This document shows, in pieces, positions 1 through 57,829 of a stretch of DNA of 57,829 nucleotides. The translations under genes and the position numbers were made by a program. The stretch is from Candidatus Woesearchaeota archaeon (GTDB lineage Archaea; Nanobdellota; Nanobdellia; Woesearchaeales; UBA10216): the NCBI GenBank assembly GCA_002688315.1, contig NZCN01000012.1:1-57829 (forward strand), in the 5' to 3' direction. Below the pieces are notes generated by a model. The model did no database searches and had not been told where the DNA came from. It saw only the letters and a program-made list of their open reading frames with translations. How positions within the stretch are numbered: the first letter of the stretch is position 1; every line of letters begins with the position of its first letter.

Positions 1-3000
1 GAGATTAACGCTTCTTTCAATGCAGGTATGTACAGGCTTAACAGGACGTTTGATGGGAGTGATGTGCCGGATGGCAACCAAACGTTCAACATCACTGTTT
101 ACGATGCTGCTGGCAATGTGAACTACACTGCTCGTACTATTATAATAGATAACACAGCACCTGTTATTGAAGGCATTGAAGTTTTCAGCAACATGACAGG
201 ACACTTATGGGTTGCATCTAACAGCTCAACAGGCGCAACTGTCTACTTTAACTCGATAACATCAACTACTAACACACTTGATGGTGGAGGAGGACAGCAA
301 GCAAGCATAGAAGTAGGATATACAGATTCATACTACAACAGCTTGGCTGGAAATAAAACATTTAGCGATACTCCAAGCAATCACACAAAAACATTCCCGC
401 AAGTAATCAGTTACACCATAGAACCTGGAAGCATAAACGCTTCTGTTGCTGTGTACGCTAATGACACTGCTAACAATACTGATACTGCAATTATTAACTT
501 TATTTTGGATATTAATGATACCACAACAACTGACAATACAAGTAGTGATGTAAGGTATTGGTATGACAATAGCAACGTTACGATTAACTTGACTGTAACT
601 GATGCTCATGCAGGAAGCAACAGAACATACTTCTGTATTTATGATGTTGGAACTGCTGGTTGCACTCCAGGAGCTAATGAATTTGACTGGAATACGGACT
701 CTATCTTATTAGCTATTAATTGTAGCACATTAGGAGGTTGTCAAAAGGCAGTTAGGTACTACAGTTTTGACAATGTAAGCAATAATGAGTCTGGCGGGGA
801 AAACGGAGGCGAAATAAAAGAAAGCAATAAAGTGCAGATAATGACAGGAGATGCTAACGTAACAAACAGTAATATTAACTATTCGATAATAATTGGCGGA
901 GCAATTGTGAGAGACAGCAATGTAACAAACTCAACAATTAACGGTTGCACAGTAACTGAATCATGGATTATGAAGAGCACTCTTATTGCAAATTCCAGCT
1001 TACCAACAAACTGCACTGTTTCTAAATCAAGAGTGTTTGATACTAATGTAACAAGTTCTGTTATTGAAGACAGTTTTGTTGACCCAAGCATTGTTTACGA
1101 CTCCACTGTTAGGTATTCCAACCTTACAAACGCTACTGTCTATTATTCAAGAATAGAAAATTCAACTACTTGTGCTCCAAACTTTTACTTCTATGAAGCA
1201 GTTGTAAGAAATGACACTTTAATTTCAGGACTTATAACATTTAACGCAACAAACTACTTTGGACCTTACGCGTTCAGCAATATTTGCTTTGGAACAGCGC
1301 CAAGCTCGATAGGAACATTAGAAGTTAACGCGACTGCTTTCAGGAATGACAGCTCAGTGTTGTTTACTTACACTTCTCCTCAGGTCGGAAGAACTGCGCT
1401 TATTGAAAGTTCTGAGCTTGCTAAGTTTGACAACTCATCCAGCAAGAGAATTAACTTGAATGATAATGGAACTTGGCCTGATACTACAGCAGATGATTCT
1501 ATTTACAAGGCAAATTACACGATAGGCGTAAGCAACAACATGAGTGATGGAGATTACATTGTTTTCGCAAATGTAAGCGATAACCTTGGAAATGACTGGC
1601 AGGTCCCTGTTAACATAACATTGGATAACACTGTTCCAAACGCAAGCATTGCCATAAATCTTGATGTTGCTCAAACTACGGACCCTGTTGCAAATTTGAT
1701 TTATATTGTTAATGACACTAACGGAGTTACTGACTGCAGCTTTGCAAATGAAGACAGAGTATTCACTTCATTTGAGTCATGCAGCAACGGAGCTTTCATT
1801 AAATCATGGAACTTGGTAGCGCAAAACGGAACAAAGACTGTTATTATAAAAGTCAGGGATTCTGCAGGAAATGTTAACGAAGCAAACGATAGTATTGATT
1901 TGATTCTGATGGACCCTACTGTTATAATCAGCCCTCTTGCAGGAGAGGTTGTTTCAGGGCTCAAGACAATATCTGTTACTGTTCCTGAAGGAACTATTAA
2001 TGTTAGCTTCCAAATCATGAATGCCAGCAACGGCAATCACTTGTGGGATTTGGATGCTGTTAGCAGCGATACTTCAGAAAACGTCACTTATGACACTAAT
2101 ATTGGGGATGGCTTTAGCAAAGTATGGCAAACTACAAACTTCAGCAACGAAACAATGTATAATCTGACTGTTGTTAGTTATGATGTTAATGCTAGTGAGA
2201 TTAGCAGGGATACAGAAGGCAACATTGAGGTTGATAATGCGCCTCCTACTCCAAGTGTGCTTTTCCCAACCTCTACTGATGTTATCAATAAGATAGCATT
2301 TGTTGCTGCAAGCACGTCTAATGACACTGAAAATGTAGTGTTTGAGTACAGTGATGACGGTGTTGACTGGATTACAATAGGGACTGACTTTAGTGGGTCT
2401 GGCGGATGGAACACTACGTTTGACTCTAGGGACTTTGCAGACACTTCTGCTGCCAGGATAAGGGTTAATGCTACTGATGATGCAGGGCTTTCAGGCAATG
2501 CAACGTCTGACTTGTTTACCATAGATAACACTGCTCCAACTGTTGTCATAACTGCTCCAACACCAGGCAGCTCTGTTTCAGGGACTGTGAGCATAGACTA
2601 CACTATTTCAGGAGCAGCATCCAGTACAGCTCAGATAAGCTTTGACGGCGGAAGTTATACTGCTGCTAATTCAGATACTACTTATTCATGGAATACTTTG
2701 GCGTATGTTGACGGCGCTCACGTATTCAGAGTTAGCGCTAATGACACTGTTAACAACACTGGATTTTCAGAAATAACATTAGTGATTGTTGATAATGGGG
2801 CGGCTAGCGTAATAATTCTTTCTCCTGGCTCAGGAGGCTCTCAGTCAGGCAATGTAAATATTACTGTAAGCGCTACTGAAGAAACATTTAATGTTACGTT
2901 TAACGTAAGCAACGCAACAGCTGCTTACAACTTGTCTGGAACTGTAAGCGAAATGACTGTTGACAATACTTCTGCGTCATGGGATGCAGAGTGGATTACA

Positions 3001-6000
3001 ACGTCGTTTGCTGAGGATGGAATTTACGATGTTGAGGTAGTTGGATATGATGCTAACGGCGCATTTGTTGGAAGCGATAAAATCACCAGCATTGAGGTTG
3101 ACAATAAAATTCCGTTGAATGCAAGCAATCTCACAATACATGATACTCCGATTGATACTGATGGGGTGATTACTCTTGTTTGGAATGCTTCTGCAAGCAA
3201 TGATGTTGACCACTATAATGTTTACCGCTCGCAAACGCAGGGCTTTACTTTCGGAAGCGGTACTTTTGTCAAGAGTGTTACATCAGGCATTAGCACAACA
3301 GACAGTATTCCAGCTGGCCTTTGGTATTACAAAGTAACCACTGTTGACAATGTTAACAGGGAAAGCAATGCAACCAATGAGGTTAATGTTACTGTTGATA
3401 CTGGCGCGCCTACAGGAAGCTTAACGATAAACAAGAGCGTAGTGAAAAACAACGATACTGTTAAGTTTACTTTCACTGGAAGCCAAACAGGAATGACTGC
3501 GATTATTAATGCTTCGAACACTGCGCTGCTTGATGCTGTACAACTGGAAGACTTTGAAACCATGTGGACTGTTAATAATGAAACAAGGCTTAACATATCG
3601 CTTAACTCGACTTCACAACAAGGCACTTACAGCAACCAAATAACCACTAATGTTTCTTCCTGGGGTAGTGCTTTGGGAGAGAACTTTAGCATTGACTTGG
3701 GAAGCGGCAGTGAAGTTAACTTGAGCGGCAATAACATGTTGCTTTTATGGGTGCAGGCAAACATTACAGGAGCATTGCTTAACTTAAGCTTTGATGAGGG
3801 CATTACTGGAAACACTACGCAAGGCAATTATAGCATAACAGTTGATGTTGCTAACAGATGGGAGCAAAAACAATTTAACCTTACTGACTTAAATGAAGCT
3901 GATATAGAGTCTATAAGATTTATTAAGTTTAACATAACTACAGCAAGCTCATTCAGTATAACTATTGATGATTTGAAAGCAAGCAATGAAATCAGCTTGC
4001 TTGATGATGGGGTTGGAGATGATGCTGTTGCTGATGATGCGGTTTACACAGCACAGTACAATATTAGCAGAACTAATAACATAACTGATGGCTTGAAGAC
4101 TATTGTTGCTTTGGTTGATGATGGCGCTAACTTCCTGAGCCCTTCCACAACAGTTACTCTTGATAACACTGTTCCTTATTCTAACCTTTCCATAGATGGT
4201 GGGGCAGCGTATGCAACGTCAACCACTGTGATTGTTGAGATGAGCTTCTCAGATGCAGGCGGTGTTAACAGGTGTAGATTGAGTAACTCGTTGCCAATAA
4301 CTTCCGTTTTTGAAGGCTGCCAGTCAATTCAGTCATGGACAGTGACTGGAGGCGGTGGAACAAAGACAGTATACTTTGAAGTTGAAGATGATGCTGGCAA
4401 TAGAAATGTAAGCTCAGATACCATAACTTTGGATACGTCAGCTCCTGTCTTGAACATTACAAATCCAGTTGCCGGCTCAATAGTTAATGGAACTATTAAC
4501 ATTTCTTTCATTGGAGCTGAGACTGCTACTCCAAGAATAAGCATTGACGGAGGAAACTACACGTTTACTGATGACCAGACTTACCACTTACTTAACACTA
4601 CTAATTTGACAGAAGGAGAGCACACAATTGTGATAAAAGATGATGACTCTGCTGGAAACACAGGACAAACACTGCCGTTGCTTATAATTGTTGACAACAT
4701 TAGAGGGGTTGTTACTATAACAGCGCCAAGTTCAGGCTCAATACTTACTGGAAATGTGAGTGTGGTTGCTGTGGTGAATGTTGATGCTAAGAACGTAACT
4801 TTCTTTTTGGAAAATAGTTCAAACTCGTTTAACGTGTTTAATGACAGTCTTCCTGATGATGGCTGGAACTTTACTTTAGACACTACTGCTTATGCTGATG
4901 CAACAGGCTACAGAATAAGGGCAACTGCAAAAGATTTGACTGGACGGGAGCTTCAGCAGGGTGTTTCAGATAACTTGGATATAGATAACACTCCTCCAAC
5001 TGTTACTCTTTTAGCCCCTATTGATAATGGAAACTATTCTGGAACTGTGAGAGTTAACGCAACTGCTTCTGGCGACACAACCAGAGTTTCATTTGAATAC
5101 AGCCCTGATAACGGAGCAAGCTGGGTGGCGATAGGAACAGACTTTTCAAACATTAGCAATTGGAGCTTGAACTGGGATACAACAGAAGTAATTGATGGAA
5201 GCAATTATTTGGTTAAAGCTACAGCAACAGATACTGCAGGGCTTCAAAACAATGATACAAACGCTGAGAACTTTACAATAGACAATACTGGTCCAACTTT
5301 GGTTATTACTGACCCAACTCCTGGAACTGTTATTAGCGGAACTGTTACTGTTACATTTACTGGAGGAGAATTAAGGCCGCAGATAAGCATTGATGGAACT
5401 GCTCCGATTAACACTGCTGACAACAGCACTTACACCTGGAATACAACGTCTTACCTTGATGGAGCGCATACTTTGCAGCTTAATGATTCTGACAGTCTTG
5501 GCAATGAGAAAAAGAGTCCTGTTTACGTGTATGAGATTGACAACACTCCTGGATTTATAAGCATAATAACTCCTGAAGACTCGGTTAAGTTCCTGAGAGG
5601 CACTAGTGTTGTTGAAGCTATTTCATCAGATGACACTTACTATGTTGTATTTAACATAAGCAACAGCACAGGTGATAATTATACTATCACAGGAACTCCT
5701 GGAGTTACTAATGATACTACTCCAGCAAATGGATGGAAGCAAAGCATTGCTACCAACAACTTTGGCGATGGCGACTACAACATTACTGTGAGCGCTTATA
5801 ACATCAATAACAGTCTGATTGACACTGACAATAGAAGTATTGAGTTTGATAATTCTGGTCCTGCTGCTCCAACCTTGAGCGCGTTGCCTGAGTTTGATAC
5901 TGACGGAGAAGTCCTGCTTAACTGGACTCCGGTGGGAGGAGATGTTAATTATTACAATGTTTACAGGTCAACGCTTGAAGGCTTTAACATATCACCAGGA

Positions 6001-9000
6001 GCATTGATTCAAAACTTATCTGCTAACATTACAACTGACTTCCCTGGAATTAATGCTAAATATTATTACAAAGTAACTGCTGTTGATAATGTTGGGATTG
6101 AAGGTGCAGTTAGCAATATGGTATACACTACAATACAATTGGCTGGAGAAGCTGAATCTACTTTGTTAGGAACGTTAAGTGTTAACGATACTTATGTTAA
6201 GGATGGGGATAGACTTGTGTTTACGTTTGAAGGTGTTAGTGTTGACTTGAACGTTACTGTTAATATTACTGAGCTTCAAAAGATTGACAATTCGACAACT
6301 CTTAACCTGCAATTGTTTGATAATGGAGATGGCCCTGATTTGGTGTCTGATGATGGGGTTTATGCAGGAAACTACACGATTAACTCTGATAACAATGCAA
6401 GTGATGCTAATTACATAGTGGGTGGAGTGGTTAATGACAGTGCTGGTAACAGGTTCTATCCTTCTGTAAATATAACTTTGGATAATACAGCTCCAAATGC
6501 TTCCATAGTGGTTAATGATGCTGATACATTTGCCAGTTCAAGAACTGTTAGTTTAGCTCTTGGATTTAATGATAGCCTTGCTGGAGTGCAGGACTGCAGG
6601 TTTGCAAATGAAAACCAGGTTTATGGAACATGGAATGATTGTAGTAGCGATGCTGTGTGGACTTTGAGTGATATTGACGGCAACAAGACTGTGATTGTTG
6701 ATGTTAGAGACAGGTCTGGCAATATTAATACTACTAATGATACTATAACTCTTAGGACAGTAAGGGCAACTACTATTATACAACCATTAAACACCAGTGC
6801 AATTGGTGGCTTGCAGACAGTGGTTGTTGTTGCTCCTGACGATGCTGCCACAGTTACGTTCAGGGTGAATAACGGAAGCGGTGACTTTATGCTGAACAGC
6901 AGTTCCGGAGAAACTAATGACACGACTCCTGAAAACGGGTTTGTTCAGGTTTGGAATACTGGCTTGTTTGTTGACGGCATGCATAACTTAACTGCAATAT
7001 CGTATGATGCTAACAATGTCCACATCTCCAACAATACGGTGTTTTACATAGAGGTTGACAATACTGCTCCAAGCGCTCCAACGCTCACTGCACTGCCGGC
7101 ATTTGATACTGATGGAACTGTTGCTTTGAACTGGACTGCTGTGGGAGGAGATGTAAGCTATTACAACCTCTACAGGTCATTGACCCAAGGATTTAACCTG
7201 TCGTCTGGAAGTTTGATTAAGAATCTTTCAGCTACTTCAACTACAGACAGCCCTGGTGCTGACGGAACTTATTATTACAAGGTAACTGCTGTTGATAATG
7301 TTGGCCATGAAAGTGCAGAAAGCAATGAGGAAAACACCACAATAAAACTGGCAGCAATATTTGGAACGCTTTCAGTTAATGACAGCATTGTGAAAGATGG
7401 AAGCAGCATATTGTTTACTTTCTCCGGGAACTTGCTTGACTTGAACGTTACCCTCAACACAAGTGAAATAGAAAAGCTTGACAATTACAGCCGTGACTTT
7501 AAGCTGAATGATTCTGGAGTTAATGGCGATGTTAAGACTGATGATGCAATATATTCGGGAATCTATGATATTGACAGCAGCAATAATGTTACCGACGGTG
7601 TGAAGGTGTTAACAGCAGTTGTTAATGACTCTGCAAACAACATCTTCCTTGCAAATGTTACGATTACGCTTGATAACACTGCTCCAAACTCTTCGATAAG
7701 CGTGTTTGGAACCAGTGTTGCAGGCTTCACAAATGTAAGCACAGAGTTTACAGTGAGCAGGATTGTTACGTTAGTAGCGGTGTTCAATGATTCTGTGGGT
7801 GTGCAGTCCTGCAGGTTTGCTAATGAGGACCAGGCTTACACTTCCTGGGAGAGCTGTGCTTCAAACAGAGTTTGGCTGCTTTCAGATGGCGCAGGAAACA
7901 AGACTGTTATCCTGGATGTTTTGGATTCTGCAGGAAACATTAACTCAACCAATGATACTATTTACTTTAATGCTTCAGGAGCTGGGCTTGATGTTACGCC
8001 TCCAAACACTCCAACTGTTGTTGATGATGGAGCGTACTCTAACACTGATGTTGCGCTGCATGCTGCCTGGAACACAACTGACCCAGAGTCAGAGCTGCTT
8101 CACGCGCCTATTGAGTATGAGTACAGGATTAAGTTTAATGTTGTAGAGGATGCTTCAAAGACAGGTGTTCTTGGCAACTTTACTTATGTTGGAACTGACA
8201 CTGAAGTTACTGTGCACCAGCAAAACTTAACAAGCGGAGATAATTATACGTTTGAGATAAGGGCTATAAACACAGGCGGTGTTAGAAGCGCTATAGGAAC
8301 AAGCGATGGTATAATTGTGGATACATCCTCTCCAACAGCTCCTGATATCAATAGCTCGCAGTTAGACGGCAACTGGAGTTCTAATAATGTTGTTAGCTTT
8401 AACTGGACTGCAACAGACAGTGTTTCTAATGTGTCTGCTTACAGCTATGTATTTGATTCAAATGCAACCACAATCCCTGACAGCACTCCTGAAGCAGAAA
8501 CAGAACATAGAACAGTTTCAACCAGCTATAACGACGGTCAGCAGTCTGTGCTTAAATTCAACCAGTCTGGAAACGCATCTACTGTTTATGTTGAAGTTAA
8601 TGAGAACTTGACTGCAGGAGATATTTTAAGAGTTACAATCAAGCTTGCAGAAGACCGCTTTGAAACACCAGATAAAATGGGAGTTAGAGTTTATGCAACT
8701 GACACGCTTCCAACAGGATTTAACATGACTGGTAACAATGTTTCTGAAATTTTGGACTTTGAGAGAAATATTGATTATGTCTCTGACATTAGAGATGCAA
8801 CAAACTATGTGGCAGACATTCTTGTTAGCACTAGTGTTACCAGCAACAAGTTCTTTGTTGCGGTTGCAGGCTCTACCACAGATACTAACAATAATTATGA
8901 CTTGCTAATTGCTCAATCAAACGTTAGTCGTGATTCTTCAACCCAGTCTTTCTACTGCCGCAATAACGGCAGCAGCTGCAGTAATACTACTGCTAATGTA

Positions 9001-10455
9001 GGTTATGCAATACAGGTTGAGCAGCGGGACTTAAAGAATGATGATATGTGGGATAAAGGCTATACTGTTGGTGATGGGAAGTTCTATCTGCACATCAGAG
9101 CGCAGGATAAAGCTGGCAACTTTGGTCCAACTACTCATAAAGAAGTGCTTGTAGACACTTCTGCTCCGTCAATCCCGCAAATGACAGAACAATCGCAAAC
9201 AACATTTAATGTAACCCAGCTTACTTTCAACTGGACTGAAAGCACTGACCCTGAGTCAGGCGTCGGCAACTATAGCTTAATTGTTGACAACAACTCTGAT
9301 TACAGCAGCCCTGAATTTAACAGCTGGATTGGCAATGTAACAAATTATACAGTAACCGGATTAACAGCAGATACTACTTACTTTGCCAAGGTTCGCTCAA
9401 AGAATACTGCAGGGGTTAACAGCAGCTTCTCGAATACAGTAAGCGCTGCTGTAGACACAACAGCTCCTGTGATAACCTTAAGCAAGCCTTCAGGAACAGT
9501 TGTTACTAGTGAGCTTACCTTGGTTCTGCAGACTGATGAGACTGCTGTTTGCAGCGGAAGACAAGACACCAATGCTTATGCTGAATTCACGTTCACTAAC
9601 TCAACACTGCACGAGACTAAAGTTACTTATTCAGGAACAAGCTTTGATGTTAAGTGTGTTGACGCAGTGAACAATCAGAGAACTCAGGCGCTGTCCATAA
9701 CAGTAGCTACTGGCACTGCAGCAGTTGTTTCGACTGTTACACTGCAAAGCCCTACTGTGTTTACAGATGAAATAGTAGCCACAAATGTTACTGTGGAGAA
9801 TTCAGAAGGGACTGGGCTTGGAGAAATAAACAAAGAAGGTTTCGTAGTTAAGCTGGCAAACAATCCTATACCATTCTCCTTGTTTGATGTTGGTGTTGGC
9901 AATTACACGCTGCAATTCACTGCGCCTGTATCAAATGGAACGTATGGTTATGATGTGAGTGTAACTACCGGCTCTACTACTGTTACAGGAACTTCAACGC
10001 TTAACGTGCGTGACCTGCTATTTATTGTGCAGTATATCGGGTCAAGCTTAACTGCTAACACTGGCACGAGGATGATTTATAGTGTTGCAGGCAACTTCAG
10101 CCTTGGACTTGCTTCAGACAGCAGGTCAGTGACTACAAGTTCCAGTTCAGACGGGCTTAACTTGAGCGCTAACACAAAAGATGGAGATATCTTTGTGTTC
10201 ATGACAAGAGCGTCAGGAAGCGTTGAACGAGTTGGAGACTTGTTGAGAGACAGGACTTTCCTGGACAAGGTAAATCCAAGCTTTGGCTACCAATTGGATG
10301 AAGACACGTTTATAGTATTCACAGATCTTGGATACGGCGATATAGCGCTGTCCAGCAACAAAACATTGACAACTGGCAAATTTAACCTGGTTATTGAGAA
10401 CAAAGGCTTTGACAGCAACGTAAACAAGACAAAGCTGGAAGTGAAAGTGAAATGA
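1..10455 (+). CDS. Giant secreted/surface protein with many Ig-like and FN3-like repeats (5' end truncated by window)
   Basis: Frame is open from base 1 (GAG ATT AAC ... ATG at 28). Repeated 'DNTAP(x)(S/V)' Ig-like module junctions, three FN3-like modules ('NWTxVGGDVxYYNxYRS...YYYKVTAVDNVG'), very dense N-x-S/T sequons. Confidence 0.9.
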   Translation, partial: EINASFNAGMYRLNRTFDGSDVPDGNQTFNITVYDAAGNVNYTARTIIIDNTAPVIEGIEVFSNMTGHLWVASNSSTGATVYFNSITSTTNTLDGGGGQQASIEVGYTDSYYNSLAGNKTFSDTPSNHTKTFPQVISYTIEPGSINASVAVYANDTANNTDTAIINFILDINDTTTTDNTSSDVRYWYDNSNVTINLTVTDAHAGSNRTYFCIYDVGTAGCTPGANEFDWNTDSILLAINCSTLGGCQKAVRYYSFDNVSNNESGGENGGEIKESNKVQIMTGDANVTNSNINYSIIIGGAIVRDSNVTNSTINGCTVTESWIMKSTLIANSSLPTNCTVSKSRVFDTNVTSSVIEDSFVDPSIVYDSTVRYSNLTNATVYYSRIENSTTCAPNFYFYEAVVRNDTLISGLITFNATNYFGPYAFSNICFGTAPSSIGTLEVNATAFRNDSSVLFTYTSPQVGRTALIESSELAKFDNSSSKRINLNDNGTWPDTTADDSIYKANYTIGVSNNMSDGDYIVFANVSDNLGNDWQVPVNITLDNTVPNASIAINLDVAQTTDPVANLIYIVNDTNGVTDCSFANEDRVFTSFESCSNGAFIKSWNLVAQNGTKTVIIKVRDSAGNVNEANDSIDLILMDPTVIISPLAGEVVSGLKTISVTVPEGTINVSFQIMNASNGNHLWDLDAVSSDTSENVTYDTNIGDGFSKVWQTTNFSNETMYNLTVVSYDVNASEISRDTEGNIEVDNAPPTPSVLFPTSTDVINKIAFVAASTSNDTENVVFEYSDDGVDWITIGTDFSGSGGWNTTFDSRDFADTSAARIRVNATDDAGLSGNATSDLFTIDNTAPTVVITAPTPGSSVSGTVSIDYTISGAASSTAQISFDGGSYTAANSDTTYSWNTLAYVDGAHVFRVSANDTVNNTGFSEITLVIVDNGAASVIILSPGSGGSQSGNVNITVSATEETFNVTFNVSNATAAYNLSGTVSEMTVDNTSASWDAEWITTSFAEDGIYDVEVVGYDANGAFVGSDKITSIEVDNKIPLNASNLTIHDTPIDTDGVITLVWNASASNDVDHYNVYRSQTQGFTFGSGTFVKSVTSGISTTDSIPAGLWYYKVTTVDNVNRESNATNEVNVTVDTGAPTGSLTINKSVVKNNDTVKFTFTGSQTGMTAIINASNTALLDAVQLEDFETMWTVNNETRLNISLNSTSQQGTYSNQITTNVSSWGSALGENFSIDLGSGSEVNLSGNNMLLLWVQANITGALLNLSFDEGITGNTTQGNYSITVDVANRWEQKQFNLTDLNEADIESIRFIKFNITTASSFSITIDDLKASNEISLLDDGVGDDAVADDAVYTAQYNISRTNNITDGLKTIVALVDDGANFLSPSTTVTLDNTVPYSNLSIDGGAAYATSTTVIVEMSFSDAGGVNRCRLSNSLPITSVFEGCQSIQSWTVTGGGGTKTVYFEVEDDAGNRNVSSDTITLDTSAPVLNITNPVAGSIVNGTINISFIGAETATPRISIDGGNYTFTDDQTYHLLNTTNLTEGEHTIVIKDDDSAGNTGQTLPLLIIVDNIRGVVTITAPSSGSILTGNVSVVAVVNVDAKNVTFFLENSSNSFNVFNDSLPDDGWNFTLDTTAYADATGYRIRATAKDLTGRELQQGVSDNLDIDNTPPTVTLLAPIDNGNYSGTVRVNATASGDTTRVSFEYSPDNGASWVAIGTDFSNISNWSLNWDTTEVIDGSNYLVKATATDTAGLQNNDTNAENFTIDNTGPTLVITDPTPGTVISGTVTVTFTGGELRPQISIDGTAPINTADNSTYTWNTTSYLDGAHTLQLNDSDSLGNEKKSPVYVYEIDNTPGFISIITPEDSVKFLRGTSVVEAISSDDTYYVVFNISNSTGDNYTITGTPGVTNDTTPANGWKQSIATNNFGDGDYNITVSAYNINNSLIDTDNRSIEFDNSGPAAPTLSALPEFDTDGEVLLNWTPVGGDVNYYNVYRSTLEGFNISPGALIQNLSANITTDFPGINAKYYYKVTAVDNVGIEGAVSNMVYTTIQLAGEAESTLLGTLSVNDTYVKDGDRLVFTFEGVSVDLNVTVNITELQKIDNSTTLNLQLFDNGDGPDLVSDDGVYAGNYTINSDNNASDANYIVGGVVNDSAGNRFYPSVNITLDNTAPNASIVVNDADTFASSRTVSLALGFNDSLAGVQDCRFANENQVYGTWNDCSSDAVWTLSDIDGNKTVIVDVRDRSGNINTTNDTITLRTVRATTIIQPLNTSAIGGLQTVVVVAPDDAATVTFRVNNGSGDFMLNSSSGETNDTTPENGFVQVWNTGLFVDGMHNLTAISYDANNVHISNNTVFYIEVDNTAPSAPTLTALPAFDTDGTVALNWTAVGGDVSYYNLYRSLTQGFNLSSGSLIKNLSATSTTDSPGADGTYYYKVTAVDNVGHESAESNEENTTIKLAAIFGTLSVNDSIVKDGSSILFTFSGNLLDLNVTLNTSEIEKLDNYSRDFKLNDSGVNGDVKTDDAIYSGIYDIDSSNNVTDGVKVLTAVVNDSANNIFLANVTITLDNTAPNSSISVFGTSVAGFTNVSTEFTVSRIVTLVAVFNDSVGVQSCRFANEDQAYTSWESCASNRVWLLSDGAGNKTVILDVLDSAGNINSTNDTIYFNASGAGLDVTPPNTPTVVDDGAYSNTDVALHAAWNTTDPESELLHAPIEYEYRIKFNVVEDASKTGVLGNFTYVGTDTEVTVHQQNLTSGDNYTFEIRAINTGGVRSAIGTSDGIIVDTSSPTAPDINSSQLDGNWSSNNVVSFNWTATDSVSNVSAYSYVFDSNATTIPDSTPEAETEHRTVSTSYNDGQQSVLKFNQSGNASTVYVEVNENLTAGDILRVTIKLAEDRFETPDKMGVRVYATDTLPTGFNMTGNNVSEILDFERNIDYVSDIRDATNYVADILVSTSVTSNKFFVAVAGSTTDTNNNYDLLIAQSNVSRDSSTQSFYCRNNGSSCSNTTANVGYAIQVEQRDLKNDDMWDKGYTVGDGKFYLHIRAQDKAGNFGPTTHKEVLVDTSAPSIPQMTEQSQTTFNVTQLTFNWTESTDPESGVGNYSLIVDNNSDYSSPEFNSWIGNVTNYTVTGLTADTTYFAKVRSKNTAGVNSSFSNTVSAAVDTTAPVITLSKPSGTVVTSELTLVLQTDETAVCSGRQDTNAYAEFTFTNSTLHETKVTYSGTSFDVKCVDAVNNQRTQALSITVATGTAAVVSTVTLQSPTVFTDEIVATNVTVENSEGTGLGEINKEGFVVKLANNPIPFSLFDVGVGNYTLQFTAPVSNGTYGYDVSVTTGSTTVTGTSTLNVRDLLFIVQYIGSSLTANTGTRMIYSVAGNFSLGLASDSRSVTTSSSSDGLNLSANTKDGDIFVFMTRASGSVERVGDLLRDRTFLDKVNPSFGYQLDEDTFIVFTDLGYGDIALSSNKTLTTGKFNLVIENKGFDSNVNKTKLEVKVK

Positions 10456-10970
10456 CATCTTTTTTTAAAAACAAAAAAGGGCAGTTTTACATTTTTATAG
10501 CTATACTGCTGATTACTTACGCGTTCAATATAGCAAGACCTGTTCCGTTTGCTCAGGAAAAGCCAGATGTTTTCAGGGAGCTTTATAAGAATTTTATAAC
10601 AGAAAGTTCTGTTGTTGTAAACAATGCTTTGTACGAAAACAAGAATGTTTCAGGAAAGTTTCTTGAATTTTCCAATGGCTATGCAGATTATGCGCGTACA
10701 AGGTCCTCTCAGTTCAGGTTTGCATATGTTTTGAAAGAAAAGGATATGCTTGTTGTAGGGAATAAATTAGGGATAAGTATAAATCTTAGCTTAACAAATG
10801 CCAGTTATAACGTGACTGACAGCTCTACCAAGACAATTCGCTCTCAGGACATTACATTGGATGTTGCTGGTGTAAACTATGATTTTGCTATTGGCCCTGA
10901 GCCTTATCAGGTTAAATCATTGTTTAAGCAAAAGACAGCAACTGAAACAAGGATATTTGTGGACAAGTGA
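10452..10970 (+). CDS. Pilin-like/pseudopilin-like protein, N-terminal hydrophobic segment
   Basis: Starts ATGA-overlapped with upstream stop; 'KNKKGQFYIFIAILLITYAF' class III signal-like N-terminus. Confidence 0.65.
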   Translation: MTSFFKNKKGQFYIFIAILLITYAFNIARPVPFAQEKPDVFRELYKNFITESSVVVNNALYENKNVSGKFLEFSNGYADYARTRSSQFRFAYVLKEKDMLVVGNKLGISINLSLTNASYNVTDSSTKTIRSQDITLDVAGVNYDFAIGPEPYQVKSLFKQKTATETRIFVDK

Positions 10971-10976
10971 GAAAAA

Positions 10977-11441
10977 ATGATGGACAATAAAAGAGGGGTT
11001 TCAGTATGGATATCTTATGTTATGCTTACTGCGCTTGTTGTAAGTATAGGCTTTTTTGTGCTTAAATGGTCCAGGGACACAACTGAAGACACTGTTCAGG
11101 ACATTGTTGAAAGAGGTGATGCATTGACGCTTTGCGGAGCCACAAATATCGATATCAAAGACTTATGCCAGAATACGCAAACTTTAAATATGGACGTAAC
11201 CAATACTAACGATATCAAAGTAGAAGGCCTCTGGGTAAGGATGTTTGACATATATGACCGGCCTCAAACTTCATCAAGAAATACAACAATACTCCCGCAA
11301 AAAACCAAAAACGATTTAAAGATAATAAAACAGGGCATAATAAAAGATGCTGTTATAATGCCCCTTATATATAAAGACGGCAAAAAAGTGATATGTGAAA
11401 GCAGAAAAACGACTTTTGAAAATATTGTTATTTGCAGTTAA
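10977..11441 (+). CDS. Type IV pilin-like protein
   Basis: 'NKRGVSVWISYVMLTALVVSIGFFVLKW' N-terminus, KRG followed by hydrophobic helix. Confidence 0.7.
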   Translation: MMDNKRGVSVWISYVMLTALVVSIGFFVLKWSRDTTEDTVQDIVERGDALTLCGATNIDIKDLCQNTQTLNMDVTNTNDIKVEGLWVRMFDIYDRPQTSSRNTTILPQKTKNDLKIIKQGIIKDAVIMPLIYKDGKKVICESRKTTFENIVICS

Positions 11442-11454
11442 AGAGGCGTAAATA

Positions 11455-11772
11455 ATGGCAAAGAAAAAGAGGGCTAAAACAAAGGAAATGAGTGAAATTC
11501 AAACAACCATTGTTCTTGAGCATTCCAGAATGAATCGTGAAAAATCGCTTTTAGTGCTTGACAAATCTTTGCTGATGTATTTTTCTTTCATATTTGTAGG
11601 CGTAGTTGGATTTGTGGGCGGCTATATGAACTCAAAATTTCTTAACATTATGATTGTCTTAAGCTTTGGAGTTTTGGCTGTAGGCATAGTTCCTTATCTT
11701 TTAACAATGCATACTGAAGAAAAGAGGCTTAAATCACTTATGGGAAATAATAGAATTAGAGGTGGAAAATGA
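11455..11772 (+). CDS. Small two-TM membrane protein of pilus cluster
   Basis: Two hydrophobic segments; overlaps next ORF start. Confidence 0.6.
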   Translation: MAKKKRAKTKEMSEIQTTIVLEHSRMNREKSLLVLDKSLLMYFSFIFVGVVGFVGGYMNSKFLNIMIVLSFGVLAVGIVPYLLTMHTEEKRLKSLMGNNRIRGGK

Positions 11773-12305
11773 GCAGTGTAACTTTTTTTGCTAATAAAAA
11801 AGGCGTATCTCCATTAATAGCAACAGTTCTCCTCATAGCGTTTGCTGTTGCATTAGGAGCTGTAATAATGAACTGGGGGCGTGGTTTTGTACAAGATCAA
11901 ACAGCTAATGTTGAACAAACAACTGAAGTAGAAGTTGGATGCGCGTTAGATGTTCAACTGAAAGTGAGCGAGATTGGAGGAACACCTCAACTTTGCTATG
12001 GCGGAAGCAGTACAGAAGGATACTTTGAATTTACTCTTGATAATCAAGGCCGAAAAGATGTTAAGGAAATTGGCATAATAATACACGGGCAAAAAGCCAT
12101 ATATCAAAACTCAACCCTGAACAATTCTTTAATAATAGCAGGCGGAGCGCATTACAGGAATCTATCGTTCAACTTTGACACTTATGGTGATGTAAAGTAT
12201 GTGCGTTTCATACCTAAGATAGATATTTCAGGCGTTACAACACCTTGTTCTGGTTCTTCACTCCAGAAGGATGCTGCTGAAATAAGAAACTGTTCATCTT
12301 CATAA
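11769..12305 (+). CDS. Archaeal type IV pilin (pilin N-terminal domain)
   Basis: 'NKKGVSPLIATVLLIAFAVALGAVIMNWGRGF' is a canonical archaeal pilin N-terminus. Confidence 0.85.
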   Translation: MSSVTFFANKKGVSPLIATVLLIAFAVALGAVIMNWGRGFVQDQTANVEQTTEVEVGCALDVQLKVSEIGGTPQLCYGGSSTEGYFEFTLDNQGRKDVKEIGIIIHGQKAIYQNSTLNNSLIIAGGAHYRNLSFNFDTYGDVKYVRFIPKIDISGVTTPCSGSSLQKDAAEIRNCSSS

Positions 12306-12311
12306 AAGAAA

Positions 12312-12728
12312 ATGCCAAGTAAAACTACTAAAAAAGCTTTAGCCATATTCTTTTTGGTTTTTGGGATAGGCTTATCTGTTTTTATACTGACGCAAGGAAT
12401 TGACTTGTTTCGGGGATCAAAAGGTTATGTGACTGATACTGCAACGCCAAGCGTTGACTGCATCAAATTTTTTTATGAGATAGATAAAATAAGTTACGAG
12501 TCTGGAGAACTTGCTTTTACTATAAAAAACCTGGATTACAGCGAAGACTTTAGCAACATAACTGTTAAGGGAGAATCAAGCCAAACACTGCCTTTGATTG
12601 TGCCAAAAGGAACTTCGCAGCAAATTAGCGTGGGAGCTGATTTAACAACCAATTTCAGCTTTTACCCGGCTGGATGCCAAGTATACAAGACAACATGCAT
12701 GCTTACAGGGGAATGCAGTTCAGAGTAA
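12312..12728 (+). CDS. Membrane-anchored hypothetical protein of pilus cluster
   Basis: N-terminal TM, extracellular-like C-terminal region with Cys. Confidence 0.55.
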   Translation: MPSKTTKKALAIFFLVFGIGLSVFILTQGIDLFRGSKGYVTDTATPSVDCIKFFYEIDKISYESGELAFTIKNLDYSEDFSNITVKGESSQTLPLIVPKGTSQQISVGADLTTNFSFYPAGCQVYKTTCMLTGECSSE

Positions 12729-12801
12729 AGAATGCTGTTATTGACTATTGCTGATTAAAATTTTACGATTTTAGTTATGATAATGGCTGATGTGTTATAA
12801 A

Positions 12802-13512
12802 ATGCGAAGCAACAAAAAAGGAGTGATTTGGGTTTCTACAGTGATATACGTAATGATAGCTATAGTTGTCATGGTCATAGTTCTTGAAGCAGGCCTGCCT
12901 CTGATAAAAGGCATTACTGAAAAGAGCGCGTTTAACAAAATCAGAGATACTCTTGTATTGCTGGATAAGCAAATACAGCAAGTTGCTTCAGAAGGCCAAG
13001 GAAGCCAGCGTGTAATTCCAATAGAAATAACAGACGGGGAGCTATCTGTAAAAAATCAAAAACTTAGGTGGAAATTGGAAACAGGCACGCAATTAATTGA
13101 TTCCAGGACAAGAACAGAGCTTGGAAACCTGGTGATAGCGTCAGGTGTTGATGTAGATGCTGAACTTGTTGCTGATTATTTCATTGTTCAAAATTCCAGG
13201 ATTAAAATAAACTTTTCAAAAATAGGCAGCTCTTCAAATTTTACCAGAATAAACACTTCAACAATTATCAATAATATTTTCTTCAAAGATAGTAATGTGC
13301 AGACAAACGGAACATTTACTTTTTTTGTAAATGATAGCAGTTCAATAAACGGCACAGGATACACTAGCCTTGAGGATGAAGGAACAAGCCTTACAAGCGC
13401 GTCTGTTAAAGCTCACGTTAATAATTCTCTTGTTGAGTATGACTTAATCCTTACTTTGGACAGCAAAACAGACTTTTTCAGAGCAGCAATAGAGAACTAC
13501 AAGCAGAAATAA
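12802..13512 (+). CDS. Pilin-like protein
   Basis: ATG at 12802 gives 'MRSNKKGVIWVSTVIYVMIAIVVMVIVLEAG'; ORF track starts slightly upstream at 12790. Confidence 0.65.
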   Translation: MRSNKKGVIWVSTVIYVMIAIVVMVIVLEAGLPLIKGITEKSAFNKIRDTLVLLDKQIQQVASEGQGSQRVIPIEITDGELSVKNQKLRWKLETGTQLIDSRTRTELGNLVIASGVDVDAELVADYFIVQNSRIKINFSKIGSSSNFTRINTSTIINNIFFKDSNVQTNGTFTFFVNDSSSINGTGYTSLEDEGTSLTSASVKAHVNNSLVEYDLILTLDSKTDFFRAAIENYKQK

Positions 13513-13524
13513 AAAACTAAAACC

Positions 13525-13560
13525 TTTATAAATAGGTATATCTATTAGTATACTGATATA
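13525..13560 (+). promoter_or_regulatory. Putative TATA element and palindromic operator-like sequence upstream of secretion ATPase
   Basis: TTTATAAATA followed by TATATC-TATTAGTATACT-GATATA (6-bp arms, central AGTATACT palindrome). Confidence 0.35.
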
Positions 13561-13587
13561 GTAGCTTTAGCTGTAAAATGGGATGAG

Positions 13588-16557
13588 GTGATTACAGTAG
13601 CCGAAGTAAAAACAACAAAAAGCGCTAACCAAGTAACTTCAACTGCGCAACAACAGCCTGAACAAGCTGAAAAAGCTCCAAAATTCTTTATAGATTTAAG
13701 GCCAAGATTATTTAAGCTTCCTGAATTCAAGAATAAAGAACAGATAAATGTACGCTATCCTCTTTTGCCTCCGTATGCTTTTGCTCACATATACTGGGAT
13801 AAAAATCAAAAAGAACTGGTTTACAAAGTAGAAGAGCAGCTTCTTTCAGAAACTGAACAGGAACTTTTCAAGCTTATACAACTTGGCCTTGAAGAAATGA
13901 TTAACATTAGTTTTAGATACGCTAAAAAATCAGATTTAATAATAAATTATCTTGAAAAAAACGTCCAATCTATCCTTGCAGAGCTTGGCGCAAAAGTTTC
14001 CACTCAATCTTATCTCAAAATAATGTACTACATCTACCGCAATTTTATAGGCTTAAATAAAATAGAGCCTATAATAAACGACCCGTACATAGAAGACATA
14101 GAATGCAATGGAACAGGAACGCCTATCTATATTGTTCATAGAAAATATCAAAACTTAAAAACAAATATCATCTATAAAGATGCTTCAGAACTTGTTGACT
14201 TTGTGGAAAAACTTGCCCAAAAAACAGGGCGTTATGTTAGCTATGCAAAGCCATTGCTCGACGGAACTTTGCTGGACGGAAGCAGAGTTAACGCAACATA
14301 CACCAGCGATGTTACTACGCATGGCCCTACATTCACAATAAGAAAATTCACAAAAGAGCCGCTTACACCCTTGCACCTGATTAACTATGGAACTGCAGAT
14401 GCAGCAACGTTTGCATATGTATGGATGGCTATTGAAAATAAATTCAATGTAATAACAATTGGTGAAACAGCGTCGGGAAAAACAACATTTCTTAATTCAA
14501 TTTTGCAGTTTGTTCCTTCAGAAGCCCGTATAGTTTCAATAGAAGACACTAGAGAAATCAATTTAGCCCACCAAAACTGGATACCTGCTGTTGCAAGAGT
14601 GGGTTTTGGAATTCCTAATCTCTTGGGAAAACAATATGGTGAAATAACTTTGTTTGACCTGTTAAGAGAAACTTTCAGGCAAAATCCGGATTATGTTGTT
14701 GTGGGGGAGGTAAGAGGGCAGGAAACCTATGTTTTGTTCCAAGGCATGGCGTCTATCCCTGGTAATGAAAAAGTAATGGTGCTTCAGAATGACCAGCCTA
14801 AGTTAATTCCTATAGAACAAATAAATGATGTTAAAGACTGTAAAACAATATCCTATAATCCAAAAACGTGCGAGGTAAAAATATTGCCTGTAGCTGCACA
14901 TATAACACACCCAAGCAGGAAAGAGCTAGTTAAGATAACCACAAAAACTGGGCGTGAAATAACAGCAACTCCTGACCACTCTTTATTTACGTTAAATGAC
15001 AAAAACGAGTTGCTGGAAATTCCTGCCGGCAATTTGCAAGAAGGAGATAATATGATGATTTCTTCTAAAATACCTTGTGGTTATGCAGATATAAAAACTC
15101 TTAATTTGATAGATATCATACCCAACATAAGAATATATGCTCCTGAGAAAGTGCGGGAAGCTTCTCATAAACTAGGCTATTATCAAGCTTCCAGTGTTTG
15201 CGGCATAGTTTCTATTACAGACTATTATTCCCCTTTCAAAAAAGCAAACCCTGCTTCTATGAATTCAGAGACTTTCTTTAATTTAATGGGCGAAGCAGGA
15301 ATGGTTGCGGAGTATTCTTCACTAAAAGTCAAGCTTCTTAGAAAAAGCAGACCTATTGACTCAGAAGTTGAAATAAATGATGAATTTTTGAGGTTGCTTG
15401 GTTACTACATATCTGAAGGTACTGTGAATTTTTCAGGTAAAAACAGCTCATTTGCTCTATACAGCAAAAATCTGGAAGTTCTCGAAGATATGCGGAAATG
15501 CATGGCAACTGTAACTAAAATAAACCCTGTTGAAAGAACAACAACTGGTTTTGGCACATCACAAGAACTAAAAGTTGGTAATAAAATATACTCTGAGTTG
15601 CTTAACGCGCTATGCGGAAAAGGTTCTTCTAATAAACATATTCCCTCATTTATGTTTGGCTTATCCAAAGAAAGAATTGGAAAATTTTTAGCAGCTTTAT
15701 ACACTGGCGATGGTTATACTACAAAACACTCTTTCGGCTATAATACAATTTCAAAAGAATTAGCTCAACAAGTGCAGCAATTGTTGCTGGTTTATGGAAT
15801 TGTTGCATCGCTTTACAAATCTAAAACAAAGAAAAACAAGGAAATATACGGTGTTGTATTTTATAAAAAAGATGATATGGACGAGTTCTTAAAATACACT
15901 GAAGTTTTAGGAAAGAAAAAATTTGAGATGAAAAAATTCGCACTTCCATCAAGAAAAGTTAGAGATGCATATGTTGATAAAGTTAAAAAAATTGAAAAAA
16001 TAACTCTTAAAAAACCTATCCCTGTTTACGACTTATCTGTTCCTGGTACAGAAAATTTCTTAAGCGCTACAGGTGTTATATTGCATAATTCCGGACATTC
16101 AAGTTATTCCACGTTCCACGCAGCGTCTGTTGAAACGCTTGTCAAGCGTCTCGAAACACCGCCAATCAATCTGCCTGCATCACTTGTGGATTCACTTGAT
16201 ATAATCATAAACGTAGTGCATCTTAAAGACCAAAAACGCAACATAAGAAGAATGACAAACCTGAAAGAAGTTATAGAAGTAAAGCAGCAGCTAGGAACTG
16301 TTGACTCAAACACTTTGTTTGAGTGGGATCCTATAAAAGATGCTGTAAATTATAATGGGCATTCTCACATTCTTTCGATAATAAGCAAAAGAACTGGAAT
16401 TCCTATAGCAAAGCTTGAAGCAGAGCTTCAAATTAGAACAAAAATCCTTCAAAGAATGATTGAAAAAAATATACTGAATCATTCTGAATTCACAAAAGTC
16501 ATTAACCTTTATTATAAAGAGCCTAAAATAGTCATTCGCGAGCTCGGAATAAAATGA
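13588..16557 (+). CDS. Type II/IV secretion (KlbA/TadA-like) ATPase interrupted by an intein
   Basis: Walker A 'GETASGKTTFLNSILQF', 'SIEDTREI', 'VVVGEVRGQETYVLFQGMA', His box 'SGHSSYSTFHAAS'; GTG start at 13588. Confidence 0.93.
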   Translation: MITVAEVKTTKSANQVTSTAQQQPEQAEKAPKFFIDLRPRLFKLPEFKNKEQINVRYPLLPPYAFAHIYWDKNQKELVYKVEEQLLSETEQELFKLIQLGLEEMINISFRYAKKSDLIINYLEKNVQSILAELGAKVSTQSYLKIMYYIYRNFIGLNKIEPIINDPYIEDIECNGTGTPIYIVHRKYQNLKTNIIYKDASELVDFVEKLAQKTGRYVSYAKPLLDGTLLDGSRVNATYTSDVTTHGPTFTIRKFTKEPLTPLHLINYGTADAATFAYVWMAIENKFNVITIGETASGKTTFLNSILQFVPSEARIVSIEDTREINLAHQNWIPAVARVGFGIPNLLGKQYGEITLFDLLRETFRQNPDYVVVGEVRGQETYVLFQGMASIPGNEKVMVLQNDQPKLIPIEQINDVKDCKTISYNPKTCEVKILPVAAHITHPSRKELVKITTKTGREITATPDHSLFTLNDKNELLEIPAGNLQEGDNMMISSKIPCGYADIKTLNLIDIIPNIRIYAPEKVREASHKLGYYQASSVCGIVSITDYYSPFKKANPASMNSETFFNLMGEAGMVAEYSSLKVKLLRKSRPIDSEVEINDEFLRLLGYYISEGTVNFSGKNSSFALYSKNLEVLEDMRKCMATVTKINPVERTTTGFGTSQELKVGNKIYSELLNALCGKGSSNKHIPSFMFGLSKERIGKFLAALYTGDGYTTKHSFGYNTISKELAQQVQQLLLVYGIVASLYKSKTKKNKEIYGVVFYKKDDMDEFLKYTEVLGKKKFEMKKFALPSRKVRDAYVDKVKKIEKITLKKPIPVYDLSVPGTENFLSATGVILHNSGHSSYSTFHAASVETLVKRLETPPINLPASLVDSLDIIINVVHLKDQKRNIRRMTNLKEVIEVKQQLGTVDSNTLFEWDPIKDAVNYNGHSHILSIISKRTGIPIAKLEAELQIRTKILQRMIEKNILNHSEFTKVINLYYKEPKIVIRELGIK
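14752..16089 (+). other. Intein with LAGLIDADG homing endonuclease (446 codons, Ser1 ... His-Asn / Ser+1)
   Basis: Begins 'SIPGNEKVMV'; block B 'GREITATPDHSLFT'; dodecapeptides 'LLGYYISEGTV' and 'FLAALYTGDGYT'; C-terminus 'VYDLSVPGTENFLSATGVILHN' before Ser+1; exteins join as VLFQGMA-SGHSSYSTFHA. Confidence 0.93.
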
Positions 16558-16772
16558 AACTGAAAACAGAAATTCTTTCTGAGAATTTATATGAAATAAA
16601 CTCACTTATTTCGCTTTACAGAAACTACGCAAAATCTTTCCCTCAAGAAACAGAAGATATTAAAAGCTCTCAAAAAGAGATGAAAATAATTAAAGAAAAA
16701 ATTCTAAAACAACTTCTCGACCTGAAAAAAATAGTGAAAAAATTAGAATTGGAAGTTGTTCCTAAGAATTGA
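16554..16772 (+). CDS. Small coiled-coil/charged hypothetical protein
   Basis: ORF overlapping ATPase stop and next start; Lys/Glu-rich. Confidence 0.6.
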   Translation: MKLKTEILSENLYEINSLISLYRNYAKSFPQETEDIKSSQKEMKIIKEKILKQLLDLKKIVKKLELEVVPKN

Positions 16773-18943
16773 AAATGGCACATAAAAATGCGGAACAGCT
16801 CATAGCAGAAACTGAAGAGATTGTAAAAGAGCTTGGAGTTTATGAGAACTATAAAGAAAACTTGCTGAAATCCATCAAGAATGTTGAAAAAAACTACAAA
16901 AACAAATCTCTAAGCTATATTCCTTATGAACGCAAACTTAAATCCATACTTAAAGGAAAAACAAAAGAAGAATGGATTGAATACTATAACTCTTACGAAT
17001 ATTCTTTGCTCAAGAAAATTGAACTTATAGCATCACAACTTTTTAACATTGTTTATGACGATGAAACTTATAAGCAACTCGCAACTTCAAAAAAACAAGC
17101 TGTTCCAGTTAAGGAAAGAAAAATTGAAGTTTTTAACATTGACAATGAAATTCTCAAACTAAAGGAGCTTATGCAAAAAAGCCATGCATTGCCTGAAGCA
17201 GAAGCTATTGTTAAGAAAATTGACATAAATATCCCTGAATTTGAAAAAATTAAAGAAGACATAAGGCGTACAGAAGACGCTTCTGAAAAAGCAAGAGTAG
17301 TCTACGAGGAGAAACAGGCAAAAGCGCTTGCTGAAAAGAAAAGCAAAGAAATTATCGAACCTAAGAAACAGAAAATTGTTGTTGCAGAAGAAAAGCCAAA
17401 AGCTGCAGCTAAAATACCGTCTTTTAAGCGCAACTTTTTCCCAAAAGTTCATTTGAAACTCCCTAATGTGAAATTTCCTAAACTTAATTTTTCACTAAAA
17501 AACGGCAAGCAAGAATTTTTATCAAGTTTTGACAAAATAAGCAGCTTTATTAAACAGCTGCATTTTTCTTCAAAAACAAAAGCCAAACCGGTTAGCGCCC
17601 CGTCAACTCAGAAATTCATGTCTTTTTCAAAAATTCCTGATGTTCAGGAAGAAAAGCCTGAGAAAAAAACTCCTAAAAAGAAATTCAATATATCTGATAA
17701 ATTTAAATCATTATTCCCTAAGAAAAAAGAGGTTTTTGTTGAAGAAATTGTTTCAATGGAAAAAACTTCTGATAAATCTTCTGAAAATGAAAAAATTGCT
17801 ACTGAGGAAGCTGGTGTTGCTTTTAGCTGGTTTTCTCCAAAAAGATTTCTTGCAGAACTTACAGGGAAGTTTGAGAAAAAGCGGGAACCAATTCTTGGAG
17901 CAAGCACAACAGTCCCAACACATATGAAAAAACTCAGAGAAATGAGAAAAAAGCTTTACCATTCAGAACGTCTTTCTGTATTTGACACTACTTTGCTGGC
18001 TCAGGAAGCAAAAAGAATTAAAAGAATTCTTGCAGTTGAAAAGAAAGAAGTTTATAAGGGAAGTTCGCTTGGGCTTATAGCTAATGTAACTGTCAGAAAA
18101 ATATCTTTGTTTTTTGTAAATAATTTTCCTCAGTTTTTTGGATACCTTTACAATTCTCTGAGAGCAGCTAATGTTAGAGTTCTTTCAAATACTTACGTAA
18201 ATATAATGATTCTTGTTTCACTTATGTTAACTGTTGGTACGTTCTTTCTCTTGTTGTTTGTTTTCTTTGCATTGAACTATCCAATTTATCAGATAGCTCT
18301 TAGGAGCTTTATCTTTAGCATTATAGCAGGAGGGCTTTGCGCAAGCATCTTTTACACTTATCCTTTCATGAAAATACGCGAAAGACGGCGCAAAACAACA
18401 GTTAACCTGCCTTTTGCAATAAATCATATGTCTGCTGTTGCAACTTCAGGGGTTCCTCCTGCAAGAATATTTGAATTGATAGCAGCTTCTGGCGAATATG
18501 ATGAAGTAGGTGTTGAAGTAAAGAAAATAGTGGATTTTACAAACATATTTGGATATGACCTTTTGACAGCAATAAAGGCTGTGGCATCAACTACTCCTAG
18601 CTTAGTTTTCAGAAAATTTCTTGAAGGCTTGGTTAGCACTATTGAGACTGGCGGTGATTTAGTCGCTTACTTCAGGCAACAGGCTAACGAAGCAGCTTTA
18701 ACTTATAAGCTTGAGAGGCAGCGTTATAACGAAACAGTAAGCACATATTCAGACATTTATACAGGGGTTCTTATAGCTGCCCCGCTTTTTTTCATAGCTG
18801 CAATGGCTATGATTAACCTTCTTGGAGGCTCTCTTGGCGGCATGGGTGTTGGAACGGTAATGGCTTTGGGTTCTTATGTTGCCATACCTTTGCTTAACAT
18901 AGGATTCATAATCTTCTTACAGATGACGCAGCCAGAAGTTTAA
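16769..18943 (+). CDS. TadC/FlaJ-like type II secretion F-domain membrane protein with long charged N-terminal extension
   Basis: 'FAINHMSAVATSGVPPARIFELIA', 'GGDLVAYFRQQANEA', C-terminal TM pairs; ~400 aa Lys-rich N-terminal extension. Confidence 0.85.
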   Translation: MKMAHKNAEQLIAETEEIVKELGVYENYKENLLKSIKNVEKNYKNKSLSYIPYERKLKSILKGKTKEEWIEYYNSYEYSLLKKIELIASQLFNIVYDDETYKQLATSKKQAVPVKERKIEVFNIDNEILKLKELMQKSHALPEAEAIVKKIDINIPEFEKIKEDIRRTEDASEKARVVYEEKQAKALAEKKSKEIIEPKKQKIVVAEEKPKAAAKIPSFKRNFFPKVHLKLPNVKFPKLNFSLKNGKQEFLSSFDKISSFIKQLHFSSKTKAKPVSAPSTQKFMSFSKIPDVQEEKPEKKTPKKKFNISDKFKSLFPKKKEVFVEEIVSMEKTSDKSSENEKIATEEAGVAFSWFSPKRFLAELTGKFEKKREPILGASTTVPTHMKKLREMRKKLYHSERLSVFDTTLLAQEAKRIKRILAVEKKEVYKGSSLGLIANVTVRKISLFFVNNFPQFFGYLYNSLRAANVRVLSNTYVNIMILVSLMLTVGTFFLLLFVFFALNYPIYQIALRSFIFSIIAGGLCASIFYTYPFMKIRERRRKTTVNLPFAINHMSAVATSGVPPARIFELIAASGEYDEVGVEVKKIVDFTNIFGYDLLTAIKAVASTTPSLVFRKFLEGLVSTIETGGDLVAYFRQQANEAALTYKLERQRYNETVSTYSDIYTGVLIAAPLFFIAAMAMINLLGGSLGGMGVGTVMALGSYVAIPLLNIGFIIFLQMTQPEV

Positions 18944-19650
18944 GGTTGTACAAGCTTAAAATAAACTCTTCTGTTACTTTTTCCTTTGTTTTTTATTTCC
19001 AAAACTTCTATTTGGCCAATTTCTGAAGTGTTTGCAACATGAGTTCCGCCATCTGCTTGCGTGTCAACATCGCCTATTTCAACTATTCTTAAGTTTTCAA
19101 CTTGTGGAGGCACAGCATTTGCTAATTTTACCATGCCTGGTCTTTTCAGTGCTTCTTCCCTCTTCATAAAGTACATTTTTATCAGCATGTTTTTCTTTAT
19201 CGCGTTGTTGGCTTCTTTTACATATTCTGCTACTTTTTCCCGGTCGAAATCTTCAAGACTGAAATCAATCCTTGTTTTTTCAAGGTCTATCTGGCCGCCA
19301 GTTATCAGTGCGCCTGCCTGTTGATGCACTATTGAAGAAAGAATGTGCAGCGCTGTATGATATCTCATTAAAACATGCCTTCTTTTCCAGTCAAGAACGC
19401 AATGAACTTTGTCTTCTTTTTGCAAACCTTCTTTGTCAAGATGATGCATTATTTTACCTTGTTCTTTTCTGACATCAATTACTTTGTACTGTTCATTTCC
19501 AGCAGTTATTGTTCCCTGGTCAGAAGGCTGTCCTCCGCCTTGATAGCAGAAAATGCTTTTGTCAAGCTCAACTTTGCTGCCTTCCACACTGGCAACTTCT
19601 GCATCAAGCTCTTTTATGTAACAATCATCAAGAAACACTGTTTGAGTCAT
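18940..19650 (-). CDS. alaX: Alanyl-tRNA editing protein AlaX-like (misacylated Ala-tRNA deacylase)
   Basis: 'CYQGGGQPSDQGTI', 'HTALHIL' HxxxH, 'DGGTHVANTSEIG'. Confidence 0.88.
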   Translation of the reverse strand: MTQTVFLDDCYIKELDAEVASVEGSKVELDKSIFCYQGGGQPSDQGTITAGNEQYKVIDVRKEQGKIMHHLDKEGLQKEDKVHCVLDWKRRHVLMRYHTALHILSSIVHQQAGALITGGQIDLEKTRIDFSLEDFDREKVAEYVKEANNAIKKNMLIKMYFMKREEALKRPGMVKLANAVPPQVENLRIVEIGDVDTQADGGTHVANTSEIGQIEVLEIKNKGKSNRRVYFKLVQP

Positions 19651-19760
19651 ATTATAACGTTTTTTACTGCTAATATTTATAGTTAATCATAAACTTAACC
19701 ATAACGAAAACTATTAAATAGCTAAAAAAACAAAATAAACTGGTAAAAAAGAGGCTCTTT

Positions 19761-20663
19761 ATGGTAAAGCTAAAATTTAGCAGGAAAAACCAGGTTACAA
19801 TTGGTATAGGCTTGTTTATCCTAGCTATTGATTTTTTCTTCTTTTTTGGGGAAATATTGTTTGTTCCAATGATAGCTGTTGCTGTTACGGTTGCATGGCT
19901 GCCTTTCTGGCTTGATGTGTTTGCTGAAAATAAAAGGCAAAAAGAGCTTGAAACAAGGTTTCCTGATTTTGTTAGGAACCTTACAGGAGCTATTAAATCA
20001 GGAATGCCTGCTTCGCAAGCAGTTATCCAGGTTTCTGACACTGATTACGGGTCTTTGATGCCTTTTGTTAAAAAATTTTCCAATCAACTTGAATGGGCTA
20101 TGCCTTTCCATAAAGCATTTGTAAACTTTGGAAAAGAGACAGAAAATCCTGTGATAAGAAGAGCTATAGCCACTATGATTCAGGCAGAGCAGGCAGGAGG
20201 AAACATAGAGGATGTTCTTACTTCGATAACAGATTCGCTGATTGAAATTAAAAAAATAAAAGAAGAGAGAAAATCCAGCATACATGCGCAAGTGATGCAA
20301 AGCTACATAATCTTCTTTGTTTTTCTGGGTATAATGATTCTGATTCAGAATTTGCTTATACCTTACATGGCAAACTTTGGCGATGCGCAAGATTCTGGGC
20401 TTGGAATCACAGAAACAAGTTCAGGAAACTTAAATCTTGATGCATCTCTTGATTTTTCATCTCCTTTAAACTTTTTTAAGTCTTTTACAGTATGGGTTGT
20501 GAGCATTAAGGGTGTTTTCCTATTTTTAGCCTTAATTCAGGGATTTTTCGCAGGAGTTGTCCTTGGAAAACTTGCAGAAGGAGACTTAACTTCTGGATTA
20601 AAACACTCGTTAATAATGGGAACAATAGCTTTTATAACAATAACTGTTGCGCAAAGCATATGA
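19761..20663 (+). CDS. TadC/FlaJ-like type II secretion F-domain membrane protein
   Basis: 'RFPDFVRNLTGAIKSGMPASQAVIQV', 'AGGNIEDVLTSITDSLIEIKKIKEERKSS' plus C-terminal TMs. Confidence 0.85.
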   Translation: MVKLKFSRKNQVTIGIGLFILAIDFFFFFGEILFVPMIAVAVTVAWLPFWLDVFAENKRQKELETRFPDFVRNLTGAIKSGMPASQAVIQVSDTDYGSLMPFVKKFSNQLEWAMPFHKAFVNFGKETENPVIRRAIATMIQAEQAGGNIEDVLTSITDSLIEIKKIKEERKSSIHAQVMQSYIIFFVFLGIMILIQNLLIPYMANFGDAQDSGLGITETSSGNLNLDASLDFSSPLNFFKSFTVWVVSIKGVFLFLALIQGFFAGVVLGKLAEGDLTSGLKHSLIMGTIAFITITVAQSI

Positions 20664-20720
20664 TTTCTATGAAATTTTAACCACAACCTTTTTATATTAG
20701 TTATATTTAATCTAACTACA

Positions 20721-20954
20721 ATGGAAGTTGTTGCTAAAGCTAAAAAATGGGGAAGTTCGTTAGGAGTAGTTATACCTAAAGACTTTGTTGACAGATTAGG
20801 GATACGCGCAGAAGACAAAGTTATAATCGACTTAAAAACTCCTGGCAAAAGTGATGTTTTGAAGAAGCTTTTTGGCAAAGGAAAAGGCAAAGGAGAAAGA
20901 AAAACAGCACAGGAATGGAAAGATGAATTCAGAAGAACACTTTACAAAGACTAA
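20721..20954 (+). CDS. AbrB/SpoVT-like antitoxin
   Basis: 'AKKWGSSLGVVIPKDFVDRLGIRAEDKVIIDL' swapped-hairpin motif. Confidence 0.82.
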   Translation: MEVVAKAKKWGSSLGVVIPKDFVDRLGIRAEDKVIIDLKTPGKSDVLKKLFGKGKGKGERKTAQEWKDEFRRTLYKD

Positions 20955-21315
20955 TAAATATTTCTTTGATACTTATGCGTTGATAGAAATTTATGAAGGC
21001 AATGAAGTATATGCAAAATATGCTGGCGTTGATTTCTTTTTAACAGAACTTAATCTTTTTGAATTTCACTATTATCTTTTAAGAAAAGTTATTGCGAATA
21101 ATGCAGATACGGACGCACAGCAACTATTGAGGCACTTGGCTGATTTCAATTTTGAATTAGTTAAACAAGCAAGTAAATTCCGACTCAAAAATAAGAAAAA
21201 AGATCTGTCAATGACAGACTGTATTGGCTACATTTATGCTTGCGAAAACAACCTTGTGTTCCTTACTGGAGATAAAGAATTTAAAGGCATGCCTAATGTG
21301 GAGTTTGTAAAATAA
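20923..21315 (+). CDS. PIN-domain (VapC-like) toxin
   Basis: 'YFFDTYALIEIYEGN' ... 'SMTDCIGYIYACENNLVFLTGDKEFKG'; overlaps antitoxin; ATG at 20923 chosen over 20872. Confidence 0.8.
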   Translation: MNSEEHFTKTNKYFFDTYALIEIYEGNEVYAKYAGVDFFLTELNLFEFHYYLLRKVIANNADTDAQQLLRHLADFNFELVKQASKFRLKNKKKDLSMTDCIGYIYACENNLVFLTGDKEFKGMPNVEFVK

Positions 21316-21316
21316 C

Positions 21317-21667
21317 TCACTTTTTCTTCATAATAGAATTTACGGTTTCCACGATTTTTTTCATGTTATCGTTGGTTACGCTTATTACGTATCCCTGAAG
21401 AACCATTTTTAGCTCTTCCAATGTTTTTGGAAGAATTTCTACAATTTTGAAAATAAATTCGTCTTTCATTCTTGGAACATCCAGTTTTCTTATTGCTTCA
21501 ATGAGCTCTTTTTCTTTAGCTCCAGACAATAAAGGTATGGCGTTTATGTAGTCTTCCATTTTTGTTACTCTTACGCTAGGCTCTTTTTCTCGTTTCTTAA
21601 TGCGTTCTATTTCCGACTTAAGCTCAGTCATAGAAATTGGTGTTTGGCTAATTGTTTTTGGTTCCAT
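21317..21667 (-). CDS. rpoF: DNA-directed RNA polymerase subunit F (Rpb4)
   Basis: Rpb4-like sequence; directly follows and overlaps L21e, a common archaeal arrangement. Confidence 0.8.
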   Translation of the reverse strand: MEPKTISQTPISMTELKSEIERIKKREKEPSVRVTKMEDYINAIPLLSGAKEKELIEAIRKLDVPRMKDEFIFKIVEILPKTLEELKMVLQGYVISVTNDNMKKIVETVNSIMKKK

Positions 21668-21959
21668 TTTTTACCTTTGCTAAATGAACAGGATTTACAA
21701 TGACTTTTTTTAACTTATTTTTATCTTTTACGTTAACTTCATAAGATTTACCTCTAATTCTAACAATTTGACCGCTTTTTCCGTGAAATCTTTGGTGATA
21801 CATCCCTTTTTGAATGCTTGGGGAAGCTTTGAAAACTACTCGGTCTCCTTCTTTCAGTTTCTGGAAAAACTTTCCAATGTTTAGCTTTCCCTTTAACTTT
21901 TTAGGAACTTTAAGAATGTTCCTTGTTTTAGTCCTTGCAGTGCCTGTATTTTTTGTCAT
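21648..21959 (-). CDS. rpl21e: 50S ribosomal protein L21e
   Basis: 'GDRVVFKASPSIQKGMYHQRFHGKSGQIVRIRGKSYEV'. Confidence 0.9.
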   Translation of the reverse strand: MTKNTGTARTKTRNILKVPKKLKGKLNIGKFFQKLKEGDRVVFKASPSIQKGMYHQRFHGKSGQIVRIRGKSYEVNVKDKNKLKKVIVNPVHLAKVKNGTKNN

Positions 21960-22018
21960 GAATGTGAATGAAGGCAGAGGGTATTATAAAAAGCTTGCTA
22001 TCTTATGATGATTTGGAG

Positions 22019-22552
22019 CTAACGCCTTCTTTTCCTAGAAATTTTTGTTCTTTTTTTGTGTTTTGCCTTTCGAACAGCTTTTTTTGCTTTACGTTTAGCA
22101 GTTTTTCTCTTTTTAGAAGCTTTCTTCACTTTTCTTTTTTTCTGGGTTCTTTTCGCTTTCTTTTTTGTTTTACTCTTTTTTGCTCTTTTCTTTTCTAATA
22201 ATGTTCTGTGAAGTTTAACAATCCTTTTTATTGAAGATACTCTTTCATTAATCTTCCTTATAAGAGTTTCTTTTGTTTTAACTCGGGCTATCTCGCGGGC
22301 AAGTTCCTTATCTTTAATAACTTCTCTTATCCAGACTTCAAAGTCGTTTTTGTCCCGATTTACGTGATATCTGAAGATGTCATCATTGACTTTTTCCAGA
22401 GATAAAGCAAGTTCAGAAAGGCTTTTTAGGTTTTCATTTGTGCAAAGCCAGAACATATCTGTGTTAGGTACCTTTCTTAATATTCGCCTTGCTTCAGCAT
22501 ACTGAACTGTCCTTTTCATCTTGGATATTGATTCCCAAGACGGAAAAACCAC
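22019..22552 (-). CDS. Hypothetical protein with Lys/Arg-rich histone-H1-like C-terminal tail
   Basis: N-terminal globular part 'VPNTDMFWLCTNENLKSLSELA', then ~60 aa almost only K/R/A/T/S. Confidence 0.65.
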   Translation of the reverse strand: MVFPSWESISKMKRTVQYAEARRILRKVPNTDMFWLCTNENLKSLSELALSLEKVNDDIFRYHVNRDKNDFEVWIREVIKDKELAREIARVKTKETLIRKINERVSSIKRIVKLHRTLLEKKRAKKSKTKKKAKRTQKKRKVKKASKKRKTAKRKAKKAVRKAKHKKRTKISRKRRR

Positions 22553-22630
22553 TGCAAATATATATATCTTTCTTTCTTACTGGTTAATAGTAGCATACCT
22601 TTTTAAATACTTATCACTGGACTGTTTATT

Positions 22631-22756
22631 ATGGATATTAAATCTTTCTTTATAATTGACTTTAAAGACCTTACTAACTGGATAGCTTTGCTGCTTGCAA
22701 TTCCTTTGCTTTGGTGGGGTATTTCTACTATAATAAGCATTGCAAGAGGCAATTAA
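22631..22756 (+). CDS. Small single-TM protein (41 aa)
   Basis: MDIKSFFIIDFKDLTNWIALLLAIPLLWWGISTIISIARGN; not in ORF track. Confidence 0.4.
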   Translation: MDIKSFFIIDFKDLTNWIALLLAIPLLWWGISTIISIARGN

Positions 22757-22844
22757 CTGCTTCTTTGAGAACTTTTGATATATAGAGTATATGCTGTAGT
22801 ATTTGATTTAAAATCTATATAAAAAGACTTATATATCTTGTTTG

Positions 22845-23009
22845 ATGAATATGAATTTAATGGTTCTCAATTTTGTGAGTGCAGGGCTTGAAAGCTATTT
22901 GCAAAGGTGCAATAATTGCAAATCTGTTCTTAGCTATGGCAGTAACACTAAATTTGATAAGAAACTGCTCTCCCACATCTGCACAGGCTGCGGGGAAGTT
23001 CTGAGATAA
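22845..23009 (+). CDS. Small zinc-ribbon-like protein (54 aa)
   Basis: MNMNLMVLNFVSAGLESYLQRCNNCKSVLSYGSNTKFDKKLLSHICTGCGEVLR; paired CxxC motifs; not in ORF track. Confidence 0.45.
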   Translation: MNMNLMVLNFVSAGLESYLQRCNNCKSVLSYGSNTKFDKKLLSHICTGCGEVLR

Positions 23010-23056
23010 ATCCTTACATCACAAACTATATAAATCGCTTTTAACTGCTTCTTCTC

Positions 23057-26000
23057 ATGCCAGATTTTCCAAGAACTTATGATTTTAAGAGAATAGAAGC
23101 AGATGTTAGTGCTTTCTGGGATAAGGAAAAGATAGCAGAGAATACAATAAAGCTTGATACAAGCAAAAAGCTTTATTCTTTTCTGGAAGGGCCGCCTACT
23201 GCAAATGCTCCTCCAGGACTGCATCACGTCCAAAGCAGATTCTTCAAAGATTTGGTTTGCCGCTTTAACTATATGAAAGGCTTTTCTGTTCCAAGAAAAG
23301 GCGGATGGGACTGTCATGGATTGCCTGTTGAAGTGCAGGTTGAAAAAAAGCTTGGATTAACAACAAAGAAACAAGTTCTTGATTATGGCATTGGAAAATT
23401 CAATGAATTGTGCAGAAAAGATGTTTTTACTTTTATTAAAGACTGGGATAACTTAACTAAGCGAATGGCTTTTTGGATTGACCTGGAAAACCCTTATGTT
23501 ACTCTAACTAATGAGTACATTGAAAGTGTTTGGTGGAGTTTGAAAGAGCTTTACAGCAAAAAACTTCTGTATGAAGATCATAAAGTAGTCCCTTACTGTC
23601 CTAGATGCGAGACTCCTTTAAGCAGCCACGAAGTTGCTTTGGGGTATAATGATGTTACAGAAGACAGTATTACTACTAAGTTCAAGCTTAAAGATGAAGA
23701 CCGGTATCTTCTTGCATGGACAACTACTCCGTGGACAACTCCAAGCAACATAGGATTAGCAGTGGGTAAAGACATTGTTTATGCAGTTGTTGAGGAAAAT
23801 GGAGTGCAGTATATAGTTGCAAAAGATGCTGTCAGCAGATATTTTGAAAATCCTGTGATAATAGAAGAATTTACAGGCGATACTTTAGTGGGAAAAGAGT
23901 ACTTGCCGTTGTTTGATTATTTTGTTGGGAAGCTTGATAAGCCAGCATGGAAAATAATTTCAGCATCATATGTAAACACTGAGGAAGGTACTGGCATAGT
24001 GCACCAAGCCCCTGCTTTTGGAGAAGAAGATTATGAAACTATAAAAAAAGCAGGAATGGCTTTTGTCCAGCCAGTTGATGTAAGCGGCAAATTCACTAAA
24101 GAAGTTTCTGATTTTGAAGGGCAATTTGTTAAAGATGCAGATGCTGCAATTATTGAGCGAATTGAAAAAGATAACAACCTTTTTCGCAAGGAAAAATATA
24201 CGCATAGCTATCCATTTTGTTGGCGTTGCGATACCCCTCTCTTGTATTATGCTTTGAAATCATGGTTTGTTAAAGTAAGCGCATACAAAAACAAGCTTTT
24301 GGAAAACAACCAAAAAATAAATTGGTATCCAGACCATATTAAGGAAGGAAGGTTTGGTGACTGGCTTAACAATGTAAAAGACTGGGCTTTGAGCAGAAAC
24401 AAGTTCTGGGGAACTCCTTTGCCTATCTGGGCATGTAAAATCTGTGGTGCAGAAACTGCTATAGGAAGCATGGAAGAGCTGGAAGCTGCTTCTGATAAAG
24501 AACTGGAAAATGTGGACTTGCATAAGCCATACGTTGATGAAATAAAACTGGACTGCAGTTGCGGCAAAAAAATGGAACGTGTCCCTTATGTTATAGACAC
24601 TTGGTATGATTCTGGCTCTGCAACATTTGCGCAATTGCATTACCCATTTGAAAATAAAGACTTGTTTGAGAAGCTATTTCCATACTCTTTTATTACTGAA
24701 GGCGTTGACCAGACCAGAGGCTGGTTTTACACAATGCATGTTCTTGGAACCTTGCTTTTTGATTCAATAGCATACAAGTCTGTTGTTGTTAGCGGCCTTA
24801 TTGTTGATGAAACAGGCGCAAAAATGAGCAAAAGCAAAGGAAATATCCTTAACCCTTTTGAAGTGTTTGATACAATTGGAGTAGATGCAGTTAGGCTTCA
24901 ATTTTGCAGCTCTTCTGCTGATAATACAAAACGCTTTGGCTACGACCTTGTAAAAGAAAATGTGATGCCTTTCATCACAACCTTTTGGAATGTCTGCGTT
25001 TTTGCTAATGAAATGTTTGCTTATAAAAGCGATGATGTTTCCAAGCTTAAAATAGAAGACCAATGGATTATTTCAAGAACAAACTCCCTGGTTAAAACAT
25101 TTTCTTCAGAATTTGCTGCAAATAACTTTCACAGATGTTTTGAAGAAATAAAACTATTTGTACTGGAGGATTTTTCTAGATGGTATGTTCGTTTGGTTAG
25201 AGGAAGAAATGACGATGCAGTTAGCGATACATTAAATTACGTAATTCTTACCGTAACAAAATTACTTGCTCCTTTTGCACCATACTTATCTGAATTTGTA
25301 TATGTTAATCTTGTTAAGGATGAAGAAAAAAGCGTTCATCTGGAAAAATGGCCTGAAGTTGAAAAAATTGACGCAGAGCTTGAGAGTAAAATGGAAGTTG
25401 CTAGAAACATAGCTCAATCAGTACTTTCTTTGAGAGAAAAAATATCCAGAGGTATTAGATGGCCTATAAAAGAAGCTGTTGTTGTAAGCAAAGATGAAAA
25501 TGTTGCTGGTGTTATTGATGAATTTTCTGGTCTTATATCAAGTCAAACTAATGTTAAAAAAATAACTGTGCAGTCAGAATTTAAAGAGGCTAAAGTGCGC
25601 TTAAAACCTGACTATTCAAAGCTTGGGCCTCTTTACGGAGAGGCAACACCCGCAATAATCGCTCATATTTCTATGAAAAGCCAGGACGCTATTCTTGAAA
25701 AAGTCAACAAAGGAGAAAGTTTTGAAATGGAACTTGATGGAAAAAAATACAAGCTGGAAAAAGAACATTTCATATTCACCACAGAACTTCCTGAAAAGTA
25801 TGATTTTGCAAGTTTTAGCCAGGGCGCAGTCTATGTTGACAAAGAGCTAACTCCTGAAATGGAAACAGAAGGATTTGCAAGAGAACTTATGAGATTAATT
25901 CAGCAATCCAGAAAAGAAAAAGGATTGAATAAAACAGATGTTATAGACATGTATGTGAAAATAGATCCAGAAACAACAACTAAGCTGCAGCCTTTTAGAG

Positions 26001-26131
26001 AGCAAATAAAAGAAAAAGTAGGCGCAAAAGAGTTTGTGATTGATAATGCGCCTCAGCAAAGTGCTGATTACGAGCTTGTAAAAGTGCACACAATCAAGGG
26101 CGTTAAAATAGAAGTTTTCTTTGTTAAATGA
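23057..26131 (+). CDS. ileS: Isoleucyl-tRNA synthetase
   Basis: 'EGPPTANAPPGLHHVQSRFFKDL', 'PRKGGWDCHGLPVEVQVEKKLGL', 'GAKMSKSKGNILNPFEVFDTIGVDAVR'. Confidence 0.95.
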   Translation: MPDFPRTYDFKRIEADVSAFWDKEKIAENTIKLDTSKKLYSFLEGPPTANAPPGLHHVQSRFFKDLVCRFNYMKGFSVPRKGGWDCHGLPVEVQVEKKLGLTTKKQVLDYGIGKFNELCRKDVFTFIKDWDNLTKRMAFWIDLENPYVTLTNEYIESVWWSLKELYSKKLLYEDHKVVPYCPRCETPLSSHEVALGYNDVTEDSITTKFKLKDEDRYLLAWTTTPWTTPSNIGLAVGKDIVYAVVEENGVQYIVAKDAVSRYFENPVIIEEFTGDTLVGKEYLPLFDYFVGKLDKPAWKIISASYVNTEEGTGIVHQAPAFGEEDYETIKKAGMAFVQPVDVSGKFTKEVSDFEGQFVKDADAAIIERIEKDNNLFRKEKYTHSYPFCWRCDTPLLYYALKSWFVKVSAYKNKLLENNQKINWYPDHIKEGRFGDWLNNVKDWALSRNKFWGTPLPIWACKICGAETAIGSMEELEAASDKELENVDLHKPYVDEIKLDCSCGKKMERVPYVIDTWYDSGSATFAQLHYPFENKDLFEKLFPYSFITEGVDQTRGWFYTMHVLGTLLFDSIAYKSVVVSGLIVDETGAKMSKSKGNILNPFEVFDTIGVDAVRLQFCSSSADNTKRFGYDLVKENVMPFITTFWNVCVFANEMFAYKSDDVSKLKIEDQWIISRTNSLVKTFSSEFAANNFHRCFEEIKLFVLEDFSRWYVRLVRGRNDDAVSDTLNYVILTVTKLLAPFAPYLSEFVYVNLVKDEEKSVHLEKWPEVEKIDAELESKMEVARNIAQSVLSLREKISRGIRWPIKEAVVVSKDENVAGVIDEFSGLISSQTNVKKITVQSEFKEAKVRLKPDYSKLGPLYGEATPAIIAHISMKSQDAILEKVNKGESFEMELDGKKYKLEKEHFIFTTELPEKYDFASFSQGAVYVDKELTPEMETEGFARELMRLIQQSRKEKGLNKTDVIDMYVKIDPETTTKLQPFREQIKEKVGAKEFVIDNAPQQSADYELVKVHTIKGVKIEVFFVK

Positions 26132-26134
26132 ATT

Positions 26135-27079
26135 TTATTTCCTAGAAACAGTATAAATATGCGTTGTATAAATCTTTGATGGTTTGAATTTTTCCTTGAA
26201 CTGAAGCAGCGGTTTTGGGCTTCCTCCGAAATCAACTTCTTTGTAACCTGCTTTCTTCAACATAACCAAATCGCTCCAGTTAACGTATTCACCAATGTAT
26301 TCTATGGTGTAATCGTAGATTCCTATGCCTGAATAATAAGCGCCAGTTTTGTTAGGAACTTCCCAGCCAGCAGTTATACTTGCTGCTTTGTCATTTATCA
26401 TTACTGTTTTTGCAAATTTGCATCCTGTGAATTCCATATCAATTAGTTTAATGTATTGGTCAGCGTCAGTAAAATTAGAATCTTTTCTGTTAATGCCAAA
26501 GCCGGTCAATTTCCTTTGTTCTTTCCATTTATTAACAACTTTTTTGAGTTCGTCCTTATCTACTCTTACAGAATCAACAATTTTGACTTTGTGCTTTTTC
26601 GTTATGTTGTTTGTCATGTATCTTAATTTTTTCCAGTCACCACCCTTTAACTCATCGCCATTCCATGTATTCAAATCATAGATTGGCCAGTAAAGGGTGC
26701 AGCTAGGAGCATGAACTTTGTACGATTTGCTGATTAACTCATCAACTGTCTTTTTTTCTTCCTTTTCGAATTCAGCAACAAACTTATCGAATAGTTTCTT
26801 TTGAGTAAGATAATCAAGAACTTCCTTAAACAACTCAGCCTGTTCTTTTTTTGGAGCTATTGGCTGGCCAATCATTATCCAATACTTGGATTCTTTATCC
26901 AGAGTTGTTAGAATACCGTATTTCCCTGCACGTATATAAACGCACTGATCCCCCTTAGGATCATCAGCCTGATGAGAAATAAAATAGCCGTAATTTTGCT
27001 CTGGGTCGCTTCCATAAAGTTTTATTGTTTCTTCAATAAGCTTTCGATTGCCTTCAACATCGTTTATAATCTCAATCAC
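26135..27079 (-). CDS. DUF2156/phosphatidylglycerol lysyltransferase C-terminal-like (GNAT-fold) protein
   Basis: 'YGILTTLDKESKYWIMIGQPIAPKKEQAELFKEVLDY' and aminoacyltransferase-like tail; tandem with next ORF. Confidence 0.55.
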   Translation of the reverse strand: MIEIINDVEGNRKLIEETIKLYGSDPEQNYGYFISHQADDPKGDQCVYIRAGKYGILTTLDKESKYWIMIGQPIAPKKEQAELFKEVLDYLTQKKLFDKFVAEFEKEEKKTVDELISKSYKVHAPSCTLYWPIYDLNTWNGDELKGGDWKKLRYMTNNITKKHKVKIVDSVRVDKDELKKVVNKWKEQRKLTGFGINRKDSNFTDADQYIKLIDMEFTGCKFAKTVMINDKAASITAGWEVPNKTGAYYSGIGIYDYTIEYIGEYVNWSDLVMLKKAGYKEVDFGGSPKPLLQFKEKFKPSKIYTTHIYTVSRK

Positions 27080-27974
27080 TAGGCACCAACATGTAACTTT
27101 TTTTAATCATATGAGGTTTGTAAGACTGTTTTGAATTTGCTAAGTAATCAACATCCCAATCTTCCATATCATTAACTAACTCACAATCATTAAAAAACTT
27201 CTTGAGAAACTCACTATAAATAAATTGCGAAAGTCCTTTTATTTTAAGATTGGTTTTGCTGAAAAACATAATGCAAAGTATTTCATTGGTTTTTTCTCCG
27301 AAAATAAACCCTTCAACTTTATCATCTATCAGAACAACAATTCCTTTTATTCCAAACGTTTCTGCATATTCCAGTACTTTTTTGTTAGCATCAACATCTG
27401 ATTCAAATTTTTCTTTATCTTCAGCTGAAATATTTTTTTGCTTTTTCCATCTCTGCAGTAAATCAATGCAGCTTTCTTTATGTTTGTTTGCAGAAAATTC
27501 TTCAATCTTAAACTTATAATTTTTCATGAAGAAGTTTTTTTTATTTCTTTTATCTTTGTATTTTTCTCCTCTTAGTTCAATGATGTCTTTTACTTTGTAA
27601 ATATAATCCTGGTTTTGTTCTTTTAATTCAAAACCTTCAAGGGAATCATAAATTTCTCTTAACTCTTCAGGAATATACATCACTGCAGACTTTTTGCTGA
27701 TTTTATTGTTTACATTGTAATTTTCACACAGGCTAAAGCATTTTCTTAACGTATCTTTTAGCTTGTTGCCTGGCAGAACAGGACCCCAAATGTAGCGGTT
27801 TCCTTCAAAAGTCAGAAATAAACAAAGATTTTCATTTATTTCAGCCCATTCAATATCTTTATAGCAAAAATCCCACAGATAAATCCAATTAAAGCTATGC
27901 TCTCCCAAAGGAAACTCCAACAAAGCATAAACCTTGTCAAATCTTTCTTTATCTTCTAATGAAAATTGTTTCAT
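27072..27974 (-). CDS. DUF2156-like protein
   Basis: 'PLGEHSFNWIYLWDFCYKDIEW' ... 'FIFGEKTNEILCIMFFSKTNLKIKGLSQFIYSEFLKKFF'. Confidence 0.65.
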   Translation of the reverse strand: MKQFSLEDKERFDKVYALLEFPLGEHSFNWIYLWDFCYKDIEWAEINENLCLFLTFEGNRYIWGPVLPGNKLKDTLRKCFSLCENYNVNNKISKKSAVMYIPEELREIYDSLEGFELKEQNQDYIYKVKDIIELRGEKYKDKRNKKNFFMKNYKFKIEEFSANKHKESCIDLLQRWKKQKNISAEDKEKFESDVDANKKVLEYAETFGIKGIVVLIDDKVEGFIFGEKTNEILCIMFFSKTNLKIKGLSQFIYSEFLKKFFNDCELVNDMEDWDVDYLANSKQSYKPHMIKKSYMLVPSD

Positions 27975-28019
27975 AAGCTTTTAAATTACTGTTTTACCCC
28001 TTTTTTATAGTTTTACGTT

Positions 28020-28904
28020 TTACTTGCAATAGAACTCGCCTATTAATTTGTAAACTAATTTAGCAGCAGTAAAGTCAGGAGAGTGCATTCCTGGGATGGG
28101 CATGAATTCCATGACGTCAAATCCTACAACATTTTTTTCTTTTAGTTTTCTTAAAAACTTTAGCAATGTAAACCATTGAAAGCCTCCTGGAACTGGAGTT
28201 CCTACTGAAGGCATTATAGACGGGTCTAAAGCATCTAAATCAATTGTAAGGTAAACATTTTTACTTAGCTTGCTTATTGCGTCATCCATCCAGCTGTCAT
28301 CATTGCTGCTTAATGTTTCGTGCGCAAAATAAGTTGGTATGTTTTCTTTTTCAATAAACTTTGCCTGCTCTTCATCCAAGCTTCTAATGCCAGCTAAAAC
28401 AACAAGGCACATTTCATGCACTCGACGAGCAACACATCCATGATCCCACTTGCTGTCTCCATTCAAGTCAGCCATGTCTGCATGAGCATCAATATGCAAC
28501 ACACTTAAGTCGCTAAACTTTTCCTTAAAAGCTCTTACAGCTCCGCTAGTGAGAGAATGCTCGCCGCCAAGCATTACAAACTTTTTGTTATCTTCCAGTA
28601 ATTTTTTAGTTGCTTCATAAACCCTATCAATAGTTTTTTTTGCATCATCTAATATCTCGAGTTCATCCAGAGTGCATATTCCAATTTCAGAAAAATTCTT
28701 TTTAGCTTCCTCGTCGTAAAATTCTACAACGCGAGAAGCGTCAATTATTGCATGAGGTCCGTCTCTTGTTCCTGGCTTGTAAGAAGTTGTTCCGTCATAA
28801 GGAACAGGAAATATTACTACTTTTGATTTGTCATAGTCTGCCAGTTCGTGAGGCAAAGCTCCGAAATTAAACGGAAAATAAAAATGCGGGTTCTTTACAG
28901 CCAT
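28020..28904 (-). CDS. speB: Agmatinase/ureohydrolase
   Basis: 'PYDGTTSYKPGTRDGPHAI', 'GGEHSLTSGAVRAF', 'HIDAHADM', 'LTIDLDALDPSIMPSVGTPVPGG'. Confidence 0.93.
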   Translation of the reverse strand: MAVKNPHFYFPFNFGALPHELADYDKSKVVIFPVPYDGTTSYKPGTRDGPHAIIDASRVVEFYDEEAKKNFSEIGICTLDELEILDDAKKTIDRVYEATKKLLEDNKKFVMLGGEHSLTSGAVRAFKEKFSDLSVLHIDAHADMADLNGDSKWDHGCVARRVHEMCLVVLAGIRSLDEEQAKFIEKENIPTYFAHETLSSNDDSWMDDAISKLSKNVYLTIDLDALDPSIMPSVGTPVPGGFQWFTLLKFLRKLKEKNVVGFDVMEFMPIPGMHSPDFTAAKLVYKLIGEFYCK

Positions 28905-28945
28905 AAGAAAACGTGTTTTTAGCTAGTATTTAAAGTTTAAGAGAG

Positions 28946-29389
28946 TTAAGCTTCCTTTGCTTGGCTTCTTTCTCTGAATGCTATCTCTGCGGCTTTTTCA
29001 ACGCTTCTTGGGTAATGCTTTACAAATTCTCTTCCGCGCTTTAGGACGTTTGTTTCTACTTTTTTTGCGCCAAGCTTTTTCATTAGAATGTCTGCAGCAT
29101 ATTTTGTGTCAAATTCTTTGCATGAGAATATGTCAAAAGATACGTATCCGTTTTCCGGAAATGTGTGAATTGCCATGTGGCTTTCAACTAAAATCACAAA
29201 TCCGGTAACTCCTCCCTGATCAAATGAGTCTTGTCCTTGGGACGGAACATCTGTTACTTGTGGGTCTGAGAATATGTTCATGCCTAGCGCTTCTGGCATC
29301 TTTTTTAAGATATTTTTAACGAATTCTGCATCAGCTAATGTTTCTTTATCGCATCCGTAAAGGTCAAGTGTGAGATGGGGGCCGAACAT
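28946..29389 (-). CDS. speD: S-adenosylmethionine decarboxylase-family proenzyme (SpeD; substrate unproven)
   Basis: Pyruvoyl-processing motif 'VESHMAIHTFPENGYVSFDIFSC'. Confidence 0.88.
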   Translation of the reverse strand: MFGPHLTLDLYGCDKETLADAEFVKNILKKMPEALGMNIFSDPQVTDVPSQGQDSFDQGGVTGFVILVESHMAIHTFPENGYVSFDIFSCKEFDTKYAADILMKKLGAKKVETNVLKRGREFVKHYPRSVEKAAEIAFRERSQAKEA

Positions 29390-29566
29390 TTTAGTTTTAG
29401 CACGTTTTGTTTTTTATTACATTATTTTTTTTATTCAGAATCAGCATTTTTTTCTCTTTTTTTCCTTGAAAAAATTTATCTTGTGAATTCATAGCTTTTA
29501 GCTTTGATATTTGTGTTTTGAATTATGAAACTTCTCCTATTTAAACTTATCTGTTTTTTTATTTTT

Positions 29567-30532
29567 TCAAGAAAAAAATTCTTCCACTGAAGCAGTTAAC
29601 AATGGAAAAACAATTGATGCATCGCCATAAATTGTTACTGCTTTAGAATTTTCTTTTACTTTTCCCCACGATTTTGCTTCAGATGTTGTGGCTCCTGAGA
29701 GAGAGCCGTGATAAGGAGAAGAACTGTTTATGTAAACTGCATAATCCAAGCCTTTGAGTATGTTTGAGATTATAGTGTGGTGCTTTGCGATTCCACCGCC
29801 GAGAACTATTCCCAAAGTTTTTTCAGCAGCCATTCCTAATTCAATTATTTTTGAAAAATCTTTTACAACATCTATTTTAAAATCAGGATGCTTTTGCTGG
29901 AAAAAAGCAAGCTGCATTCCAAACGCACCGTCAGTGATTCCTGGACAGAAAATTGGAATTTTATTTTTGGCTGCCCAGTGAAGCACGGAATTATCACTAA
30001 CTCTTTTTCCTGCTTCTTCAAGTAATTCTGTTGTTGTCAGTTCTTTTTTTGAATTGTAAATATCTTCTATGATTTTTGTAGCAGTTTTTTCTAAATATTC
30101 GTAGCGATCATTAGGAACAAAAATATTCCCCATTCGATTTACTCCTTTTTTACCCAGTTCTTCGTCATTTGATTCAAAACTTCCCTGAAGATAAGGCATA
30201 GTGCTCCGAATAATGTCTTCGTCAATAGTGCCTGAAGTAGTTACTATCACATCAATTTTTTTTCTTTTGACTAAATCAATAAAAATACCTCTTAATCCAG
30301 AAGCAGCCATGTTTGAAGTAAAGCTTAGAAATGTAAACGCTTTATTTTTTTTTGCTTCAGAAAGAATCTCTGCAGCAATACCGATGTTCTGAGCTTGATA
30401 ACCAGAATCTTTGAATTGTCTTACAAGTTCAGCCACTTTCATTTTGTTATTTATTTCCAGGTCTTTTATTTCTTTAAACATACTGATTGTTGTTATTGAC
30501 TTGCTTAAAAAAGTTTCTTCAAAATTATGCAA
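29567..30532 (-). CDS. dhs: Deoxyhypusine synthase family protein
   Basis: 'FTSNMAASGLRGIFIDLVKRKKIDVIVTTSG', 'NRMGNIFVPNDRYEYLE', 'GGGIAKHHTIISNILKGLDYAVYIN', 'SWGKVKENSKAVTIYGDASIVFPLL'. Confidence 0.93.
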   Translation of the reverse strand: MHNFEETFLSKSITTISMFKEIKDLEINNKMKVAELVRQFKDSGYQAQNIGIAAEILSEAKKNKAFTFLSFTSNMAASGLRGIFIDLVKRKKIDVIVTTSGTIDEDIIRSTMPYLQGSFESNDEELGKKGVNRMGNIFVPNDRYEYLEKTATKIIEDIYNSKKELTTTELLEEAGKRVSDNSVLHWAAKNKIPIFCPGITDGAFGMQLAFFQQKHPDFKIDVVKDFSKIIELGMAAEKTLGIVLGGGIAKHHTIISNILKGLDYAVYINSSSPYHGSLSGATTSEAKSWGKVKENSKAVTIYGDASIVFPLLTASVEEFFS

Positions 30533-30566
30533 AAATATATAAACTAGATTATTAAAAGTTTTAATA

Positions 30567-31040
30567 ATGAAAATAGTAGCAGAACAACCGCTTGCTGAAA
30601 TAATATTGAGAAAATATGAGTTGCCTCAAACTATTAAAGAACGCGAGCTTGTAAAAAAACTCTGCCTTGCTCTTGGTTTATTGCAACCCGGAGACTCAAG
30701 AGATGTTGTTGTTGATGTTTTTCATGTTCTTCTTAAAAGTAAAAAAAGGCGCAAGTTGCTGAGCGTGGCTGAAATTGAAAAAAAAGTTATTCAAAACAGA
30801 AAACTCCATAAAGTTCCGATGCTTGGTATTGCTTCTTCTAACATAAGAAGGCAAATTAAACGATTGAGAAACCTTTTACTTATTGAGAAAATTAAAACAG
30901 GCTATAGAGTTAGCGAGTTTATGCCGCTCCAACAACTTTTTTCAGAAAAAATAGAAACTTTTATTCTTCCTAATATAATTCAGCGAATAAAAAAATATTT
31001 TGAAAAAGCTGACGAATTGTTTGCAGCAAAGAAGAAATAA
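30567..31040 (+). CDS. Helix-turn-helix-like regulator (predicted)
   Basis: 'VAEIEKKVIQNRKL...GIASSNIRRQIKRLRNLLLIEKIKTGYRV' winged-helix-like. Confidence 0.5.
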   Translation: MKIVAEQPLAEIILRKYELPQTIKERELVKKLCLALGLLQPGDSRDVVVDVFHVLLKSKKRRKLLSVAEIEKKVIQNRKLHKVPMLGIASSNIRRQIKRLRNLLLIEKIKTGYRVSEFMPLQQLFSEKIETFILPNIIQRIKKYFEKADELFAAKKK

Positions 31041-31080
31041 TATTCTTAGTTAGCACGACCTTGTTTCTCTAGAATTAATT

Positions 31081-31135
31081 TCTCCTCCCCTTAACTTATT
31101 AAGGGAGGAAAAATTAAGTTTCGAAAAGGTTGCGA
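31081..31135 (+). other. Pair of adjacent inverted repeats (possible terminator or small RNA)
   Basis: TCCTCCCCTTAA-CTTA-TTAAGGGAGGA followed by AAGTTTCG-aaaaggttg-CGAAACTT. Confidence 0.45.
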
Positions 31136-31208
31136 AACTTTTGAAACAGTGTATTATTTGTCGTCTGTAAAATAAAAAGATTTAAATACCAGATATCTTA
31201 AGAAGGAA

Positions 31209-31240
31209 TTGTCACGACGAGAAAGTCGTTATGCTGACAA
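31209..31240 (+). promoter_or_regulatory. Structured 5' leader hairpin upstream of small duplicated basic protein
   Basis: TTGTC ACGAC gagaaa GTCGT tatgct GACAA: two stacked 5-bp stems with one-sided bulge, just after a TTTAAATA TATA-like element. Confidence 0.45.
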
Positions 31241-31263
31241 AAAATTACAAAGGGGGAATAAAA

Positions 31264-31494
31264 ATGGCTGAAAAAGTTGCAAAAGTAGGAGTTAAAAAAG
31301 ACGATGGATATCTATATTTCGTGACTAAGAAAGGCGACGTTGGACGTGCAAAGATGGTTAGAGGCGGAAAGAGAAAAGGAAAACAAAAACAACAAGTTGT
31401 CGCAAAAGTTGGAGTAAAGAAAGCAAAAGGATACCTTTACTTTATTGACAAGAAAGGAGACGTTTCAAGAGCAAAGATGGCTCGCGGAAGATAA
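31264..31494 (+). CDS. Small basic protein made of two copies of a ~30-aa motif
   Basis: 'VAKVGVKKDDGYLYFVTKKGDVGRAKMVRG' and 'VAKVGVKKAKGYLYFIDKKGDVSRAKMARG'; ATG at 31264 after AGGGGG RBS-like sequence. Confidence 0.75.
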   Translation: MAEKVAKVGVKKDDGYLYFVTKKGDVGRAKMVRGGKRKGKQKQQVVAKVGVKKAKGYLYFIDKKGDVSRAKMARGR

Positions 31495-31519
31495 ACTCTC
31501 CCTTTTTTTCTTTATTTTT

Positions 31520-32161
31520 TTATGTTTTTAGCAGTTTTATTGCTTCTAAAGGATTCTTGTTATCGTAGATGAAAGACCCTGCCACTAGAATGTCAGCTCC
31601 TGCTGAAGTTGCTAGTTTAGCTGTTTCAGCATTTATACCGCCGTCTACTTCTATTTGTATTTTAAGTTTTTTGTTGTCTATGATTTCGCGCAGTTCACGT
31701 ATCTTTGGCAGTACAGATTCAATAAACTTTTGGCCGCCAAAACCGGGGTTAACTGTCATTAGCAGAACCATATCAACTTCTTCTAACACGTTCTCAATTC
31801 TGGAAAGAGGTGTTGCTGGGTTTAAGACCACTGCAGCTTTAACATTGTTATCTTTTATTTTCCTGATTGTGGAATCTAAGTCTTCTACAGCTTCAACATG
31901 GACTGACATTATGTCAGCTCCGGCCTCTGCAAATTCTTCTATGAACTTGTCGGGTTTTTCAATCATTAAATGCGCGTCAAGCGTAAGCTTTGTGATTTTT
32001 CTTATTGTAGAAACTACCGGCGGTCCAAAAGTTATGTTAGGAACAAAATGGCCGTCCATAATATCAATGTGAATCATGTCAACGTGCTTTTCCACTTTTT
32101 TTATTTCTTCAGCTAACTTTGAAAAATCAGCTGAAAGTATTGAAGGAGCTATTTTTACCAT
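31520..32161 (-). CDS. rpe: Ribulose-phosphate 3-epimerase
   Basis: 'IAPSILSADFSKLAEEIKKVE...HIDIMDGHFVPNITFGPPVV', 'VDGGINAETA'. Confidence 0.93.
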   Translation of the reverse strand: MVKIAPSILSADFSKLAEEIKKVEKHVDMIHIDIMDGHFVPNITFGPPVVSTIRKITKLTLDAHLMIEKPDKFIEEFAEAGADIMSVHVEAVEDLDSTIRKIKDNNVKAAVVLNPATPLSRIENVLEEVDMVLLMTVNPGFGGQKFIESVLPKIRELREIIDNKKLKIQIEVDGGINAETAKLATSAGADILVAGSFIYDNKNPLEAIKLLKT

Positions 32162-32278
32162 GCTAAACTGCTAATTTAAACATTATTTAAAGTTATTCTA
32201 TACTTTGATTGCTGTTATTTTATTTATCAAATCAAAATTAATAACCTTTATAAACAAGTTATTGCAACTTTTAGAACT

Positions 32279-32974
32279 ATGACCGAAGCAAATCATGTTG
32301 CAATTATCCTCGATGGAAATAGAAGGTTTGCCAAGCGCTTAATGGCAAAGCCGTGGAAAGGGCATGAGTTTGGCAAAGAAAAAGTTAAAAAACTTCTAGA
32401 ATGGTGCACTGAACTGGGAGTGACTGAAGTAACTCTTTACGCTTTCTCTGTAGATAACTTTAACAGACCAAAACAAGAGTTTGATTACATCATGAAACTT
32501 TTTAGAGAAGCTTTTGAAGAATCAAAGAACGATAAACAAATTCATGAAAAGAAAATTAAGATTAATTTTCTTGGCAGGATAGATATGTTTCCTGAAGCTG
32601 TAGCTAAGTCAATGCATGAATTAATGGATGCGACTAAAAATTATTCTGATTATGTGATTAATTTCTGCATGGCTTATGGAGGAAGAGAAGAGATAGTAGA
32701 TGCTGCAAGAGAAATGGTTTCTGATTTAGACAAAGGAAAAATAAAGGCAGATGAAATCAATGAAGAAACTTTTAAGAATTATTTGTATACAACTAGTGAG
32801 CCAGATTTGATTATAAGAACTGGTGGCGAACAAAGGCTTAGTGGTTTTCTGTTATATCTTTCATCTTATGCAGAATTGTTCTTCATAAACCGCATGTGGC
32901 CAGAATTTGAAAAAGAAGATTTGGTTAACTGCTTAGAAGAATTTAAGGAACGCGAAAGACGTTTTGGACGTTAA
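32279..32974 (+). CDS. uppS: Undecaprenyl-diphosphate synthase family cis-prenyltransferase
   Basis: 'HVAIILDGNRRFAKR', 'TLYAFSVDNFNRPKQE', 'EPDLIIRTGGEQRLSGFLLYLSSYAELFF'. Confidence 0.93.
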   Translation: MTEANHVAIILDGNRRFAKRLMAKPWKGHEFGKEKVKKLLEWCTELGVTEVTLYAFSVDNFNRPKQEFDYIMKLFREAFEESKNDKQIHEKKIKINFLGRIDMFPEAVAKSMHELMDATKNYSDYVINFCMAYGGREEIVDAAREMVSDLDKGKIKADEINEETFKNYLYTTSEPDLIIRTGGEQRLSGFLLYLSSYAELFFINRMWPEFEKEDLVNCLEEFKERERRFGR

Positions 32975-33966
32975 ATTTCTCTTTCTACCATAAATTTGGC
33001 AAGTTGATTTAGCTTATTTTTTGCTTCAGAAGAGAATAGTTCTGGCTCCAACTCACTCCATGATTTTTTAATTATTTTATCAGCAACATCTCTTGAATAT
33101 TCTAAACTGCGATATTTGTTAATTACGCCAATTGCGTAACTTATCTCATTTTTATTGCTTGTGTGTTTTTTTAATATTTCAATTAATTCCTTTTTGTCAT
33201 TGCTGTTTGCTATAGACAATGTTCTGATGACAGGCAGGCTCATTTTGCTTTCTGTTATGTCCTCTCCAATAGCTTTGCCTAATCCGCCTCTTAAATTAAG
33301 TACGTCATCCTGAATTTGAAATGCTACTCCAATAGCTTCTGCAAATTTGCCCAAAGCAAATACCTGTTTGTCAGTTCCGTTTCCAAGAATTGCTCCGAGC
33401 TTTGCAGAAAGCCTGGCAAGTGTTCCGGCTTTATTGGCACACATTGCAAAATATTGGTTTTCAGAAACTTGGCATAATGTTTTATGCCAATAGATGTCAG
33501 TTCCTTGGCCAAAATGCATTTTAAGCAGCTCTTCATTAACCAGTTCGTAAATTTTTATTTTTATTTCATTGTCAAGTTTTGAATTTTTTATTATTGATAA
33601 TGGCAAGTAATAAAGCATGCTGCTTAAGTTTACTGCAACATCGACTCCGTATTTTCGGTGAATAGTTGCTTTGTTTCTTCTTGTGATAGAATTATCCTCA
33701 ACATCATCTGCTATTAATGTTCCATTATGTATGAGTTCTGGGATAACAGAAAACTTAGCTATTGATTTTGGGTTGCCTCCAACTGAACTGCATGAAAGAA
33801 ACATTAGCAAAGGCCTCCATTGCTTGCCTCCTCTGTTCAGCAAGTCCCATGTTGGCTTAGTTAAAACTTCATTGATGGCTTTTATATCATGGTGCTTAGG
33901 AAGAAATTTTCTAAGTTCAGAATTAACTTCTTTGCTGTTTTCTTTCAAAATTTTCATTACGTCCAT
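32971..33966 (-). CDS. Polyprenyl (geranylgeranyl-type) diphosphate synthase
   Basis: 'GGKQWRPLLMFLSC', Asp-rich 'DDVEDNS', second motif 'FQIQDDVLNL'. Confidence 0.9.
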   Translation of the reverse strand: MDVMKILKENSKEVNSELRKFLPKHHDIKAINEVLTKPTWDLLNRGGKQWRPLLMFLSCSSVGGNPKSIAKFSVIPELIHNGTLIADDVEDNSITRRNKATIHRKYGVDVAVNLSSMLYYLPLSIIKNSKLDNEIKIKIYELVNEELLKMHFGQGTDIYWHKTLCQVSENQYFAMCANKAGTLARLSAKLGAILGNGTDKQVFALGKFAEAIGVAFQIQDDVLNLRGGLGKAIGEDITESKMSLPVIRTLSIANSNDKKELIEILKKHTSNKNEISYAIGVINKYRSLEYSRDVADKIIKKSWSELEPELFSSEAKNKLNQLAKFMVEREI

Positions 33967-34038
33967 TAAGAAAAGTAACTCAAGTTTATTTTAAATAATT
34001 ATGCAAATATTAATAAATTAGCCTTCAATCCTTTTTTT

Positions 34039-35115
34039 ATGGACGAATTAATTAAGCTTATCTCTGATTTGATAAGGTTCAAGACAACTGCAGATAATCC
34101 TGTTGAAATAAGGAAATGCGCTGATTACATAATCAAGTATCTTGAAGATAAAGAGATGATAATAAAGAAGCACGTTAAGAATGAGAAAGTTTCCATTGTT
34201 GTTACTTTTAAAGATACTAAAAAGCCAGATATTTTTCTTAATGCTCATTTTGATGTTGTGCCAGCATCAACTCATTTGTTTGAGCCTAAAATAGAAAATG
34301 ATAATCTGTATGGCAGAGGCAGTTCTGATTGTAAAGGGCAGGTTGCTGCTTTAATGAATCTAATGAAGCATTTTAGCAAGTATGAGAAAAAACCAAATAT
34401 AGGGCTAATGCTGACTTCTGATGAAGAAGTGCATAGTTCTAATGGTGTTGAGTATTTGCTTTCAGAGCTTGGCTATAGCGCTAATCTTGCTATAGTTTGC
34501 GATGCTGGAGATGACTTTAACATTGTCACTAAGCATAAAGGTGTTTTGCAGGTTAAAATTTCTGCAGTTGGAAAAGCTGTTCATAGCTCTCATTATTGGG
34601 GCGGGATTAACGCAATTGAGAAGCTTATTGAAGCTTATGATAAAATAAAAAAATTGTTTCCAAAGCTTACAAAAGCTGAATGGAAAACAACTTCAACTCT
34701 AACAAAAATTGCAGGAGGAGATGTATTGAACAAGGTTCCTGATTATGCAGAACTTTACTTGGATATAAGGTATACTGAAAAAGACAGTGAAGAAGAGATA
34801 ATGAAAAAGCTTGGAAATGTTGAAAGTGTTCAAATTGAAAAAGTAGCTTCTGCACTCATGTTAGAGACTGATGATAACGATGTTTATGTTAATAAATTAA
34901 AAATTTCAGCTGAAAAGATTCTGAAAAGAAAAATAAAGATTTCTTATGAGCATGGCGCAACTGACGCAAGATTTTTTTCTGAGAAGAAAATACCTGCTTT
35001 TATGTTTAAGCCTTTGGGTGGTGGAGCGCATTCTGATGAGGAATACTTGGTTATTTCCAGTTTAGAGCCTTTCCATAAGATTATGGTTGATTTCATAGAA
35101 AACGCTTCAAAGTAA
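34039..35115 (+). CDS. M20-family peptidase/deacylase (DapE/ArgE-like)
   Basis: 'PDIFLNAHFDVVPAS', 'LYGRGSSDCKGQVAALM', 'LTSDEEVHSSNGVEYL', 'EHGATDARFFSEKKIPAFMFKPLGGGAHSDEEY'. Confidence 0.88.
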   Translation: MDELIKLISDLIRFKTTADNPVEIRKCADYIIKYLEDKEMIIKKHVKNEKVSIVVTFKDTKKPDIFLNAHFDVVPASTHLFEPKIENDNLYGRGSSDCKGQVAALMNLMKHFSKYEKKPNIGLMLTSDEEVHSSNGVEYLLSELGYSANLAIVCDAGDDFNIVTKHKGVLQVKISAVGKAVHSSHYWGGINAIEKLIEAYDKIKKLFPKLTKAEWKTTSTLTKIAGGDVLNKVPDYAELYLDIRYTEKDSEEEIMKKLGNVESVQIEKVASALMLETDDNDVYVNKLKISAEKILKRKIKISYEHGATDARFFSEKKIPAFMFKPLGGGAHSDEEYLVISSLEPFHKIMVDFIENASK

Positions 35116-35276
35116 ATTTTTCTGAAAATATTTCAAACATCTTGAAAATCCTTTCTAAGCTTTATAAACCAATTGAAAGATTTCCGAAATAGTTGTAGGT
35201 ATTTTCAATTTCTCCGGAAATCTTGCGGATTTTTATGGTTAAAACATATTAATAATTAAAATATAAAAGAAAACGT

Positions 35277-35391
35277 GCCGGCCTTGGCTAATCAGGTTTG
35301 CCGCCAAGTTAAGACCTTGGTGTCCTAGTAGGATTTCGGAGTTCAAATACTTTTCGGTTTTACCGTTAGGTTGGATATCCCCGGGCCGGCG
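35277..35391 (+). tRNA. Class II tRNA-like RNA, copy 1; nominal anticodon AAG, G73, ~30-nt insertion in T-loop
   Basis: Acceptor GCCGGCC/GGCCGGC; D-arm GGC..GCC; anticodon arm CCAAG-TTAAGAC-CTTGG; variable arm TCCT/AGGA; T-arm CGGAG-TTCAAAT...[insert]...CCCCG (one A-C mismatch). Confidence 0.65.
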
Positions 35392-35397
35392 CGTATA

Positions 35398-35682
35398 CTA
35401 CTTAATCTTGTATTCAGCGTCAATAACTTTTCCTTTTTTGACCTTGGCAGTTTTATCATTGCTGGTTTTCTTGCCTATATTTTTAACTTTTGCAGCAAGG
35501 ATTGCAGCTATTCCAACAGTTACAGCTATGAATAGAATAACAATTATCAAGGCAGGGATGAATATAATCATGAAAATAAGAAGAGGAACGAATAATATTG
35601 TTGCTATTATGCTTCCTGGCCCTACTCTTGAATAATATGCCATTATATTAGTGTTATTACTGCTATTTTTATTGTTTGTCAA
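35398..35682 (-). CDS. Small membrane protein (hypothetical)
   Basis: Two hydrophobic segments, basic C-terminus. Confidence 0.5.
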   Translation of the reverse strand: MTNNKNSSNNTNIMAYYSRVGPGSIIATILFVPLLIFMIIFIPALIIVILFIAVTVGIAAILAAKVKNIGKKTSNDKTAKVKKGKVIDAEYKIK

Positions 35683-35700
35683 AATAAATTCTGAGAACTA

Positions 35701-35895
35701 CTACTTTTTGTACTTGTACATGTACTGATTGGCACGGCCTGTTGGCTTGAAAAGCACTTGCTTTGACTTTCTAAGCTTGGACAAGTTGTTTATTACAGAA
35801 CCTGTAGAAACCTTCAAATTTTTGGCAATCTCTTTAGAAGTAAACCACTTAATTTTGTACTTTTTCAAAAAATCGCTAACTTCTTGTTGTCCCAT
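35701..35895 (-). CDS. Small winged-helix DNA-binding protein
   Basis: 'IKWFTSKEIAKNLKVSTGSVINNLSKLRKSKQVLFKP'. Confidence 0.7.
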   Translation of the reverse strand: MGQQEVSDFLKKYKIKWFTSKEIAKNLKVSTGSVINNLSKLRKSKQVLFKPTGRANQYMYKYKK

Positions 35896-35966
35896 TATTT
35901 TTCCCCTAAAGTGTTATTTGTGTGCTGGAGACTAGTATTTAAACCTAACGATTTTAGAAGCTACTT

Positions 35967-37877
35967 TTACTTCTTTTTTGATATTTCCGTCTGCAATCTA
36001 TCCAAGAAAACATCTGTTTTGATAGCGCCCAGTATCTTATTATCTCTGGTTCTGGCTGTAACTGTGTTGGATTTGAGCTCTTTTTCTCCAACTACAAGGA
36101 TGTAGTTGACTTTTGCAAGCTCTGCTTCCCGTACCTTGTATGAAATAGATTCTGCTCTGTTGTCCAGCTCAACTCTTATTCCGCTGTTTCTGTACTTGTC
36201 TGCTACTTTTTCTGCATAGCTGTTAAATCGGTCAGCAACTGTAAGAATTTTCACTTGTACAGGATTTAGCCAGATGGGGAATTTTCCTGCGTAATGCTCG
36301 ATTAATATTCCCATAAATCGTTCAAAGCTTCCTATCAAAGCGCGGTGAAGCATAACTGCAGTATGTTTTTTTCCATCGTTTCCTTCATATTCAGCACCCA
36401 TTCGCTTTGGCATTTGGAAGTCAAGCTGTATTGTTACAAGCTGGTGTTCTCTTCCTAACGCATCCTTTACAGCGATGTCAATTTTTGGTCCGTAAAACGC
36501 GCCTTCTCCTGGATCTATTTCATATTTGATTTTTTTCTGTTTCAAAACGTTTTCAAGAGAAGCTTCTGCAGCATCCCAAAGCTTTTTCTCTCCCATGAAC
36601 TTTTCAGGTCTTGTGGAAAATTTTGCAGAGAATGGAAGCTTAAAAACATCTGAATAAATGTACATTGCAAAGTCAACCATTTTATTTAGTTCATCGCTAA
36701 CTTGTTCCTGTGTGCAGAAAATATGCGCGTCATCCTGAGAAAACTTTCTGACTCTTGTTAATCCAGAAAGAACGCCTCTAAGCTCGTTGCGGTGCAGGTA
36801 ACAAAAATCTGCAAGCTTCATTGGAAGCTCTCTGTAGCTTCTTGCTTTTGATTTGAATATTAAAACATGGCTTGGGCAGTTCATTGGCTTTAAGCTGAAC
36901 TCTGTATCGTCCACGTTAAGAATAAACATGTTTTCTTTGTAATGTTCCCAATGGCCTGAGAGCTCCCATATTTTTTTGTTGAATAATTGCGGAGTTATTA
37001 CTTCTGTATATCCGCGTTTCACGTATTCATTCCTTATAAACTCCTGCAGTACATTGTAAATTACAGTTCCTTTTGGAAGGAAGAAAGGGCTTCCAGGACT
37101 CCAGTCGTGAAACATGAACAGTTCAAGCTGCTGCCCAATCCTGCGATGGTCGTTCTTTTCAGCAAGCTCAAGGTTTTTCAAGTAGCTATTAAGCTCTTTT
37201 TTATCAGGAAAAGAAACACCGTAAATTCGCTGGAGTTCATCATTCTTTTGGTCGCCTCTCCAGTAAGCAGAGGAAATTTTGGTTAGCTTGAACGCTTTTA
37301 TGCTTCCAGTAGAAGGCGCATGAGGGCCTTTGCAGAGGTCAACAAATTCTCCTTGCTTGTAAGCAGTTATTTTCTTGCTTTTTGCTTCTTCTTTGATTAT
37401 TTCAAGTTTGTACTTGTTGTCTCTGAACTTTTTTTTAGCTTCTGCAATTGATAGTTCCATGCGTTTAACAGGGTAATTTGCAGCAACTATCTTTTTCATC
37501 TCTTCCTCTATCTTTGTTAAGTCAGAAGGATGAAACGGATCGTGAGCTATATCATAATAAAAGCCGGTTTCTATTGCAGGACCTATAGTTAACCTTGATT
37601 TTGGATATAAACGAATAACTGCCTGCGCCAATAGATGCGCTGCACTGTGCCAGAACACTTGTTTTCCTTTATCGCTGCTGAACGTATGCACTTTAAATTC
37701 AGCATCTTTAGTAATTGCAGCAGACAAATCAACAAGCTCTCCATTAACTTCTGCAACAACTGCATCAGCAGCAAGCCTTTTTCCAATAGATTCAGCTACT
37801 TTCTTTGCAGTAACTCCAGAAGGAAACTGCTTGGCACTGCCATCTGGCAATGTTACCTTGACTGTTTTCTTGGCCAT
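35967..37877 (-). CDS. thrS: Threonyl-tRNA synthetase, bacterial-type domain order (TGS + editing + catalytic)
   Basis: TGS 'VKVTLPDGSAKQFPSGVTAKKVAESIG', 'HSAAHLLAQAVIRLYP', class II motif regions; internal ATG (MAKKTVKV) preferred. Confidence 0.93.
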   Translation of the reverse strand: MAKKTVKVTLPDGSAKQFPSGVTAKKVAESIGKRLAADAVVAEVNGELVDLSAAITKDAEFKVHTFSSDKGKQVFWHSAAHLLAQAVIRLYPKSRLTIGPAIETGFYYDIAHDPFHPSDLTKIEEEMKKIVAANYPVKRMELSIAEAKKKFRDNKYKLEIIKEEAKSKKITAYKQGEFVDLCKGPHAPSTGSIKAFKLTKISSAYWRGDQKNDELQRIYGVSFPDKKELNSYLKNLELAEKNDHRRIGQQLELFMFHDWSPGSPFFLPKGTVIYNVLQEFIRNEYVKRGYTEVITPQLFNKKIWELSGHWEHYKENMFILNVDDTEFSLKPMNCPSHVLIFKSKARSYRELPMKLADFCYLHRNELRGVLSGLTRVRKFSQDDAHIFCTQEQVSDELNKMVDFAMYIYSDVFKLPFSAKFSTRPEKFMGEKKLWDAAEASLENVLKQKKIKYEIDPGEGAFYGPKIDIAVKDALGREHQLVTIQLDFQMPKRMGAEYEGNDGKKHTAVMLHRALIGSFERFMGILIEHYAGKFPIWLNPVQVKILTVADRFNSYAEKVADKYRNSGIRVELDNRAESISYKVREAELAKVNYILVVGEKELKSNTVTARTRDNKILGAIKTDVFLDRLQTEISKKK

Positions 37878-37967
37878 TGTTCCTCTCAGCAGCGGTAGCT
37901 GCAACAATTACATAGAATAAGCAAATATAAACCCTAGAAGTATTTATGGGTTTTGGTTTTTATGCTA

Positions 37968-38744
37968 CTATCTTCTAGCTCTTTCTCTTGTTTTTTTCTG
38001 TTCATACATTCTCAAGCCTCGAACAGCATATTCAGTTGAACTTGCATCGGTTGGAAGCCCTTCAGTTCTCCTTAATGTAGCTTCATAGGAAACTATTGGG
38101 GATAATTCTTTCGCCAGGTTATCAGGAGTTACGCCTTGTTCATCTCTCATTTCCCGAATCATATAAGCTTTGAATTTATGTTCTTTATCCCGTGATACGT
38201 CTTCTCCTTTTTTGGTTATATAGCTGTCAATGATTCGGTCCTTTAGGTTAGTTGTAAACGTACGCATTCCTTCGTTCCATAGAAGCTTATCTCCAGATCT
38301 TAGTGCAGATAGTAAAGCAGCAACATCTCTTTGGGTTGCTCCAAGATAATCAGAAGCAAGTTTTACAAGGTGTTGCAATCGTTCATTATCGCTTTCAAAA
38401 CCATTACTATTCTTCATAGCTTCAAAATTCTTCCATAAGTATGTTTCTATGTGGTTTGGCATCTTTTTTAATGACTCTATGACCACAAGTTCTAAGGAAT
38501 CTGCAATACTTTTATCGTCGGTTTTGCCTCTCAATCTCTTGCTTGAAGCAGATTTATAAGCAGAATGATATACATCGTCAAACATTTTTTCAGTGCCGCC
38601 TTCGTTTGCCAGAAAAGACTCTGTTTTCATATTTATTCTGTTAGTTTGAGATCTGTATTTAATGTGTTCTTCAAAAGCTTCTTCTTCATCAGCGGTTACA
38701 GTAGATAGAACTTCTTCCAAATGACTTTCAGCATTATCTGGCAT
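37968..38744 (-). CDS. Hypothetical protein
   Basis: Long ORF, acidic N-terminus, no family recognised. Confidence 0.6.
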   Translation of the reverse strand: MPDNAESHLEEVLSTVTADEEEAFEEHIKYRSQTNRINMKTESFLANEGGTEKMFDDVYHSAYKSASSKRLRGKTDDKSIADSLELVVIESLKKMPNHIETYLWKNFEAMKNSNGFESDNERLQHLVKLASDYLGATQRDVAALLSALRSGDKLLWNEGMRTFTTNLKDRIIDSYITKKGEDVSRDKEHKFKAYMIREMRDEQGVTPDNLAKELSPIVSYEATLRRTEGLPTDASSTEYAVRGLRMYEQKKTRERARR

Positions 38745-38899
38745 TTTTTATCACCTTTATGGCTTTTTTATTCTTTCTATTCTTTCTTCCTCTACTATTT
38801 AAACCTTTCGGTAGTTGACTACTATTATGTGGTTACAAATAACACTTTTTTTTCTGCAAAGGTTTATAAATAACCTGTTCATATCACGTTGTTGGGGAA

Positions 38900-40915
38900 A
38901 TGGTTAAAAAAAAGGCTGCTAAAGATTATATTGCTCCTGAACCAGGCAAGACTGCCAATAATACTCAGGACGAGTTCTCAAAGATAGCTGCTAACCTTCC
39001 AAAAGATGCTCAGGCTAAGCTTAAAGAAATAAAAAAAAGTCTTGACAAGTTCAAAGACCAGATTCTTAAGAAATTTGACAAATACGTGATTGGTATTGCT
39101 TTGCTTCCTCCAAAGCTTACAGACCAGCAGATTGCAGCATTGCCTCCAGAGATGCAAAAAGCTGCTATGCAGCAACCAGCACAGCATGTTACACTCAAAT
39201 CTCAAATGCCGCAAATGCCCCCTCCTGCTAGAGTTCCTGCAGGAATGCTGGGAGCACCAATTGCATCAGGAGTTCCAGGAGCAGTAGAACCTCCGCTTAA
39301 AGATGCGATAAATATTGTTGTTTTAGTTGATGACAGTGACAGCAAAAAGATGGCTAAGCAGGAGTTGAAAACAAAACTTTCTACTATCATAATTCAGATG
39401 GCAAAAGATACTGACAAAAAGATTATTCCTCAAACAATAGTTTTGTCAGAATTATGGCAAAGCTGTTATGACGGGAAATATGATTTGCTTAGGTTAATAG
39501 CATACTCTGCTCCATTTTATGACACCGGAATGCTTGCAGCTATCAAGATATCTGAAATACATAAAGAAATGGTAATGAAGAAGTTTGAGAAATACATTGT
39601 TAGTTATGTTCTTGCAGGCTCATTAGTTCAGGGAAAAGCAACTTCTAAATCAGACATAGATGTTTTTATTGTTGTTGACGACACTGATGTTAAGCGCATG
39701 ACTAGGGCAGAGCTTAAGGATAAGTTAAGAGCAATAATCATAGGAATGGGCATAGAAGCAGGAGAAGCTACAGGCATAAAAAACAAGCTGAATGTGCAAG
39801 TTTACATTCTTACAGATTTCTGGGATAGTGTTAAGGAAGCAAACCCGATAATATTTACTTTCCTGAGAGATGGCGTGCCTTTGTATGACAGAGGGACTTT
39901 CATGCCATGGAAACAACTTCTGCAGATGGGCAGAATAAAGCCAAGCAACGAAGCTATTGACCTTTACATGAGCTCTGGCGACCAGCTAATAAGCAGGGTT
40001 AAGCTTAAGCTTAAAGAAATTGGAATGGAAGACACGTTCTGGGCAATACTTACTCCGACGCAGGCAGCTATAATGCTTTATGGTGTTCCTCCGCCAACTC
40101 CAAAAGAAACTCCTGAAGTTATGAGAGAACTTTTTGTAAAAAAAGAGAAGTTAATTGAAGAAGAATATGTTAAGATACTTGAAAGAAACATACAAATGAG
40201 AAAAGATCTTGAGCATGGCGACAGAAAAGAATTGTCAGGAGCTGAAGCTGACAAACTTCTTGCAGATTCAGAGAAGTACTTAAAGAGACTTGATAAGCTT
40301 TTCAAAGATTTGCAGAAATCTAAGGAAGAAGAAAGCGTTGTTAAAACTTATGACCATGTTATCACGATAATAAGAGATGTTCTCAGGCTTGAGGGAATAG
40401 AAAAAGTTAGTGATGTTGAACTTATAGGCATATTTGAAGATGAATTGATAAGCAAAGGAAAAATACCTGCAAAATTCCTCAGAATTCTTAACAGCATTTT
40501 AAAAGCTAAAAAAGATTATGATACTGGAAAGCTAACAAAAGCAGAAGTTGACCGCATTAAGAAAGATTCAAGCGAGCTCACAAGATTCCTTATTGAGCAC
40601 ATACAACGAAAGCGCGGAAAAGAGCTTGAAAAAGCCAAAATAAGAGTTAAGCACGGCAACAGATATGGAGAAGTAATGCTGATAGGAAATGACGTGTTTA
40701 TAATCCATGATGTTGACCATGAAGAAAAAGAAATATCAAGAGGAAGGCTAAGCAACTCAGGCTCAATAACAGGCATTCACCGCTCTTCACTTGATGAGCT
40801 TGAGAAAGTCCTTGCAAAGATGGAAATACCTCCGAAAGTTTTCATCAAGGAAAAAATCTTTGAAGACTTAAAAGGAATATTCGGAAAAGACGTTGAGATT
40901 TTAGTTAATAACTAA
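38900..40915 (+). CDS. Nucleotidyltransferase-domain protein with two tandem NTase-like domains
   Basis: Second domain 'YVLAGSLVQGKATSKSDIDVFIVVDDTDVKRMTRAELKDKLRAIII'; first domain 'INIVVLVDDSDSKKMAKQELKTKLSTIII' lacks the GS...D motif. Confidence 0.75.
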   Translation: MVKKKAAKDYIAPEPGKTANNTQDEFSKIAANLPKDAQAKLKEIKKSLDKFKDQILKKFDKYVIGIALLPPKLTDQQIAALPPEMQKAAMQQPAQHVTLKSQMPQMPPPARVPAGMLGAPIASGVPGAVEPPLKDAINIVVLVDDSDSKKMAKQELKTKLSTIIIQMAKDTDKKIIPQTIVLSELWQSCYDGKYDLLRLIAYSAPFYDTGMLAAIKISEIHKEMVMKKFEKYIVSYVLAGSLVQGKATSKSDIDVFIVVDDTDVKRMTRAELKDKLRAIIIGMGIEAGEATGIKNKLNVQVYILTDFWDSVKEANPIIFTFLRDGVPLYDRGTFMPWKQLLQMGRIKPSNEAIDLYMSSGDQLISRVKLKLKEIGMEDTFWAILTPTQAAIMLYGVPPPTPKETPEVMRELFVKKEKLIEEEYVKILERNIQMRKDLEHGDRKELSGAEADKLLADSEKYLKRLDKLFKDLQKSKEEESVVKTYDHVITIIRDVLRLEGIEKVSDVELIGIFEDELISKGKIPAKFLRILNSILKAKKDYDTGKLTKAEVDRIKKDSSELTRFLIEHIQRKRGKELEKAKIRVKHGNRYGEVMLIGNDVFIIHDVDHEEKEISRGRLSNSGSITGIHRSSLDELEKVLAKMEIPPKVFIKEKIFEDLKGIFGKDVEILVNN

Positions 40916-40919
40916 TTTT

Positions 40920-41285
40920 TTATTTCAGTTCCAAATCACTATCTTGCACGTATTCTATGCCGAGTTTTAACGCTACTTCTGCTTTTAATGTTTCTCTTCC
41001 GAGATATGCGGCATGATCTGAGCGTGAGATAGCGTCTGATTTAATGATTGCTTGGCACAATTCTTTTGCAGTGTTTCCTGACCATTTCTTAAGAATTACA
41101 TTGTTTTGTTTGCAATGCCCGACTTCTATCTTTTTTTTCTCAGGAATAATGCGAATGAGAAAATATCCTTTTGGATCGTAATTAAACTCATCCTTGTCAT
41201 AAGATGCAGATGCGTCTATATCCTCTATTTCTTCGCCAAGAGTTGCTTTTGGCTTTGGAATCTTTGCATCAGAGATTTTAACCAT
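40920..41285 (-). CDS. DUF4346-like protein
   Basis: 'FNYDPKGYFLIRI...HAAYLGRETLKAEVALKLGIEYVQD'. Confidence 0.55.
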   Translation of the reverse strand: MVKISDAKIPKPKATLGEEIEDIDASASYDKDEFNYDPKGYFLIRIIPEKKKIEVGHCKQNNVILKKWSGNTAKELCQAIIKSDAISRSDHAAYLGRETLKAEVALKLGIEYVQDSDLELK

Positions 41286-41316
41286 GAGAAAGCGATGTTG
41301 ATGTTGTTAATAAATT

Positions 41317-41811
41317 TTACTGCTTTGCGTAATCTTCGTTATTGCTTCCGTTTACTGCATAGTCTTGTTTGTTGCTTTTGTTTCCTGATGCAGTGTAAGT
41401 GTTGCCTTGTGAGCCTGAAGCATCGTAAGTCTTTATTTCAACCTTTCCCTGAGCAAGGCTTTCCTCATTGGAAGAGGTTGCTGAGAATAACTGGCCGCAG
41501 TTGCAGCTGGCTGTAATTGTTTTTGGCTTTTTTTCTGTTGGTTCACTGTTTTGTTCAACTTGTTCTATTGGTTTTTTGTTACTGACATTGTTGACATTAT
41601 CGTTGTTTTCATTATTGGCATTATTTGCTTGTTGTGTTTTTAGCTTCCATTCCTCTTCTTCGATTATTTTACGTTCAATATCGCTTTCTTTGTCAATTGG
41701 AGTGAGAATTACTTCAGAGCCGTCATTATGGTTGTGTTGTTTTTTTATAATTTCAATAGTAGATTTCTTAAATTCCTGGTCTTTTATTGCGTCTGAAATT
41801 TCATTTTCCAT
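41317..41811 (-). CDS. Low-complexity hypothetical protein
   Basis: Asn/Ser/Gln-rich ORF. Confidence 0.5.
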   Translation of the reverse strand: MENEISDAIKDQEFKKSTIEIIKKQHNHNDGSEVILTPIDKESDIERKIIEEEEWKLKTQQANNANNENNDNVNNVSNKKPIEQVEQNSEPTEKKPKTITASCNCGQLFSATSSNEESLAQGKVEIKTYDASGSQGNTYTASGNKSNKQDYAVNGSNNEDYAKQ

Positions 41812-41817
41812 TTTTGT

Positions 41818-41925
41818 TTACAAGTCAGAACAGTCTGTTTGATAACCGCAATTTGGACAGAGGTAAGTGCAGTGAACTTGCCTCACGCGACTGCCGCACA
41901 CTGGACATTTATTTGGTTCATCCAC
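41818..41925 (-). CDS. Tiny zinc-ribbon protein (35 aa, GTG start)
   Basis: (V/M)DEPNKCPVCGSRVRQVHCTYLCPNCGYQTDCSDL; not in ORF track. Confidence 0.55.
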   Translation of the reverse strand: MDEPNKCPVCGSRVRQVHCTYLCPNCGYQTDCSDL

Positions 41926-41997
41926 AAGCAAGTGTAATTGCTTTTATTTTATTAAATTATCGAAACGTTTATATACGCTTGAAGCCAATTTTCAGTT

Positions 41998-42630
41998 ATG
42001 GCTGATGGACTAAAAAATCTATTTGAAAGATTTAAGAAAAAAGAGGAAGAGTTGGTTAATGAAAAAGATCCAATTCCTATTCACACTCCAAAAGCGCCAG
42101 CCCATAAAGAAAGTGTTGGCTCCTTGTACCCTGCGAGAATAAAATTCAGAGGTCTTTATGATTTGGATGGGCTCTATAAGTTTATGGCAAATTGGCTCAG
42201 GCAGAGGCGTTTTAAAGTTTACGAAAACCTTTACAAATCCAAGCCGCCTGAACTTCAAATAAACATAACTGCTGAACGGGAAAAATCTGGTTTTGTTATG
42301 GAAGTAATCACAATATATTATCACAGTTATGGTGATTATGACATAGATACTGTTGTTAATGGAAAGAAAAAGAAAATGACAAATGCAAGAATGACCCTTG
42401 AAATAAGCGGGGATATACTTGCGCCTTACTCAGACATTTTTGGCAGACCAAGATGGGCTGCTAGCGCAGTGGAATTAAGATTGCTTAACCTTTTTAGAAA
42501 TTGGTTTATGAAACGTGAGCTGGAATCGGTCTATTGGGATACGCTTTATTATGAAATGCAGAAATTCCATGGAGCAATAAAGGATTTTATGAAATTTGAA
42601 GCAAAAGGGAATATGTACGAATCAAAATAA
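41998..42630 (+). CDS. Conserved-looking hypothetical protein, tandem paralogue A
   Basis: Shares 'LYKFMANWLRQRRF' pattern, length and architecture with next ORF. Confidence 0.65.
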   Translation: MADGLKNLFERFKKKEEELVNEKDPIPIHTPKAPAHKESVGSLYPARIKFRGLYDLDGLYKFMANWLRQRRFKVYENLYKSKPPELQINITAEREKSGFVMEVITIYYHSYGDYDIDTVVNGKKKKMTNARMTLEISGDILAPYSDIFGRPRWAASAVELRLLNLFRNWFMKRELESVYWDTLYYEMQKFHGAIKDFMKFEAKGNMYESK

Positions 42631-42643
42631 AACGTGAACAAAA

Positions 42644-43183
42644 ATGGCAGAAAGAAGACTTGTTATTGACCATATGCGGCTTAAGTATGATGGGCTTTTT
42701 AATGCTCACGAACTTTACAAGCTGATTGATAACTGGCTCAGGGAAAAAGCGTTTGATAAAAGAGAGCTTAGAAATGAAGAACAGGTAAGAGCTGAAGGAA
42801 AATATATAGAGCTTGTTCTCATGCCGTGGAAAAAAATTTCTGATTACGCAAGGCATGTTATAAGACTTGAGATAAGAATGCATAAGTTCAAAGAAGTTGT
42901 GGTGGAGAAAGACGGCCAACGAGTTAAAATGAATCAGGCAAAAATAGACATGATTTTTGACGGTTATTTAGACACTGATTACGAAGACAGATGGGAATCA
43001 AAACCATTCTATTTTTTTATGCGCTCATTGTTTGACAAATTTATATACAGAACATACTCAACACAATTTGAAGAATTGCTTGTTGAGAACGTTCACCAGC
43101 TTCACACTGCAATCAAATCATTCTTGAACCTGTACAAGTACGAATTTGGCCCAATGACAGTCCCAGAAATGACTAAGTTATGA
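42644..43183 (+). CDS. Conserved-looking hypothetical protein, tandem paralogue B
   Basis: 'LYKLIDNWLREKAFDKRE' matches 41998 ORF; shared 'K(K)MxxAxxxxxxxG' and C-terminal 'KFHGAIKDFMK / QLHTAIKSFLN'. Confidence 0.65.
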   Translation: MAERRLVIDHMRLKYDGLFNAHELYKLIDNWLREKAFDKRELRNEEQVRAEGKYIELVLMPWKKISDYARHVIRLEIRMHKFKEVVVEKDGQRVKMNQAKIDMIFDGYLDTDYEDRWESKPFYFFMRSLFDKFIYRTYSTQFEELLVENVHQLHTAIKSFLNLYKYEFGPMTVPEMTKL

Positions 43184-43248
43184 TTTTCTGATAGTTGCTT
43201 TTTTAGTGGATAACTTTAAAAACCAATCATTACTTTACTTAGTCTTAT

Positions 43249-43347
43249 GCGGGGGTAGCAAAGTCTGGTCAAATGCGCAGGACTTAAGTCTTGTAAAAGA
43301 TATCCTGTCACTTAGTGTGTTCAGGAGTTCGAATCTCCTCCCCCGCA
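43249..43347 (+). tRNA. tRNA-Leu(TAA) with 13-nt intron at 43289-43301 (anticodon loop 37/38)
   Basis: GCGGGGG/CCCCCGC, A73, CAGGA-CTTAAG[intron]A-TCCTG, class II variable arm, intact T-loop TTCGAAT. Confidence 0.93.
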
Positions 43348-43349
43348 TT

Positions 43350-43727
43350 TTATCTTTTCTCAAGAACTTGTGCATTGCCTTCAAATTCTACAAAAGTAAT
43401 TTCATCGCCTTCATTTAACTGTTCTAGCAATTCATCATTTGCAGCAGCCTGCAGTGTTTCATAGCTAACTAAATCCATTACCTGCAAGTTTTGCGGCTGG
43501 GTTGCGATTATTTGGCCTTTTTTTCTTATAATATCTACATCTTCAACATTACTGTGCGGTGCAAAGTTAAGTGTTTCAGTAACCCCATTAAAAATTCCTT
43601 GCGCTAAGATTTTGACTTTAGTGTGAGAGTGCGTGCCAACTGCAATAATTTCTTTTTTAAGAACTCTGTGCGGCTCTTCCCTGTGCACGATATGATCTCC
43701 TTTATGCAATTCTTTTACGTTTTTCAT
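43350..43727 (-). CDS. aIF5A-like protein lacking the hypusine lysine
   Basis: 'LHKGDHIVHREEPHRVLKKEIIAVGTHSHTKVKILAQGIFNGVTETL...VEDVDIIRKKGQIIATQPQNLQVMDLVSYET' aligns to aIF5A; GKHGxAK loop is GTHSHTK. Confidence 0.85.
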   Translation of the reverse strand: MKNVKELHKGDHIVHREEPHRVLKKEIIAVGTHSHTKVKILAQGIFNGVTETLNFAPHSNVEDVDIIRKKGQIIATQPQNLQVMDLVSYETLQAAANDELLEQLNEGDEITFVEFEGNAQVLEKR

Positions 43728-44176
43728 TTGATTAGCGCAACATCCCCTTCCTTTATGTTGTTTTCTATGGTTAAGTTGCCTCTTAGTTCCAGGACATACT
43801 TAACAGGAGCGCCAGAATTGTAAGTAAGACATGAGTCTTCTTTGCAAGGAACAGCATAATGTATTTTTTTGATAACAAAGTTCTCGTCTATGGAAATAAT
43901 GTCTAATGGTATTAGTGTGTTTTTCATCCAGAAGCTTCTGGGAGCAGAATCTGAGTAAACGAAAAGCATTCCTTTGTCATCATCCAAGCTTTCTCGGAAC
44001 ATCAAGCCTTGCTGGAATTCAGCAGGTGTTTGAGGAAGTTCAACTTTGAACTCGAGATTGTTAATCGTAACTGTTCCTGTGTTTTCTTCTGCTATAGTGC
44101 ATCCTGCAAGCATTACTGCTAAAACTAGTAAAAATATCTTCATAATTGGCTTATGCATAGCAATATTTAAAAACAA
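43724..44176 (-). CDS. DUF192 family lipoprotein-like protein
   Basis: 'MLAGC' lipobox-like; 'EFQQGLMFRESLDDDKGMLFVYSDSAPRSFWMKNTLIPLDIISID'. Confidence 0.88.
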   Translation of the reverse strand: MFLNIAMHKPIMKIFLLVLAVMLAGCTIAEENTGTVTINNLEFKVELPQTPAEFQQGLMFRESLDDDKGMLFVYSDSAPRSFWMKNTLIPLDIISIDENFVIKKIHYAVPCKEDSCLTYNSGAPVKYVLELRGNLTIENNIKEGDVALIK

Positions 44177-44197
44177 TTCTAAAACTGTCTTTTATAC

Positions 44198-44281
44198 GCC
44201 TCTGTGGCTCAGTGGTAGAGCACTACCTTGGTATACAGAACAAACAGGTAGGGGTCGCGAGTTCAATTCTCGCCAGAGGCT
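44198..44281 (+). tRNA. tRNA-Thr(GGT) with 12-nt intron at 44234-44245 (anticodon loop 37/38)
   Basis: GCCTCTG/CAGAGGC, T73, D-arm GCTCAGTGGTAGAGC, CTACC-TTGGTA[intron]A-GGTAG, GCGAG-TTCAATT-CTCGC. Confidence 0.93.
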
Positions 44282-44346
44282 TTTTACAATTCTCTCAAAA
44301 TAGAAAAGTTTATATATTTGTATCTATTAGTTACAAGTTGATAACT

Positions 44347-44622
44347 ATGCCGCATCTTAAACAACCAAAAATGCTTCACAGTCCAACGTTGGATACTGTT
44401 CTTATGGTAGAAGACACTATAAAAAAAACAAAGCAAGTTATTAGTGTTGCAGAGCTTAAACGCAAATTGCCAAGAAAAGTGAATCATAACACTCTAAAAA
44501 TAATTCTTTCATACCTTCAAAAGAGTGGCAAAGTAGAATTTACTCCAGATGGCGTGGTGTGGTTTTTCATGCCAAAGGAAGATGTAGCAGGAATTCTAAG
44601 TAAAGGCAGAACATGGACTTGA
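44347..44622 (+). CDS. Small HTH-like antitoxin candidate
   Basis: Overlaps RelE-like ORF; 'SVAELKRKLPRKVNHNTLKIILSYLQKSGKVEFTPDGVVWFF'; upstream part of ORF-track call lies in tRNA-Thr. Confidence 0.65.
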   Translation: MPHLKQPKMLHSPTLDTVLMVEDTIKKTKQVISVAELKRKLPRKVNHNTLKIILSYLQKSGKVEFTPDGVVWFFMPKEDVAGILSKGRTWT

Positions 44623-44987
44623 AAGATAAGCAAAAAGTTGTGCAGGTTGTTGGAACAGCAAATGTTGCTCTGACTGAATTAGAAGAAAATGTTCATGTTT
44701 TTGAAGCTCAGGGAAAAACGCCGCCTAAACAAGATAGACAATTGCTGAAAAGCATCCACCACGCTCTTGATACACTTAAAACAAAACCTTTTGCTGGAGA
44801 TAATGTTCAACACAAACTTTGGCCAAAAGAATTTGAACATCTGCCTAATTTGTTCAGAATGGAACTTTCTCAATTTTGGAGAATGCTTTACTATGTTGTT
44901 GGTGATGAAGTGAGAGTTATAAGTGTTGTTTTTGAGATAATAGACCATAACAAATACAACAAAGTATTTGGTTACAAAAAGAAATAG
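44613..44987 (+). CDS. RelE/ParE-like toxin candidate
   Basis: 'LKTKPFAGDNVQHKLWPKEFEHLPNLFRMELSQFWRMLYYVVGDEVRVISVVFEIIDHNKYNKVFGYKK'. Confidence 0.65.
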   Translation: MDLKDKQKVVQVVGTANVALTELEENVHVFEAQGKTPPKQDRQLLKSIHHALDTLKTKPFAGDNVQHKLWPKEFEHLPNLFRMELSQFWRMLYYVVGDEVRVISVVFEIIDHNKYNKVFGYKKK

Positions 44988-45102
44988 ACCTGCTTTTATA
45001 ATCTTTATAAAATATAAGAACAATTTATTTATCTTCGAGAGTTATTACTTTCTTAATTCTTTTTATTATCTTGAAGATGAAATGCAAAGGGGGTGTAATG
45101 TT

Positions 45103-45399
45103 ATGGATGAGATTGAGAAGTTTTCAAAACAGCAGGCTTACGTTTTGAATGAGTATGACCTTACAGCAATAACAGCTATAAAGTCTTTTCTGACAAAAAA
45201 TGCTTATAGAGAATTGTTCACAGTTGATAACCATGTTCTCCTTCTTGAGTCAATAAGAAAAAAGCTTTCGTTAATAAACGCTGGTGAGACGAATGTTGGT
45301 TTGTTAAATTGGGGTGTCAGGCAACATCTTACAGAGCTTAAAGAGCTTATGAGCAAGCTTCACAAGATAAGACAACAAATGTTTCTAGTTCTAAACTAA
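45103..45399 (+). CDS. Hypothetical protein
   Basis: ATG at 45103 'MDEIEKFSKQQAYVLNEYDLTAI'; upstream ORF extension unlikely. Confidence 0.5.
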   Translation: MDEIEKFSKQQAYVLNEYDLTAITAIKSFLTKNAYRELFTVDNHVLLLESIRKKLSLINAGETNVGLLNWGVRQHLTELKELMSKLHKIRQQMFLVLN

Positions 45400-45466
45400 T
45401 TTGCAACATTTCCATAAGATTTAAATATTGCAGAATGAATAAATTTGATAAAAAGAGGCGTTATTA

Positions 45467-45820
45467 GTGAAAAAATTATCAAATAACTCTTTAGGGAGTT
45501 TATCTTTTATTTTTGGTTCTTTAATAGCTGTAATAACAGGCTTGGTTTCTCCTGCTGCAGCCAGCAGTACTTTGACGTCTTTGTTGATACTGCTTGGTAT
45601 AATTGTTGGATTTTTGAATATAACAATGAAAGAAACCAATGCGTTTCTCTTAGCTACAGTTGCTTTAGTGATAGTTTCTGCGCTCGGCGGAGCTGTTTTG
45701 GGCCAGGTTAGTTTCATCGGTCAGTATCTTGAGAGTGTCTTAATGTCAATCCTTACTTTCGTAGTTCCAGCAACTGTGATTGTGGCTTTAAAAACAATAT
45801 ATTCTTTGGCAGAAAAATAA
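45467..45820 (+). CDS. Small membrane protein, 4 TM segments predicted
   Basis: Hydrophobic throughout. Confidence 0.55.
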   Translation: MKKLSNNSLGSLSFIFGSLIAVITGLVSPAAASSTLTSLLILLGIIVGFLNITMKETNAFLLATVALVIVSALGGAVLGQVSFIGQYLESVLMSILTFVVPATVIVALKTIYSLAEK

Positions 45821-45885
45821 CCTTTTTGTATAGTGTAATACGCAAAGCTTAAATACTAAGAATGCGACTTCTGAAGGGTAGCAAA

Positions 45886-45970
45886 GGGCCTGTGATCTAG
45901 TGGCTATGATGCTTCCTTGACTTGGAAGATATCCCCAGTTCGAATTTTAGCGAGAATCTGGGCAGGCCCA
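45886..45970 (+). tRNA. tRNA-Val(GAC) with ~12-nt insertion/intron in T-loop (about 45945-45956)
   Basis: GGGCCTG/CAGGCCC, A73; ATCTAGTGGCTATGAT; CTTCC-TTGACTT-GGAAG; CCCAG-TTCGAA[TTTTAGCGAGAA]T-CTGGG; removing 12 nt gives a canonical 73-nt tRNA. Confidence 0.88.
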
Positions 45971-45994
45971 TTTAAAGGTGCAAGGTGTGTTGAA

Positions 45995-47047
45995 ATTAGA
46001 TTTGAAATAAAGCCAATTTACGCGATAGTAATCTTTCTTACTTTTCTAGCTCTCACAATATTGAAGCCATTCATATCAACCATTTTGACTGCGATTGTTA
46101 TGAGCTATGTTAGTTATCCTTTATACAAATGGCTAAATGACAGGCTTGGTAAAAAGTCAGTCTCTGCGCTTATAACTGTGTCTGTTATTGTTTTGATACT
46201 TACAGTCCCTGCTGTTTTTGCAATAAACGCTTTATCAAAAGAAATATTTGCCGGTTACCTTATTGCCAAGCAATATTTAGCTTCAGGCGCGAGTACTATT
46301 AGCTGTGATGGAAACTTTTTATGCGGTTTTTTAAGGTCAATAGGCTTAAGTGAACCTTCATTCACTAATTTTATATCAGACTCGTTAGGAAAAGCAACTG
46401 CCACAATTTTCAACACACTTACGAATTACTTGATTTCATTGCCAAAAACAATGGCAAATATATTTATTGCAATCTTTTTAACATATTACCTTCTTAAAGA
46501 TGGCAGAAAACTTGTTGCCTATGCCAAGTCAATAATACCGCTTAAGGCTGTAAACCAAAATGTAATCCTTAAAAGATTTAATGAAGTTACATACGCGGTT
46601 GTTTACGGCAATGTTATTGTGGCTGTTTTACAGGGAATTTTAACATCCATCGGCTTTTTCTTATTCGGTGTTCCTTCCCCGCTTATATGGGGTATTGTGA
46701 CCATGTTCACATCTCTTATTCCTTTCTTAGGAGCTTTTGTTGTGTGGCTGCCTGCGTCATTGTTTTTGGTAGTAGCAGGCTATAGTTCTGGAGAAGGAAC
46801 AGTACTTTTACGAGGTCTTGGACTTTTGCTATATGGATTCTTTCTCATAAGCAGTGTTGACAATATTTTAAAGCCAAGAATTATAGGAGGAAGAGCAAAT
46901 TTACATCCTGCTTTAGTTCTTCTCGGAGTAATAAGCGGACTAGCTGCCTTAGGAGTTGTTGGGATAATAATCGGCCCTGTTATAATAGCATTGGCGGCAA
47001 CAATAATACAAATAGCGTCCCGTCAGAAATCATTCAAAGTTAGTTAA
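45995..47047 (+). CDS. AI-2E family (PerM-like) transporter; start codon uncertain
   Basis: 'FEIKPIYAIVIFLTFLALTILKPFISTILTAIVMSYVSYPLYKWL' ... 'LKPRIIGGRANLHPALVLLGVISGLAALGVVGIIIGPVIIAL'; no ATG/GTG in frame between tRNA-Val and first TM. Confidence 0.85.
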   Translation: MRFEIKPIYAIVIFLTFLALTILKPFISTILTAIVMSYVSYPLYKWLNDRLGKKSVSALITVSVIVLILTVPAVFAINALSKEIFAGYLIAKQYLASGASTISCDGNFLCGFLRSIGLSEPSFTNFISDSLGKATATIFNTLTNYLISLPKTMANIFIAIFLTYYLLKDGRKLVAYAKSIIPLKAVNQNVILKRFNEVTYAVVYGNVIVAVLQGILTSIGFFLFGVPSPLIWGIVTMFTSLIPFLGAFVVWLPASLFLVVAGYSSGEGTVLLRGLGLLLYGFFLISSVDNILKPRIIGGRANLHPALVLLGVISGLAALGVVGIIIGPVIIALAATIIQIASRQKSFKVS

Positions 47048-47062
47048 CTCAATTAAAGGCAA

Positions 47063-47782
47063 CTAATTAGAATTAATAGATTCAGCAATATACTCGTTAA
47101 CTGATTGCCTGCATCCTTCTACTACTGATTGAGAACTAATTAGCTCGCAAACTTCAGCGTCTCTTTTTGCTTTAGCAACTCTGTTGAAGCAGCTCCATCC
47201 AAACTCTTGAAGGTTTATTTCATTGCAGAGATCAGCATCTTTGCTAGAAACAGCAACAGCCAAAAAGCAGCGATTCTTAGTGCTTATGTCTTTAATAAAA
47301 GCGCAATTTGCTCCATTATTGATCTTTTTTGCCAAGATATCATAACAGTCATCATGAAACAAGTTAAGAGATATTTTGCTGCAAATTTCGCTCTTATTTG
47401 TGACTTCTGCCATGTCAAAATAACAAGTGTCTTTCCAATCCTGATCGTCAACATTCTCACAAATTGGAAGTTCAGCCCTTGCTACCGCGACTTTAGCAAG
47501 ACAGTAGCTTCTAACCTGAGCATCCTCAATTTTTTCACATCCAAGCTTATCAACTGCTTCAATACTTGCTTCAGCATAACAAGTTGCTTTTAACTTCTCA
47601 GCACCTATGAGATCGCAAGGATCTGTGAGGTTAAGAGAAACAGCCAAATCAACATAACAAATGTTTCTTTCAGCTGTCCTGTTTACAGAACTGCAAGTAT
47701 CATTAAAAGCAGGCTCTTTAACACCTGCACAAGCAGCAATAAATACAACAATAAATATCAACAATAAATTGATCTTATTCAT
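47063..47782 (-). CDS. Secreted/lipoprotein with repeated two-Cys modules
   Basis: Signal 'MNKINLLLIFIVVFIAACAG'; multiple ~30-aa repeats 'C(x)xI...xxxCYxxxA'. Confidence 0.7.
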   Translation of the reverse strand: MNKINLLLIFIVVFIAACAGVKEPAFNDTCSSVNRTAERNICYVDLAVSLNLTDPCDLIGAEKLKATCYAEASIEAVDKLGCEKIEDAQVRSYCLAKVAVARAELPICENVDDQDWKDTCYFDMAEVTNKSEICSKISLNLFHDDCYDILAKKINNGANCAFIKDISTKNRCFLAVAVSSKDADLCNEINLQEFGWSCFNRVAKAKRDAEVCELISSQSVVEGCRQSVNEYIAESINSN

Positions 47783-47841
47783 AGCTTTAAAGGAAGAAAT
47801 AACGGTTTATAAACGTTATTGTTGAATTTGCTGAATCAACT

Positions 47842-48549
47842 TCACTGCAACAATTTAACTACTTTATTACCTATTATTTTAACAGGTTTTGGAATAGGCA
47901 GTTTTCCAACAAAAGAATAAATTGTAGTTAGGAATAATACGTAAAAATTCCATAATTTTTCTCCCATGCTGACTCCAGCAGTTTTTTTTGCATAAGTTAT
48001 GCCTTCAATAAAACCGGTACCTTTAAACTTATTCCCAAAATACAAATATCTGTTAACAACTTTTTTTGGCCCTTTATCCTGGCTGTCATGGAAAGCGATT
48101 ACACCACCGTCAACAAGGTGCGGCTCCCAAATTTTGTAATCCAGCAACACCATCTCATATTCATGCGCTCCATCAATCCAAAGAAAACCAATTTTTTTGT
48201 TCCAATTGCGGGAAGCAGCTTCAGAAGTTTTTACTAGCGGAGTTACAATATCATCTACTTTTGCTTTCTTAACATTTCTCTTAAACTCTTCAAAAGTCCA
48301 AACTTTCCCAAACTTTTTCTTATGCTCTGAAGAGCCAGTATGGGGGTCAATAGCATAAATTCTTACGCTATTTCCTTCTTTAGAACCGTTGCCAAGCCAT
48401 ACAGTTGACTTGCCTTTCCAGCTTCCAATCTCCACGATTACAGTGCCTTTAGGGCAATTCTTAGCTGCATTGTACAGAAACTCGCCTTCACGAGCCGTAA
48501 GCCACCCATCCATAGATTCAGTTAACTTCTGTAATTCCTGAACGTTCAT
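47842..48549 (-). CDS. Class I SAM-dependent methyltransferase
   Basis: 'TVIVEIGSWKGKSTVWLG', 'IYAIDPHTGS', 'IGFLWIDGAHEYEMVLLDYKIWEPHLVDGGVIAFHDS'. Confidence 0.8.
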   Translation of the reverse strand: MNVQELQKLTESMDGWLTAREGEFLYNAAKNCPKGTVIVEIGSWKGKSTVWLGNGSKEGNSVRIYAIDPHTGSSEHKKKFGKVWTFEEFKRNVKKAKVDDIVTPLVKTSEAASRNWNKKIGFLWIDGAHEYEMVLLDYKIWEPHLVDGGVIAFHDSQDKGPKKVVNRYLYFGNKFKGTGFIEGITYAKKTAGVSMGEKLWNFYVLFLTTIYSFVGKLPIPKPVKIIGNKVVKLLQ

Positions 48550-48613
48550 AAAATCAAAGCTAAGACGTTGTTATTTAAAGGTTTTTGGAAAAATAAACGC
48601 CAGAACTGAGACT

Positions 48614-48973
48614 TTAAGCTTTTACTAAACCTAAACTGATTTTTATCGCTTCATTTATTCTATTCAGAATTTCCTCATCAACTTTCCCTAATCTCTTTAC
48701 AAGCCTTTTTTTGTCAATAGCTCTTATTTGATTTAGCAAAACTTTTGAACTCTTATCTAATCCACTGATTCTATTCATAAGCAGAACTTCAAAAGGATAT
48801 ACTTTTTCGGTTTTTTGAGATGTTACAGGAGCTACTATTGTTACCTGACTGTACTTATTTCCCAAATCGTTTTGAATTATTACGCCAGGCCTGGATTTCT
48901 TTATTTCATGGCCGATAGTTGGGTCTAAGTTTACTAACCAAATATCCCCTCTTTTTACTTCTGCCATTTTCAA
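48614..48973 (-). CDS. mazF: MazF/PemK-type endoribonuclease toxin
   Basis: 'VKRGDIWLVNLDPTIGHEIKKSRPGVIIQNDLGN', 'VLLNQIRAIDKKRL'. Confidence 0.9.
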   Translation of the reverse strand: MKMAEVKRGDIWLVNLDPTIGHEIKKSRPGVIIQNDLGNKYSQVTIVAPVTSQKTEKVYPFEVLLMNRISGLDKSSKVLLNQIRAIDKKRLVKRLGKVDEEILNRINEAIKISLGLVKA

Positions 48974-49185
48974 AGCTCTCTAGAAGCTGCTTCCCACTCA
49001 TGTAGAATATCGAGTTCTTCTTTACCAATCTTCTGATAACCTTCAACAAGTTCTTTTTTCAGATTCTTGTTCCTTGTTCTTTCTATCAATTTTCTGATAA
49101 CCTCATCATAACTTTCTCTTTCACTTCTTATTTGGTCCAACGCAGTTTTTGTTCCTTTGTGAAGTTTTACAGTTGTAATATCCAT
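48970..49185 (-). CDS. Antitoxin of MazF pair (RHH/VapB-like)
   Basis: Overlaps mazF start; 'MDITTVKLHKGTKTALDQIRSERESYDEVIRKLIE'. Confidence 0.75.
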   Translation of the reverse strand: MDITTVKLHKGTKTALDQIRSERESYDEVIRKLIERTRNKNLKKELVEGYQKIGKEELDILHEWEAASREL

Positions 49186-49340
49186 GGTATACTTTAGGTA
49201 TACCGTTACTATTTAAACTTTTCGGAAAAATAAACGCCGAGACGGAATATTCTTGATATGATATTATGGAAATTTATGCCACTTAATAGTAGGTAAAACA
49301 AAAGGATTTAAATAGTGCATGTTTTTCTTTTTTTGGTACA

Positions 49341-50225
49341 ATGCCTTCAGGAATAACAAGTAATGTTAGTTTTGAAACAGGCACTCTTCCGAACGGAAGT
49401 GTGGTGGAGCTAGCTGTTAAAACTAGGATGCCTCTACGACCTAGCTTAAGAGAACTTTCTGCTGACGCGTTTAAGGCTGAAGCGGGATTTCTTGCAAAAA
49501 CAACGCGAGCAGGAGTGGTAGGCGTGCCTAAACTTTATTCAACAGGGTCTCCAGAGAATCAGTACTCTCCGATCAGAATGGAAAAAGTTGAAGGTTATGA
49601 ATTTAACAATGTGGATGATTCTGCTTTTAGGATTAAATCACGCGCGTTATATGTTAGAACCATGGCAAACATAATGGCACATACTAGCATGGTTAAACCA
49701 GACGATCATAAAGGTGCTGATATTAGAGTTATTGATCCTAGTTTAGAGAGCATTGGTGGTTTAATTATTCTTGATTTTGGTACTGTGAAGCCTGTCACTG
49801 ACGATAGTGTTCGCAGATTTCTTCTTTATGAAGGAGTTCCACTACATTTGCATTCAATATATAATGTTAATAAAAATCTTGATGGCGAGTTACACAGAGG
49901 CCGTCTTGGTAGTAGGCAAGATGTAACTAACCTGTTAATAGGAGATCATCAAAAAGCGTTAGGAACTTTGGCTACAGGGATTGTTGAAGGAAGCTATACC
50001 CATGATTTATCAATGTATGTTCAAGATCTCATTGCTTTTTATAAAGAATCAGATACTAGTCCTATGATTGCTTCTCGAGATCTTCCTGATGATGAAGAAC
50101 GAGCTAAAAGAGAGCATGTTTATAATGAAGTTTTGGCATGGACAAAACCTTCTGAATGGTTAAAAGACGGAATTGATATTGAGGCAAGCAAGCCTTGGAT
50201 AGCAAATCTTGAGGACAGAATTTAA
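49341..50225 (+). CDS. Hypothetical, possible divergent protein-kinase-like fold
   Basis: 'VELAVKTR', 'EAGFLAKTTRAGVVGVPKLYS..IRMEKVEGYEF', 'LIILDFGTVKPV'. Confidence 0.4.
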   Translation: MPSGITSNVSFETGTLPNGSVVELAVKTRMPLRPSLRELSADAFKAEAGFLAKTTRAGVVGVPKLYSTGSPENQYSPIRMEKVEGYEFNNVDDSAFRIKSRALYVRTMANIMAHTSMVKPDDHKGADIRVIDPSLESIGGLIILDFGTVKPVTDDSVRRFLLYEGVPLHLHSIYNVNKNLDGELHRGRLGSRQDVTNLLIGDHQKALGTLATGIVEGSYTHDLSMYVQDLIAFYKESDTSPMIASRDLPDDEERAKREHVYNEVLAWTKPSEWLKDGIDIEASKPWIANLEDRI

Positions 50226-50232
50226 GTGTAAA

Positions 50233-50345
50233 CGCCGGGACTGGGACTTCCAAACTTGTTTTTGAACCCAGAAGGCGTAAAGCCATCGGTTCCCTTGTAA
50301 TGTTCAGTTCAAGACCGACGCACTACCAGGTTATGCGATCCCGGC
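50233..50345 (-). tRNA. tRNA-Ser(TGA) with two introns: anticodon loop (16 nt, 50292-50307) and T-loop (about 14 nt, 50247-50260)
   Basis: GCCGGGA/TCCCGGC, G73; TCGGT-CTTGAA[CTGAACATTACAAGGG]A-ACCGA with BHB-like CTTG/CAAG helix; class II variable arm; CTGGG-TTCAAA[insert]T-CCCAG. Confidence 0.88.
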
Positions 50346-50427
50346 ACGTTGTTTGTCACTGTTACTGCTTATTTAAATATGTTGATTTTAGTAAGGTTTA
50401 AAAGATTCGTGCTAATTCTTTTTATTC

Positions 50428-51396
50428 ATGATATGCTTAGGAATCGAAAGCACAGCCCACACTTTTGGGATAGGAATAGCTACTGATAAAGGCAAGATTC
50501 TAGCTAATGTGTTGAAACCGGTTATAACAAAGAAAGGTGGCATAATACCGAACGAAGCTGCAGACCACCATGTTGAAGTTTGCGATGAAGCTATTAGTGA
50601 AGCTTTAGAAACTGCTAAAGTTAAAATGAAAGATGTTGATTTAATTTCTTTTGCTCAGGGTCCTGGTATTGGACATACGCTTAGAGTGGGAGCAATGACT
50701 GCCAAAACTTTGTCATTGCTACACAAAATACCATTAATAGGCGTAAATCATTGCATTGGACATTTGGAAATAGGAAAACTTTTGACAGATGCAAAAGACC
50801 CTGTTCTTCTTTACGTTTCAGGCGCTAACACGCAGGTAATTGCGTTTGAAGAAGGCAAGTACAGGATTTTTGGAGAAACTTTGGACATTGGAATTGGCAA
50901 TATGCTTGATGTTTTTGGACGTGAAATCGGTTTTGGTTTTCCTGCAGGTCCAAAAATAATGGAAATGGCGGCTAAAGGGAAAAGATATGTTGAAATTCCT
51001 TACGTAATCAAAGGAATGGATGTTAGCTTTGGCGGGATTCTTACAAATGTTACTGAAAAACATCGCACTGGTAAGCATAGCAAAACAGATTTGTGTTACA
51101 GCTTGCAGGAAACTGTATTCGCAATGCTTGTAGAAGCTGCTGAACGAGCAATGGCGCATACAGGAAAGAAAGAATTGTTGTTAGGAGGCGGAGTTGCTTC
51201 TAATCTAAGATTGCAGGAAATGTGCAGAATAATGTGCAAGGAAAGAGGCGCGAAACTATTTGTTCCTGAAAGGCAATTTCTCGTTGATAATGGGGCTATG
51301 ATTGCGGTGCTTGGGCTGTTAGAATATAATAACGGAAAAAGAACAAGGGTAGAAGATTCTGCTATAAAACCGTATTGGAGAACTGATGAGGTTTAA
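50428..51396 (+). CDS. kae1: tRNA threonylcarbamoyladenosine biosynthesis protein Kae1 (KEOPS)
   Basis: 'CLGIESTAHTFGIGI', 'NHCIGHLEIG', 'LYVSGANTQVIAF', 'LLLGGGVASNLRLQEM'. Confidence 0.93.
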   Translation: MICLGIESTAHTFGIGIATDKGKILANVLKPVITKKGGIIPNEAADHHVEVCDEAISEALETAKVKMKDVDLISFAQGPGIGHTLRVGAMTAKTLSLLHKIPLIGVNHCIGHLEIGKLLTDAKDPVLLYVSGANTQVIAFEEGKYRIFGETLDIGIGNMLDVFGREIGFGFPAGPKIMEMAAKGKRYVEIPYVIKGMDVSFGGILTNVTEKHRTGKHSKTDLCYSLQETVFAMLVEAAERAMAHTGKKELLLGGGVASNLRLQEMCRIMCKERGAKLFVPERQFLVDNGAMIAVLGLLEYNNGKRTRVEDSAIKPYWRTDEV

Positions 51397-51662
51397 TTCG
51401 CTGCAACTGCAGCTGTTTCAATAACTTTTTTCAAATCTCCAACAAAGATTTTGCTGGCTTTAATTATTTCTATTGCTGCAATTTCTCCATCTTTTGCTAT
51501 GTCAAAAACCACTAATGGTTTTTGATCATGATCAGAACTCTTGCAGAGTTTTGACATGTCTACAACTATTCCATTTGGTAATTCTACACTTTTCCAATAA
51601 TCAGAGTCTTTTAACTGTATGTTCAATACATCTTCATTTTTATCGTAGAATGTTTCAACCAT
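51393..51662 (-). CDS. DUF2283-like protein
   Basis: 'VETFYDKNEDVLNIQLKDSDYWKSVELPNGIVVDMS...IAAIEIIKASK'. Confidence 0.7.
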   Translation of the reverse strand: MVETFYDKNEDVLNIQLKDSDYWKSVELPNGIVVDMSKLCKSSDHDQKPLVVFDIAKDGEIAAIEIIKASKIFVGDLKKVIETAAVAAN

Positions 51663-51697
51663 TTTAATCTAACCAATATGATGTTATAACTTCTATA

Positions 51698-52039
51698 TTA
51701 TTCTTTCCTTATTCTCTCAGCAATAATTTCTTTCTTACCTTTATAGTCTTTAACTTCTCCAGTAACAATAATGTTATTTCCAACCTTAAAATCAAGCATT
51801 TTCTTGTCGAAAACAATAACATCAACGCTTTTAAGCTCTGCAATTTCAACTATTGCTAAATTATCAAACTTTTTTATTGCAATAATTTGTCCGCTTATTT
51901 TCACATCGTTTTTTTCAACGTTACTTAATTCACTTATTTTTACTTCTTCAGCTTCAACAAAAAGAGAAATTACGAATAACAAAAACAATCCAAAAAAACT
52001 TAATGAAAGAGATAGTTTGACTAGCGAAGTTTCGTTCAT
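51698..52039 (-). CDS. Membrane-anchored OB-fold-like protein
   Basis: N-terminal TM then 'VKISGQIIAIKKFDNLAIVEIAE..VDVIVFDKKMLDFKVGNNIIVTGEVKDYKGKKEIIAERI'. Confidence 0.6.
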   Translation of the reverse strand: MNETSLVKLSLSLSFFGLFLLFVISLFVEAEEVKISELSNVEKNDVKISGQIIAIKKFDNLAIVEIAELKSVDVIVFDKKMLDFKVGNNIIVTGEVKDYKGKKEIIAERIRKE

Positions 52040-52241
52040 TCTTATCTTAAAGAAACTTGCTTTAATAAATATGGCTGCAAAAAAACAAAGAAATTTTCGG
52101 TAATGCTGAAAATCTTCTGGAGAGTTTAAAAAGCCGTTGAAAATCTTTCAACTTTCTTGTTAGAATTTTCAACTTCTCTGAAAATCTTGCGGGTTTTTCT
52201 GGCTAAAGCATATTAAGAATGAAAATAATAAAAGAAAACGT

Positions 52242-52355
52242 GCCGGCCTTGGCCAATAGGTATGGCCGCTGGTTTAAGAACCCAGTGTCTGAAAAGACTT
52301 CGGGGTTCAAAAACTTTTTGGTTTTTCCGTTTGGTGGGAATTCCCCGGGCCGGCG
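52242..52355 (+). tRNA. Class II tRNA-like RNA, copy 2; nominal anticodon AAG, G73, ~30-nt insertion in T-loop
   Basis: GCCGGCC/GGCCGGC; GGCC..GGCC; CTGG(T)-TTAAGAA-(C)CCAG; variable arm GTCT-GAAA-AGAC; CGGGG-TTCAAA[insert]T-CCCCG; stems covary relative to copy 1. Confidence 0.68.
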
Positions 52356-52365
52356 CGTTATTGTC

Positions 52366-53568
52366 ATGATATTTGAAATTTTAATCGCAATCGCAGCTGG
52401 CATTATCTTAGGAACTTTCACAGGCTTAATTCCAGGGATTCATATTAACTTAGCTGCAGCAGGAGTATTGTTATTTTCATCTTTACTTTTAAATTACTTT
52501 TCTCCAATTTCTTTGGCAGTAGCAATAATTGCAATGTCTATTACGCATGTTTTCCTTGATTTTGTTCCGTCAATCTTTTTAGGAGCTCCAAGCGATGCAA
52601 CTGCACTTGCTGTCCTTCCAGGCCATAAGCTTTTGCTGGAAGGTAAAGGATACGAGGCTGTTGTTTTGTCTTCGATTGGAGGATTTTTTGGAATAATTTC
52701 TGTCATTGTTTTCTTGCCTTTAATATTAATTGCAGTTAAGCACATTTTTACTTTTGTGAGGCCGCATATAGGTATAATGTTGCTTGGTCTTGTTTTTTAT
52801 AATGTTTTGCGGAAAAAAAGTTTTGAAAAAAGAGCATGGACTTTTGTGGTGATTACTTTAGCTGGAAGTTTAGGCTTTTTAACCTTAAACATTCCTAACA
52901 TTAACCAGCCGTTGCTTCCTTTGCTTGCAGGACTTTTCGGAATAAGCACATTGATTGCAAGCACTTTGAAATATTCAGCTGTTCCTGTTCAAGTTATGGA
53001 TGTTAAAGAAATAAAAAAAAGAATTATGACAAAATCTGTTTTTGCAGGAGCTTTCTCTGGCGGGTTAATTGGAATCTTTCCTGCTTTAGGGCCTGCTCAG
53101 GCAGCAATGTTAGCCAGAGATTTGATTGGAAATGCAGGAAAAAGAGCTTATCTCGTCACTTTAGGTGCTGTAAGCACTTCGTCCATGCTGTTTGGCCTTA
53201 TAACGCTTTTCGCGATAAATAAGGCAAGAAACGGCTCAATAGCAATAATGTCTGAAATAGTTAATATTAATGCATTAGACTTTGTTTTCCTGATAACAGC
53301 AGCAATGGCTGTTTGTGGTTTTGTTTTTTTATTAACAACAATAATAGCTAAAATATTTGCAAGAAACATCTACAAAATTGATTACACAAAAATTTCATTT
53401 GCAATAATTCTGTTTATAGCCTTGATGACCCTTTATTTTTCTCACTTTACAGGATTGTTGATATTAATTACAGGAACTGCAATCGGCATGTTTACGATAA
53501 CAAAGAACATTGCCAGGCATAATTTGATGAGTTGTTTGATGGTTCCTGTCATTATTTTCTACTTATAG
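52366..53568 (+). CDS. TctA/DUF112-like polytopic membrane protein
   Basis: 'ILGTFTGLIPGIHINLAAAGVLL', 'PSIFLGAPSDATALAVLPGHKLLLEGKGYEAV', 'GIFPALGPAQAAMLA'; true start after tRNA-like RNA. Confidence 0.75.
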   Translation: MIFEILIAIAAGIILGTFTGLIPGIHINLAAAGVLLFSSLLLNYFSPISLAVAIIAMSITHVFLDFVPSIFLGAPSDATALAVLPGHKLLLEGKGYEAVVLSSIGGFFGIISVIVFLPLILIAVKHIFTFVRPHIGIMLLGLVFYNVLRKKSFEKRAWTFVVITLAGSLGFLTLNIPNINQPLLPLLAGLFGISTLIASTLKYSAVPVQVMDVKEIKKRIMTKSVFAGAFSGGLIGIFPALGPAQAAMLARDLIGNAGKRAYLVTLGAVSTSSMLFGLITLFAINKARNGSIAIMSEIVNINALDFVFLITAAMAVCGFVFLLTTIIAKIFARNIYKIDYTKISFAIILFIALMTLYFSHFTGLLILITGTAIGMFTITKNIARHNLMSCLMVPVIIFYL

Positions 53569-53608
53569 CCCGATAATTATTTAAATAGCTTCAAAACTTC
53601 AATATCTT

Positions 53609-53866
53609 ATGGAAGGCGCAATATCAAGCTTTAGGCGTGGAAGACATACTGTTCATACCAGCCAGATGATAGTTCATGTTAAAGGCATTGATAAGAAAGA
53701 AAAAGCTGCTGAACTGGTCGGCAAAACAGTAGTATGGGCAAGCCCTGCAAAAAAAGAAATTAAAGGAAAAATAACTTCTGCTCACGGCAACAGCGGAGCA
53801 TTACGAGTTAAATTTGAAACAGGCATGCCAGGACAATCCCTTTCTCAGAAAGTTAAGATTGAGTAA
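53609..53866 (+). CDS. rpl35ae: 50S ribosomal protein L35Ae
   Basis: 'MEGAISSFRRGRHTVHTSQMIVHVKGI...GKTVVWASPAKKEIKGKITSAHGNSGALRVKFE'. Confidence 0.85.
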   Translation: MEGAISSFRRGRHTVHTSQMIVHVKGIDKKEKAAELVGKTVVWASPAKKEIKGKITSAHGNSGALRVKFETGMPGQSLSQKVKIE

Positions 53867-54629
53867 TTTTACAACCGCCGCTTGGAAGAACTCTTATTAT
53901 GTCGTCAATCTCTCCTCCGATTTTGTGTTTGATTTTCTTTGCAACAGCAGATGTTTTTTCATTTCCTTGAGAAATTTCAATGTATTTGCTGCAATGCTTT
54001 TTAACAGCAGAAACAGGGCCGCACATAACCAGTTTGTCTTTTGTAATTCCTACTGCTAATTTTAATTCAGCAACCATGTTAGTAGTTTTTCCCAAAATAA
54101 TAAAACCGCCTCTTGGAACAAATTCTCCTGGTTTAGCGGTCTTAGACAACTGTTCAGGCTTAACATAGAAAACTTCAGTGTGGGTAACTCCAAGCTTCCA
54201 AGCTCTTGAAAAGGAAGCTACTGCAATGGCTGTTTCTTCCACTGTTTTTTCCCCAATCTTCTTTCCTTCTGCTTTAACCACGAAAAACGGAGAGCCCTGC
54301 ATTTGAGTATGAAAAACAACATCTCCTTTTTCAGTATGCTTCTTTACAACAATTTCATTAGTAGTTGCATCTCTTCCACCAACACAAAGAAAATTTTCAC
54401 TTGAAATAAACCATCTGAACTTTTCATACCACTTTTTCTCGCGAATTACTTTTTCTTTAACTTCACTTTCTTCCATTTTTTGTTTTTTTAACAATAGTTG
54501 CAACTGTGATTTTGTTTTTTCAACAGCTTTCTCAGCTCCTAACAGTTTTTTCTTTGCTTTCTTTGATTTTTCAAAATAAGAAACAGCGTTTTCGTCTACA
54601 GTTTTTCTTATATCCAGACTAATATCCAT
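53853..54629 (-). CDS. NFACT-R (DUF814) domain protein without the NFACT-N region
   Basis: Coiled coil then 'WYEKFRWFISSENFLCVGGRDATTNEIVVKKHTEKGDVVFHTQMQGSPFFVVKAEG'. Confidence 0.85.
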   Translation of the reverse strand: MDISLDIRKTVDENAVSYFEKSKKAKKKLLGAEKAVEKTKSQLQLLLKKQKMEESEVKEKVIREKKWYEKFRWFISSENFLCVGGRDATTNEIVVKKHTEKGDVVFHTQMQGSPFFVVKAEGKKIGEKTVEETAIAVASFSRAWKLGVTHTEVFYVKPEQLSKTAKPGEFVPRGGFIILGKTTNMVAELKLAVGITKDKLVMCGPVSAVKKHCSKYIEISQGNEKTSAVAKKIKHKIGGEIDDIIRVLPSGGCKITQS

Positions 54630-54720
54630 AGAAATGAAAAATCCGAAATGTATTTAATGCTTTCCAATATACACAACTTTTAAATAAATCAAGGCTTTAT
54701 TAGTCTCTATTGGGGTAAAA

Positions 54721-55329
54721 ATGCTGTTAGAATTAGTTGAAACTGAAAAAATGGAACAACCAGAACAAGAACAGAGGAAAAGCCGAGAAGAGAACGCGAT
54801 AGTTCTAGACTTCTTGCCGAACGGATATCCCTTTGAAAGCAGGCAAGGCCAAGTTAGCACTCCAATAGTGCAGGCTTTGGGAAAAGAACATTTAATACTC
54901 CTTGAACTTGTTCCAAAAAAAGAAATTAAACTACAGCCAAATGAAGAAGTTTACATAGGAGAAGGAAAACGCGATCAAATTCACCACATCAATGGCAAGC
55001 TTTTGCCAGATAAACTAACTTCAACTGCAAAAGCAGAGCTTGAATTTGTAATCACAGAGCTTGTTAAGAAAAATGAACAACGTTTTTTAGAATTTTTTAA
55101 CAAAGCACAGCCATTAAGCACAAGAATGCATTCAATAGAGCTGATTCCTGGCATGGGAAAGAAAAGAATGTGGGAAATACTGGACGAACGCAAAGGCAAG
55201 CCGTTTGAAAGCTTTGCAGACTTTAAGAAGCGAGTTAAGCTGCTTCCAGACCCTGAAAAAGCAATAATAAAAAGAGTTCTAGAAGAAATAACAACAGAAC
55301 AAAAGCATTATTTGTTTGTTCAGAGATAA
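54721..55329 (+). CDS. DUF655 family protein (predicted nucleic-acid-binding, HhH)
   Basis: 'AIVLDFLPNGYP...VQALGKEHLILLELVPKK', 'LIPGMGKKRMWEILDERKGKPFESFADFKKRV'. Confidence 0.88.
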   Translation: MLLELVETEKMEQPEQEQRKSREENAIVLDFLPNGYPFESRQGQVSTPIVQALGKEHLILLELVPKKEIKLQPNEEVYIGEGKRDQIHHINGKLLPDKLTSTAKAELEFVITELVKKNEQRFLEFFNKAQPLSTRMHSIELIPGMGKKRMWEILDERKGKPFESFADFKKRVKLLPDPEKAIIKRVLEEITTEQKHYLFVQR

Positions 55330-55644
55330 AATCTTTCGTTTTATTTTGCGTAACAAGATTCAGTCCTATATGGCTGGCCAAATAACCCTCACTTTCCATC
55401 CTGGTGCCTAAAACTTTTTTGACTGTTTTTTTGCATACATTTTTTCCAATTTCGATATTAATTATATTCGATATTGAAAAGATATCAACTGATTTTTAAC
55501 AAAAAACACTTAAAAGATTTAAGCGAAATAGATATTAAAACATTTAAGAAATTATCGTATTTTTTAATACAATTATTCCTACATAATTTGATAAAAAATC
55601 AAATCTTTTAATAATAATTTATTTTGATTTTTCAAAGTATTTTA

Positions 55645-56478
55645 TTACAAATTATCTAACGGGCTCTTTACTTTTTTAAGTTCTTCCGTCGAGACTCTAG
55701 TGTAAATTTGTGTTGTTTGAAGGTTGGAATGCCCTAATAATTCCTGTATTTTTCTTATATCTGTGCCTGATTCAAGAAGGTGTGTTGCAAACGAATGGCG
55801 AAGGGTATGCGGGCTTACTTTTTTCCGAATTTCTGCTTTTTTTGCCGCTCTTGCAACAATTTTCTGTATGTTCCTGGCTGTTAGTTGAGAACCTTTTTTG
55901 TTGGTTAATATGTGATTATTGTTGCTTAAATCATGTTTATACTCTTTTAAAGCCTTTATGAGGCTATCTGAGAGTATTATTAGTCTGTCTTTGTTTCCTT
56001 TGCCTTTTCTAACCCAGCCTATTTTTTCCTCTAATTCGAGGTCATTTGTGCGTAAATTAAGGCATTCTGAGAGTCGTAATCCAGAAGAGTAAAGCATCAT
56101 GATAATAAGCTTGGATTTGGCTGTTTTTGCGCTTTCTATTAGTCTTTTTACCTCGTCTTTTGTCAGAACTATAGGCAAATGCTTTTCTGCTTTTGGCGTC
56201 TTAAGATTCACTATGTTCATCTTTAATACTTCGTCGTAATAGAACTTCAAGGCAGCTTTAACCAATGCAGCTGTTTTCGGAGAAACTTTTCTATCAGAAA
56301 TCAAATAAGCCATGTATGATTTGATGTCTTCTTCGACGACAAACTTAGCTTCTTTTTTGATGAATTCCAGAAATTTAGTGTTGTGTGTTACATATGCTTT
56401 AACAGTTCTCTCGCTAAAGCCGCGCAATTTTATCTCTGTAACGAGTTTGTCAAGCATGCTCTTATGCGAACATTTCAC
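55645..56478 (-). CDS. xerA: XerA/XerC/D-like tyrosine recombinase
   Basis: 'YSSGLRLSECLNL', 'GKGNKDRLIIL', 'SPHTLRHSFATHLLESGTDIRKIQELLGHSNLQTTQIYTRVS'. Confidence 0.92.
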   Translation of the reverse strand: MKCSHKSMLDKLVTEIKLRGFSERTVKAYVTHNTKFLEFIKKEAKFVVEEDIKSYMAYLISDRKVSPKTAALVKAALKFYYDEVLKMNIVNLKTPKAEKHLPIVLTKDEVKRLIESAKTAKSKLIIMMLYSSGLRLSECLNLRTNDLELEEKIGWVRKGKGNKDRLIILSDSLIKALKEYKHDLSNNNHILTNKKGSQLTARNIQKIVARAAKKAEIRKKVSPHTLRHSFATHLLESGTDIRKIQELLGHSNLQTTQIYTRVSTEELKKVKSPLDNL

Positions 56479-56537
56479 TATATAATTTTTACTATAAAAA
56501 TAAGAATAAATAAAAAAAACTAAAAAAAGAAAAAAAT

Positions 56538-56762
56538 TTACTTTCCAAGCTTGCCTTTAAGCACCCATAAAGCGCTTGCACCAATTAGCACATAGACAAC
56601 GTTTGCGACGAGACCGTCTGAAATACTGCCTAAAGCTATGTTGATGACGTTAAGGTCAGTTCCTATGAAGCTTCCTACACCGGCGAGACCAGCGTTTAAC
56701 GCTCCTACTATAACCAACCAATCAGCAACCTTTTCTGCTTGTTCTACTCCTGGCATTATCAT
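56538..56762 (-). CDS. DUF378-like small membrane protein
   Basis: 'VADWLVIVGALNAGLAGVGSFIGTDL...VYVLIGASALWVL'. Confidence 0.65.
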   Translation of the reverse strand: MIMPGVEQAEKVADWLVIVGALNAGLAGVGSFIGTDLNVINIALGSISDGLVANVVYVLIGASALWVLKGKLGK

Positions 56763-56937
56763 ACACCTCTTGTTTAGTTTTTGTGTATTTATAGAAGAAC
56801 TAGTATATAAACTTAACTATTCTTTTAGAGGGGGGTTCAGAGCTCTAAAACTATTTAAAGCCCTAAATAATCTTTTGTTTCTTGATAGTGGTTACAATAG
56901 AAAGTTTTAAATAATTTGGTTAGTTACACTATGCTTT

Positions 56938-57789
56938 ATGGCAGATAGATATAAAATCAGGAAACATGAAGGAACGCCTTTATTTAAAGCGCGTGTAGGT
57001 GCTGGTACTAGTGATATAAATCTTCTTATCGGAGAAGCTGAATTTGATGCATTGATGAACCACATGTCTGTAGCAGAGAAGGTCGGTCTCCGTCGTAATA
57101 GCCATATTCGCACAGCAATGACTGCGCTTGGCCGTAATATTTCAAATTACCTTACACGAGAACAACTTGAAGAAGTTTTTCCTATGCATCATACACTCCC
57201 TCCTGGCGTATCAAGTACTAAAGTCAATGAAATTCTTGCTGAACTAGCTGTTGAAATCCAACATCCAATTTCAAAAAAACAAAATGTGGTTACTAAAATT
57301 AAGTCTTATGCAGGTGTAGAGCTATTTGGTGTTGCCACTTATGGAGACAATCCTGAATACGCAAATGTTGCAGCAGACATAACTGTTCTTGTTAAACCAA
57401 ATGAATTTGATGCTTTAGTAACAAGTATATCTGTGGAACAACTATTGAATTTTCGTCGTGATAGCGTTATCCGTAGAACAATGGACTATTTAAATCGTGA
57501 CTTTTGGTCTTATTTTAACGAGGAAGAGTTTAGAGCTTATCTTTCTGCCAAACCCCGTAATCCGAACAGCGTGTTTGAACGTAAGATTAAACAAGTTGCT
57601 AATGAACTTGGTATTGATATTTCTTTATACCGCAAAATTTATGCAAGACCTAATGACAAAAATACTAATATAGAGCCAAAGAATTTGCAAAGAGAATTAA
57701 CAGATTTAGTTCCATCTGCTACAGAAATTCCTATAACCGACGGTAAAATTGGCGGTAGAAGTGTTACACGCGAAGAATATATTCCGTAG
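56938..57789 (+). CDS. Hypothetical protein with internal duplication
   Basis: 'EFDALMNHMSVAEKVGLRRNSHIRTAMTALGRNISNYLTREQLEEVF' vs 'EFDALVTSISVEQLLNFRRDSVIRRTMDYLNRDFWSYFNEEEFRAYL'. Confidence 0.65.
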   Translation: MADRYKIRKHEGTPLFKARVGAGTSDINLLIGEAEFDALMNHMSVAEKVGLRRNSHIRTAMTALGRNISNYLTREQLEEVFPMHHTLPPGVSSTKVNEILAELAVEIQHPISKKQNVVTKIKSYAGVELFGVATYGDNPEYANVAADITVLVKPNEFDALVTSISVEQLLNFRRDSVIRRTMDYLNRDFWSYFNEEEFRAYLSAKPRNPNSVFERKIKQVANELGIDISLYRKIYARPNDKNTNIEPKNLQRELTDLVPSATEIPITDGKIGGRSVTREEYIP

Positions 57790-57829
57790 TAATTCCTACA
57801 TTCACTTTCTGAATCAATGCCTGCCTGTA

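What the first reader, a model, noticed from the sequence alone, without database searches (positions are those of the whole stretch)
35277..35391. Class II tRNA-like RNA (copy 1) with nominal AAG anticodon, G73 and ~30-nt T-loop insert
Full cloverleaf can be drawn, but identity signals conflict. The middle of the anticodon loop is AAG (Leu CUU; A34 is unusual in archaea), while G73 and the GCC..GGC acceptor resemble the tRNA-Ser in this window rather than the tRNA-Leu (A73). The T-loop contains ACTTTTCGGTTTTACCGTTAGGTTGGATA. Acceptor helix can extend to 11 bp (ACGTGCCGGCC/GGCCGGCGCGT), unlike a normal tRNA, where position 73 and beyond are unpaired. It may be a divergent or recoding tRNA, a regulatory tRNA-like RNA, or a decaying copy.
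Basis: partly seen in the sequence, partly recalled or inferred. Interest (0 to 1): 0.85.

Follow-up and report, generated by a model that had tools for sequence, protein, structure and literature searches.

The report
Intron-bearing serine-type tRNAs with hydrophobic anticodons
The window holds two of at least four copies, in this Woesearchaeal genome, of a widespread family of spliced tRNA genes that look like serine tRNAs but carry anticodons for leucine, phenylalanine, isoleucine or valine codons, so either they break the normal genetic code on purpose or they do something other than ordinary translation.

Summary
Window 35277-35391 is a real class II tRNA gene. The "T-loop insert" is a 30-nt archaeal intron at 59/60 with a bulge-helix-bulge motif; removing it restores a normal TTCAAAT T-loop. 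It is not a decaying oddity: three close copies and a fourth relative lie in this genome, and 82 genes of the same make-up (class II, G73, 59/60 intron, non-serine anticodon) were collected from 31 genomes of its order (Candidatus Woesearchaeota). None has the leucine-type V-arm tip, and 78 of 80 seven-base anticodon loops have A35 (codons NUN). Ordinary Ser, Leu, Phe and Ile tRNAs coexist. Anticodons switch at orthologous loci but keep A35. A34 occurs only in four-codon boxes and G34 dominates split boxes, which suggests real codon reading. About half of the genes, but not the window copies, have an upstream partial copy (half') whose bases 31-40 track the gene's own anticodon, even across switches. 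Best guess: a serine-accepting, allo-tRNA-like family reading hydrophobic codons under tight control. Charging, expression and use are untested. No earlier description was found in the open papers searched.

The parts
35245..35252 (+). TATA-like box CATATTAA of copy 1, preceded by a stretch (about 35202-35244) similar in all three own-genome group A copies
   Evidence: sequence and alignment of copies
35277..35391 (+). copy 1: pre-tRNA, class II, anticodon AAG, G73
   Evidence: R1 128 bits
35309..35315 (+). anticodon loop TTAAGAC (U33, A34 A35 G36, A37, C38)
35321..35336 (+). long variable arm, without the UUAGUG tip of the tRNA-Leu genes of this genome
35348..35377 (+). 30-nt intron at 59/60; central helix UUCA(54-57)/UGGA, bulges AA^U and UA^U60, inner stem with internal loop
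   Evidence: pairing and compensatory change across 82 genes
35391..35391 (+). discriminator G73
   Evidence: family
52209..52216 (+). TATA-like box of the second copy in the window
52242..52355 (+). second copy: class II, loop TTAAGAA (AAG), G73, 30-nt 59/60 intron
50233..50345 (-). reference: ordinary tRNA-Ser(UGA) with a canonical 37/38 intron and a short 59/60 intron
43249..43347 (+). reference: ordinary tRNA-Leu(UAA), A73, V-arm tip CTTAGTG

Best explanation
Copy 1 is a functional, intron-containing class II tRNA gene of a multi-copy Woesearchaeal family that derives from tRNA-Ser but has N-A-N anticodons. Shown by sequence: the cloverleaf, the BHB intron at 59/60, G73, the Ser-type V-arm, A35, coexistence with ordinary tRNA sets, and conservation across the order. 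Inferred steps: it is transcribed from its own TATA promoter; the archaeal splicing endonuclease removes the T-loop intron, without which the T-loop cannot form; the mature RNA is charged with serine by SerRS, because G73 plus a non-Leu V-arm excludes LeuRS and SerRS ignores the anticodon; and it can read CUU/CUN (other members UUY, AUY, GUN), placing serine at hydrophobic codons or serving as a dedicated Ser-tRNA. Because this would be harmful at high level, expression is probably low or conditional, with the intron, and in half of the family the matched upstream half', as likely gates.
For: Covariation of stems. BHB central helix fully paired in 71 of 82 genes, with A57-U in 68 and G57-C in 9; sliding the partner by 1-3 bases destroys it; U60 in 80 of 82. 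The same genome has 59/60 introns in ordinary tRNA-Ser(UGA) and in a tRNA-Arg with a perfect UUCG/CGAA motif, so splicing there is routine. A35 in 78 of 80, although the same model also picks up ordinary Ser tRNAs with G35. Leu tip absent in 82 of 82. In H. volcanii Leu identity needs A73 plus a specific V-loop sequence and G73 is an anti-determinant (PMC9976931). One SerRS hit in each of 7 of 8 genomes searched. Wobble-like pattern: A34 14/42 in four-codon boxes and 0/36 in split boxes (p 5.5e-5; 12/33 v 0/24 after de-duplication, p 6e-4); G34 34/36 in split boxes against 14/42 (p 1.9e-8). No CAU (Met) member. Ordinary Phe(GAA), Ile(GAU), Leu(GAG, CAG, UAG, UAA) and Ser genes lie beside them.
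Against: No expression, charging or proteome data. Serine at Leu/Phe/Ile/Val codons should be toxic. The split-box wobble pattern would be more natural if the tRNAs carried the codon's own amino acid. C33 instead of U33 in 10 of 80, and A34, unusual for archaea, both suggest weak decoding. The anticodon turns over at orthologous loci. One own-genome copy has an 8-nt anticodon loop. Counts are not phylogenetically independent.
Confidence: 0.45

Rival explanations
1. A tRNA-shaped regulatory or structural RNA that does not decode. The anticodon loop is a pairing element: in group B it can pair with the gene's own T-loop and intron and is duplicated in the leader half', so the loop serves folding or splicing control.
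For: half' copy of bases 31-40 identical to own gene (N34 0.97 against 0.35 shuffled), 33 of 82 genes against 0.6% for other genes of the same genome and 0 of 27 ordinary tRNAs. AC5+loop complementary to own T-loop+intron in group B (0 of 5000 permutations; within genome 46 of 5000). C33 and A34 frequent; anticodon turnover at fixed loci.
Against: Group A, including the window copies, has neither half' nor that complementarity yet the same A35. The box-specific use of A34/G34 is not explained by pairing with the T-loop. G18G19 and TTC are kept as in working tRNAs.
Confidence: 0.33
2. Isoacceptors that are charged with the amino acid named by the anticodon (Leu, Phe, Ile, Val) in spite of a Ser-like body.
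For: Only hydrophobic NUN anticodons apart from two; no Met anticodon; wobble pattern respects split boxes. A35 is an identity element of Val and Phe tRNAs (table in PMC9976931).
Against: G73 where the Phe and Val tRNAs tabulated have A73, and G73 blocks archaeal LeuRS (PMC9976931); long V-arm; ordinary isoacceptors already present.
Confidence: 0.12
3. Decaying tRNA copies or relics of mobile elements that target tRNA genes.
For: Multiple dispersed copies; half' looks like a target-site duplication of about 10 bp; some stem mismatches (A-C in the T-stem of copy 1).
Against: Compensatory changes, intact BHB in 71 of 82, retention at orthologous loci next to diverged proteins, and half' switching together with the gene, which a decaying duplication would not do.
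Confidence: 0.06

Closest known systems
Allo-tRNAs (Mukai, Soll and colleagues 2017; reviewed in PMC7609411)
   Same: Serine-type tRNAs with many non-serine anticodons, some shown to insert Ser at non-Ser codons in E. coli
   Different: Bacterial, with 8/4 or 9/3 acceptor/T stems and anticodons spread over 35 codons; here archaeal, 7/5 stems, BHB intron, anticodons almost only N-A-N, matched leader copy in half of the genes
Archaeal tRNA genes with non-canonical BHB introns (59/60 listed in PMC4090602)
   Same: Intron at 59/60 with bulge-helix-bulge motif
   Different: Those are introns of ordinary isoacceptors, to my knowledge; here the intron is a fixed feature of a non-cognate family
Nematode nev-tRNAs (PMC4300185)
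   Same: Conserved V-arm tRNAs whose charging would break the code; matured in vivo, no mistranslation detected
   Different: Eukaryotic, Leu-charged, Gly and Ile anticodons
Yeast tRNA-Ser(CAG) of CUG-reassigned clades (PMC5951914)
   Same: Ser tRNA with a Leu-codon anticodon having A35
   Different: One codon truly reassigned; here ordinary Leu, Phe and Ile tRNAs remain and many codons are covered
Split or permuted archaeal tRNAs (PMC3218864)
   Same: tRNA pieces and BHB processing
   Different: Here the gene itself is complete and collinear; half' lacks a 3' partner

Membership tests
Archaeal BHB-intron tRNA (59/60) | Cloverleaf with conserved D/T-loop bases after intron removal | tested here: met
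   TTCAAAT restored; TTCAAA or TTCGAA in 76 of 82, GG in the D-loop in 79 of 82; folds
Archaeal BHB-intron tRNA (59/60) | Four-bp central helix with 3-nt bulges at the splice sites | tested here: met
   71 of 82 with 4/4 pairs, compensatory A57-U/G57-C
Archaeal BHB-intron tRNA (59/60) | Cut by splicing endonuclease and ligated | not testable with these tools
   needs RNA
tRNA-Ser | G73 and long V-arm not of Leu type | tested here: met
tRNA-Ser | Serine anticodon (NGA or GCU) | tested here: not met
   AAG here; A35 in 78 of 80. Serine identity is independent of the anticodon (PMC9976931)
tRNA-Ser | Charged by SerRS | not testable with these tools
   one SerRS hit found in G000
tRNA-Leu | A73 and V-arm tip as in archaeal Leu tRNAs | tested here: not met
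   G73; UUAGUG tip in 0 of 82 but present in L021, L027, L028, L029
Allo-tRNA | 8/4 or 9/3 acceptor/T stems | tested here: not met
   7/5 stems
Allo-tRNA | Ser identity with non-Ser anticodons | tested here: inconclusive
   sequence signs only
tRNA-Sec | 9/4 stems and UCA anticodon | tested here: not met
   no Rfam tRNA-Sec match
Split or permuted tRNA | Halves in separate or reversed order | tested here: not met
   complete collinear gene
tRNA pseudogene | Loss of stems and of conservation | tested here: not met

The most novel reading that the evidence does not exclude
Woesearchaea keep a fast-changing set of serine-charged tRNAs that read hydrophobic codons, and in half of the genes the anticodon is written twice, in the tRNA and in a leader half', with an active mechanism or strict functional need that keeps the two copies identical while the anticodon changes. 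That would be programmed, self-regulated recoding or mistranslation in archaea.
Probability: 0.25. Interest if true: 0.95.

Novelty: new variant of a known kind. Interest (0 to 1): 0.82.

Why it matters
If these RNAs are charged with serine, a large archaeal lineage carries several tRNAs per genome that contradict the genetic code, which would make natural mistranslation testable outside bacteria and fungi. If they are not used in translation, they are a new class of tRNA-shaped RNA in DPANN archaea. Either way, the matched leader copy that follows every anticodon change seen is a pattern for which no described mechanism was found, and the tools used here (ARAGORN, Rfam) miss these genes, so tRNA sets of these genomes may be incomplete.

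Tried and rejected
Rfam with relaxed thresholds gave only chance-level matches at the locus. ARAGORN found one tRNA in the window. Simple different fold with a Leu UAA anticodon or A73: the anticodon stem would lose its end pairs and G73 stays; rejected by inspection. tRNA-Sec, split or permuted tRNA: features not met. A dedicated second SerRS: one N-terminal-domain hit in each of 7 genomes, none in an incomplete eighth. A conserved neighbouring protein: none; flanking genes differ from copy to copy. 5'-UTR element of a downstream gene: some copies are followed at once by a start codon (the 52242 copy, L040, L043), but copy 1 is followed by a convergent gene, so not general. Antisense upstream or downstream copies of the anticodon region: 0 and 2 of 82. 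Anticodon-intron complementarity in group A: none. A canonical BHB that would splice half' to the intron: the register did not fit; rejected by inspection. Extended 11-bp acceptor as a family hallmark: only weak support. Model bias towards A35: the covariance model was built from loops mostly with A35, but it also found G35 serine tRNAs at 34-57 bits, so other anticodons should have been seen. Bias by definition: the 82 genes were chosen as class II with G73, a 59/60 intron and a non-serine anticodon, so G73 in them is not an independent result; A35 is.

Full report
The observation. Positions: acceptor 35277-35283 with 35384-35390, D-arm 35286-35302, anticodon arm 35304-35320 with loop TTAAGAC, V-arm 35321-35336, T-stem 35337-35341 with 35379-35383, T-loop TTCAAA 35342-35347, insert 35348-35377, U60 at 35378, G73 at 35391. 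ARAGORN finds one tRNA in the window and Rfam two; neither sees this one. A DNA search of the own genome (G000, 15 contigs, 99.7% complete) and 39 relatives gave three copies in G000 (C12:35277, C12:52242, C1:52293) and homologues in G002, G004 and G006. Contigs with the family motif in the public genome collection are titled Candidatus Woesearchaeota or Nanoarchaeia MAGs.

The structure is real. On eight aligned copies the drawn cloverleaf plus intron is 94% paired, has nine pairs with two-sided changes against 4.1 in shuffles, and falls to below 50% paired when slid. For three of these eight rows a second insert was cut out before alignment, so that insert is not covered by the test.

The insert is an intron. 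T-loop bases 54-57 (UUCA) pair with UGGA/UGAA near the 3' end of the insert, leaving bulges AA^N and NN^U60: the archaeal bulge-helix-bulge at 59/60. Over 82 genes from 31 genomes 71 have all four central pairs, A57-U changes to G57-C in 9, and U60 is kept in 80. Ordinary tRNAs of the same genome have introns at the same place: tRNA-Ser(UGA) at 50233-50345(-), Ser(CGA), Ser(GGA), and two tRNA-Arg genes, one with a perfect UUCG/CGAA motif. Introns at 59/60 are known from other archaea (PMC4090602).

Identity. The body is serine-like: G73, GCC..GGC acceptor, V-arm like that of the true Ser tRNAs. The V-arm tip UUAGUG found in the Leu genes inspected occurs in none of the 82. In Haloferax volcanii leucine identity needs A73 and the V-loop sequence, and G73 repels LeuRS (PMC9976931). 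I infer serine; nothing here tests charging. One SerRS domain hit was found in G000.

Anticodons. A covariance model matched 184 of 292 genomes of the order at E 0.01; weaker matches include ordinary Ser, Leu and other tRNAs with 59/60 introns, so that number is not a count of this family. In a phylum sample all matches at E 1e-10 were in the own order. After fetching and sorting matches, ordinary Ser genes (GGA, UGA, CGA, GCU) were seen beside the odd ones. In the odd set, chosen as class II with G73, a 59/60 intron and a non-serine anticodon, 78 of 80 seven-base loops have A35; U33 70, C33 10; N34 G49 A15 C15 U1. The exceptions are GCC and ACG. G000 also has ordinary Phe(GAA), Ile(GAU) and Leu(GAG, CAG, UAG, UAA) genes, so the odd genes are extra. 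CUU is a common codon in the window (28.5 per thousand).

Two facts point to codon reading. Among loops with A35, A34 occurs only with G36 or C36, that is in four-codon boxes (14 of 42 against 0 of 36, p 5.5e-5), and G34 makes up 34 of 36 in the split boxes (p 1.9e-8). The genes are related, so these p values overstate the evidence; counting each anticodon once per genome still gives p 6e-4 for A34. Against decoding stand C33 and the use of A34 at all.

Turnover. Loci with homologous neighbours carry different N-A-N anticodons: L057 GAU, L060 AAG, L062 AAG, L068 CAG; L059 CAG and L107 AAG; L042 CAG and L063 GAC; while the second window copy and L161 both have AAG. A35 stays, N34 and N36 change.

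The leader copy. In about half of the genes (group B, including a fourth relative in G000, L070) a GC hairpin followed by a copy of the anticodon region lies upstream, its loop usually 43-59 nt before G1. An 11-mer around the loop matches at 10 or more bases in 33 of 82 genes, against 0.6% for other odd genes of the same genome and none of 27 ordinary Ser or Leu genes. Identity is 0.90-1.00 at positions 31-40 and falls to 0.51, 0.28 and 0.15 at 41-43; at N34 it is 0.97 against 0.35 when shuffled. Loci entered this profile by matching around the loop, so its level is partly selected; the fall on either side and the comparison with other genes are not. At the orthologous loci above half' has switched with the gene. 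In group B only, the 5' anticodon strand plus loop is complementary to the gene's own T-loop plus intron start (0 of 5000 permutations; 46 of 5000 within genomes). I propose, as inference, that half' and the anticodon arm compete for the T-loop/intron and so control folding or splicing. The window copies are group A, lack half', and share instead an upstream stretch next to the TATA box.

Most likely mechanism. Transcription from the TATA box, end processing, excision of the 59/60 intron, CCA addition and charging with serine, followed by limited or conditional reading of CUU (other members UUY, AUY, CUN, GUN). Structure and family are shown; splicing is strongly implied; charging with serine is likely; use in translation is the weakest step.

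Compared with the known. It works most like bacterial allo-tRNAs (PMC7609411) and yeast tRNA-Ser(CAG) (PMC5951914, abstract), but is not an allo-tRNA because its stems are 7/5. Nematode nev-tRNAs (PMC4300185) warn that such RNAs can mature without measurable mistranslation. Searches of the held papers for Woesearchaeota or DPANN with tRNA anticodons and introns found no description; subscription papers and preprints were not searched.

Noticed in passing
L070 (G000:C15:33287-33395, -) and loci L053:1723-1833, L057, L059-L068, L091-L096, L100-L102, L106, L107, L109: Upstream half' (GC hairpin plus near-exact copy of anticodon positions 31-40) that follows the anticodon of its own gene even at orthologous loci; a second TATA-like box sits 10-20 nt before G1.
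   Followed up: partly
L026 (G000:C15:9843-9929, +): Class II tRNA with G73 and anticodon UAU (again A35), no T-loop intron, different body, but an upstream stretch resembling that of the window copies.
   Followed up: no
L032 (G000:C2:101140-101230, -): Class II tRNA with G73, anticodon UAA and a 59/60 intron with perfect UUCA/UGAA motif, beside an ordinary A73 tRNA-Leu(UAA).
   Followed up: no
L161 and L162 (G002), L004 (G006): An extra insert of about 50 nt after the first 59/60 intron, made of two hairpins each capped by AUC-NNN-GAU; the exit from it does not fit a BHB.
   Followed up: no
L040:1501-1622 and L053:1501-1624: Anticodon loops of 8 (TCTGAAAC) and 9 (ATTCACACC) bases in otherwise intact members.
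   Followed up: no
window 50233-50345 (-): tRNA-Ser(UGA) with two introns (37/38 and 59/60), missed by ARAGORN and by the Rfam scan of the window.
   Followed up: yes
L035 and L037 (G000): tRNA-Arg genes with 59/60 introns, one with a long hairpin intron and a perfect BHB.
   Followed up: partly
L069 (G131:C38) and L095, L054 (G100:C9): Odd tRNAs in tandem arrays, including UAG and CAA members with longer V-arms in L069.
   Followed up: no
upstream of group A genes, about -75 to -35: A TTN(N)CG-type motif near the TATA box in 26 of 42 group A genes against 3 of 24 ordinary Ser genes; possible shared operator.
   Followed up: partly
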